A DNA stretch of 38,303 nt from Rhodospirillales bacterium (lineage in GTDB: Bacteria > Pseudomonadota > Gammaproteobacteria > Nevskiales > Nevskiaceae). Under the pieces are notes generated by a model. The model was not told the origin of the DNA, searched no databases, and saw nothing but the letters and a program-made list of their open reading frames with translations. Location: NCBI GenBank assembly GCA_903970615.1, contig CAJCJH010000009.1, forward strand, positions 1-38,303, in the 5' to 3' direction. This document shows positions 1 to 38,303 of the stretch, in pieces. The position numbers and the translations under genes are program-made. Positions within the stretch are counted from its first letter, which is position 1, and every line of letters starts with the position of its first letter.

Positions 1-1621
1 TCGAGATCGGCCTTGACCTCACCTAATGCGCTGGCCCAGTCACCGATGGCATGCTGCCGGTAAAGCCGAACCGTCGGATACCACGGGCTGTCGCTGCGAT
101 CGAGTAGCCAGCGCCAGTCTGGACAAAACGGCAACAGTATCCGGGTCTGTTTTCCCAAGGCACCGTTGAGATGCGCCACGCTGGTATCGACGCTGACCAC
201 CTGATCCATCAACTCGCACAAGGCCGCGGTGTCGCTGAAATCCTCAATCTGATCGCTGAAAACCCGGATATGCGGGTGAGCGGCGAGCGTGGCTTTATCA
301 CGCTCGCGGATCTCCTTTTGCAGACTCACGTATTCAAAGGAGTCTGGAAGATAAGGCATCAGTGCCGACAAAGCGATACTTCGATTGGCGTCGTTGCCAT
401 GTGAGATGTTTCCACTCCACACCAGACCGATACGCGGCCGGGTTTGGGTGCCGAGCACTTGGCTCCAATGAGCGACTTTGCCGGCTTCAGCATGAAGATA
501 AGCCTCACCGCCAGGAATACTTTCCAAGCGAGTGCGAAATGCCAGCGGTAGCGACAGTAACGGGCAGTGGGTATCAAACTCCGGCAAGGCTGAAAGGCTA
601 TCAACCAGAGCACTCACGCCTTCGAGTCCTTGCAGCACGCCCAGCAGTGATTTGGGCACACTCAGAATCACCGCGGCGCCCAAGCTGCTCACCAATTTTG
701 CATAACGGCAAAACTGAAGAGTGTCGCCAAATCCCTGCTCGCTGTGGAGCAGGATGCGCTTTCCCTGCAGCGACTCCTGGCCCAGCCAGAGCGGTTGCGG
801 GAGAGCGCGGGATTTCAGCCCCAGACCCTCGCACTTCCAGCGCCATTCATAGAGCGCCCAGCCCTGATCGAAATCTCCCTTCATCAACGATGCAGTCGAT
901 TTATTGTAGAGGGCGTCTGCGAAGTCTGGCCTTATCGCAAGCGCCTGGTCATAGTTGGCGATGGCTGTGTCGAGCTGGGTCTGCAGTTGTAGCGCGTTGC
1001 CGCGATTGGAATAAGCCTCCGCATAATTCGGCCTAATCGCCAGCGCCTGGTCGTAGCTAGCGATGGCCGCGTCGAACTGGTTGCAATCTTTCAGCGCGAT
1101 GCCACGGTTGAACCAGGCCTCCGCGTAATTGGGCCGGATGGCGATGGCCTTATCGTAGCTGGCGACAGCGGCCTCCAGCCGACCCAGTTTTTTTTGCACG
1201 ACGCCGCGGGCGCAATAGGCTTCCGCAGCGTTCGGTCTGCTGATGATGGCTTTGTCGTAGCTCGCCAGCGCCGCTTCAAACTGCCCGAGTTCTTGTAATG
1301 CCAAGCCCTTGTTGTAGTGTGCATCCGCGAAGTCAGGCTTGATCGCAATCGCCTTGTCGCAGCTCGCGCTGGCTGCTGAAAACTGCTTGAGACCCTGCAA
1401 TGCGGCGCCGAGATTGGAGTGAAAATCCGCATTGCCAGGATGGATTTCAATCGCCTTGCCGATCAGCTCGACGGCATGTTGATGATCGCCGGTTTGCAGC
1501 GCGATGATCCCGAGTCGATGCCATGAATCGAAGTGTTGTGGTTGTTGTTTCAGTATTTCTTCAAAGGCTGCCCTGGCCTGCGCCAAATGCCCTTTTTGAT
1601 GAAGCTCCGCGGCTTGCTCGA
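1..1621 (-). repeat. Module 4 of the giant protein (incomplete at window edge)
   Basis: Residues about 2101-2641. This is the shortest TPR array, with seven full units and a degenerate eighth ending LYEWRWK. The GT-like domain is nearly complete, with EQGFGDTLQFCRY and VVSVDTSVAHLNGALGK, and runs to the closing LYRQHAIGDWAS block before the window ends. Whether a stop or a fifth module follows cannot be seen. Confidence 0.75.
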
Positions 1622-4600
1622 AACCGGTTCGAGCGGTTTCTGCAGAAGGTTCTCCAGCGATTGATTTTGCTGGAGGCGGATTAAAGCGCTCCACCAGATC
1701 GGCTTTGACCTGGGTCAATACGCTGGCCCAGTCACCGATAGTCGTTTGCCGGTAAAGCCGAACCGACGGATACCACGGGCTATCACTGCGATCCAGTAGC
1801 CAGCGCCAATCCGGATTGAACGGCAGCAAAATCCAGGTCGGCTTGCCGAGCGCACCGCTCAGATGGGCGACACTGGTATCTACGCTGATGACGACATCCA
1901 TCAGATCGCACAAGGCTGCAGTATCGCTGAAGTCTCCAATCTGATCGCCGAAAAACCGGATATACGGATGCGCCGTCAGCGTGGCTTTATCACTCTCGCG
2001 GATTTCTTTTTGCAGGCTTACATACTCAAACGTGTCCGGCAGATAAGGAGTAATCGAAGCCAGTGCCAGACTTCGGTTATGGTCATTCTTGTGACCTTGA
2101 ATACCACTCCACACGAGACCGATGCGCGGCTTGTTTTTGATTCCGAGCCTCTCTTTCCATTGAGAGACTTTGGCCGCATCGCTGTGAAGATAAGATTGTT
2201 CAACGGGAATACTGGAGAGTTCGGTTTTGAATGCCAGCGGCAAGGACATCAACGGACAGTGAATGTCGAAATCCGGCAAAGCCGCACCGGTTTCGATGAC
2301 GCGGCTGATGCCATCGACGCCTTGCAGCAATCCAGTCAGAGCCTTCGGCGCTTCCAATAGAACCGTGGCGCCGGATCGACTGAGCAAACCGGCATAGCGG
2401 CAAAACTGAAGGGTGTCGCCCAAGCCCTGTTCGGTGTGTAGCAAAATGGTTTTGCCCTTGAGCGATTCGGCACCGAGCCAGAGAGGCTGCGTAAAAGCGC
2501 GCGGTAACTGGCCATTGCTGCCCTGTTTCCAGCGCCATTCGTAAAGCGCCCAGCCATTCCCGAAATCACCCTTGAGCAGGAGTGATAAGGATTTATTCAG
2601 ATAAGCTGCGGCGCAATCGGGTTTGATCGCAATGGCCTTATCGTAGTCTGCGATGGCAGCGTCGATTCGCATCAGTTGCTGCCAGACGATGCCTCTGTTG
2701 GAGTAGGCTTCGGCGTAATCCGGCCGGATGGCGAGGGCCATATCGTAGCTGGCGATCGCCGCCTCGAACTGCTTGAGTTCGTTCAATGGCAGGCCGCGAT
2801 TCAGGTAGGCCTCCGCGTAATCGGGCCTGATCGCAATGGCTTGATTGCAGCTATCGGTGGCAGGCCCGAACTGTCTGAGTTCGTTCAATGCAAGGCCGCG
2901 GTTCAGATAAGCCTCTGCGCAGTCGGGCTTGATCGCAATGGCCTTGTTGCAACTGTCGATCGCCGCCTCGAACTGTTTGATCTCGTGCAATCCAAGGCCG
3001 AGGTAAGCATAAGCCTCCGCGTAGTCCGGCTTCAGTGCAATAGCCTGTTTGCAGCAGGCGATCGCGGCGTCCACCTGCTTGAGCTCTCTTAACGCGGCGC
3101 CCAGATTTACATGGGTTTGCGCGTTTTCCGGCCGCAACGCAATGGCCTTCTGATAGCTGGCCACCGCTGCCTCGAACTGCTTGAGTCCGTGCAGTGCCGC
3201 GCCGCGATTGGCGTAGGCATCTGCGAAATCCGGCTTGATGACAATGGCGGCCTCGTAACTGGCGATGGCTGCCTCGATCCTTCCGAGTTCATACATCGAA
3301 ACGCCGCGATTGGAATGTGCGCTCGCGTGATCCGGCTTGATCGCAATGGCTTTATCGTAACTGTCGATCGCCGCTGCAAACCGCCGCGACGTATGCAGCG
3401 TAATTCCTCGCTGATAGTGAGTGTCTGCATGGTCCGGACCAAGCTCGATCGCCTTGTCGAAGCTGGCAACGGCCTCGTCGAATCGGCCGAGTTCCCGCAG
3501 TGCAGGACCGAGGTTGCGATAAAAATCGGCGTTGCCAGGATGAAGCGCGATCGCCTTGCCGATCAGCTCAACTGCACGCGGATAATCCCTGCCCTGAAAG
3601 GCAATCACGCCGAGCAGATGCAGTGCATCAAAGCGATCCGGATGCTCGCTCAGGATTTTCTCATAAGCACTTTCAGCCTGAGCCAATTGGCCTTTTTGAT
3701 GCAAAGCCAAGGCTTGTCCGATTGTGATGCTGGCTGGTTGTTCCGTTAACACTATCGTCGTTCTTCCCGCTTGATATTGACTGGACAAGCTCATCAGATC
3801 GGCGCTGACTTTTGCCAATACGGAATTCCAGGCGCCCATGATCTCCTGCCGGTAAAGCCGGGCGGATGGATACCACGGGCTATCGCTGCGATCCAGAAAC
3901 CAGCGCCAATCCGGGCTGAACGGCAGCAGAATCCAGGTCGGCCTGCCAAGTGCGCCGCTCAGATGCGCCACACTGGTATCCACACTGATGACGATATCCA
4001 TACACTCACACAAAGCCGCAGTGTCGCTGAAGTCTTCAATCTCATCGCCGAAAAACCGGATATGCGGGTGAGCGGCCAGCGTGGCTTTATCGTTATCTCT
4101 CAGCTCTTTTTGCAGGCTCACATATTCGAATGACTCCACTAGATAAGGAGTGATCGAAGCAAGGTTCAGGCTGCGATTGAAATCATTCTTGTGTCCAGAA
4201 TTTCCACTCCACACCAGACCGATACGCGGCTTGGTTTTGACTCCGAGCTTCGCTTGCCATTGGGAGACTTTGGCGACATCGCTATGCAGATAAGATTGTT
4301 TAACGGGAATACTGGCCAGTTCGGTTTTGAATGCCAGCGGCAAGGACATCAAGGGGCAGTGATAGTCGAAGTCGGGCAGGGCGGCGCCGTCTTCAAAAAA
4401 AGCGCTGACGCCTTCGAGCCCCTGCAGCACACCGAGCAAAGGTTTAGGTGCTTCAAGCATCACTGTGGAACCGAGCCGCGCCACCAGACTGGCATAGCGG
4501 CAAAAATGGAGCGTGTCGCCGAAGCCGGCTTCGCTGTGCAGCAGGATACGTTTGCCTTGCAGAGATTCGCGGCCCAGCCATAGCGGTTGCGGATAAGGCC

Positions 4601-7600
4601 GCTGCTTCAGTGCCAGATTGCGGCACTGCCAGCGCCACTCATGCAGCGGCAAACCCTGCTTGAAATCGCCGCCGAGTAACAGGCCGATGGATTTATTGAA
4701 ATGCGCTTGCGGAAAATCCGGCCGGATGGCGATAGCCTTGTCGTAGCTGGTGCGCGCAGCGTCAAGCTGCCTAACCACCTGCAAGGCATTGCCGCGATTC
4801 ACATAGGCTTCCGCGTAATCAGGCTGGATCGCTATCGCTTGGTCGTAGCTGGCAATGGCGGCGTCGGGCTGATGCAAATCGAGCAAGGCATTGCCGCGAT
4901 TGGACCAGGCTTCCGTCAAATCCGGCTTCAGCGCCGTGGCCTGATCGTAACTGGCAACCGCAGCTTCGCTCAGCCTTGACGCCTTCTGGGCGTTGCCGCG
5001 GTTGTACCAGGCATCGGCAAAATCCGGCTTGATGGCAATGGCCTTGTCGTAGCTGCCAATCGCTGCTTCCAACTGATTGAGGTCATGCAAGGCGAGGCCG
5101 CGATTGGACCAGGCTTCAGCGAAATCCGGCTTGATCGCAATCGCCTGGTCGTAGCTGGCGACGGCCGCTTGCGGGCGATCCAGCAGTTTCTGCACGATGC
5201 CGCGGTTGTAATAGGCGTGTGCAAAGTCCGGCTTGATGACGACAACCTTGTTATAACTGGCGATGGCGGCATCCAGCTGATTGATCGCCTGCAGCGCCGT
5301 GCCCCGATTGAACCAGGCATCGGCATAATCGGGTTTGATGGCAACCGCCTGGTCATAACTGGCGATAGCACTTTCCAATTGCTTCAGTGCCTGAAGTGCC
5401 GCGCCGCGATTGGAATACGCTTCGGCGTATTGCGGCTTGATGGCGATGGCCTTTTCGTAACTGACAATGGCCGCGCCGTATTGTCCAAGGCCTTGTAATG
5501 CGGCGCCGAGATTGGAATGGAAAACGGCATTGTCCGGCTGAATTCCTATCGCCTTGCCGATCAGATCGGCTGCACTTTGATAATCCTGCGCCTGTAGCGC
5601 AATCAGCCCGAGCAGATGAAGCGCATCGAAGTGATTCGGCTGTGCTTTGAGAATATGTTCGCAGGCAGACTTCGCTTCAGCCGGCCGACCTCTTTGATAA
5701 AGTTCGTGAGCGCGCTGAAAGTCAATTCCGTATTGCTGTGATGATGAATTCGGCGCTGAATGTAATGATGAATTCGATAAGGAGTTTGTAATGATGTTTC
5801 GTTGCGAAGGCGAATCCGCCAGCTTTGCCAGATCGGCTGCAACTTCATCCAGTACCGCCGTCCATCCACCGAAAGTGCGCTGCCGGTAAAGCCGAACCGA
5901 TGGATACCAGGGGCTATCGCGGCGATCGATCATCCAGCGCGCATCCGGGCTGAAAGGCAGCAGAATCCAGGTGCGCTTGCCGAGTGCGCCGCTCAGATGC
6001 GCCACACTGGTATCCACACTGATGACCACATCCATCAGCTCACATAATGCTGCGGTATCGCTGAAGTCCTTGAGTTCATTGCCGACAAACCGGATGTGTG
6101 GATTGGCTGTCAGCGTGGCTTTATCACTCTCGCGGATTTCCTTTTGCAGACTCAGGTATTCGAACGTGTCGGGCAGATAGGGGATCAGTGCCGCCAGCGT
6201 TACGCTACGGTTGACATCATTCACATGTTCAGGGTTTCCGCTCCAGACCAGACCGGCGCGGGGTTTGGTTTTCAAGCCCAGTATTTGCTGCCATCGAGAA
6301 ACTTTTTCCGCATCGGCGCGCAGGTAAGCCTGACGGCCGGGAATAGTATGGAGTTCGGTTTTGCAGGCCAGAGGCAAGGACATCAACGGGCAGTGATAAT
6401 CGAACTCGGGCAGCGCCAGAGTGTTATCGACGAAACGGCTGACACCTTCGAGTCCTTTCAGCAAGCCGACCAGCGGCTTGGGCACGCCCAGCATGACGGT
6501 GGCGCCCATTTCGCTCACCACTTTTGTGTAGCGGCAAAACTGGATGGTGTCGCCCAGACCCTGCTCTGGGTGCAGCAGGATACGTTTGCCTTGCAGGGAT
6601 TCGCGGCCGAGCCAGAGCGGCTGCGGGAAAATATTTTGCTTGAGTCCAAAACCCAGCTGCTTCCAGCGCCATTCATACAGTTCCCAACCAGGCAGGAAAT
6701 CACCTTTCAGCAGTAGCGATACAGCTTTATTGAAGTTGGCCTCGGCATGGTCGGGGTGGATGGCGAGCGCCTGGTCGTAACTGGCGATCGCTTCATCCAG
6801 CCTGGGCACGTGCTGTAGCGCGTTGCCGCGGTTGTAATGCGCTTCGACATAATTCGGCTTGATCGCAATGGCCTTCTCGTAGCTGGCGATGGCTGCGTCC
6901 AGCTGTTTGAGTTCCTGCAAGACAACACCCCGATTGCAATGCGCATCGGCGAAGTCTGGTTTGATCGCAATAGCCTGGTCAAAGCTGGCGATCGCCGCCT
7001 GCGACTGCTTGAGTGCTTTCTGCGCATTGCCGCGATTGGACCAGGCTTCGACAAAATCCGGTTTGATCGCGATCGCGCGGTCGTAGCTGACGATGGCATC
7101 GTCGAACTGCCTAAGCATTTGCAGCGCATTGCCGCGATTGGACCAAGCGCTGACGAAATCCGGCTTGATCGCAATCGCGCGATCGTAACTGGCAACCGCT
7201 GCCTCCGGCCGATTCGCTTCCTTCTGCGAATTGCCCAGGTTGAAGTGCGCATCCGCGAAGTCCGGCTTGATCGCAATGGCTTTGTCGTAACTGGCGATCG
7301 CCGCTTCGAACTGCTTCAGTTCCTGCAGGGCAATACCACGGTTTGAATAGGCTTCGGCGAACTCCGGCTTGATCGCAATGGCCTTGTCGTAACTGGCGAT
7401 CGCCGCCTCGAAGCGCCGCGTTCTTTTTTGCACATTGCCGCGGTTGTAATAAGCTTCCGCATAGTCCGGATTGATCGCAATGGCTTGGTCGTAGCTGGCG
7501 ATCGCCGCTTCCGTTTGATCGAACTCGGCCTGTGCGTTACCACGATTGGAGTAAGCGCTGGCTAAATCCGGCCGCAGGGTAATGGCCTTGTCGTAGCTCT

Positions 7601-7925
7601 CAATCGCCGCCTCGAATTGCCGAAGCTCCTTGAGTGCGGCGCCGAGGTTGGAGTGAAACGCCGGATTGGCTGGATGGATTTCAATCGCCTTGCCGATCAA
7701 CTCGACCGCACGCGGATAATCCCTCGTTTGCAGCGCAATCACGCCGAGCCAGTGCAGGACGTCAAAATGATTGGGCTGCAACGCCAGCGCCTGCTCATAA
7801 ACCGCCCTGGCTTCTGCGAGCTGGCCTTTCTGGTGAAGTTCCAAAGCGTACTGCAGATTGATCGGAGACGCCGCCAAGCCCTTGGCCGGCTTTTTAGCTG
7901 GATTTTTTTTCTGCTTGGGCCGCAT
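1..7925 (-). CDS. Giant four-module TPR / glycosyltransferase-like protein (partial, C-terminus beyond window)
   Basis: I read this frame codon by codon from the ATG at 7925-7923 to the window edge without meeting a stop, giving at least 2641 residues. The chain alternates canonical 34-residue TPR arrays (units like AYSNRGNALQ..AIASYDKAIAIKPDFAE) with about 280-residue domains carrying EQGLGDTIQFCRY, HCPLMSLPLAF, GLVWSGN, FEYVSLQKEIR and VISVDTSVAHLSGALGK. Those domains resemble the GT9/heptosyltransferase-like half found in stand-alone bacterial TPR proteins of about 600-750 residues. The order is TPR-GT four times, with roughly 12, 11, 12 and 8 TPR units counting the degenerate last one. 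There is no signal peptide or membrane segment, and the N-terminus is Lys-rich (MRPKQKKNPAKK), so it is probably cytoplasmic. No clear ribosome site precedes the ATG; an in-frame TAA lies about 60 bases upstream. Sugar donor and acceptor are unknown. Protein O-glycosylation or surface-glycan work is a guess. Confidence 0.88.
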   Translation of the reverse strand, partial: MRPKQKKNPAKKPAKGLAASPINLQYALELHQKGQLAEARAVYEQALALQPNHFDVLHWLGVIALQTRDYPRAVELIGKAIEIHPANPAFHSNLGAALKELRQFEAAIESYDKAITLRPDLASAYSNRGNAQAEFDQTEAAIASYDQAIAINPDYAEAYYNRGNVQKRTRRFEAAIASYDKAIAIKPEFAEAYSNRGIALQELKQFEAAIASYDKAIAIKPDFADAHFNLGNSQKEANRPEAAVASYDRAIAIKPDFVSAWSNRGNALQMLRQFDDAIVSYDRAIAIKPDFVEAWSNRGNAQKALKQSQAAIASFDQAIAIKPDFADAHCNRGVVLQELKQLDAAIASYEKAIAIKPNYVEAHYNRGNALQHVPRLDEAIASYDQALAIHPDHAEANFNKAVSLLLKGDFLPGWELYEWRWKQLGFGLKQNIFPQPLWLGRESLQGKRILLHPEQGLGDTIQFCRYTKVVSEMGATVMLGVPKPLVGLLKGLEGVSRFVDNTLALPEFDYHCPLMSLPLACKTELHTIPGRQAYLRADAEKVSRWQQILGLKTKPRAGLVWSGNPEHVNDVNRSVTLAALIPYLPDTFEYLSLQKEIRESDKATLTANPHIRFVGNELKDFSDTAALCELMDVVISVDTSVAHLSGALGKRTWILLPFSPDARWMIDRRDSPWYPSVRLYRQRTFGGWTAVLDEVAADLAKLADSPSQRNIITNSLSNSSLHSAPNSSSQQYGIDFQRAHELYQRGRPAEAKSACEHILKAQPNHFDALHLLGLIALQAQDYQSAADLIGKAIGIQPDNAVFHSNLGAALQGLGQYGAAIVSYEKAIAIKPQYAEAYSNRGAALQALKQLESAIASYDQAVAIKPDYADAWFNRGTALQAINQLDAAIASYNKVVVIKPDFAHAYYNRGIVQKLLDRPQAAVASYDQAIAIKPDFAEAWSNRGLALHDLNQLEAAIGSYDKAIAIKPDFADAWYNRGNAQKASRLSEAAVASYDQATALKPDLTEAWSNRGNALLDLHQPDAAIASYDQAIAIQPDYAEAYVNRGNALQVVRQLDAARTSYDKAIAIRPDFPQAHFNKSIGLLLGGDFKQGLPLHEWRWQCRNLALKQRPYPQPLWLGRESLQGKRILLHSEAGFGDTLHFCRYASLVARLGSTVMLEAPKPLLGVLQGLEGVSAFFEDGAALPDFDYHCPLMSLPLAFKTELASIPVKQSYLHSDVAKVSQWQAKLGVKTKPRIGLVWSGNSGHKNDFNRSLNLASITPYLVESFEYVSLQKELRDNDKATLAAHPHIRFFGDEIEDFSDTAALCECMDIVISVDTSVAHLSGALGRPTWILLPFSPDWRWFLDRSDSPWYPSARLYRQEIMGAWNSVLAKVSADLMSLSSQYQAGRTTIVLTEQPASITIGQALALHQKGQLAQAESAYEKILSEHPDRFDALHLLGVIAFQGRDYPRAVELIGKAIALHPGNADFYRNLGPALRELGRFDEAVASFDKAIELGPDHADTHYQRGITLHTSRRFAAAIDSYDKAIAIKPDHASAHSNRGVSMYELGRIEAAIASYEAAIVIKPDFADAYANRGAALHGLKQFEAAVASYQKAIALRPENAQTHVNLGAALRELKQVDAAIACCKQAIALKPDYAEAYAYLGLGLHEIKQFEAAIDSCNKAIAIKPDCAEAYLNRGLALNELRQFGPATDSCNQAIAIRPDYAEAYLNRGLPLNELKQFEAAIASYDMALAIRPDYAEAYSNRGIVWQQLMRIDAAIADYDKAIAIKPDCAAAYLNKSLSLLLKGDFGNGWALYEWRWKQGSNGQLPRAFTQPLWLGAESLKGKTILLHTEQGLGDTLQFCRYAGLLSRSGATVLLEAPKALTGLLQGVDGISRVIETGAALPDFDIHCPLMSLPLAFKTELSSIPVEQSYLHSDAAKVSQWKERLGIKNKPRIGLVWSGIQGHKNDHNRSLALASITPYLPDTFEYVSLQKEIRESDKATLTAHPYIRFFGDQIGDFSDTAALCDLMDVVISVDTSVAHLSGALGKPTWILLPFNPDWRWLLDRSDSPWYPSVRLYRQTTIGDWASVLTQVKADLVERFNPPPAKSIAGEPSAETARTGFEQAAELHQKGHLAQARAAFEEILKQQPQHFDSWHRLGIIALQTGDHQHAVELIGKAIEIHPGNADFHSNLGAALQGLKQFSAASASCDKAIAIKPDFADAHYNKGLALQELGQFEAALASYDKAIISRPNAAEAYCARGVVQKKLGRLEAAVASYDKAIAIRPNYAEAWFNRGIALKDCNQFDAAIASYDQALAIRPNYAEAYSNRGNALQLQTQLDTAIANYDQALAIRPDFADALYNKSTASLMKGDFDQGWALYEWRWKCEGLGLKSRALPQPLWLGQESLQGKRILLHSEQGFGDTLQFCRYAKLVSSLGAAVILSVPKSLLGVLQGLEGVSALVDSLSALPEFDTHCPLLSLPLAFRTRLESIPGGEAYLHAEAGKVAHWSQVLGTQTRPRIGLVWSGNISHGNDANRSIALSALMPYLPDSFEYVSLQKEIRERDKATLAAHPHIRVFSDQIEDFSDTAALCELMDQVVSVDTSVAHLNGALGKQTRILLPFCPDWRWLLDRSDSPWYPTVRLYRQHAIGDWASALGEVKADL
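1695..3724 (-). repeat. Module 3 of the giant protein
   Basis: Residues about 1400-2077. Eleven TPRs plus a degenerate twelfth precede the GT-like domain. Several TPRs carry Cys where the consensus has Tyr (for example AIACCKQAIALKPDYAE and AIDSCNKAIAIKPDCAE), which sets this array apart. The GT half keeps EQGLGDTLQFCRY and VISVDTSVAHLSGALGK. A Pro/Ala-rich linker (FNPPPAKSIAGEPSAETA) follows. Confidence 0.78.
3790..5723 (-). repeat. Module 2 of the giant protein
   Basis: Residues about 734-1378. Ten TPRs and a degenerate eleventh (ends LHEWRWQ) precede the GT-like domain. This domain has EAGFGDTLHFCRY where other modules read EQGxGDT(L/I)QFCRY, so the glutamine after GDT(L/I) is a histidine. 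At nucleotide level its GT half closely resembles module 3. A linker with SSQYQAGRTTIVLTEQ follows. Confidence 0.78.
5829..7925 (-). repeat. Module 1 of the giant protein (TPR then GT-like domain)
   Basis: Residues about 1-699. A basic N-terminus is followed from about residue 22 by eleven TPRs and a degenerate twelfth ending at LYEWRWKQ (about residue 415), then the GT-like domain. It differs from the other modules in the last conserved block, where PDARWMIDRRDSPWY replaces the PDWRWLLDRSDSPWY type. A Ser/Asn/Gln-rich linker (nt about 5725-5828) leads to module 2. Confidence 0.8.
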
Positions 7926-8065
7926 GATGAAATCCGGTACTCGGCAAGGTTCTGCAGGTCGATGATTGTCGCGTAAAGTTTAAGCGCTGATTCGCTCGGG
8001 GATTTTTTGCTGCGAGCGGGCGCGAACTCGCTTCAGGAAACGTATCTTTTCGCACTCGTGGACTA
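7926..8065. other. Intergenic region between addA-like gene and giant TPR gene
   Basis: A 140-base gap between two minus-strand genes. An imperfect hairpin (GCGAG/CTCGC) lies around 8007-8030 but has no T-run on the minus strand, so a terminator is not supported. I see no convincing promoter. Read-through from the add genes into the giant gene is possible. Confidence 0.4.
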
Positions 8066-11000
8066 TCAGTTTTCATAGCGCAGCAAACGATCGCCTTCCG
8101 GAAAATATAGCGCCGCAACTACGGTCTTCCCCGGCCGCTGCGATTTCAGCAGCTCCGAATAGAGCATCAGTTGCGGCCGATAGGTTTCCGCACTTTGCGC
8201 GATGTAGCGCTCGATCGCATCGACGGCGATCGGCTGCGCAGAGGTCTTGTAATCGACGATCCAAAGCTCGCCTTCGCCGGTCTCGAAACAGCGATCGAGC
8301 AACGCGCTGATCCAGCGGCCGTCCCGATATCCGGCGAGCGCATATTCGCTCCTCGCCCAGACATGCGGGCCGAGTATCCAGCGGCCGGTTGCGCTGGCCA
8401 GCGTGCGGTCGACGAGTTCGAGCACGCGCGCCACGGCGTTTTCGACTTGCGGTTCGGGCAGGCTCAGGCGACGGAAGCCGGCGGCTAGGGCGCTGGCGCG
8501 TGTGCTGGCGCCAGCATGCCAGCGTTCGATGCCGTCGCGGCTGATTTTTTCCAGCGCCTGATGGAATAGCGTGCCGACCAATTGCGCGTAGATATCGCTA
8601 TCGGCGCGCTTGTCGTCGGCCGCGGAAAGTACGGCTTCACTCGGCCGCAGGCTGCGTTGCAGTTGCGGCAGGTAAATCGGATAAGCGGATTCGTCTTCGT
8701 CAGGCAGCACCAAATCGATCGGCAGACGCGGCGCGCGCGGCGGCGAACCGGCCGCATTCATGGTGGAATCTTCGCTGGGAGATTCGCCATCCGTGGCAAT
8801 CATCGTCGCGCGATCGATGCCTTTCAGCAGCGCCTCGGCGAAAGAGTTTGATTTTGGTTTGCGTGCGCCGGTCTTCTCTTCGATGTCTGCGCAGAAACAG
8901 ATGTCCAGCGTGCGTCTGGCGCGCGTCGCGGCGACATACAGCAGCCGCAGACCTTCGCTGCTGCGCACGCGCGCATGCAGCCCGTGTGCGAAGTTGTAAA
9001 GCTGCAACGCGGCGAGCGTGTGCGGCGCATCCTGCGGCCAATGACGCGGTGGCTTCGGCACCAGCAGCGGGCCATGCGGCGTTTCGGTGAGATGCAGCAG
9101 CGGCCGGTCCTCGGCCCGCGCCGCGCGCCCGGCACCGACCATTACAACATGATCGAACTCCAGACCTTTAGCCTTGTGGATCGTCATCACCTGTACCGCA
9201 CCTTCGCCGGCAGCTGCATAAAGCTCAGCGACGGCGCGCTCGAAACGCCGCGCATCGGCCAGCCCTTGCGTGGCATGTTCGCGCAGCAGCCCGAAGGTAC
9301 GTCGCACATCGCCGAGTGAAGTGGCATCCACGCAAGCCGGGCCACCGAGTGCTGTCCACAGGATTTCGACGCGCTCCGGCAGACTGGCGCGGGCGTGGTC
9401 GGCGTTGATCGCAGCGAGCAGATCGAGCAAAGTTTTGACTCTGGCGCAGCCTTCTTCCGACAGCGCAGATAAATCCGCTGCCATCAGCCGCTCGGGCCAG
9501 GTCAGTCGGCGACGGTCGATCGACAAGCGGAGCAAGTCCGCCCAGCTCAAGCCGACGAAAGGCGCGCGCAGCAGCACCGCCCAGGCCAGCCGATCTTCCG
9601 GATGCCACAACGCACGGGCAAGGGCGAGCACATCGCGCACGGCAGGCAATTCGACCAGTGGATCGACATCCTGACAAGCCGCGCGCACGCCAAGCGCACG
9701 CAGTTCGGCGAGCGTCGCGCGCACATGCGAACGCGCGCGCACGAGGATCGCCACACTGCCGCCAGCCGCCGCATAAGCTGCGGCGAGTCGTGCAGCGCCA
9801 CGCGCCTCATCGGCCGCGCAATCCTTATTCCAGACATGCACGCGCACCGCCGCTGGCTGAGTTTCATCTGCCGCTGCGGTTCGTGCCGCGATACTCGGCG
9901 AGTAAGCGACGGCGCCGCTGAGCGCATCGTCAAAGTCCGGAAAAATGCGCTCGAATGCGGCATTGAACCAATCGACCACCGCCGGCTCGCTGCGGAAATT
10001 GGCCGAGAGCCGCAGCACATTCAATGGCAATTCGCCGAGCCTGCGCTCTTGCAGTAATTGCTGGAACAGCCGCACTTCGGCTTTGCGAAAAGCGTAGATC
10101 GATTGCTGCGGATCGCCGACCAGAAACAGCGAGCGGCCGTCGCCTGCGCTCCAGCCGAGCGTGAGATTGCGCAGCAGCGCAAGCTGCGATTCGCTGGTGT
10201 CCTGCATTTCGTCGACCAACAGATGACGCAGCTGCGCATCGCGCCGCAGCAGCGCATCGCCATAGCCGAAACCGCTGCCGGAGTCCTCATTGAACTCGTC
10301 ATCGGCATCGCTCCCGAAATCATTGCGGTATTCCCGGTCTTCGCGCGGACGCAGTGCGGCGCGTGCGGCTTCGGCGATGCCGACAAAATCGGTTTCGCCG
10401 CGTTCGCCCATCACTGCGCGCAGATGGCCGAGCAGTCTCAACAGCAGTATTCGCAGGGCTTCACGCAGTTCAATCAATTCTCCCGGCACCTGCGCGGGCG
10501 GTAGCTCGCGTAATGCACGCGCGGCGTTTTCGAGAGCTTCGTCGTCGACGCGCGCAGCCAGCAGCGGACGCAAAAGCTTGGTGTGTTCGGCGCCTTTGGC
10601 GAAGCTCGGCGCGCGCAGGCCGGAGGTTTTTCGCAGCGTTATGGGGTCGTTCTTGGTCAGTAGCGGCCAAGTCAGTGCCGCGAAAGCTGCGGCATTTTCG
10701 GCGCCGGTTCGAGGCCAGTGTTGCATCGAAGCAAATGGCGCGAGCGAGGCTTCGACCGAAGACGCCGCGCGAACGATCGCCAGCAGAGTGGCTTGTTCGC
10801 TGGCATTGAATTGATCGCTGAAGTGCTCCTGCGCGGCGACATGAATCGCTTCAAGCACCTGCCGTTCGTGCGCCTGCCAATCGAAATCCGCGGCCAGCGT
10901 GTGCTGCCATTGCTCGCGCCGCGCGAGCAGATCGGCGAACGGCGCAATCAGGCGATCGGCGCGATTGCCGTAAGCGCGCAGCCACGCGGCGGCAGCCTCG

Positions 11001-11548
11001 CGCAGATCCTGCGGTGCCTGCGTGTCCTCGATTTCGGCGAACAAGGCCAGTACCGCGTCTTCGTACAGCAAGCCCGCATCTTCCACCACGCGCGGCCGTC
11101 CGCCAAGGCCGGAGAGCAGCGGCAATTCGGCGGCGATGTGCGCTTGCAGGCCGTCGATCGTGGTCGCGCGCAAACGCCCGGGATTGGCGGTGAGCGACCA
11201 GCGCTGCGAAGCCTCGCGTGCGGCGTCGCGCTGCAGAACGATTTGCGCAAAAGCGAGGCTGCGCGCGTCGTGCGCATCGCTCGCCGGCGTACCGGCCGCG
11301 GCGCGTTGCAAAACGCCGAGCACGCGATTGCGAATCTCGGCTGCGGCCTTGTTGGTGAAGGTCATCGCGACGACCTGCTCCGGCGTATCGACCGTCGCCA
11401 GTGCCGCCAGCATGCGTTGCACCAGCAGGCCGGTTTTGCCGGAGCCTGCCGGCGCAACGGCGATGATGTGCCGGCGCAGATCGAGTGCCGCAAGTCGCAC
11501 TTCGGCGTCGGCCGGTTCTGCTGCGAACGCGCTTTGCGGATCACTCAT
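8066..11548 (-). CDS. addA: AddA-like UvrD-family helicase with C-terminal RecB-type nuclease
   Basis: An ATP-dependent superfamily 1A helicase/exonuclease subunit expected to unwind and resect double-strand DNA ends before RecA loading. All motifs are visible in 1160 residues: Walker A APAGSGKTG (about 32-40), Ia VVAMTFTNKAAAEIRNR (about 59-75), Walker B LLVDEMQDT (about 440), GDPQQSIYAFRKAE (about 476), motif IV LRLSANFRS, motif V TIHKAKGLEFDHV (about 786) and motif VI LLYVAATRAR (about 867). The C-terminus has the PD-(D/E)XK nuclease signature LWIVDYKTS (about 1094) followed by QLMLY. It is full length and looks active. The start overlaps the addB-like stop as ATGA (11545-11548), so translation is probably coupled. 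AddA and RecB share this architecture. The AddB-like partner, and the absence of visible recC or recD, favour AddA. Confidence 0.88.
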   Translation of the reverse strand: MSDPQSAFAAEPADAEVRLAALDLRRHIIAVAPAGSGKTGLLVQRMLAALATVDTPEQVVAMTFTNKAAAEIRNRVLGVLQRAAAGTPASDAHDARSLAFAQIVLQRDAAREASQRWSLTANPGRLRATTIDGLQAHIAAELPLLSGLGGRPRVVEDAGLLYEDAVLALFAEIEDTQAPQDLREAAAAWLRAYGNRADRLIAPFADLLARREQWQHTLAADFDWQAHERQVLEAIHVAAQEHFSDQFNASEQATLLAIVRAASSVEASLAPFASMQHWPRTGAENAAAFAALTWPLLTKNDPITLRKTSGLRAPSFAKGAEHTKLLRPLLAARVDDEALENAARALRELPPAQVPGELIELREALRILLLRLLGHLRAVMGERGETDFVGIAEAARAALRPREDREYRNDFGSDADDEFNEDSGSGFGYGDALLRRDAQLRHLLVDEMQDTSESQLALLRNLTLGWSAGDGRSLFLVGDPQQSIYAFRKAEVRLFQQLLQERRLGELPLNVLRLSANFRSEPAVVDWFNAAFERIFPDFDDALSGAVAYSPSIAARTAAADETQPAAVRVHVWNKDCAADEARGAARLAAAYAAAGGSVAILVRARSHVRATLAELRALGVRAACQDVDPLVELPAVRDVLALARALWHPEDRLAWAVLLRAPFVGLSWADLLRLSIDRRRLTWPERLMAADLSALSEEGCARVKTLLDLLAAINADHARASLPERVEILWTALGGPACVDATSLGDVRRTFGLLREHATQGLADARRFERAVAELYAAAGEGAVQVMTIHKAKGLEFDHVVMVGAGRAARAEDRPLLHLTETPHGPLLVPKPPRHWPQDAPHTLAALQLYNFAHGLHARVRSSEGLRLLYVAATRARRTLDICFCADIEEKTGARKPKSNSFAEALLKGIDRATMIATDGESPSEDSTMNAAGSPPRAPRLPIDLVLPDEDESAYPIYLPQLQRSLRPSEAVLSAADDKRADSDIYAQLVGTLFHQALEKISRDGIERWHAGASTRASALAAGFRRLSLPEPQVENAVARVLELVDRTLASATGRWILGPHVWARSEYALAGYRDGRWISALLDRCFETGEGELWIVDYKTSAQPIAVDAIERYIAQSAETYRPQLMLYSELLKSQRPGKTVVAALYFPEGDRLLRYEN

Positions 11549-14178
11549 CCGGCGAGGTCCGCGTCGTTGGTGGCAGCGGTTTCGTCATCCGCGTCGAGCA
11601 GGCCGGCCAGCACCAGCAGCGGCGCATTGCGCAGCCGCAGAGCTTGCGCTGGATCGATGTCCGCGCGGCCTTCGAGAAATCCGCGCGCCATCGCTTCGAG
11701 GGCCGCGCGCCAAGCTTGAATCTGCGAGGCGAAATTGCCGCCGCTGGCTGGGGCGTTGCGCATTCGCGGCTGCGTTGACCACGCGCGCCAACGCAGTAGT
11801 TCAGGTGCGCCGTCGGCGACATGGCCGAAGGCGATATCGGCAATTTCGCCGCCGTATTGCGGATCGAGCAACACGGCATACAGCGGCAACTGCGGCGCGT
11901 TCAAGTGTTCTTCGCGCCAGCCATTGGCATCGATATAGCCGCCGGTTTTGTAGTCGATCAGCGTCAGTCGATCGGCCGCTTCATCGACTGCGCGATCAAT
12001 GCGGTCGATGCGCAGCGACATCGGCAAACCAGCCAGTACACTTTTGAATTTGTGCTCGTGTTCGAGCACGAGAAAATCATCCGTGCGCGCAGCTTCGAGC
12101 CGCAGCCAGGCGGTGAGCACATCGCTGAGCCTTGCAGCTTCTAGGCTCACCAGCATGCGGCCGAAATCGCCGACAGGCAGATATTTGCGCAGCAGCGGTT
12201 CGAGCACTTCGCGAATGCGCGCCGTGCGGCCATCCTCACCGAGCGTCTGCAAGTTGGAACGGGTATCGACACCGCGCCAGAAATCCGCGAGCGCTTCGTG
12301 CACCAGCTTGCCCTGCACCGCAGCAGGCAGACCGAGACCGATTGCGGGCAAGGGTTCAATGCCCAGACGCACTGTGCAGAAGGCGAAGAACGGCGCCTGC
12401 GCATACTGCTCGAACAACCGCGTGCTGCCGGTGATCTGCTCGCTGGCTTGCACCGGCGGCACCGGGTCGCTCGCCGGCAGTCGGGCATGTGGACCGGTTG
12501 TCGCAAGCGTCTCGGCACGACTCGCAATCGAGAGTGCTGGCGCCTCTTCCCAGTTCACATCGAACAGCGGCGAAGCCAGCAGTTCACCGCCGCGTGCGTC
12601 GTGCCGTGGCGCGATGACGATCGTTTCGCGGGCGTTGGATAGCAGCGCGGCCAGTTGCCTGCGGCGATGCGCGAGCCAGCTGAGCGGACTCGCCTGCGGC
12701 ACGCCGGCGGCACGTTGCAGTTCGATCGGCAGAAAGGGAGTGGCCTGTGCCGCGCCCGGGAATGCGCCGGTATCGGCGTCGATCACGATCAGTAGATCGC
12801 AGGACATGCCGATGGCATCTTCGGCATCGAGCAGTTGCACCGGCTGCGCATGATCCGCGCGCGGCTCGAAACGCCGCTTGAACAATTCGTTGAGCCACAT
12901 CCGCGCACGACCGATATCGATCGCGCCGGTCTGCGCATCGAGCGCGGCCAGCATCGTCAGCGCGCGGCGCAATTCCTGAACGGTCTGGAAAACGCTGGAG
13001 GTTGGCGCATCCACGCTAGGCCAGCCGGCTGCTTCGCAGCGTGCGCTGAAATGCGCCGACCAAGCGCTCGGCAGCGCACGGCGCGGCGCGTCACTGACGA
13101 TCTGCGCCAGCGCGCCCAGCCGCGCTTGCAGCAGCACGGGCGCCAGTTCAGCGATTTTGGAGAGGCTGATACGCAGTGCTCCGCTTTCGCGCAGCTTGCG
13201 GTCGATCGCTGCTGCAGCCGCATGCGATTCGACGTGCGCAAACCAGGTGCCAAGCAATAATTGCGCAGCGCGCTCGGGCGGATTGTCGATGGCATCGATC
13301 GCAATCAGCGCCGAGAGTCCCGCCGCCCAGGGTGAATCGCTGAGCTTGCGCGCGGCATCCCAGCGCCAGGGTGCGCGGGCAGGATTTCCCCCAGCGATCG
13401 GCGTGCGCAGCGCAGGGGCAACGAACTCGATCAGCGCGTCTTCGAGCAAAGCGCGCTTCGCATCCGCGTCCGGCATGGCGACGACGATGCGCGGCGGCAC
13501 GCTGGCGTGATCCGCATGCGCGGCGAGGCGCTGACGGATCGTTGCAGCGACGAGGCGCAGTTGTGCGGCGTCGTCTGCGCAGCGCCAGGCGCGAAGGCTG
13601 TTTGGCGTCGTCGTCGCTCCAGCATGCGCGATGACTTGGGTGACGCCACTCAGCGCATCGAGCACCGCGTGTTCGGCCGGCGTCGTCAGTTCGCAAGCAA
13701 ATAGTTCGACGGCCAACGGCGGCGTGATAGTGCCATTACGCAAACCCTGAGCGACGATTGCCGGCAGATGTTCTACAGAGAGCCAGCGGTGCTCGCGCAT
13801 ATTGGCCGCGACGCGCCGACGCCAGCTTTGCCAGGCGCGCTGTTCGTCGGAATACGCCGGTGCATCATCCACCGCGATCGCATATTCCTGCGCCAGCCGT
13901 TCGGCTTCGCGCGCCTCGCGGGCGCAGGCACTGGCCGAGAGCACGCCGCGACGATCGCGCTCCACCACGGCCAGCCACAGCGCCTGCATCTGCGTGCTGT
14001 TGAGCAACTGTTCGCCGGGCCAGGAATCGGCCCAGATTTCGGCGATCCACTGGCGCAGGCTGCGCACCTGCGGCGTTTCCCATACGTCGCGCCCGGCGGC
14101 ACGTTCGGCGAGATTGAGATCTTCGCGCAAACTACGCGCAATGCGATCGCTGGCGGTGAGAATCAGCGTTGACGACAT
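11545..14178 (-). CDS. addB: AddB-like inactivated helicase / PD-(D/E)XK nuclease-family DNA repair protein
   Basis: Partner subunit of the downstream helicase-nuclease, 877 residues, resembling the proteobacterial 'probable DNA repair protein' relatives of AddB. The N-terminus (LILTASDRIARSLREDL) lacks a Walker A motif. A degenerate Walker-B-like segment (CDLLIVIDADTGAFPG) lies mid-protein. The C-terminal nuclease fold has LVHEALADFWRG (about 623), LTLIDYKTGGY (about 737) and QLPLYAVLL. AddB relatives normally carry four Cys iron-sulfur ligands around the nuclease. Here the usual CPF-type position reads APFFAFC, and the terminal C-x2-C-x5-C spacing reads LRLRNAPLLV, with Leu, Arg and Val at the Cys positions, so the cluster is probably missing. 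It stops within the addA ATGA overlap. The MITE lies just upstream. The subfamily name is less certain than the role. Confidence 0.75.
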   Translation of the reverse strand: MSSTLILTASDRIARSLREDLNLAERAAGRDVWETPQVRSLRQWIAEIWADSWPGEQLLNSTQMQALWLAVVERDRRGVLSASACAREAREAERLAQEYAIAVDDAPAYSDEQRAWQSWRRRVAANMREHRWLSVEHLPAIVAQGLRNGTITPPLAVELFACELTTPAEHAVLDALSGVTQVIAHAGATTTPNSLRAWRCADDAAQLRLVAATIRQRLAAHADHASVPPRIVVAMPDADAKRALLEDALIEFVAPALRTPIAGGNPARAPWRWDAARKLSDSPWAAGLSALIAIDAIDNPPERAAQLLLGTWFAHVESHAAAAAIDRKLRESGALRISLSKIAELAPVLLQARLGALAQIVSDAPRRALPSAWSAHFSARCEAAGWPSVDAPTSSVFQTVQELRRALTMLAALDAQTGAIDIGRARMWLNELFKRRFEPRADHAQPVQLLDAEDAIGMSCDLLIVIDADTGAFPGAAQATPFLPIELQRAAGVPQASPLSWLAHRRRQLAALLSNARETIVIAPRHDARGGELLASPLFDVNWEEAPALSIASRAETLATTGPHARLPASDPVPPVQASEQITGSTRLFEQYAQAPFFAFCTVRLGIEPLPAIGLGLPAAVQGKLVHEALADFWRGVDTRSNLQTLGEDGRTARIREVLEPLLRKYLPVGDFGRMLVSLEAARLSDVLTAWLRLEAARTDDFLVLEHEHKFKSVLAGLPMSLRIDRIDRAVDEAADRLTLIDYKTGGYIDANGWREEHLNAPQLPLYAVLLDPQYGGEIADIAFGHVADGAPELLRWRAWSTQPRMRNAPASGGNFASQIQAWRAALEAMARGFLEGRADIDPAQALRLRNAPLLVLAGLLDADDETAATNDADLAG

Positions 14179-14226
14179 GCGCGGCTCAAGCTAACGCCAA
14201 GGCCGCACTCTATCGAGTCGCTATCA

Positions 14227-14382
14227 GGAACCTCTGAAGAAGCGCAGCGAGCGAAGGGAGTTCGTGCGAACACCGCGCGCAGGAACCGCAGCACACGTAT
14301 AAGTACGTGAGGATTCCCCCCATCCCTTAAATGGGCCGGACTCGCGCGCAAGACCGAGCACAGTGGCTTCTTCAGAGGTTCC
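14227..14382. mobile_element. MITE-like element, 156 bp, 17-bp perfect terminal inverted repeats
   Basis: The left end GGAACCTCTGAAGAAGC (14227-14243) is the exact reverse complement of the right end GCTTCTTCAGAGGTTCC (14366-14382). Both ends are flanked by TCA (14224-14226 and 14383-14385), a possible 3-bp target duplication of TNA type as produced by some IS5-family transposases. There is no coding capacity. An internal hairpin CACGTA-TAAG-TACGTG lies at 14294-14309. The right-hand TCA is the complement of the fdxA stop codon TGA, so the element inserted exactly at the end of fdxA. Family assignment is inference; no transposase is present in the window. Confidence 0.8.
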
Positions 14383-14706
14383 TCAGCGCTCCAGCAATTT
14401 CAGCTTGTCCGGCTTGCCTTCCCAGCTCTTGGCATCCGGCAAGCCGTCTTTCTTTTGGGTGATCACCGGCCACGCGGCCGAGAGTTCCTTGTTCAATTTC
14501 AGGTAATGCTCGTCGCCGGCCTTGAGATCATCCTCGGCGACGATCGCATTGATCGGGCACTCCGGTTCGCACAGCGTGCAGTCGATGCACTCATCCGGAT
14601 CGATGACGAGGAAGTTCGGGCCTTCGTGAAAGCAGTCCACCGGACACACTTCCACGCAATCGGTGTACTTGCACTTGATGCAGTTTTCGGTAACGACGAA
14701 GGTCAT
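14383..14706 (-). CDS. fdxA: Seven-iron ferredoxin, FdI type
   Basis: A 107-residue ferredoxin with one [3Fe-4S] and one [4Fe-4S] site, a low-potential electron carrier. The sequence contains [18 protein letters not shown] and [18 protein letters not shown], which matches the cysteine layout and length of Azotobacter vinelandii ferredoxin I, including the C-terminal extension ending LKLLER. The frame is open further upstream, but the ATG at 14706 gives the conserved MTFVVTENC start. The gene stands alone, 149 bases downstream of bioA on the same strand. A TAGAAT hexamer near 14744 could be a -10 element, but its -35 is poor. The stop codon abuts the MITE, so any original 3' terminator has been displaced. 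Confidence 0.95.
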
Positions 14707-14855
14707 GGCTGGCGCAGTTTCAAGAAAGCGGAGGTGCCTAATTCTAAGGCTTCGATGCCGGCCTTGCAGCCGTCGCCGCACTCGTGCCGAAGCCCGGTTA
14801 CAGCCTTGAGCCTGACGAACGAGCGTCCACGCGGCTGATCCAAACCGCAGCAACC

Positions 14856-16337
14856 TCAATCGCGTGTAGCCTGATTGATTCCTTCGATCGCCACCCTGCA
14901 CATCTGGCCGATCTGCTCCGGTGTGATCGTGTATGGCGGCATGAAATAGATCACGTTGCCGAGCGGCCGCAGCACCACGCCCCAATCCGCATAGGCGTTC
15001 AGTGCGTGACGATAAACCCGCAGGCCGCGGCGTTCGGCCGCCGGATACGGTTCGCGCTTGTTCGGATTCTTCGCCAGTTCGATCGCCAGGATCATGCCTT
15101 GCTGACGCACTTCGGCGACATGCGGATGGCTCAGCAAATCGCTCGCGCCCATCCACATCAGATGGCCGAGGCCGCGATTCTGCGCATGCCAGTTTTGCTC
15201 CGCAAAAATCTCCAGCGTGGCCAGTGCCGCGGCGCAGGCGAGCGGGTTGGCGGTGTAGCTGTGCGAGTGCAGAAACGCCTTGCCGCTGGCGTAATCGTCA
15301 TAAAACGCCTGATAAATGTTGTCCGTGGTCAGCACTGCCGCCAGCGGCAAGGTGCCGCCGGTAATGCCTTTCGAGAGGCACATGAAATCGGGCGAGACGC
15401 AGGCGCGCTTCGGTGTTTCGATCGCAGCCTCGCGCGGTCGTTGCGCACCGCCACGCGGCTTGATTTCAGGGCTGCGAATCTCGGCCCATTCGCAGGCGAA
15501 CATGCGGCCGGTGCGGCCGAAGCCGACCGCGATTTCATCCGCGATCAAATGCACGCCATGCCGCGTGCAGGCTTCGCGCAGCAGGCTGAGATAAACCGGA
15601 TGATACATGCGCATGCCGCCTGCGCATTGCACCAGCGGTTCCAGAATCACCGCAGCGGTTTCATGCGCATGCCGCGCGAGTGCGGCTTCCATGTGACGGA
15701 ACATCTGCCGCGTGTGATCTTCCCAGGATGCGCCCGGCGCGCGCTCGAAGCAGTCCGGCGAGGGCACGTAGATCGGCTGCATCAGCAGCGGCGCATAGGC
15801 ATCGCGGTACATTCCGGTGCCACCGACGGCGAGCGCGCCCAGCGTTTCGCCGTGATAACCATTGCTCAGCGCGATGAACTTGCTCTTGTTCGCTTGACCC
15901 AGATTGCGCCAGTAATGCGCGCTCATCTTCAGCGCTACTTCCACCGCCGCACTGCCGTTGTCAGCGAAGAAGCAGCGGCTCAAGCCGGCCGGTGCCAGCG
16001 TGCAGAGTTGTTCGGCCAGCTTAACCGCCGGTTCATGCGTGAAGCCGGCGAAGATCACATGATCCAGCGTGTCGAGCTGCGCCTTTAACCGCGCGACAAT
16101 CCGCGGATGACGATGACCGAATATGTTCGTCCACCAGGAACTCACCGCATCGAGATAACGCCGTCCATCGTGACCGACCAGCCAGACGCCTTCCGCCGCC
16201 GCGATCGGCAACAGCGGTATTTCGCGTTCGTGATCCTGCATCTGCGTGCAGGGATGCCAGACATGCGCACGGCTACGCGCCGCCCAATCGTTGGCCGAGC
16301 TGTTGGATGGCCCGGATGGAATCAGCGCGTCGCTCAC
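14856..16337 (-). CDS. bioA: Adenosylmethionine-8-amino-7-oxononanoate aminotransferase with an extra insertion
   Basis: A PLP-dependent class III aminotransferase that makes 7,8-diaminopelargonate from KAPA with SAM as amino donor (biotin synthesis). Family marks are [81 protein letters not shown], the PLP-lysine segment CLSKGITGG (Lys about 322) and [16 protein letters not shown]. At 493 residues it is longer than the usual 420-450. About 29 residues (286-314, rich in Pro and Arg) are inserted between FACEWA and [10 protein letters not shown]. The start overlaps the upstream ADH stop as ATGA (16334-16337), making this the last gene of the argA operon. Confidence 0.92.
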
Positions 16338-17470
16338 TCGAAAATCACCACCTGACGCACCGCTTCGCCGCGCGCGAGACGGTCGAAGCCGGCGTTGATT
16401 TCGTCGAAACGCAGACGATGCGTCAGCAAGCGATCCACCGGCAAGCGGCCGGCGCGATACAGCGCGATGTAGCGCGGAATATCGCGCTGCGGCACCGCCG
16501 AACCCATGTACGAGCCCTTCACCGTCCGCTCTTCGGCGACCAGACTCACTGCTGGCACAGCGAACATTTTCTGCGGATGCGGCAGCCCCGCGGTCACGGT
16601 GGTGCCGCCGCGCCGTGTCGCGGCATAAGCCTGCGCCAGCACCTGCTCGTTGCCGACGGTTTCAAACGCGAATTGCGCACCGCCGCTGGTGGCTGCGCGC
16701 ACCGCGGCAACGGTGTCGCCGTCACGGGCGTTGATGCAATGCGTGGCGCCAAGTTCGCGTGCCAGTTCGAGTTTCGATGCCAGCACGTCCACTGCGACGA
16801 TCGGGTTCGCGCCCGCGGCGCGTGCGCCAAGCAATGCGGCAAGACCAACGCCGCCAAGCCCGAACACCGCAAGGCTTTCGCCCGCTGCAACCCGCGCGGT
16901 GTTGACGACGGCGCCAACACCAGTGAGCACCGCGCAGCCGAACAGTGCTGCGATTTCAGCGGGCAGATCGGCATCGATACGCACCGCCGAGCGCGCCGAC
17001 ACCACCGTCATTTCCGCGAATGCAGACACGCCGAGATGATGATGCAGTTCGAGCGCGGCGTTATCGACAACGCTCCAGCGGCGTGTGCCGTTCAACAGCG
17101 TGCCGGCGCTGTTCGCTGCAGCGCCCGGTTCGCACAGCGCGGCGCGTCCGCTGGCGCAGGGATCGCAATGACCGCAGCCGGGCACGAACGAAAACACCAC
17201 GCGATCGCCAATCCTGAAACCCTTCGTGCCGGGTCCGACTTCGAGCACTTCGCCGACCGCTTCATGGCCGAGCACCATCGGCATCACGCGCGGACGCGAG
17301 CCATCGATCACCGACAGATCGGAATGGCAAAGCCCCGCTGCGAGTACGCGCACCCGCAACTCGTCTGTCCCCGGCGCGGCGAGTTCCAGCGTTTCGATGC
17401 GCAGCGGTTGCGATTGCGCATACGGCGCCGGCAAGCCCATCTCGCGCAGCACCGCGCCTTGCGTTCTCAT
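16334..17470 (-). CDS. Zinc-dependent alcohol dehydrogenase (MDR superfamily)
   Basis: A medium-chain NAD(P)-dependent dehydrogenase of 378 residues that interconverts an alcohol and an aldehyde or ketone; its substrate cannot be read from sequence. Catalytic zinc ligands are Cys48 (AGLCHSD), His69-Glu70 (LGHEAVGEV) and a later Cys in FGCAVLTGVGAVV. Structural zinc cysteines lie in CGHCDPCASGRAALC (99, 102, 105, 113). The Rossmann motif is GLGGVGLAALLGARAAGA. The frame is open further upstream, but the ATG at 17470 overlaps the thioesterase stop (ATGA, 17467-17470) and gives the family N-terminus. Its end overlaps the bioA start. It is closest in layout to class III-like Adh proteins. Being between a thioesterase and bioA suggests acyl or aldehyde metabolism, but that is weak evidence. 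Confidence 0.88.
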   Translation of the reverse strand: MRTQGAVLREMGLPAPYAQSQPLRIETLELAAPGTDELRVRVLAAGLCHSDLSVIDGSRPRVMPMVLGHEAVGEVLEVGPGTKGFRIGDRVVFSFVPGCGHCDPCASGRAALCEPGAAANSAGTLLNGTRRWSVVDNAALELHHHLGVSAFAEMTVVSARSAVRIDADLPAEIAALFGCAVLTGVGAVVNTARVAAGESLAVFGLGGVGLAALLGARAAGANPIVAVDVLASKLELARELGATHCINARDGDTVAAVRAATSGGAQFAFETVGNEQVLAQAYAATRRGGTTVTAGLPHPQKMFAVPAVSLVAEERTVKGSYMGSAVPQRDIPRYIALYRAGRLPVDRLLTHRLRFDEINAGFDRLARGEAVRQVVIFE

Positions 17471-17919
17471 GCCTGCATCGTCGGCGGCGATGCGGATTCG
17501 ATCACCAGCAAGCGCGACAACGCGGCGCGCAAGGCTTGCGGCAACTCGCATGGTTTGCGATCCGCACGGCCGACGAACACATGCACGAACCAGCCTTCCG
17601 CGGCCGGTTCGTCGCAGCCTTCGGCGAACAGGCCGATTTCGTAACGCACGCTGGAGCGGCCAAGCTTGCTCACGCGCAAGCCGGCGTCGACATTCTCCGG
17701 AAACGACAGCGATTGCAGAAATCGGCAATGCGATTCTGCACAGAAACCCAGCAGCTCGCCGCCGACCGGATCGAACCCGCCTGTGCGGATCAGATAGGCG
17801 TTGATGACGGTGTCGAAGAAGCTGTAGTAGTCGATGTTGTTGACGTGGCCGTATTGGTCGTTGTCTTTCCAGCGCGTGGTGATCGTCTGGAAATGCGGAT
17901 ACGCAGCGCGCGCACTCAT
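17467..17919 (-). CDS. Acyl-CoA thioesterase, hot-dog fold (4HBT family)
   Basis: A 150-residue hot-dog thioesterase hydrolysing an acyl-CoA or acyl-ACP thioester. The diagnostic segment is TRWKDNDQYGHVNNIDYYSFFD (quoted in pieces: TRWKDNDQ at 15-22, YGHVNNIDYY at 23-32). It contains the family Asp and the GHVNN turn typical of 4-hydroxybenzoyl-CoA-thioesterase-like proteins. An upstream open frame exists, but the ATG at 17919 overlaps the argA stop (ATGA, 17916-17919) and yields the standard length. The gene is the second of four overlapped cistrons. The physiological substrate is unknown. Confidence 0.85.
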   Translation of the reverse strand: MSARAAYPHFQTITTRWKDNDQYGHVNNIDYYSFFDTVINAYLIRTGGFDPVGGELLGFCAESHCRFLQSLSFPENVDAGLRVSKLGRSSVRYEIGLFAEGCDEPAAEGWFVHVFVGRADRKPCELPQALRAALSRLLVIESASPPTMQA

Positions 17920-19241
17920 TCGAGCGTCTTGATCAGCACCAGCGAATTGCGCCGATAGTTGTAGAGCCGCTGCTTTTGCATCGGCAGCGCCTCGATCGCG
18001 GACTGCATGAAGCCATGCTCGATGAACCAGTGCGGCGTGTGCGTGGTCAGGGCGAACAGTTTGTGGATGCCGAGCTTGCGTGCGGTTTCCTCGGCGCGTG
18101 CGAGCAGGGCAGCGGCACGGCCGGCGCGCTGATAATCCGGATGCACCGCCACGCAGGCGAACTCCGCCATCGCGTTCTGCGCGAACGGGAACAGCGCACA
18201 CGCGGCGATCACCAGACCATCGCGCACCATCACATCGAAGAAGCTGATTTCAAGCTCCAGCTGCTCGCGCGAACGCGGCACCAGCACGCCGCTATCTTCC
18301 AGCGGTTTGATCAAGGCCAGCACGCCGCCCACATCATCGATCGTCGCCTCGCGCACCGCCTCGTAGTTTTCGTCCGCGTACAACATCAGGCCCACGCCAT
18401 CGCGCGTGAACAATTCGCGCAGCAGCATGCCCTCGGTTTCCACGCCGATCAGATGAATGCGCGCCACGCCGCCGCGTCCGGCTTCGAGCGCGGCTTCCAG
18501 ATACGGCCGGTCCTGCGGATCGACCGTGCTGCTGCCCTTCAGCAGCCGTTCGCCTTCCGCCAGCGAAAGCTGCCCGGCATCGCCGGTATCGTCCGCCAGC
18601 TGCCATTGGTCGGGATCGGAATTCACTACGAAGATCAGCTTGTCGGCGCGCAAGGAAGTGGCGACAGCAGTAGCCACGGCTTCGGCACGCAAGTTGAAAA
18701 TCTCACCGGTAGGCGAGTAGCCGATCGGCGAAATCAGCGCGATGCGGCCTTGCGCCAGCACCTCGTGAATCGTCTCGATATCGACCCGCCGCACCTCGCC
18801 CGTGTGCTGATGATCCACGCCCTCGCGCACGCCCACCGGCCGCGCCGTGATCCAGTTACCGCCCGCGATCTTCAGCCGCGCGCCGCCCATCGCCGTACTC
18901 GCCAGCGAAGTGGACAAACGCGCCTCGATCTCCATGCGCAAAGCGCCGATCGCCGCCTTCACGCATTCCAGCGAAGCGCGGTCGGTCACCCGCAGGCCCT
19001 CCACGTACTGCGGCTGCAAACCCTTCGCATCCAGCGCCGCCTCGATCTGCGGCCGCGCGCCATGCACCAGCACCACCTTCGCACCGAGGCTGTGCAGCAG
19101 TGCCACATCGCCGACGAAATTATCGAAATCCGCCCGCGCAGCCGATTCGCCGCCGAAGGCGATCACAAAGGTGCGGCCGTTGTGCGCGTGCGCGTAAGGC
19201 GCCGCCGCGCGCAGCGCCGTAACGAAATCTGCGGTATTCAT
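17916..19241 (-). CDS. argA: N-acetylglutamate synthase, AAK-GNAT form
   Basis: Acetylates glutamate with acetyl-CoA, the first step of arginine synthesis. At 441 residues it matches the classical ArgA length. The N-terminal amino-acid-kinase fold shows FVIAFGGESA, VVLVHGARPQIEAAL, ISPIGYSPTGEIFNLRAE and KLIFVVNSDPD. The C-terminal GNAT domain shows AEFACVAVHPDYQRAGRAAALL and FALTTHTPHWFIEHGF. The frame continues upstream into the 22-bp array, but homologs begin at MNTADFVTALR, which fixes the ATG at 19241. There is no Shine-Dalgarno sequence. Instead a perfect TATAAT ends 6 bases before the ATG, so the mRNA may be leaderless. It heads the operon argA / thioesterase / ADH / bioA. Confidence 0.93.
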   Translation of the reverse strand: MNTADFVTALRAAAPYAHAHNGRTFVIAFGGESAARADFDNFVGDVALLHSLGAKVVLVHGARPQIEAALDAKGLQPQYVEGLRVTDRASLECVKAAIGALRMEIEARLSTSLASTAMGGARLKIAGGNWITARPVGVREGVDHQHTGEVRRVDIETIHEVLAQGRIALISPIGYSPTGEIFNLRAEAVATAVATSLRADKLIFVVNSDPDQWQLADDTGDAGQLSLAEGERLLKGSSTVDPQDRPYLEAALEAGRGGVARIHLIGVETEGMLLRELFTRDGVGLMLYADENYEAVREATIDDVGGVLALIKPLEDSGVLVPRSREQLELEISFFDVMVRDGLVIAACALFPFAQNAMAEFACVAVHPDYQRAGRAAALLARAEETARKLGIHKLFALTTHTPHWFIEHGFMQSAIEALPMQKQRLYNYRRNSLVLIKTLE

Positions 19242-19260
19242 CGGCGAATTATAGGTGCAG
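19242..19260 (-). promoter_or_regulatory. Candidate -10 element directly in front of argA
   Basis: On the minus strand a perfect TATAAT (19248-19253) is followed by TCGCCG and then the argA ATG. That would put the transcription start at or beside the start codon. The 17-base-distant -35 position (around CGCCCG) is poor, so an activator or an extended element would be needed. Confidence 0.4.
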
Positions 19261-19310
19261 CTTGAAGGTGCGGGCGGGGCGGGCGCACCTCCCGCCGTCG
19301 GCCGCCCGCA

Positions 19311-19728
19311 TCCAGGCTGCCCCAAAATCGCCCGTAACTCGCCTGCAGGCCGACCGCGATATGGGGGCAGTGCGAGGTCGATTTGCATGCAACCCACGCT
19401 CGATGTGCATGCAAGGTCCCCACGATGTGAGGGCACATCGCCCAGGACTTGCATGCAACCCGTGCTCGATGTGGGGGATAACCGCCCTTGAACATCCTGT
19501 TAATCACCCAGGATCAAGGGGTACATCGCCCTCGATGTGCATGCTAACTGCGCACGGTTAAGGGGATAAACACAAGCGATAATCCCCTTAACCCACCTCG
19601 ATGTAAGGGATAACCGCCCGCGATGTTCATGTTAATCGCCTGCGGCTAAGGGGATAACTGACCTCGATCATCCTGTTAATCGCCCGCGATGCGCCTGCAG
19701 ACTGGTCTCGATTTGAGGGCGCAGCGCA
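19311..19728. repeat. Indel-free tandem array of 19 diverged 22-bp units
   Basis: Read on the minus strand from 19728 downward, the region divides into nineteen consecutive 22-base units with no insertion or deletion. The best copies begin GGCG(G/A)TT and end ACATCGAG. The middle 8-9 bases take a few forms: ATCCCC.., GCATGC.., AACAGG.., AAGGGG... Pairwise similarity is only moderate, yet the register is exact. No gene fits: the period is not a multiple of three and several units contain stops in the relevant frames. It lies about 70 bp upstream of argA. Function unknown; candidates are a protein-binding array, a plasmid-iteron-like relic or a decayed minisatellite. Confidence 0.85.
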
Positions 19729-19950
19729 GCCAGACTGTATGCGCTTGATGCTGCCTTTGAGAGCGCAACAGCCCAAAATTGCTTCTAAATGACTTGAAAT
19801 CACTCATCTGAGGTAAGCCGGCTGCCCCTAGCCACAAGGGCAGGAGATCGTCCCGCCAGTCCGGGGAAAGCCCGGCAAGGCTTGTTTATCGAACAAGGCT
19901 GGCAAGACAATGGTGCTACTCGGGCTAAATAATCGTCGGGGCTCAACACG
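19729..19950. other. Intergenic region upstream of the 198-aa gene
   Basis: The first few bases may be a further, very decayed array unit. From about 19780 the base composition is less GC-rich than the neighbours. A short hairpin CTTGTT-TATCG-AACAAG lies near 19882-19898. I see no open frame with a plausible start and no convincing promoter. Confidence 0.35.
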
Positions 19951-20547
19951 GTGAGCGAAGATCCACTTAGGCAGCCACGTGCCGAATTAGCAGCGGCAAG
20001 GCGTGCAATTGAAGGCATGCGAACCGCAAACGGCATGGACGAATTTGAGTCGCATTGGCGCATTTTTCTAAATGCAATAGAAAAGGTATGGCAAAAGGTT
20101 GAGGGTTGTTGCCAGCCGGTGAGAATTGCGTTTCAGCCATGGCAAGGGCGATATCAAGCTCTCCGCAAGACGGACATGCTCCTGCGGTATATCAAGCAAG
20201 CTCGAGACGCTGATAACCACTCTATTCAAGATATCACCGCCTTCCAAGCGGGTTCACGAGCTATGAGATTCGTGAACCCACGAGGGGGGCATATAAAGCG
20301 CATGCAGATTAGCGGCGGACAGATCGTGCACTACGAAGGCGATCCAATGATCGTGGAAGATCACCCACCTCATCCCATCGCAGTTCGAGTGAAAAACCAT
20401 GGAGAGTGGTTCAATCCGCCCTCAACTCATCTCGGGCACCCTGTCCCGAACCAACACCCCGTCCTACTAGCGGAGCTGGCTCACAAGTTCTACTCCAGCT
20501 ACATCGATGAAGTCGATCGTAAATTCTTCGATTCATCGCCCCAATAA
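19951..20547 (+). CDS. Hypothetical protein, possible HEPN-like motif
   Basis: A 198-residue soluble protein with a GTG start; a GGGG run about 11 bases upstream is the only candidate ribosome site. I do not recognise a named family. The N-terminal half looks helical (RAELAAARRAIEGM and FESHWRIFLNAIEKVWQKV) and includes LLRYIKQARDADNHSIQDI. The R-D-x3-H arrangement there fits the R-polar-x(2-4)-H signature of HEPN ribonuclease or nucleotide-binding domains. The C-terminal half is richer in beta-type residues and His/Pro (VEDHPPHPIAVRV). There is no signal peptide or membrane segment. It is AT-richer than its neighbours and isolated between the 22-bp array and a convergent gene, which suggests acquisition by transfer. 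No partner antitoxin gene is visible. Confidence 0.65.
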   Translation: MSEDPLRQPRAELAAARRAIEGMRTANGMDEFESHWRIFLNAIEKVWQKVEGCCQPVRIAFQPWQGRYQALRKTDMLLRYIKQARDADNHSIQDITAFQAGSRAMRFVNPRGGHIKRMQISGGQIVHYEGDPMIVEDHPPHPIAVRVKNHGEWFNPPSTHLGHPVPNQHPVLLAELAHKFYSSYIDEVDRKFFDSSPQ

Positions 20548-20568
20548 GTAGGGCGGCAAAGCGTAGCG

Positions 20569-20599
20569 TGCCCACGCGGTTGTCTGGTCCGCGTGGGCA
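20569..20599. terminator. Strong hairpin between convergent genes (terminator or REP-like)
   Basis: TGCCCACGCGG (20569-20579) pairs perfectly with CCGCGTGGGCA (20589-20599) around a 9-base loop. There is no T-run on either strand, so it is not a textbook rho-independent terminator. The preceding GTAGGGCGGCAAAGCGTAGCG is similar in style to dispersed intergenic palindromes seen in many proteobacteria. Confidence 0.6.
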
Positions 20600-20626
20600 G
20601 GAGAAGCCTGCCTAGCCTTCATCGGA

Positions 20627-22048
20627 TCAGCGCGACGGCGCCCCTGATCGCAACCCCAACCGATCGAGCAGGTGACGCGCCAGCCGCGGCGCTTGTTGGC
20701 GGATTTCGGCGACGGCGGTGGTTTCCCACAGCTGGCCTTTGCGCGGCGGCCCGAGGGTGAACAGTTGCGAGGATGCCCGGCCTTGCGCATCGAGCAGGGC
20801 GCCTTCGGCGTCGGTATTCAAGCCCAAACCGAGTTCATCCGCGCAGATCAGATGATGGGCAAGCAGGGCGGCGATCAGGGGATGATTGAGTCGGCGATAG
20901 TCGCATTCGGGGCCGGTGCAGTTGATGACGCGATCGACCTTGATGCGCCACTCACCACGGTTGCCGCGCAGCCTTGCCAGCACCGCGATGACATTGTGCT
21001 GTGGCGTTAAAGCCTGCAAGCGTCCCGCCAGCAACTGAAGCTGTCCGCGTGCCCGTAGGGTGTGGACTGCACGCAGCACGGACGGCGCGGCACGATGCCG
21101 ATGCACTTCCCACAGCGGCCGAAGATGCCGCAGAAAGCGTTGCTTCTCGACTCGCGGAAGGCCTTGCCAGAGTGCCTGGGTGACTGGACGCAAGGCGTCG
21201 ATCACGCTGCGCCAGTCACCATGCTGCTGCTGCACCGCTGCGGCTTCGGCGCGCAGCCGGCGCAATAGCGTGCGCAGATGCGCGGGCAGGGCGATCGGAT
21301 CGAATGACAATGCGTGCGGCGGCGCAGCGCGGTGTTCGTTCGGCAGCAAGCCGCGCCGGGACAGCACATGAATGCGGCCTTGGTGACCGCGGTCGTGCAG
21401 GCCGACGAGCCAGTCGAGCGTGGTCAAACCCGAACCCACCAGCAGCAGGTTCTCCTGCGGGCGCACGGCGTCGGAGGTCGACGGAGACCATGCGCGGCCA
21501 CAATAACGCGGATCGCTGAGCAGCTTCGCATCCGCAGCGGGCAGGTCCGCTGGTCCCGGATTGCCGAGCGCGAGAACGACATGGTTGGCGTGCAGGCAGG
21601 CGCCGTTGTCGAGCTTGAGCTTCAGCTGATCGGCCTCGAGCTTGAGATCGATTGCCTCGCCTTGGTGTATCTCCAGACTGACGCCAGGCGATGCGGCTGC
21701 GATCGCATCCTGCAGCGTGTTCTGGATGTAGTCACCGTATAGACGCCGAGGCATGAACTGGTCTGCAACCATCGACCGCGAGTGATTCGGCGTGTGTTTG
21801 AGCCAGCAGACGAAATCATCGGGATCATCGACGAAGGCGCTCATCGCGCTGGCGCGCACATTGAGCAAATGGCAGTCCGGCTGCTTGCGATAGGCAATGC
21901 CGTGGCCGGGTGCGCCTTCGCGCTCGATCAGCAGTATGCGCAGAGACGCTCGCGCCATGCGTAACAGATGTATCGCAACCAGGCTGCCGCTGAATCCCGC
22001 GCCGACGATTGCGATGGTGGGCTTGGCGTTGATCCCGGCAGTTTCCAT
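20627..22048 (-). CDS. FAD/NAD(P)-binding protein (NAD_binding_9-type oxidoreductase)
   Basis: A 473-residue flavoprotein-like protein. The N-terminal dinucleotide-binding motif is IAIVGAGFSGSLVAIHLL (12-29), followed by the ILLIEREGAPGHGIAY segment typical of FAD-dependent NAD_binding_9 proteins. A second Rossmann-like motif is LLLVGSGLTTLDWLV, and VINCTGPECDYRRL and LFTLGPPRKGQLWETTAVAEIR follow near the end. Family members are often annotated only as FAD-dependent oxidoreductases, and the substrate is unknown. The start at 22048 gives a normal N-terminus just before the GAGFSG motif; no strong ribosome site is visible. It is a single gene, convergent with the 198-aa gene and divergent from the esterase. 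Confidence 0.82.
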   Translation of the reverse strand: METAGINAKPTIAIVGAGFSGSLVAIHLLRMARASLRILLIEREGAPGHGIAYRKQPDCHLLNVRASAMSAFVDDPDDFVCWLKHTPNHSRSMVADQFMPRRLYGDYIQNTLQDAIAAASPGVSLEIHQGEAIDLKLEADQLKLKLDNGACLHANHVVLALGNPGPADLPAADAKLLSDPRYCGRAWSPSTSDAVRPQENLLLVGSGLTTLDWLVGLHDRGHQGRIHVLSRRGLLPNEHRAAPPHALSFDPIALPAHLRTLLRRLRAEAAAVQQQHGDWRSVIDALRPVTQALWQGLPRVEKQRFLRHLRPLWEVHRHRAAPSVLRAVHTLRARGQLQLLAGRLQALTPQHNVIAVLARLRGNRGEWRIKVDRVINCTGPECDYRRLNHPLIAALLAHHLICADELGLGLNTDAEGALLDAQGRASSQLFTLGPPRKGQLWETTAVAEIRQQAPRLARHLLDRLGLRSGAPSR

Positions 22049-22447
22049 TGATACGGTCGAGGGCGCTTGAGATGCGCTGATTATTAACTGGCGGGCGTTT
22101 TGAAGACCTTGAATGACGGAATGGACTCGCCCTGCTGTTTTGAGCGGTATCGAAGCGCCGAGCTGGCGGTGTTGATCGTCAGCGTCTCACAGCAGGAAGT
22201 CCGGTATAAAATGTACGCTCATCGCTGTATCTACCGCAAAGCTGATTTTCGAGGCGGCGGAATCGAAGGGTGGCGAGATCGTTCCGCGACATCAATCAAG
22301 CCGCCGGGCCTTGCCCGTGGCTTTTAGAGACAATGGCTTAGCTGGCCTATCCATTGCTTGACCTCGAATGATCTTTTTTTGCACGCCCGACGAACAAACG
22401 ATTCGGCGGATATGCTCCCGATATCGCTTCAGCTCCGAAGTAAATCG
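22049..22447. other. Intergenic region with possible unannotated short transcript
   Basis: The plus strand contains a TATAAA (about 22204-22209) and, downstream, a terminator-like hairpin with a T-run (22300-22327). An open frame begins with TTG at about 22100 (75 codons, or 68 from the ATG at 22121) and has no ribosome site, so a protein is doubtful. A small RNA of roughly 110 bases ending at the hairpin is an alternative. Nothing else is recognisable. Confidence 0.35.
22300..22327 (+). terminator. Terminator-like hairpin without an obvious upstream gene
   Basis: AGCCGCCGGGC pairs with GCCCGTGGCT around a 3-base loop (one bulged C and one G-T pair) and is followed directly by TTTT. It points along the plus strand, yet no supported plus-strand gene precedes it within 1.7 kb. 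Confidence 0.5.
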
Positions 22448-23341
22448 ATGACATTACTCGAAGTGCTGTCAGTCCTGTTGCGGCCGCTGGGCTGGATTTA
22501 TGCGCAATTCGCGCAGCACTTGTGTGGCGATACCCCAGTGCTTAGACGTTCAAAGCGGAAGCGTTTGCGGGCAAGCGTGGCGGTTCAGCGCGACATCAAC
22601 TATAACCCGATCGGGATGCCGCTTTTGCTGGCGGATGTCTATACGCCGAATCTTGCAGGGCCGCTGCCGGCGGTGTTGATGATTCACGGCGGCGGCTGGA
22701 TCAGCGGCGAACGCAGCCAGACGGCGCGGCAGGCGCGGCAACTGGCGGCGCGCGGATTCGTCGTCGTCAACGCGACTTATCGTTTGGCGCCGGCCGCCCG
22801 TTTTCCAGCGCAATTGCGCGATATGCAGCAGGCGCTGCGCTGGATGCGATCGAACAGTGCGGCTTACTCAATCGATCCGGCGCGGATTGGCGCTTGGGGT
22901 TATTCCGCCGGCGCGCAACTCGCTGCGCTGCTGGGGAGTTTGAGTGCAGGGGACAGTCTTTATGCCGCAGACGCCAGCGTGATGGCTGTGGTCGCTGGCG
23001 GTACGCCTGCCGATCTGCGCAAATTCCGCGGCGGCACGATGGTGCCGGCCTATCTTGGCGAAAAATGGCGCGCAGACTCGGCCGTTTTCCGCGAGGCTTC
23101 TGCAGCCGCGACCGTCGCCGCCGGCGATGCGCCTGTGTTCCTGTATCACGGCACTTGGGATTTGCTGGTGCCACTGGATCAGACGGTCGATTATCAAAAA
23201 GCCTTGGCTGCCGCGAAGGTTCCGAATGAGCTGTATTTGATGCGCGGCCTCGGTCACATCACGGCGTTTTTGATGGATAGCGAAGCGCTGCAGCGCGGTG
23301 CAGATTTTCTGGATCGCTATCTGCGCGATTCTGACCGGTAA
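22448..23341 (+). CDS. Alpha/beta-hydrolase, carboxylesterase (HSL/BD-FAE-like)
   Basis: An esterase or lipase-like hydrolase with a complete catalytic set: the oxyanion HGGG in VLMIHGGGWISG (80-83), nucleophile Ser153 in GAWGYSAGAQ, Asp in YHGTWDLLVP and His in RGLGHITAF. I chose the ATG at 22448 (297 residues) because it gives a normal N-terminus and is preceded by CGAAG. In-frame upstream starts exist (ATG at 22412, TTG at 22358). The N-terminus is moderately hydrophobic (LLEVLSVLLRPLGWIYA) and could be a membrane anchor. The substrate is unknown; carboxylic esters of small alcohols are typical for the family. It appears monocistronic, divergent from the FAD protein. Confidence 0.85.
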   Translation: MTLLEVLSVLLRPLGWIYAQFAQHLCGDTPVLRRSKRKRLRASVAVQRDINYNPIGMPLLLADVYTPNLAGPLPAVLMIHGGGWISGERSQTARQARQLAARGFVVVNATYRLAPAARFPAQLRDMQQALRWMRSNSAAYSIDPARIGAWGYSAGAQLAALLGSLSAGDSLYAADASVMAVVAGGTPADLRKFRGGTMVPAYLGEKWRADSAVFREASAAATVAAGDAPVFLYHGTWDLLVPLDQTVDYQKALAAAKVPNELYLMRGLGHITAFLMDSEALQRGADFLDRYLRDSDR

Positions 23342-23650
23342 GGTTTCTTCGCAACTGTTCGCAACTGCGTTTGAGTTCCACGCAGGGCTTGGCTCTCGCC
23401 GACTCCGGCGATAATTTGCAACCGATTGTTGCGGATGCGGTCGGTGCTGGACCTCGTCGTCGCGGCAAAGTCTGCCGCAATCCAGACTCGATATCGAACG
23501 CCGTATTATTGAATCATCACTCGCCGCTTCGATGACGTCGTATTCGCTGCGACTCATTCAAGCGCGCCATTCGGGAGGACTAGGCTGGCTGCTACTATGA
23601 CCAGCCCAACCGGTTATCCACTCGGTTGTTCACCACGATCAGGGTTCAGG
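23342..23650. other. Intergenic region between esterase and M14 peptidase genes
   Basis: No gene is supported. Small inverted repeats occur (GCGGCA-AAGTC-TGCCGC near 23463-23479 and GCAAC-CGATT-GTTGC near 23418-23432), neither followed by a T-run. An in-frame ATG at 23597 with an upstream GGGAGGA could extend the next gene by 18 residues. Confidence 0.4.
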
Positions 23651-24628
23651 ATGAAGCCGTTGAAGTTCGTTGTCATTACCTTATTCGCCGCTTGCATTAG
23701 CTTGGTAAGCGCCAAGGCAAGCGCGCTGAAACCATCGTTGAACCGTGCGGCCGCCAATGCTGCGGCGGCCAGCGACAAGCTCGACAAAGCAGCGGCAGTC
23801 AATGGGTTCTGCGCGGATCTGGTGAGCAACATCCCCGAACTGCAGATGCAGCAATGCCGCGATGCGGGTTTCAAGCCGGCGAAGTTGAAAAGCAGTCAGG
23901 GCCGGCCGCTCATCATGCGCGATTTCACCCCGGGCGAGCACGCGGCTGTCGCACCTCAAACTTCCAATGGCGATGCGAACGCTAGTGCCAAAGGCGGTTT
24001 GGGCCGGGCGCCGCGAATCTTGCTGATCGGCGGCATTCATGGCGACGAACACGCAGCGATTGCGGTGGTATTCCAGTGGATCGAACGGCTCAAGGATGAT
24101 CGCCAGCGCCGTATGGTCTGGCGCGTGCTGCCCTGCGTGAATCCCGACGGCACGCTGGCGCAGCCTTCGACGCGGACCAATGCGCACAAGGTGGATCTGA
24201 ATCGGAATTTTCCGTCGCCGGACTGGAATGCGCAGGCGCTCACGGATTGGCGACGTAAAACCGGCAGCGACCCGCGGCGCTATCCCGGCCCGCGCGCGGC
24301 GTCCGAGCCGGAAACCCGCTGGCTGATGCAGCAGATCAAGGAATTCAAACCGGATGCGATCGTTTCGGTGCATGCACCGCTGAACCTGCTCGATTTCGAT
24401 GGCCCGCAGCCGCCGCCGGACAAGCTGGGGTTTCTGCGGCTGGAGCCGATCGGAGTGTATCCCGGCTCACTGGGAAATTACGCCGGCCGGCATCTCGGCA
24501 TGCCGGTGTTCACGATGGAACTGCCGCGTGCCACACAGCCGCCGTCGGCTGCGCAATCCGAGCGCGTGTTCACCGATTTGCAGGTCTGGGTGAATAAAAA
24601 CTTCCCTGACGCGCAGGAAAGGAGCTAG
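23651..24628 (+). CDS. Secreted M14-family zinc carboxypeptidase (MpaA-like)
   Basis: A 325-residue metallopeptidase. The ATG at 23651 starts a clear signal peptide (MKPLKFVVITLFAACISLVSA), implying a periplasmic enzyme. Zinc ligands are His130 and Glu133 in LIGGIHGDEHA, and later His in IVSVHAPLNLLDFD. NPDGTLA and DLNRNFPSPDW are classic M14 landmarks, and Glu in FTMELPRATQP is the likely general base. Layout and size resemble MpaA-type enzymes that cleave murein-derived peptides, except that E. coli MpaA lacks a signal peptide. A role in cell-wall peptide turnover is therefore inferred. An in-frame upstream ATG at 23597 has a good GGGAGGA site but would spoil the signal sequence. Confidence 0.85.
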   Translation: MKPLKFVVITLFAACISLVSAKASALKPSLNRAAANAAAASDKLDKAAAVNGFCADLVSNIPELQMQQCRDAGFKPAKLKSSQGRPLIMRDFTPGEHAAVAPQTSNGDANASAKGGLGRAPRILLIGGIHGDEHAAIAVVFQWIERLKDDRQRRMVWRVLPCVNPDGTLAQPSTRTNAHKVDLNRNFPSPDWNAQALTDWRRKTGSDPRRYPGPRAASEPETRWLMQQIKEFKPDAIVSVHAPLNLLDFDGPQPPPDKLGFLRLEPIGVYPGSLGNYAGRHLGMPVFTMELPRATQPPSAAQSERVFTDLQVWVNKNFPDAQERS

Positions 24629-25059
24629 CGTCTGTTGAAGCAACAGGGCTTCTTCGGACGCATCATCTGCCGCGCGGATATAAAATCGGGCACGACGCTT
24701 GCTTGAGATAAGCCAACTTTAAGATGCAGCGACACCACCGCAAGAGATCGCGGAGTGCGACTGCGGGTTGCTCGGGGTAGGGACAAAGAACTTTCGTCAA
24801 AGCCGGCGTAGCCGGTGGTAGTCGAAGTAGGCGACGCTCAAGGAGAAAGGTCGATGATGTCATCGAATGCCAATGCCGCTGTTTTCGCCGGTTTTGCAAG
24901 GCCGCATTCGCTGGTTCAGCCGGATTCCTTGTCGTTGCCTTCACCAGCACTCGCGGTGCCTCGCCGATGCAGCGTTGATCGCATCGGTTGGGTAAGCGCA
25001 GAAAGCATGGTCAGTTGATGTCAACGGAGTCTTCCATCCCTGTCTTAAGGAGTTGTTCG
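24629..25059. other. Leader region upstream of the OmpA-like lipoprotein gene
   Basis: Contains a weak hairpin CTGTT-GAAGC-AACAG at about 24632-24646 and a 54-codon open frame with a strong ribosome site (listed separately). No convincing sigma70 promoter was found; TATAAA near 24678 lacks a -35. Confidence 0.35.
24854..25018 (+). CDS. Possible small protein or leader peptide (54 aa)
   Basis: An ATG at 24854 sits 7-8 bases after a strong Shine-Dalgarno, AAGGAGAAAGG. The 54-residue product is Ser/Ala/Pro-rich (for example SLSLPSPALAVPRRC) with no recognisable domain. It ends 41 bases before the OmpA-like gene, so it could act as a leader for that gene. The ribosome site is the main evidence; codon evidence alone would not support it. 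Confidence 0.3.
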   Translation: MMSSNANAAVFAGFARPHSLVQPDSLSLPSPALAVPRRCSVDRIGWVSAESMVS

Positions 25060-25614
25060 ATGCTTCAAAAAACTAGATTTGCCGCATGCTTCGCTATGTT
25101 GTCCGTACTGCCGATGAGCGGTTGTATGCTGGCAACCAACGGGCTCATTTATGACAATCCTGAAGTGCCGGCGCCGCCGCCACCGCCGCCGCCAGCACCG
25201 ATGCCGATGCCGATGCCGCCACCACCACCGCCCTGCCAGATGAATTCAGTCGGTGTTTGCAAGACCGGCGATAAAGTCGTGCTGACGGGTGTCAACTTCG
25301 ACTTCAACAAATCGACGCTGACGCTGAACGCGAAAGCTCTACTCGATCCGGTTGCGGCTTCGCTGAAGTCGTCCACGGTCAAGGTTGAAATCGGCGGCTA
25401 CACCGACAGCAAGGGTTCCGACGCTTACAACGAGAAGCTGTCGCTGGCTCGCGCCAACTCGGTGAAGGCGTATCTGCATGCCAAGGGTGTCGAAGCCAGC
25501 AAGATGACGACCTCGGGTTACGGTTCGGCAATGCCGATTGCGGATAACTCCACCGACGAAGGTCGTGAGCTGAATCGTCGCGTCGAACTGAAAGTGCTTG
25601 AAGGCGGCATGTAA
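25060..25614 (+). CDS. OmpA-family lipoprotein (peptidoglycan-associated)
   Basis: A 184-residue outer-membrane lipoprotein. AAGGAG (25047-25052) precedes the ATG at 25060. The signal peptide ends in a type II site, SVLPMSGC, with lipidated Cys22. A low-complexity linker of Pro and Met (about 40-63) follows. Residues about 75-184 form an OmpA C-terminal domain: FDFNKSTLTLNAKALLDPVA, VEIGGYTDSKGSDAYNEKLS, LARANSVKAYL, SGYGSAMPIA and ELNRRVELKV. The domain holds peptidoglycan non-covalently, so the protein likely tethers outer membrane to wall. It is not Pal itself by context, since no tol genes are nearby. The frame is open upstream of the chosen start, but only this ATG gives the signal peptide. 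Confidence 0.9.
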   Translation: MLQKTRFAACFAMLSVLPMSGCMLATNGLIYDNPEVPAPPPPPPPAPMPMPMPPPPPPCQMNSVGVCKTGDKVVLTGVNFDFNKSTLTLNAKALLDPVAASLKSSTVKVEIGGYTDSKGSDAYNEKLSLARANSVKAYLHAKGVEASKMTTSGYGSAMPIADNSTDEGRELNRRVELKVLEGGM

Positions 25615-25656
25615 TTCCGAACGATAAAGCCTGGCGAGCCGCGAAGGCATCGAAAA

Positions 25657-25682
25657 CCGTCTGGCCGATTTTGGCCAGACGG
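25657..25682. terminator. Bidirectional rho-independent-type terminator
   Basis: CCGTCTGGCC (25657-25666) pairs perfectly with GGCCAGACGG (25673-25682) around loop GATTTT. On the minus strand the stem is followed by TTTT. It lies between the convergent OmpA-like and DUF3224 genes and can serve both. Confidence 0.75.
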
Positions 25683-25747
25683 TAGTCGATTCGGTCTTAA
25701 AGCAAACTCGCCGGTTTTAGCGTTGGGTAATAGCCAGAGGATGGCGC

Positions 25748-25773
25748 GGCTGCAAGCCGTCAAGCTTGCAGCC
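25748..25773. terminator. Second hairpin just after the DUF3224 gene
   Basis: GGCTGCAAGC (25748-25757) pairs perfectly with GCTTGCAGCC (25764-25773), 6-base loop, starting 9 bases past the minus-strand stop. There is no T-run, so termination strength is uncertain. Confidence 0.5.
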
Positions 25774-25782
25774 GCTTATCTC

Positions 25783-26199
25783 TCAAATAAGCTCCTGGAG
25801 TTTATCGGCCAGCGAATAGTCAAGGCGGTAATAGTGTTTTTTGTCGACGATCGTAATGGTCATTGAGCCGCTGATTCCGCTTAACTCGGCACTGCCCGAA
25901 TCGGGCACTATGGTGATCGTCTGCTGCGGAACTCCGCGCGCCAGCGTGCCGTAATGCTGCAACACAAAACTGCCTTTGCGATGTTGGAGCACGCCCGTAA
26001 CCCGTTCGATCGCTACATAGCCGGCCGATCCCTCGATATCCGTTCGTGCAGTCAGCATTTCGCCGGCGCTGCTGGCTTCGAGATCGCCATGAAACCGCTT
26101 ATGCAGCAACATGCGGCCAAGGCTGCTGCCTGAAATTTTTTCCGCAGCGCCTTGCGGATTCAATTCAACCTCGAAGCTACCTTGCGCGATTTGGGTCAT
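25783..26199 (-). CDS. DUF3224-family protein
   Basis: A 138-residue protein whose sequence fits the DUF3224 barrel family: it begins MTQIAQGSFEVELNPQ, then LGRMLLHKRFHGDLEA, YVAIERVTGVLQHRKGSF, VLQHYGTL and ITIVPDSGSAELSGISGSM, and ends KKHYYRLDYSL. Function of the family is unknown; a small-ligand-binding beta-barrel is the usual suggestion. The ATG at 26199 is preceded by AAGGA at 8 bases. The frame is open far upstream, but that part reads as basic low-complexity sequence and is not part of the protein. Two hairpins follow the stop. Confidence 0.85.
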   Translation of the reverse strand: MTQIAQGSFEVELNPQGAAEKISGSSLGRMLLHKRFHGDLEASSAGEMLTARTDIEGSAGYVAIERVTGVLQHRKGSFVLQHYGTLARGVPQQTITIVPDSGSAELSGISGSMTITIVDKKHYYRLDYSLADKLQELI

Positions 26200-26377
26200 C
26201 GTTGAAATCCTTGGACGTCCATCGTTTCGATCGATAATAAATCGGCTTCGCACGGAGAGCGCCAACCTGCTGCCTTGAGAACGCCTCAATTGATCTTTGA
26301 TTGTCGGCGACAAAACATCAAGTCGGGAATTTTCAGGACCGGCGCTGAAATCGCCGAGTGTCCGGCGCGGGGGAAAG

Positions 26378-26539
26378 CTAATCCGCAGCGTTTTGCGGTT
26401 TCTGATCGTCCGGCTTGGCTTCGGTTTCCTGTTCGAGTTTGGTGCGCGCGATTTCGTTGGCTTCGGCGATGCCCTCGGCAATTTCCTTCAGCACTGCGGT
26501 CTGCTTTTCGATGGCGACAGCTGTTTCGTCCCGCGGCAT
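26378..26539 (-). CDS. Small charged helical protein (53 aa)
   Basis: An ATG at 26539, preceded by GGGGAAAAAG, opens a 53-codon frame ending TAG at 26380-26378. The product begins MPRDETAVAIEKQTAVLK, continues EIAEGIAEANEIARTKLEQE, and ends TEAKPDDQKPQNAAD. It is acidic and strongly helical, with hydrophobic spacing that suggests a short coiled coil. No family is recognised. It lies 178 bases upstream of the DUF3224 gene on the same strand and may share a transcript. Good ribosome site and ordered amphipathic composition support it over chance. Confidence 0.55.
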   Translation of the reverse strand: MPRDETAVAIEKQTAVLKEIAEGIAEANEIARTKLEQETEAKPDDQKPQNAAD

Positions 26540-26734
26540 CTTTTTCCCCAATCAAAATCCAGCTGGTAAATATCGTCTCCGATATGGTCCATTTCGGCAA
26601 CGCTGCGGCCGCTATTTTAAGCAAGGAAAGTGGGTAACGTCTCAAGCTCCCGGTTAATCAGCGAGACTCACGCATCGCTTAAGCTTCTGGCCAAGTCCGA
26701 AGATCGATGACATCGATGGCCACCACCCCAACTC

Positions 26735-27757
26735 ATGGATAACTCCGGCAGAATCTGCATTTTCGGTGCCGGCAGCGTCGGTTGTTATCTCGGCGGGCGC
26801 TTGATTGCCGCGGGCGCCAGCGTCCGGTTGATCGGCCGCGAAGCGCACGCGCGCCAGTTGCAATCGCATGGACTCACACTCACCAGCCTGCGCGGCGATG
26901 TCAAAAAAGTGCGCGCCGAGCAGATCGATTTCGTCGTCGATAATCCGCAGTCTGCGGCGGACGCCGGCTTGATTTTGGTCACCGTGAAATCCGCCGCAAC
27001 CGAACAAGCCGCGCGCGCGCTCGCAGCCGTGCTGAAGGCGGGCAGCACGGTCATCAGCTTCCAGAACGGGATCGACAATGCGGCCGTGTTGCAGCGCCTG
27101 ATTCCGCAATGCGCGGTGCTGGCCGGCATGGTGCCGTTCAACATACTGAGCCGCGGCGAAGGCGCCTTTCATCAAGGCTCCGAAGGTCGTTTGATGGTGC
27201 AGCGCAATCCCGCGCTCACGCCGCATCTCGCACAATTTGCCGCGGCCGGTTTGCCGATCGAGCAGCGCGACGACATGCCCGCCGTACAGCGCGGCAAGCT
27301 GCTGCTGAATTTGAATAACGCGATCAACGCGCTATGCGGCGTGCCGCTGAAAACCGAGTTGTCGCAACGCAACTACCGCCGTTGCCTGGCCGCCGCACAA
27401 CGCGAAGGTTTGCGCTTGTTCAAGGCCGCAGAGCTGGCGGTGGCCGCGCTCACACCGGTTCCTGCGCGCTGGCTGCCATTCCTGCTCGAACTGCCGGATA
27501 CCTGCTTCAAGCTGGCGGCCAATCGAATGCTGGCGATCGATCCTCTGGCGCGCTCTTCGATGTGGGAAGACCTCGAAGTCGGCCGCGCCAGCGAAGTGGA
27601 TTGGCTCAATGGTGAACTGGTGCGGCTGGCCGCCAATATCGGCAGCCAAGCGCCGGTCAACCAGCAATTGCTGACCTTGATTCGAGCGGCCGAACGTGGC
27701 GGTCGCCGCGATTGGTCGGCGGATGAGCTGTTGGCTCAGCTTCGGAGCACTAGCTGA
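26735..27757 (+). CDS. panE: 2-dehydropantoate 2-reductase (ketopantoate reductase family)
   Basis: An NADPH-dependent reductase of 340 residues, expected to make pantoate for coenzyme A. The dinucleotide motif is ICIFGAGSVGCYLGG (7-21). Family landmarks follow: LVTVKSAATEQAA, STVISFQNGIDNAAVL, the catalytic Lys/Asn region RGKLLLNLNNAINALCG, and SMWEDLEVGRASEVDWLNG with the Ser/Asp/Glu that contact substrate. The length is slightly above the usual 290-310. The ATG at 26735 gives the normal N-terminus, although the ribosome site is weak. It is convergent with the GntR gene. PanE paralogs with other 2-oxo-acid substrates are common, so the substrate is not certain. Confidence 0.85.
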   Translation: MDNSGRICIFGAGSVGCYLGGRLIAAGASVRLIGREAHARQLQSHGLTLTSLRGDVKKVRAEQIDFVVDNPQSAADAGLILVTVKSAATEQAARALAAVLKAGSTVISFQNGIDNAAVLQRLIPQCAVLAGMVPFNILSRGEGAFHQGSEGRLMVQRNPALTPHLAQFAAAGLPIEQRDDMPAVQRGKLLLNLNNAINALCGVPLKTELSQRNYRRCLAAAQREGLRLFKAAELAVAALTPVPARWLPFLLELPDTCFKLAANRMLAIDPLARSSMWEDLEVGRASEVDWLNGELVRLAANIGSQAPVNQQLLTLIRAAERGGRRDWSADELLAQLRSTS

Positions 27758-27826
27758 AAGCGCGAGCGCTGAAGAAAGACTCAAGCGCGAAAAGCTTGGA
27801 CGATAGTGCAAGCCGAATCGATGAAC

Positions 27827-28570
27827 TCAGCGCTTGCGCGGTTTTGATCGCGCCGAGTTGCTTACGGTTTTCGACGGGATTTTCTGCCCGGCTTTCTTTG
27901 CCGTTTTCGACGCATTTTCGGGCAAGGATTCCGACTCGATCACCACCACCACTCGCTCGATCAGCTGGCGCAGTCCGCGTCCCGCACCGAGGCCATCGCC
28001 TTGTTCGAGCTGCTGCACGATGACCGCATGTGCGTCGATGAAGCTTTGCAGATCATCAACTCCGCGATCGCGTATTTTCTGCACCGCGATACGGCCGCGC
28101 ACTTCCCAGTGCAGCGAGTCGAAAGCGCGCAGGAAAGTCGCGTTGTGCGACGCCTCGACGATCAGCCGATGAAACGCGGCAGCGGCTTCCGCATGCGATC
28201 TGAAGTCGCCGCGTTTCACGCTTTTTTGCATGTTCTGCACCGCCGCCGATAACTCCTGCAGCGTGGCGGCGGAGCAGGGCACCGCCAGTTGTGCGGAGCG
28301 CTCCTGCAGCAGCGCGCGCAGCTCGTAAGCTTCCAGCAATTGTGCGTTGTCGGCCGCACGCACGCGCGTACCGCGATAGCGTTCGGATTGCACCAAGCCG
28401 AGCGCTTCCAGTTCGCGCAAGGCTTCGCGCACTGGCGCCTGGCTGACATTGCATTCGCCCGCCAGCGCCAGTTCTTTCAATCGCGTGCCGGCCGGATAAG
28501 TGCCGTCGAGTATGCGTTCGACCACCAGATCGCGCACTTCGTCGCGCATGCAGGTGCGACGGATTTTCAT
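27827..28570 (-). CDS. GntR-family regulator, FCD subfamily
   Basis: A 247-residue transcription factor. The N-terminal winged helix (about 5-75) contains LVVERILDGTYPAGTRLKE, LALAGECNVSQAPVREALR and GLVQSERYRGTRV. The C-terminal FCD ligand-binding domain includes FHRLIVEASHN and the IDAHAVIVQQL helix, with His residues that usually bind metal. The tail after about 218 is an unusual Lys/Ser/Arg-rich extension (KTAKKAGQKIPSK and beyond). The start lies 4 bases after the efflux channel stop, so it is the last gene of the pump operon and a likely regulator of it, possibly acting on the palindrome in the promoter. The ligand is unknown. Confidence 0.88.
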   Translation of the reverse strand: MKIRRTCMRDEVRDLVVERILDGTYPAGTRLKELALAGECNVSQAPVREALRELEALGLVQSERYRGTRVRAADNAQLLEAYELRALLQERSAQLAVPCSAATLQELSAAVQNMQKSVKRGDFRSHAEAAAAFHRLIVEASHNATFLRAFDSLHWEVRGRIAVQKIRDRGVDDLQSFIDAHAVIVQQLEQGDGLGAGRGLRQLIERVVVVIESESLPENASKTAKKAGQKIPSKTVSNSARSKPRKR

Positions 28571-28574
28571 CGCT

Positions 28575-30167
28575 TCAGCCGCCCGGCTTGGCGGTCGATG
28601 GATCGGCGATTGATTGGGTCGCCAGCGCCGGTGAGTCGAGTTGCGCCGTGGTCCAATCGCCGCCCAGCGCCTTGATCAGCTGCACGGTTGCATTCAGACG
28701 GCGGACGCGCAGATTCAAGGCCGCCTGCTGCGCCTGCAAGGCCGCATTCTGCGTGCTGACCACTTCAAGAAAAGTGACGATTCCGCCCTGGTAGCGATAG
28801 TTCGATTGATCCAGCGAACGCTGGCTGCTGGCGACCGCGCGGGCTTGTGCTTCGAGCTGCGCATCGAGCTGGTGAATCGCGGTCAGCTGATCTTCCACTT
28901 CGCCGTATGCGGTCAATACCGTTTGGCGGTAATTGGCGACGGTTTCATCGAACGCGGCGATGGCCTGATCATTCTGCGCGCGCCGCAAACCGAAATCGAA
29001 AACGGTCAAAACGGCGGACGGCCCCAGCGACCACATCCGCGAAGGCGCTTCGATCCAGTTGCCGGTGCTGGTGCCTTCAAAGCCGATGCCGCCATCCAGC
29101 GAGAACGTCGGATACCAAGCCGCGCGCGCTACGCCGATCTCGGCATTGGCCGCGAAGACCTGGCGCTCGGCGCTGGCCACATCCGGCCGTCTTTGCAGCA
29201 ACTGCGAAGGCAGGCCCACGGCCACCGCGGGCGGCTTCACTTGCAGTGGCTTGGCTTCGAGTGAAAACGCGGCCGGCGGAACACCGGTCAGAGTAGCGAT
29301 CGCGTGTTCCATCTGTGCGCGCGAAAGCCGTGTATCGGCGAGTTGCACCTGCGTGGTTTCGAGCTGGGTCTGGGCTTGATCGACATCGACTTCCGCGGCC
29401 GCACCGCCATTGAAACGGTTCTGCGTGATGCGCAAAGCTTCCTGATACGCCGCCTCGGTTTTAGTCAGCAGATCGATCTGCGCATCGAATCCGCGCAGCT
29501 CGAAATAGTCGCCCGCGAGTTCGGTTTGAATCGATAGCTGCGCGGTCGCCAGATCGGCCGCATTGGCCTGCGTGCGGCTACGCGCGGCGGCGATGGTGTT
29601 GCGCACGCGGCCCCAGAAATCCAGCTCGTAGGAAGTCTGCGCCCGCAGCACATAATCGCCGCCGACTTTGGCAGCACCCGTGTTGTTGAGCGGCGAATAT
29701 TTGGAAACGCGCTCGCGCTCGCCGGATGCGCTCAGGTTGATGATTGGAAACAGCTCGGTTCCGGCGATATCTGCCGCAGCGCGGGCCTGCCGATAACGTG
29801 CGTCCGCAGCGGCGAGATTCTGGTTGGCGGCAAGCGCGCGCTGTTCGAGCGCGTCGAGAATCGGGTCGTTGAACAAGGTCCACCAGGCATTGCGTGCGAC
29901 GTTGTCGGCGGGCTGCGCCGGCGTCCAGGTGCCGACATCCGGCTGCGCGGTTTGCGTCGGCGGAGTTGCGGCATCTGTTTCTTTATAAGCAGTCGCAGCG
30001 GTCGTCGCTGGAACTTTGTAAGCCGGTGCCAGCGAGCACGCGGCCAGGCCGCAAGCTGCTGCTGTGATCGCGCTTATCGAGGTGATTCGCGTCATCCGTC
30101 TTACGGATTTGATCGGCGCAAATCGCGGCAGGTCAAGTTGTGCGATCGATTCAGACCGGCGCTTCAT
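28575..30167 (-). CDS. RND efflux outer-membrane channel lipoprotein (NodT/OprM family)
   Basis: A 530-residue TolC-like channel. The lipobox GLAAC precedes SLAPAYKVPA, typical of NodT-type outer-membrane factors. Two OEP repeats are visible: NAWWTLFNDPILDALEQRAL, YELDFWGRVRNTIAAARS and FNGGAAAEVDVDQAQTQL, then LLQRRPDVASAERQVFAAN and YRYQGGIVTFLEVVSTQNAAL. The annotated ATG at 30167 overlaps the adaptor stop (ATGA). An internal ATG at 30095 (MTRITSISAITAAACG) gives a more normal signal peptide and may be the real start. It works with the adaptor and pump genes upstream. Confidence 0.92.
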   Translation of the reverse strand: MKRRSESIAQLDLPRFAPIKSVRRMTRITSISAITAAACGLAACSLAPAYKVPATTAATAYKETDAATPPTQTAQPDVGTWTPAQPADNVARNAWWTLFNDPILDALEQRALAANQNLAAADARYRQARAAADIAGTELFPIINLSASGERERVSKYSPLNNTGAAKVGGDYVLRAQTSYELDFWGRVRNTIAAARSRTQANAADLATAQLSIQTELAGDYFELRGFDAQIDLLTKTEAAYQEALRITQNRFNGGAAAEVDVDQAQTQLETTQVQLADTRLSRAQMEHAIATLTGVPPAAFSLEAKPLQVKPPAVAVGLPSQLLQRRPDVASAERQVFAANAEIGVARAAWYPTFSLDGGIGFEGTSTGNWIEAPSRMWSLGPSAVLTVFDFGLRRAQNDQAIAAFDETVANYRQTVLTAYGEVEDQLTAIHQLDAQLEAQARAVASSQRSLDQSNYRYQGGIVTFLEVVSTQNAALQAQQAALNLRVRRLNATVQLIKALGGDWTTAQLDSPALATQSIADPSTAKPGG

Positions 30168-31414
30168 TGCGGCTTCTTCGTATCGCTGGCGCCGGATTTC
30201 GCATCGCCGCCAGCGCCGGGTTTAGCCGTCGGCGACGAGGATGAATCGGTCGATTTCGATGGTGGCGCCACGCGCACCAGCACGCCTTGCGCCAGCGAAT
30301 CCGGCGGATTGACGATCACCGATTCGCCGACGCTGAGACCGCTGGTGATTTCCAGCGAAGTGCCGAAATCGCGGCCGACGGTGACTGGTTTCAGTTCGAC
30401 ATGGTTATCGCTGGAGAGCGTGCCGACCATCAAACCTTTGCCGCGGAAGATGAGTGCATTGGCCGGCACTCGCAGCGCGCCATCCGGCACCGGCAGCTTG
30501 AAATGCACTTCCGCATACGAACCGGGAAACAGTTCGCCCTTGCTGTTATCGACTTCCAGTTCCACCTGCAAGGTTCGCGAGACCGGATCGAGCGCGTCGG
30601 CGGTGCGAACGATCTTCGCCGGATAGGCATAGTCGCTGCGCTCGGCGAATCGCAGATCGGCTTCAAGTCCTTTCTGCATTGCCGGCGCGTTCGGCTGCGG
30701 CACCAGCACATAGACGCGCAGCTTGCGCAGATCGGAAATATGGAACAGTTCGACGCCGGTTGAAGTGTTGCCGATCAGCTGGCCGATATCAGTATTGCGA
30801 GCCGTGATGGTGCCATCGAACGGCGCCACGATGCGCTCGAAATTCTGCATGTCCTTGAGGCGTTTCACATTCGCGCGCGCCGACGCAGTCAGGGCCTGCT
30901 TGGCTTGCAGATCGCCGGTTTTTTCGTCGTTCTCCTGCTTCGAGACGGATTGGGTTTGCAGCAGCGCCTGCCAGCGTTCCGCCGTGGTGCGCGACAAAGC
31001 CTCATTGGCTTCGGCGGTCTTCAGATCGGATTCGGCCTGACTCAATTGCTGATCGACTTCCGGCGCGTCGATCTCCGCAATCAACTGGCCTTTGCTGACC
31101 GGCCCGCCGATATCCACCAGCCAGCGCTTCAGATAACCGCTGGTGCGCGCGTAAATCGGCGCATCGGAAAAGGCTTGCACATTGGCCGGCAGCACCAGTT
31201 CTTCGGTCGGCGCTGCGGCTTCGATTTTGGTGATGGAAACCGTCGGTGCGGATTCCGCGTTGGTGGCTTTGCCGAGTTCCGAACGGCTGTGCAGGCGACT
31301 GTAAATTCCCCATACCGCGAGCACCAGCACGACGATGATCGCCACGATCGCCCACAGCGGCGTGCTGCCGCGCTGGGTCGACGGTCGGTTTTCAAGCTTG
31401 GCAAGCTCAGCCAT
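30164..31414 (-). CDS. RND efflux periplasmic adaptor (HlyD/MFP family)
   Basis: A 416-residue membrane-fusion protein bridging pump and channel. One N-terminal membrane anchor (PLWAIVAIIVVLVLAVWGIY, about 19-38) is followed by the lipoyl/hairpin region (FSDAPIYARTSGYLKRWLVD, then GQLIAEIDAPEVDQQLSQAE) and the beta-barrel segment IVAPFDGTITARNTDIGQL. A Ser/Pro/Gly/Lys-rich tail closes it. The ATG at 31414 is preceded by GGAG at 7 bases and overlaps the pump stop by 8 bases; an in-frame ATG 12 codons upstream lacks this support. It stops in the channel's ATGA. Confidence 0.93.
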   Translation of the reverse strand: MAELAKLENRPSTQRGSTPLWAIVAIIVVLVLAVWGIYSRLHSRSELGKATNAESAPTVSITKIEAAAPTEELVLPANVQAFSDAPIYARTSGYLKRWLVDIGGPVSKGQLIAEIDAPEVDQQLSQAESDLKTAEANEALSRTTAERWQALLQTQSVSKQENDEKTGDLQAKQALTASARANVKRLKDMQNFERIVAPFDGTITARNTDIGQLIGNTSTGVELFHISDLRKLRVYVLVPQPNAPAMQKGLEADLRFAERSDYAYPAKIVRTADALDPVSRTLQVELEVDNSKGELFPGSYAEVHFKLPVPDGALRVPANALIFRGKGLMVGTLSSDNHVELKPVTVGRDFGTSLEITSGLSVGESVIVNPPDSLAQGVLVRVAPPSKSTDSSSSPTAKPGAGGDAKSGASDTKKPQ

Positions 31415-34400
31415 GTGACACTCCGGAAGATGACTGCGAACGCGCCGCAAGGCGGTCGTGGATCAAGGTGAAGACGGTGGGAACGAAGAACAGGGTGGCG
31501 ACGGTGGCGAACAGCAATCCGCCGATCACCGCGCGGCCGAGCGGTGCGTTCTGCTCGCCGCCTTCGCCGAGGCCCAAGGCCATCGGGATCATGCCGATGA
31601 TCATCGCCAGTGCAGTCATCAACACCGGCCGGAAGCGTGTGAAGCCGGATTCCAGCGCGGCGTCGCGCGGGCTCTGGCCCGCCGCCATGCGCTCGCGCGC
31701 GAAGCTGACGATCAGAATCGAGTTCGCGGTGGCCACACCCATGCACATGATCGCGCCGGTGAGTGCCGGCACACTGACGGTGGTGTGCGTCAGGAACAGC
31801 ATCCAGACGATGCCGGCGAGAGCGGCGGGCAAGGCCGTGATGATGATGAATGGATCGACCCAGCTCTGGAAATTTACCACGATCAACAAATAGACCAGCA
31901 CGATCGCGCCGATCAATCCGATCAACAGGCCATTGAAAGAACTGGTCATGGTCTGCACCTGACCGCGCACTTCAACCTTCGAACCTTTCGGCACATCGGC
32001 CTTGGTCTGCGCGACGATCTTGCGAACCTGGCTGGCGACGAAGCCGAGATCCACACCTTGCACGCTGCCGAAAATATCGATGCTCGGCGTCGCGTTGTAA
32101 TGCGTCACCACGCCGGGGCCGACACTGCGCTTGAGGTTCACCATATTCGCCAGCAATTGCGATTGGCCGCCGGTGCTGGTGATCGGCGTGGTCAGCAGAT
32201 CGTTGAGGCTGGTCATGCGATATTGCGGCGTCTGCGTGGCGACGTTGTACTGCGTGCCGGTTCTGGGATCGACCCAGAAACTCGGCGCGGTCTGGAAACT
32301 TCCGGACAGCGAAATCAACAGATTCGATGCCACGTTCTGCTGCGTGAAGCCGAGTTGCTGTGCGTCGCTGCGATTGACGTCGACATTGAATTGCGGGTAG
32401 TCGAACGCCTGCTGGATGCGCAAATCGACCGCGCCTGGAATGTGACGGAATTTTTCCAGCAGACTATTCGCGTAATCGCGGTTGGCGTTGACATTGAAGC
32501 CGTTGATCTGGACATCGAGCGGCGAGGGCAGCCCGAAATTCAGAATCTGGCTGGTGATGTCTGCCGGCAAAAACGAGAACGACACCGAAGGAAACTGCGC
32601 ACTCAACTGCCGGCGCAATTTGGCGACGTATTCAATCGTCGGCGAATGATTTTCGTTGAGGCTGATATAAACATCCGCGTCACCCGGGCCGATCGGCGCC
32701 GAGGTGCTGTAAGCCGTGTTGATACCGCTGTACGGCAGGCCCAAATTGTCGACGATGCTCGATAACTGGTCCGCCGGAATGCTCTGCTTGATCGCGGCTT
32801 CGATGTCGTCGCACAACGCCGCGGTTTCTTCGATGCGAGTGCCGGTGCGGGCGCGGAAATGCAGCTTGATCTGGCCGGCATCCACCGATGGAAAGAAGTC
32901 CTGCCCAAGACCGGGTAGAGGGCCGATCGGAAACGCGAGGATCGCGGTTGCAACCATCGCACCCAGGAACAGCAACGCGAATTTTCCGCCGGTCGTGATC
33001 GCCGTTTTCAGCAGCTCGTGATAACGCGCGCGTACCGCTTCAAAGCGTCGCTCGAAGTCTTTCTGGAAGCGCTGAAATACATTGCCGCGCGGCTGATTCT
33101 GCGCATGTTCGTCATGCGGAACATGCGCTTTCAGCCAGTATTTCGCCAGCGTCGGCACCAGCGTTCGAGACAATAAATACGAGGCCAGCATGGCGAACAC
33201 CACGGCCTCGGCCAGCGGCACGAACAGGAATTTCGCAATGCCGGTGAGCAGGAACATCGGGATGAAGACGATGCAGATGGCGAGCGTCGACACCAGCGCC
33301 GGTACCGCGATCTGCTGCGCGCCGTCGATGATCGCGGTCTGTACATCCTTGCCGTTTTCAAGGTGATAGTTGATGTTCTCGATGGTCACCGTGGCGTCGT
33401 CCACGAGAATGCCGACCGCCAGCGCGAGACCGCCGAGCGTCATGATGTTGATGGTTTCGCCGAGTGCGGAAAGCACGATGATCGACGATAGAATCGCTAG
33501 CGGAATCGAGATCGTGATGATCATCGTGCTGCGCAGGCTGCCGAGAAACAGCAGGATCATCAGGCCGGTAAGCGCGGCGGCGATGACGGCTTCACGAATC
33601 ACGCCGCTGATCGACGAACGTACGAAAATCGATTGGTCGCCAACCGCGCGCACCTTGATGCCTTCCGGCAATTGCGCCTGAATGTCCGGCAGCTTGGCCT
33701 TGATCTGGTCGATGATGTCGAGCGTTGAGGCACTGCCGGTTTTCAGAACGCTCATCAACACCGCGCGATTGCCGTCGACACGCACGATGTTGGTCTGCGG
33801 CGAGAAACCGTCGTGAACATGCGCCACATCGCGCACGTAGATCACGCTGCCATCGCGCACGCGCACCGGCACGTTGTTCAGATCGTCGATTGCGGTCGGG
33901 CTCGAATTCAGTTTGACGTAATACTCGATGTCGCCGATCTTCTGCGTGCCCGCCGGCAGGATCAGGTTCTGTGCGCCGATGGCGTTGCTGACATCCTGCG
34001 CTGAAAGCCCTTTCGCACGCAGCGCGCCGGGGTCGAGATCAACCTGCACCTGGCGCTGCTTGCCGCCGAACGGGAACGGCACCGAAGCGCCGCCGATGGT
34101 CGAAAGCGCGGTACGAATGATGGTGTTGCCGAGATCGAACAGCGTCGATTCCGGAATCTTCTCGCTCGATAACGCGAGCTGGATCACCGGCACGCTGGAC
34201 GCGTTGTAAGCCAGCACGAACGGCGGCGTTGTCCCCGGCGGCGAGAAGCGCAACTGCGTTTGCGAGACGCCGGTGATCTGCGCGAACGCCAGCGATTCGT
34301 TGACGTGCGGCTGGAAAAAATATTTGACCACCGCAATGCCGTTGAGCGACTGCGATTCGGTATGTTCGACATCGTTCACCGTGGTCTGCGCGGTGCGTTC

Positions 34401-34601
34401 CGAGAACAGCACAATACGGTTCGCCATGTCTTCCGGCGGCAGGCCGGTATAGCTCCAGACCGTTGCGACAACCGGAATCGGAATGTTGGGGAAGATGTCT
34501 GTTGCGGTCTTCAGGATCGTGAAAATACCGAGCAGAACGATCAACAGCGCCAGCACGATGAACGTATACGGCCGGTGCAGCGCAACCTTGACGATCCACA
34601 T
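31407..34601 (-). CDS. RND efflux transporter permease
   Basis: A 1064-residue inner-membrane proton-driven pump, full length for the HAE/AcrB class. It starts MWIVKVALHRPYTFIVLALL with the first transmembrane helix. Helix 4 has LAVGILVDDATVTIENI with the paired Asp (about 401-402) required for proton relay. Long periplasmic loops (33-335 and a second after the central cytoplasmic stretch) and closing helices (LMTALAMIIGMIPMALGLGEG, in pieces; FATVATLFFVPTVFTLIHD) are present. AAGGAG lies 8 bases before the ATG. Substrate cannot be assigned; it lacks CusA-like methionine clusters, so organic compounds are more likely than copper. Confidence 0.94.
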   Translation of the reverse strand: MWIVKVALHRPYTFIVLALLIVLLGIFTILKTATDIFPNIPIPVVATVWSYTGLPPEDMANRIVLFSERTAQTTVNDVEHTESQSLNGIAVVKYFFQPHVNESLAFAQITGVSQTQLRFSPPGTTPPFVLAYNASSVPVIQLALSSEKIPESTLFDLGNTIIRTALSTIGGASVPFPFGGKQRQVQVDLDPGALRAKGLSAQDVSNAIGAQNLILPAGTQKIGDIEYYVKLNSSPTAIDDLNNVPVRVRDGSVIYVRDVAHVHDGFSPQTNIVRVDGNRAVLMSVLKTGSASTLDIIDQIKAKLPDIQAQLPEGIKVRAVGDQSIFVRSSISGVIREAVIAAALTGLMILLFLGSLRSTMIITISIPLAILSSIIVLSALGETINIMTLGGLALAVGILVDDATVTIENINYHLENGKDVQTAIIDGAQQIAVPALVSTLAICIVFIPMFLLTGIAKFLFVPLAEAVVFAMLASYLLSRTLVPTLAKYWLKAHVPHDEHAQNQPRGNVFQRFQKDFERRFEAVRARYHELLKTAITTGGKFALLFLGAMVATAILAFPIGPLPGLGQDFFPSVDAGQIKLHFRARTGTRIEETAALCDDIEAAIKQSIPADQLSSIVDNLGLPYSGINTAYSTSAPIGPGDADVYISLNENHSPTIEYVAKLRRQLSAQFPSVSFSFLPADITSQILNFGLPSPLDVQINGFNVNANRDYANSLLEKFRHIPGAVDLRIQQAFDYPQFNVDVNRSDAQQLGFTQQNVASNLLISLSGSFQTAPSFWVDPRTGTQYNVATQTPQYRMTSLNDLLTTPITSTGGQSQLLANMVNLKRSVGPGVVTHYNATPSIDIFGSVQGVDLGFVASQVRKIVAQTKADVPKGSKVEVRGQVQTMTSSFNGLLIGLIGAIVLVYLLIVVNFQSWVDPFIIITALPAALAGIVWMLFLTHTTVSVPALTGAIMCMGVATANSILIVSFARERMAAGQSPRDAALESGFTRFRPVLMTALAMIIGMIPMALGLGEGGEQNAPLGRAVIGGLLFATVATLFFVPTVFTLIHDRLAARSQSSSGVSHG

Positions 34602-34677
34602 CCGAGAAGCTCCTTTTCCGATTCATTCTTCGGCATCCAGAGCACTAGACTGCAGGCGCCGACGGATGTTGCGGCGC

Positions 34678-34705
34678 ATCATACCGGAAAATTATCGATA
34701 ATCAA
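34678..34705 (-). promoter_or_regulatory. Sigma70-type promoter of the efflux operon with embedded palindrome
   Basis: On the minus strand TTGATT (34705-34700) and TATGAT (34683-34678) are 16 bases apart, predicting a start near 34671 and a leader of about 70 bases. The perfect palindrome ATTATCGATAAT (34691-34702) overlaps the -35 and spacer, as expected for a repressor operator. Confidence 0.6.
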
Positions 34706-34738
34706 TAATCGAAAAGAGCGGCGGCCGACCGCGTATCG

Positions 34739-34752
34739 ATCAAGCGCTTGAT
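34739..34752. repeat. 14-bp perfect palindrome downstream of proB
   Basis: ATCAAGCGCTTGAT has no loop, so it is better read as a protein site than as a terminator. The plus strand continues GGAGTTTTTG. It lies between the proB stop and the efflux promoter; its meaning is unknown. Confidence 0.35.
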
Positions 34753-34891
34753 GGAGTTTTTGTCGCGGCTGGGCCGGGCAGGGATTACCCGTGCGACATA
34801 TGACCACAGAAAAGCTACCGCCCATTGGTCTTCGCAAAGTATCGCAGCCCGTTATCGAGACTGCAGATGCCGGACTTTCAGACCTCGGGCT

Positions 34892-37151
<2,260 letters not shown>

Positions 37152-37276
37152 CTATCGAGCATTGCTTTCAGGTGCCGCAAAAACCGGCTGACTTCCGAAG
37201 GGATTCTGGGTCAACTCAAGTCACGATGACAAGCGGATCAAGGTCCGCAGACATAGCTTGCGTGATCCGACCAAAA

Positions 37277-37305
37277 AAGAAGGCCCCGTCCAGCGGGGCC
37301 TTCTT
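37277..37305 (-). terminator. Rho-independent terminator after rplU-rpmA
   Basis: AAGAAGGCCCCG (37277-37288) pairs perfectly with CGGGGCCTTCTT (37294-37305). On the minus strand the stem is followed by TTTT, 22 bases after the rpmA stop. It separates the ribosomal-protein pair from obgE-proB. Confidence 0.88.
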
Positions 37306-37326
37306 CGTGCTGCCCTGGCTTCGACT

Positions 37327-37605
37327 TCAGGCCGCCGCGGTTTCCGCAGCTTCCACGACGATGTCGATGAAGGTGCGGCCTTTCGGCCCGCGCGTACGGA
37401 ATTCAACACGGCCATCGGTCTTCGCAAAGATCGTGTGATCGGTACCGAGACCAGCGTTCACGCCGGCGTGATAGCGCGTGCCGCGCTGACGAATGATGAT
37501 ATTGCCGGCAATCACCTGCTCGCCGCCGAAGCGCTTCACGCCTAGACGTTTAGCTTCCGAGTCGCGGCCGTTACGGGTACTGCCACCAGCTTTCTTGTGT
37601 GCCAT
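37327..37605 (-). CDS. rpmA: 50S ribosomal protein L27
   Basis: A 92-residue L27 near the peptidyl-transferase centre. The sequence begins [20 protein letters not shown] and continues [24 protein letters not shown] and [18 protein letters not shown]. The N-terminus is the mature-type HKKAGGST, with no cleavable extension. It follows rplU by 24 bases and is ended by the terminator at 37277-37305. Confidence 0.98.
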
Positions 37606-37629
37606 GAAATTTCGCTCCTGCGTGCGGCC

Positions 37630-37944
37630 TTAAACGCCGACGATTCCGGTAATTTTCACCGCCGTAAAATTCTGGCGATGACCTTGTTCCTTGTGATAAT
37701 GCTTGCGGCGGCGATGCTTGACGATGCGAATCTTGTCGCCGCGGCCGTGAGCGATCACCTCGGCAGTGACGCTGGCGCCAGCAACCAGCGGCGCACCCAC
37801 ACTGACGGTTTCGCCGTTGCCGATCATCAACACCTGATCGAAACTGACCGAAGCACCCACATCGGCAACCAGCGTCTCGACCTTGAGGGATTCGCCTGGT
37901 GCCACCCGATATTGCTTACCGCCTGTCTTGATGACTGCGTACAT
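37630..37944 (-). CDS. rplU: 50S ribosomal protein L21
   Basis: A 104-residue L21: [37 protein letters not shown], and the basic [19 protein letters not shown] near the end. The ATG at 37944 is preceded by GGAG at 8 bases; the frame is open upstream but the family N-terminus is [12 protein letters not shown]. First gene of the rplU-rpmA unit. Confidence 0.98.
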
Positions 37945-38073
37945 CGTTAACTCCAAAATGATTACAACACTATTTTTAGATTTGTAACCGGACATGCGAT
38001 CGCCACCAAAGTTTGCGATTCAAACTGCAACTTCAGCCAAGCACCGCAGGTCCAGCCATTTGCGAAGCCGCGT

Positions 38074-38102
38074 ATTGTATAAGCCGTCAATAATGCGGTC
38101 AA
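38074..38102 (-). promoter_or_regulatory. Sigma70 promoter for rplU-rpmA
   Basis: On the minus strand TTGACC (38102-38097) and TACAAT (38079-38074) are exactly 17 bases apart. The start would be near 38067, giving a leader of about 120 bases that contains a small hairpin (GTTTG-AATCG-CAAAC). Confidence 0.75.
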
Positions 38103-38174
38103 ACCCGCAGACCGTAGTTGGACTCGGCATCTTTCGAACTTATCGCACAAACTTCGGATTGAACCACATTGACG

Positions 38175-38303
38175 ATGGCCGCATCGCCCCCTAGCATTCC
38201 CGGCTTGCTTTCTCCCGAATTCATGGATCTGAAATCCGTTCTTGCACCGGTTGCGGGAGACATGGACCGCGTCGACGCACTGATTCGCGCGCGCTTGTCG
38301 TCT
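38175..38303 (+). CDS. ispB: Octaprenyl/polyprenyl diphosphate synthase, 5' end only
   Basis: Forty-three codons are visible before the window ends. The segment MDLKSVLAPVAGDMDRVDAL resembles the start of E. coli IspB (MNLEKINELTAQDMAGVNAA), and the gene is divergent from rplU as ispB is in many proteobacteria. The ATG at 38175 gives a 16-residue extension; the ATG at 38223 fits the family start better. Neither has a strong ribosome site. The DDxxD motifs lie outside the window, so the assignment rests on the N-terminus and synteny. Confidence 0.75.
   Translation, partial: MAASPPSIPGLLSPEFMDLKSVLAPVAGDMDRVDALIRARLSS

Follow-up and report, generated by a model that had tools for sequence, protein, structure and literature searches.

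The left edge of the window, by which we mean the whole stretch of 38303 b that was analysed, carries a gene whose product, in our reading, is a protein O-glycosyltransferase with several heads that share one sugar donor and differ on the acceptor side, a reading to which we give a probability of roughly 0.5. The gene looks like a real variant of the known enzyme type that joins tetratricopeptide repeats (TPRs) to a glycosyltransferase (GT) domain, since similar multi-headed chains occur in other bacteria. In each module a TPR superhelix would grip the acceptor protein and a GT-B, GT9-like domain would carry out catalysis; that the acceptor would be a protein is suggested by analogy with the flagellin glycosyltransferase FlmG. 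The N-terminus of the chain is, by eye, lysine-rich and without a hydrophobic stretch, and the protein is therefore probably cytoplasmic.

Four modules in one open frame

The initial annotation had described four TPR-GT modules in one uninterrupted frame of more than 2600 residues whose end is not reached, and both points were borne out: the minus-strand ORF starts with ATG, runs for 2641 codons (2659 for the stop-to-stop frame around it), holds four GT domains and meets no stop before the contig edge (Table 1). The linkers sit between each GT end and the TPR start that follows it, in agreement with the coordinates given earlier. At the start of the module 1 TPR array there is a single weak partial match, at residues 35-53, and the model of a whole module (pLDDT 92.7) consists of twelve helix pairs followed by the GT.

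Table 1. Features of the multi-module chain and its upstream flank (positions in the window)
Feature	Position	Strand	Remarks
Multi-module TPR-GT ORF	3..7925	-	2641 codons, open at contig end
Module 1 TPR array	6744..7868	-	degenerate start, then 9 canonical 34-residue repeats; Pfam TPR families
Module 1 GT9-like domain, including capping TPR-like stretch	5823..6770	-	
Linker 1, Ser/Asn-rich	5725..5822	-	from sequence and GT end
Module 2 TPR array	4713..5522	-	8 canonical repeats
Module 2 GT9-like domain	3789..4736	-	
Linker 2	3725..3788	-	from sequence and GT end
Module 3 TPR array	2610..3527	-	9 canonical repeats; module model
Module 3 GT9-like domain	1689..2636	-	evidence includes structure model
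Linker 3	1622..1688	-	from sequence and GT end
Module 4 TPR array	918..1427	-	5 canonical repeats
Module 4 GT9-like domain	3..944	-	touches contig edge; frame not closed
UvrD-type helicase with PD-(D/E)XK domain, addA-like	8066..11548	-	upstream flank; presumably addA
PD-(D/E)XK protein, addB-like	11545..14178	-	upstream flank; presumably addB

The window is the entire contig C9 of a 126-contig draft assembly, so that a leftward extension of the sequence is not simply possible. As the assembly is a draft and the chain runs out within a repeat family where the contig ends, separate TPR-GT genes might have been wrongly joined, and the initial annotation had itself raised a collapsed or chimeric assembly. 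This is unlikely on the sequence, because the GT parts of modules 1-4 are only about 70% identical in DNA (69-74%, with 67-72% in protein) and the longest exact repeat within 1-8000 is 44 bp; the longest exact match with the end of contig C26 is 26 bp. Furthermore, multi-GT frames are present in 12 other genomes of a 369-genome sample. Such an error was dropped as the main explanation on the 44-bp repeat limit together with the cross-genus pairing of modules described below, and we regard it as extremely improbable.

A GT of the same clade, the fifth, sits where contig C26 ends. Two congeners have kdpA immediately after addA, and this gene order makes it probable that the ends of C9 and C26 lie opposite each other with a gap between them, which would locate the TPR-GT gene between addA and kdpA; module 5 may be part of the same chain as modules 1-4. 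No bridging contig with another GT of this kind was found among the genome's contigs, contigs besides C9 and C26 matched a TPR-stretch query at 27-34% identity only, and neither window positions 1-150 nor the last 201 bases of C26 had an exact match elsewhere. A promoter-like site was not found in 7850-8250.

Fold and conserved residues of the GT half

The initial annotation had suggested a search against GT9 and GT41, of which the first stood and the second did not. On its structure model the GT half is GT9-like, with a distant heptosyltransferase fold: the model of the module 3 domain (pLDDT 94.4) retrieved GT9 3tov, WaaF (1psw) and WaaC at Foldseek ranks 1-6 (E 2e-8 to 3e-5, TMq 0.46-0.56) and TibC 4rap at rank 7, the matches to solved GT9 structures being distant (rmsd 5-8, TMq <=0.56). 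Two chains of photosystem-NDH supercomplexes appeared, unexplained, at ranks 8 and 31. The whole chain scored 51.4 bits with PF01075 against a cut-off of 22, a value obtained over a repetitive chain, and a single site reached 20 bits, below that cut-off; the sequence match to solved heptosyltransferases was very weak (E 0.34); this weak match and the distant structural one count against our best explanation. A search of the genome for GT41 (PF13844) gave no match while being positive in 2 of 14 control genomes, and membership in GT41/OGT was thus ruled out.

In an alignment that used 48 of 93 reference domains, G73 and D74 after the first strand and D253 and H258 of the VDT...H motif were invariant in all 48, and we take them to be catalytic or donor-binding residues; D253 aligns with WaaC position 261 within the weak match of E 0.34. 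The five GTs, that is, those of modules 1-4 and of C26, keep 15/15 positions invariant in 43 relatives and 32/36 nearly invariant ones, which upheld the earlier remark that every GT half retains its conserved blocks.

Recurrence in other genomes

The four-module chain is not unique, as multi-GT frames recur in other bacteria. About 14 of 118 frames in the 369-genome sample hold several GTs, a rough figure from up to six scored candidates per genome, counted by hand from 141 rows and taking in the frame of the window itself, frames truncated at contig ends and pieces of split frames. About 104 of the 118 hold one GT, in line with the earlier view that one-module proteins are the usual form. A further genome survey covered up to five candidates per genome among the matches listed, and its counts are likewise rough; a second multi-GT count of 17/139 is biased, the loci being partly picked for holding several GTs. 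Four GTs are also present in three other frames that end in stops, and in a 164-row tree from a short search the modules of one chain pair with modules from a second genus. As other genomes too have chains with three or four GTs, this is not a single odd assembly. In the open-licence literature, covered mainly by titles and abstracts, no description of multi-module TPR-GT chains was found.

Growth of the chain and divergence among its heads

The five GTs form one clade (support 100/98) in a tree of 100 domains from 93 frames, from which we omitted domains covering at most about 60% of the model as well as loci that overlap at one place, and in which the bootstrap is not fully settled. Judged from these sequences, the chain grew from a single TPR-GT gene by tandem duplication in frame within its own lineage. 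Over ten module pairs dN/dS was 0.15-0.30, indicating purifying selection, at a high synonymous divergence (dS 0.92-1.48). The ratio of acceptor-half to donor-half divergence was 1.53 over the ten window pairs, which, being drawn from five sequences, are not independent of one another, versus 1.07 over 903 family pairs, among which single pairs reach 1.94. Gene conversion behind the conserved donor halves was rejected for the window, as synonymous divergence (pS) is similar in both halves of its modules; at locus L024, in contrast, pS falls to 0-0.08, which is homogenisation.

In a second comparison, 12 loci with separate tandem genes gave mean half-ratios of 0.92-1.33, below the value for the window, which also speaks for our best explanation. 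On the other hand, among the 17 fused chains compared the mean exceeded 1.36 in five, the window's included, and not in 12, and at L024, one of those five, homogenisation accounts for the high value. This second comparison took in the 176 domains that cover about 290 or more of the 316 positions, which left out the fused chains L056, L146 and L147. The raised ratio is therefore not general, which counts against our best explanation.

From the unusually conserved C-terminal half we infer that the heads use one donor, and the diverged N-terminal halves suggest that they differ in acceptor sites, serving different sites or different acceptors. The initial annotation had imagined one long substrate that is bound in several places or glycosylated processively, and several TPR arrays in one chain, joined by linkers of about 20-33 residues, would be suited to a repetitive substrate handled in this way; but the acceptor sides of the heads differ and no repetitive substrate gene was seen among 20 neighbouring ORFs scanned, and we consider that idea very unlikely. 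The contrast between donor and acceptor halves would fit one-donor heads with different acceptors better than four equivalent processive heads.

The modules could also be redundant tandem duplicates that all do the same job; in that case unequal recombination within a repetitive gene would have produced the fusion as a side effect, adding heads and no new function. This would agree with the varying number of canonical 34-residue TPRs ahead of the GT domains (9, 8, 9 and 5 in modules 1-4), with the differing module number of related chains (four in L136, three in L138) and with the existence of separate tandem TPR-GT genes (five at L028, three each at L022, L030 and L033). We find it doubtful, however, as purifying selection acts on all heads in spite of the high dS, divergence in the acceptor halves exceeds the family baseline and modules of one chain pair off between genera.

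Acceptor and neighbourhood

Several observations count against the protein O-glycosyltransferase reading. No obvious substrate gene was found among the 20 neighbouring ORFs scanned. The genome, which is 98% complete, gave no match to Flagellin_N (PF00669), positive in 4/14 control genomes, so that the FlmG substrate is absent and a FlmG-like modification of flagellin was rejected here. The relative in Azospirillum ramasamyi has polysaccharide-type glycosyltransferases and methyltransferases as neighbours. The enzyme might instead act on LPS or exopolysaccharide, a lipid or glycan of the cell surface, with the TPRs organising a biosynthetic complex; the neighbours in Azospirillum ramasamyi would fit this, and GT9 is indeed the LPS heptosyltransferase fold. 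We hold this to be unlikely: the architecture matches that of FlmG, whose TPR part is reported to bind protein acceptors; the genome holds four other, strong GT9 matches without the TPR-GT architecture, which such a role does not need; and in three cases relatives lie beside flagellin or pilin-like genes. One of these is a single-module relative near a flagellin gene and two are near pilin-like genes (pilin motif in 2/800 neighbour genes, too few for enrichment), while a typed flagellin motif, run without a positive control, was found in none of the 800. Over 70 loci with 885 genes called there was no single conserved partner gene; in a single-linkage clustering that may be loose, the two widest clusters, of 8 and 7 loci, are a TPR-GT41 protein and an ABC transporter respectively, each by one tested member.

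Known systems and significance

TibC (4rap, 4rb4), an iron-containing dodecameric heptosyltransferase, ranks among the closest structures to the GT model and differs in its 10-12% identity and in being a single GT, as against fused modules; to our knowledge it has no TPRs. Bacterial autotransporters are reportedly modified by its family, which sets a precedent for a protein substrate with this fold. WaaC and WaaF (GT9) share the fold and the VDT...H motif with the window's GT; they act on LPS and are not known to carry TPRs. By analogy of fold the donor is perhaps ADP-heptose. Enzymes of the O-GlcNAc transferase type (GT41) likewise have a TPR array followed by a GT-B enzyme, but PF13844 had no match in this genome. 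Proteins that NCBI names 'tetratricopeptide repeat-containing glycosyltransferase family protein' have the TPR plus GT unit in common with the chain; the name stands on 3 of the 40 plasmid matches listed (GT-part identity 41-53% over the 40), and three annotated regions hold one GT per frame versus at least four in the window.

FlmG of Caulobacter crescentus is described as a protein of 596 residues with one TPR part, which binds flagellins, and one GT part, which alone does not, and as transferring pseudaminic acid to flagellins (PMC7591256). Compared by description, it shares the order of N-terminal TPR and C-terminal GT-B in one chain and differs in having one part of each, against at least four modules here.

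How the specificity of protein O-glycosylation is programmed is poorly understood, according to the abstract of the FlmG paper (PMC7591256). We suggest, quite tentatively, that a chain of at least five modules with a common donor, in which each TPR array with its acceptor face would recognise a site or acceptor of its own, may be a multi-site glycosylation programme that arose repeatedly from single TPR-GT genes and was kept by selection. A natural chain of diverged modules, each with its own grip and catalytic head, would offer a ready set for locating specificity in the TPRs, in the acceptor half of the GT, or in both.

The four-module frame

The frame running on the minus strand from 7925 to 3 comprises 2641 codons, begins with ATG and is stop-free up to the end of the sequence, where it breaks off because contig C9, of which the window is the whole (38303 bases), ends; the source genome consists of 126 contigs and is 98% complete. 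With a profile derived from the GT parts we found four GT domains in it (table), preceded from the N-terminus by 9, 8, 9 and 5 canonical 34-residue TPRs as detected with a TPR profile. The initial annotation, which described four TPR-GT modules in one uninterrupted frame with its end not reached, is thus borne out, and the linkers it had placed are consistent with the GT and TPR boundaries found here. The four GTs share 67-72% protein and 69-74% DNA identity pairwise, and the longest exact repeat within 1-8000 of the window is 44 bases. Collapse of a repeat would leave nearly identical copies, and joining the wrong fragments usually takes a longer shared word; the four-module chain is very probably a real feature, judged from the assembled sequence rather than from reads.

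GT domains of the chain, numbered from its N-terminus
Feature	Position	Strand	Evidence
Module 1 GT	5823-6770	-	GT profile
Module 2 GT	3789-4736	-	GT profile
Module 3 GT	1689-2636	-	GT profile
Module 4 GT	3-944	-	GT profile

A fifth module on contig C26

When the module 2 GT was searched against the genome it matched five places, the four in the chain and 7940-8848 of contig C26 (8985 bases), where a minus-strand frame of 354 codons (7922-8983) opens at the contig end, within a TPR, and is closed by a stop. Further genes on C26 include one coding for TIR and TPR domains, as well as kdpA and kdpB, the latter two identified from their sequence. Congeners G006 and G017 each carry relatives of fdxA, addB and addA of the window (the last two lying directly upstream of the chain) and, after addA on the same strand, relatives of kdpA and kdpB of C26; the distance from addA to kdpA is roughly 1.1 kb and 0.4 kb, respectively, and no TPR-GT gene lies in between in either. 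Judging from this gene order, the C9 and C26 ends probably lie opposite one another, and the TPR-GT unit and the TIR gene would sit between addA and kdpA in the source genome. Third-position G+C was 0.649 for the chain and 0.658 for the fifth GT, both below six other genes measured (0.705-0.78), and 0.548 for the TIR gene. No contig bridging C9 and C26 was found in the genome, and their ends shared no exact match.

The TIR gene (C26 5516-7792, plus strand) is convergent with the fifth GT and carries TIR_2 and a ThsB-like TIR match besides its TPRs; a role in defence or signalling is possible. A close relative of the window's addA (56-66% identity) was found in only 2 of the 16 congeners searched, the remaining 14 giving distant matches only (best E 8e-19), and addB at E<=1e-60 was present, among 17 congeners, in the same two. 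The addAB locus (8066-14178) therefore seems to differ within the genus.

Domain identity and fold

The Pfam models matched in the chain are those of TPRs and, weakly, PF01075 (GT9), which scored 51.4 bits over the whole chain and 20 bits at a single site, where the cut-off is 22. PF13844 (GT41) had no match anywhere in the genome. An AlphaFold2 model of the module 3 GT, made from 48 sequences (mean pLDDT 94.4), had as its first seven solved matches GT9 3tov (two chains), WaaF, WaaC (three entries) and TibC; the kinship is distant, as identity was 11-15%, TMq 0.46-0.56 and rmsd 5.7-8.4. Chains of two photosystem-NDH supercomplexes were also among the matches, for which we have no explanation. 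Of the two families named initially, the GT half resembles GT9, by a distant fold match, and not GT41. The whole module 3 model (pLDDT 92.7, pTM 0.80) has 24 helices, forming twelve TPR-like pairs, and then the GT.

Across 48 aligned GT domains, five from this genome and 43 from relatives, 15 columns are invariant, including G73-D74 and D253/H258 (module 3 GT numbering); D253 aligned with WaaC position 261 through a weak profile match only (E 0.34). To avoid circularity conservation was re-scored on the 43 relatives alone. All five GTs kept every one of the 15 invariant positions, and 32 of the 36 conserved in at least 90% of relatives, which upholds the earlier claim that each GT half retains its conserved blocks.

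Origin and divergence of the modules

Since the ten pairs among the five GT domains gave dS of 0.92-1.48 with dN/dS of 0.15-0.30, the five GTs are old duplicates, every one of them under constraint. They form one clade (100/98, the bootstrap being not fully settled) in a tree of 100 GT domains, with single-module genes, for example of Limnohabitans, as nearest neighbours; the chain therefore grew by tandem duplication within its own lineage. A clade of its own (100/99) is formed in this tree by the Methylococcales locus L024, which has three GTs in 2060 codons and a one-GT gene beside them, and the two GTs of locus L036 are not sisters. The family is patchy in the genus: the module 2 GT has a match in 4 of 17 congeners, one of which, G007, carries two GTs within one 1190-codon frame.

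GT-B enzymes generally turn their N half towards the acceptor and their C half towards the donor. Among the modules of the window, the GT N half (residues 41-168) has diverged 1.53 times as much as the C half (169-300), the ten pairs behind this figure deriving from five sequences and so not being independent, as against a ratio of 1.07 over 903 pairs of other aligned members and 0.86-1.25 over their 25 closest pairs. Gene conversion was ruled out as the cause of this contrast, because the two halves have diverged to a similar extent at synonymous sites (pS 0.51-0.65 against 0.49-0.64). In a wider baseline, for which single-GT genes of different loci were paired and binned by identity, the 95th percentile was 1.35-1.36 at identity 0.3-0.6; the 0.6-0.7 bin, to which the window's modules are closest, had only 10 pairs, with a 95th percentile of 1.28 and a maximum of 1.32, and extreme single pairs reached 1.94 (0.5-0.6) and 2.62 (0.8-0.95). 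Twelve loci with separate tandem genes had mean ratios of 0.92-1.33. Mean ratios exceeded 1.36 in 5 of 17 fused chains (the window, L024, L139, L141 and L158), the other twelve staying at or below that value. The raised ratio of L024 is due to homogenisation, its C-half pS being 0-0.08 among three fused heads. Within L024 (6614-14885), heads 1 and 2 do not differ in the C-terminal half of the GT even at synonymous positions, which points to gene conversion of recent date or to an effect of the assembly.

Function and substrate

FlmG of Caulobacter, a protein of 596 residues, has the same order as the chain modules, TPR and then GT-B; its TPR part binds flagellins in a two-hybrid assay, and its GT part alone neither binds flagellin nor restores motility or modification (PMC7591256). 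A relative of the window's GT on a plasmid of Rhodovastum atsumiense (L149 2223-10972) is separated by ~4.5 kb from a flagellin gene, immediately past which come flaF and flbT, and the single-module TPR-GT genes of L009 and L011 each lie ~2 kb from a type IV pilin-like gene (12922-13377 and 13217-13636, respectively). Both loci also contribute to a cluster of neighbour genes of which one member was tested and proved to be a TPR-GT41 protein. The neighbours of the Azospirillum ramasamyi relative, on the other hand, are polysaccharide-type genes. Repair, metabolic, transport and regulatory domains, and no evident acceptor gene, were seen in a scan of 20 ORFs next to the chain, and Flagellin_N had no match in the genome. 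On balance we favour, with moderate confidence, a protein as the acceptor of the chain. Four further GT9 matches above cut-off in the genome suggest that the source organism may make ADP-heptose. Distant GT relatives (27-28% identity over >90% of GT length) occur in phage records MW202512.1 and ON615601.1.

Frequency of multi-GT chains

Matches to the GT alignment were found in 61 of 369 genomes of a class-level sample, with at most six candidates scored per genome, and in 101 of 398 of a phylum-level sample. By hand count of 141 table rows from the former, 14 of ~118 frames, the window's included, have at least two GTs, in 13 of the 61 genomes. Among chosen cases, three four-GT frames are closed by stops at both ends (L136, 2730 codons; L137, 2562; L154, 2497). 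Three modules of L136 pair one to one with those of L138, from another genus of the same family (distances 0.37, 0.41 and 0.44), L136 having one module extra, which suggests that a multi-module chain is conserved across genera; however, L137, of the same genus as L136 and also with four GTs, pairs with L136 GTs only at distances >1. At L028 2509-10918 five TPR-GT genes follow one another in separate frames that almost abut, an unfused counterpart of the chain, and L016 6365-13240 is a 2292-codon frame with a single GT at its middle.

No description of multi-module TPR-GT chains was found in the open-licence papers searched. The window's chain is a multi-headed form of the TPR glycosyltransferase, a known kind of enzyme, and is not unique, as multi-GT frames recur elsewhere. 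The maximum seen in any frame is four GTs, and if the C26 module belongs to the chain, its five modules would make it the largest.
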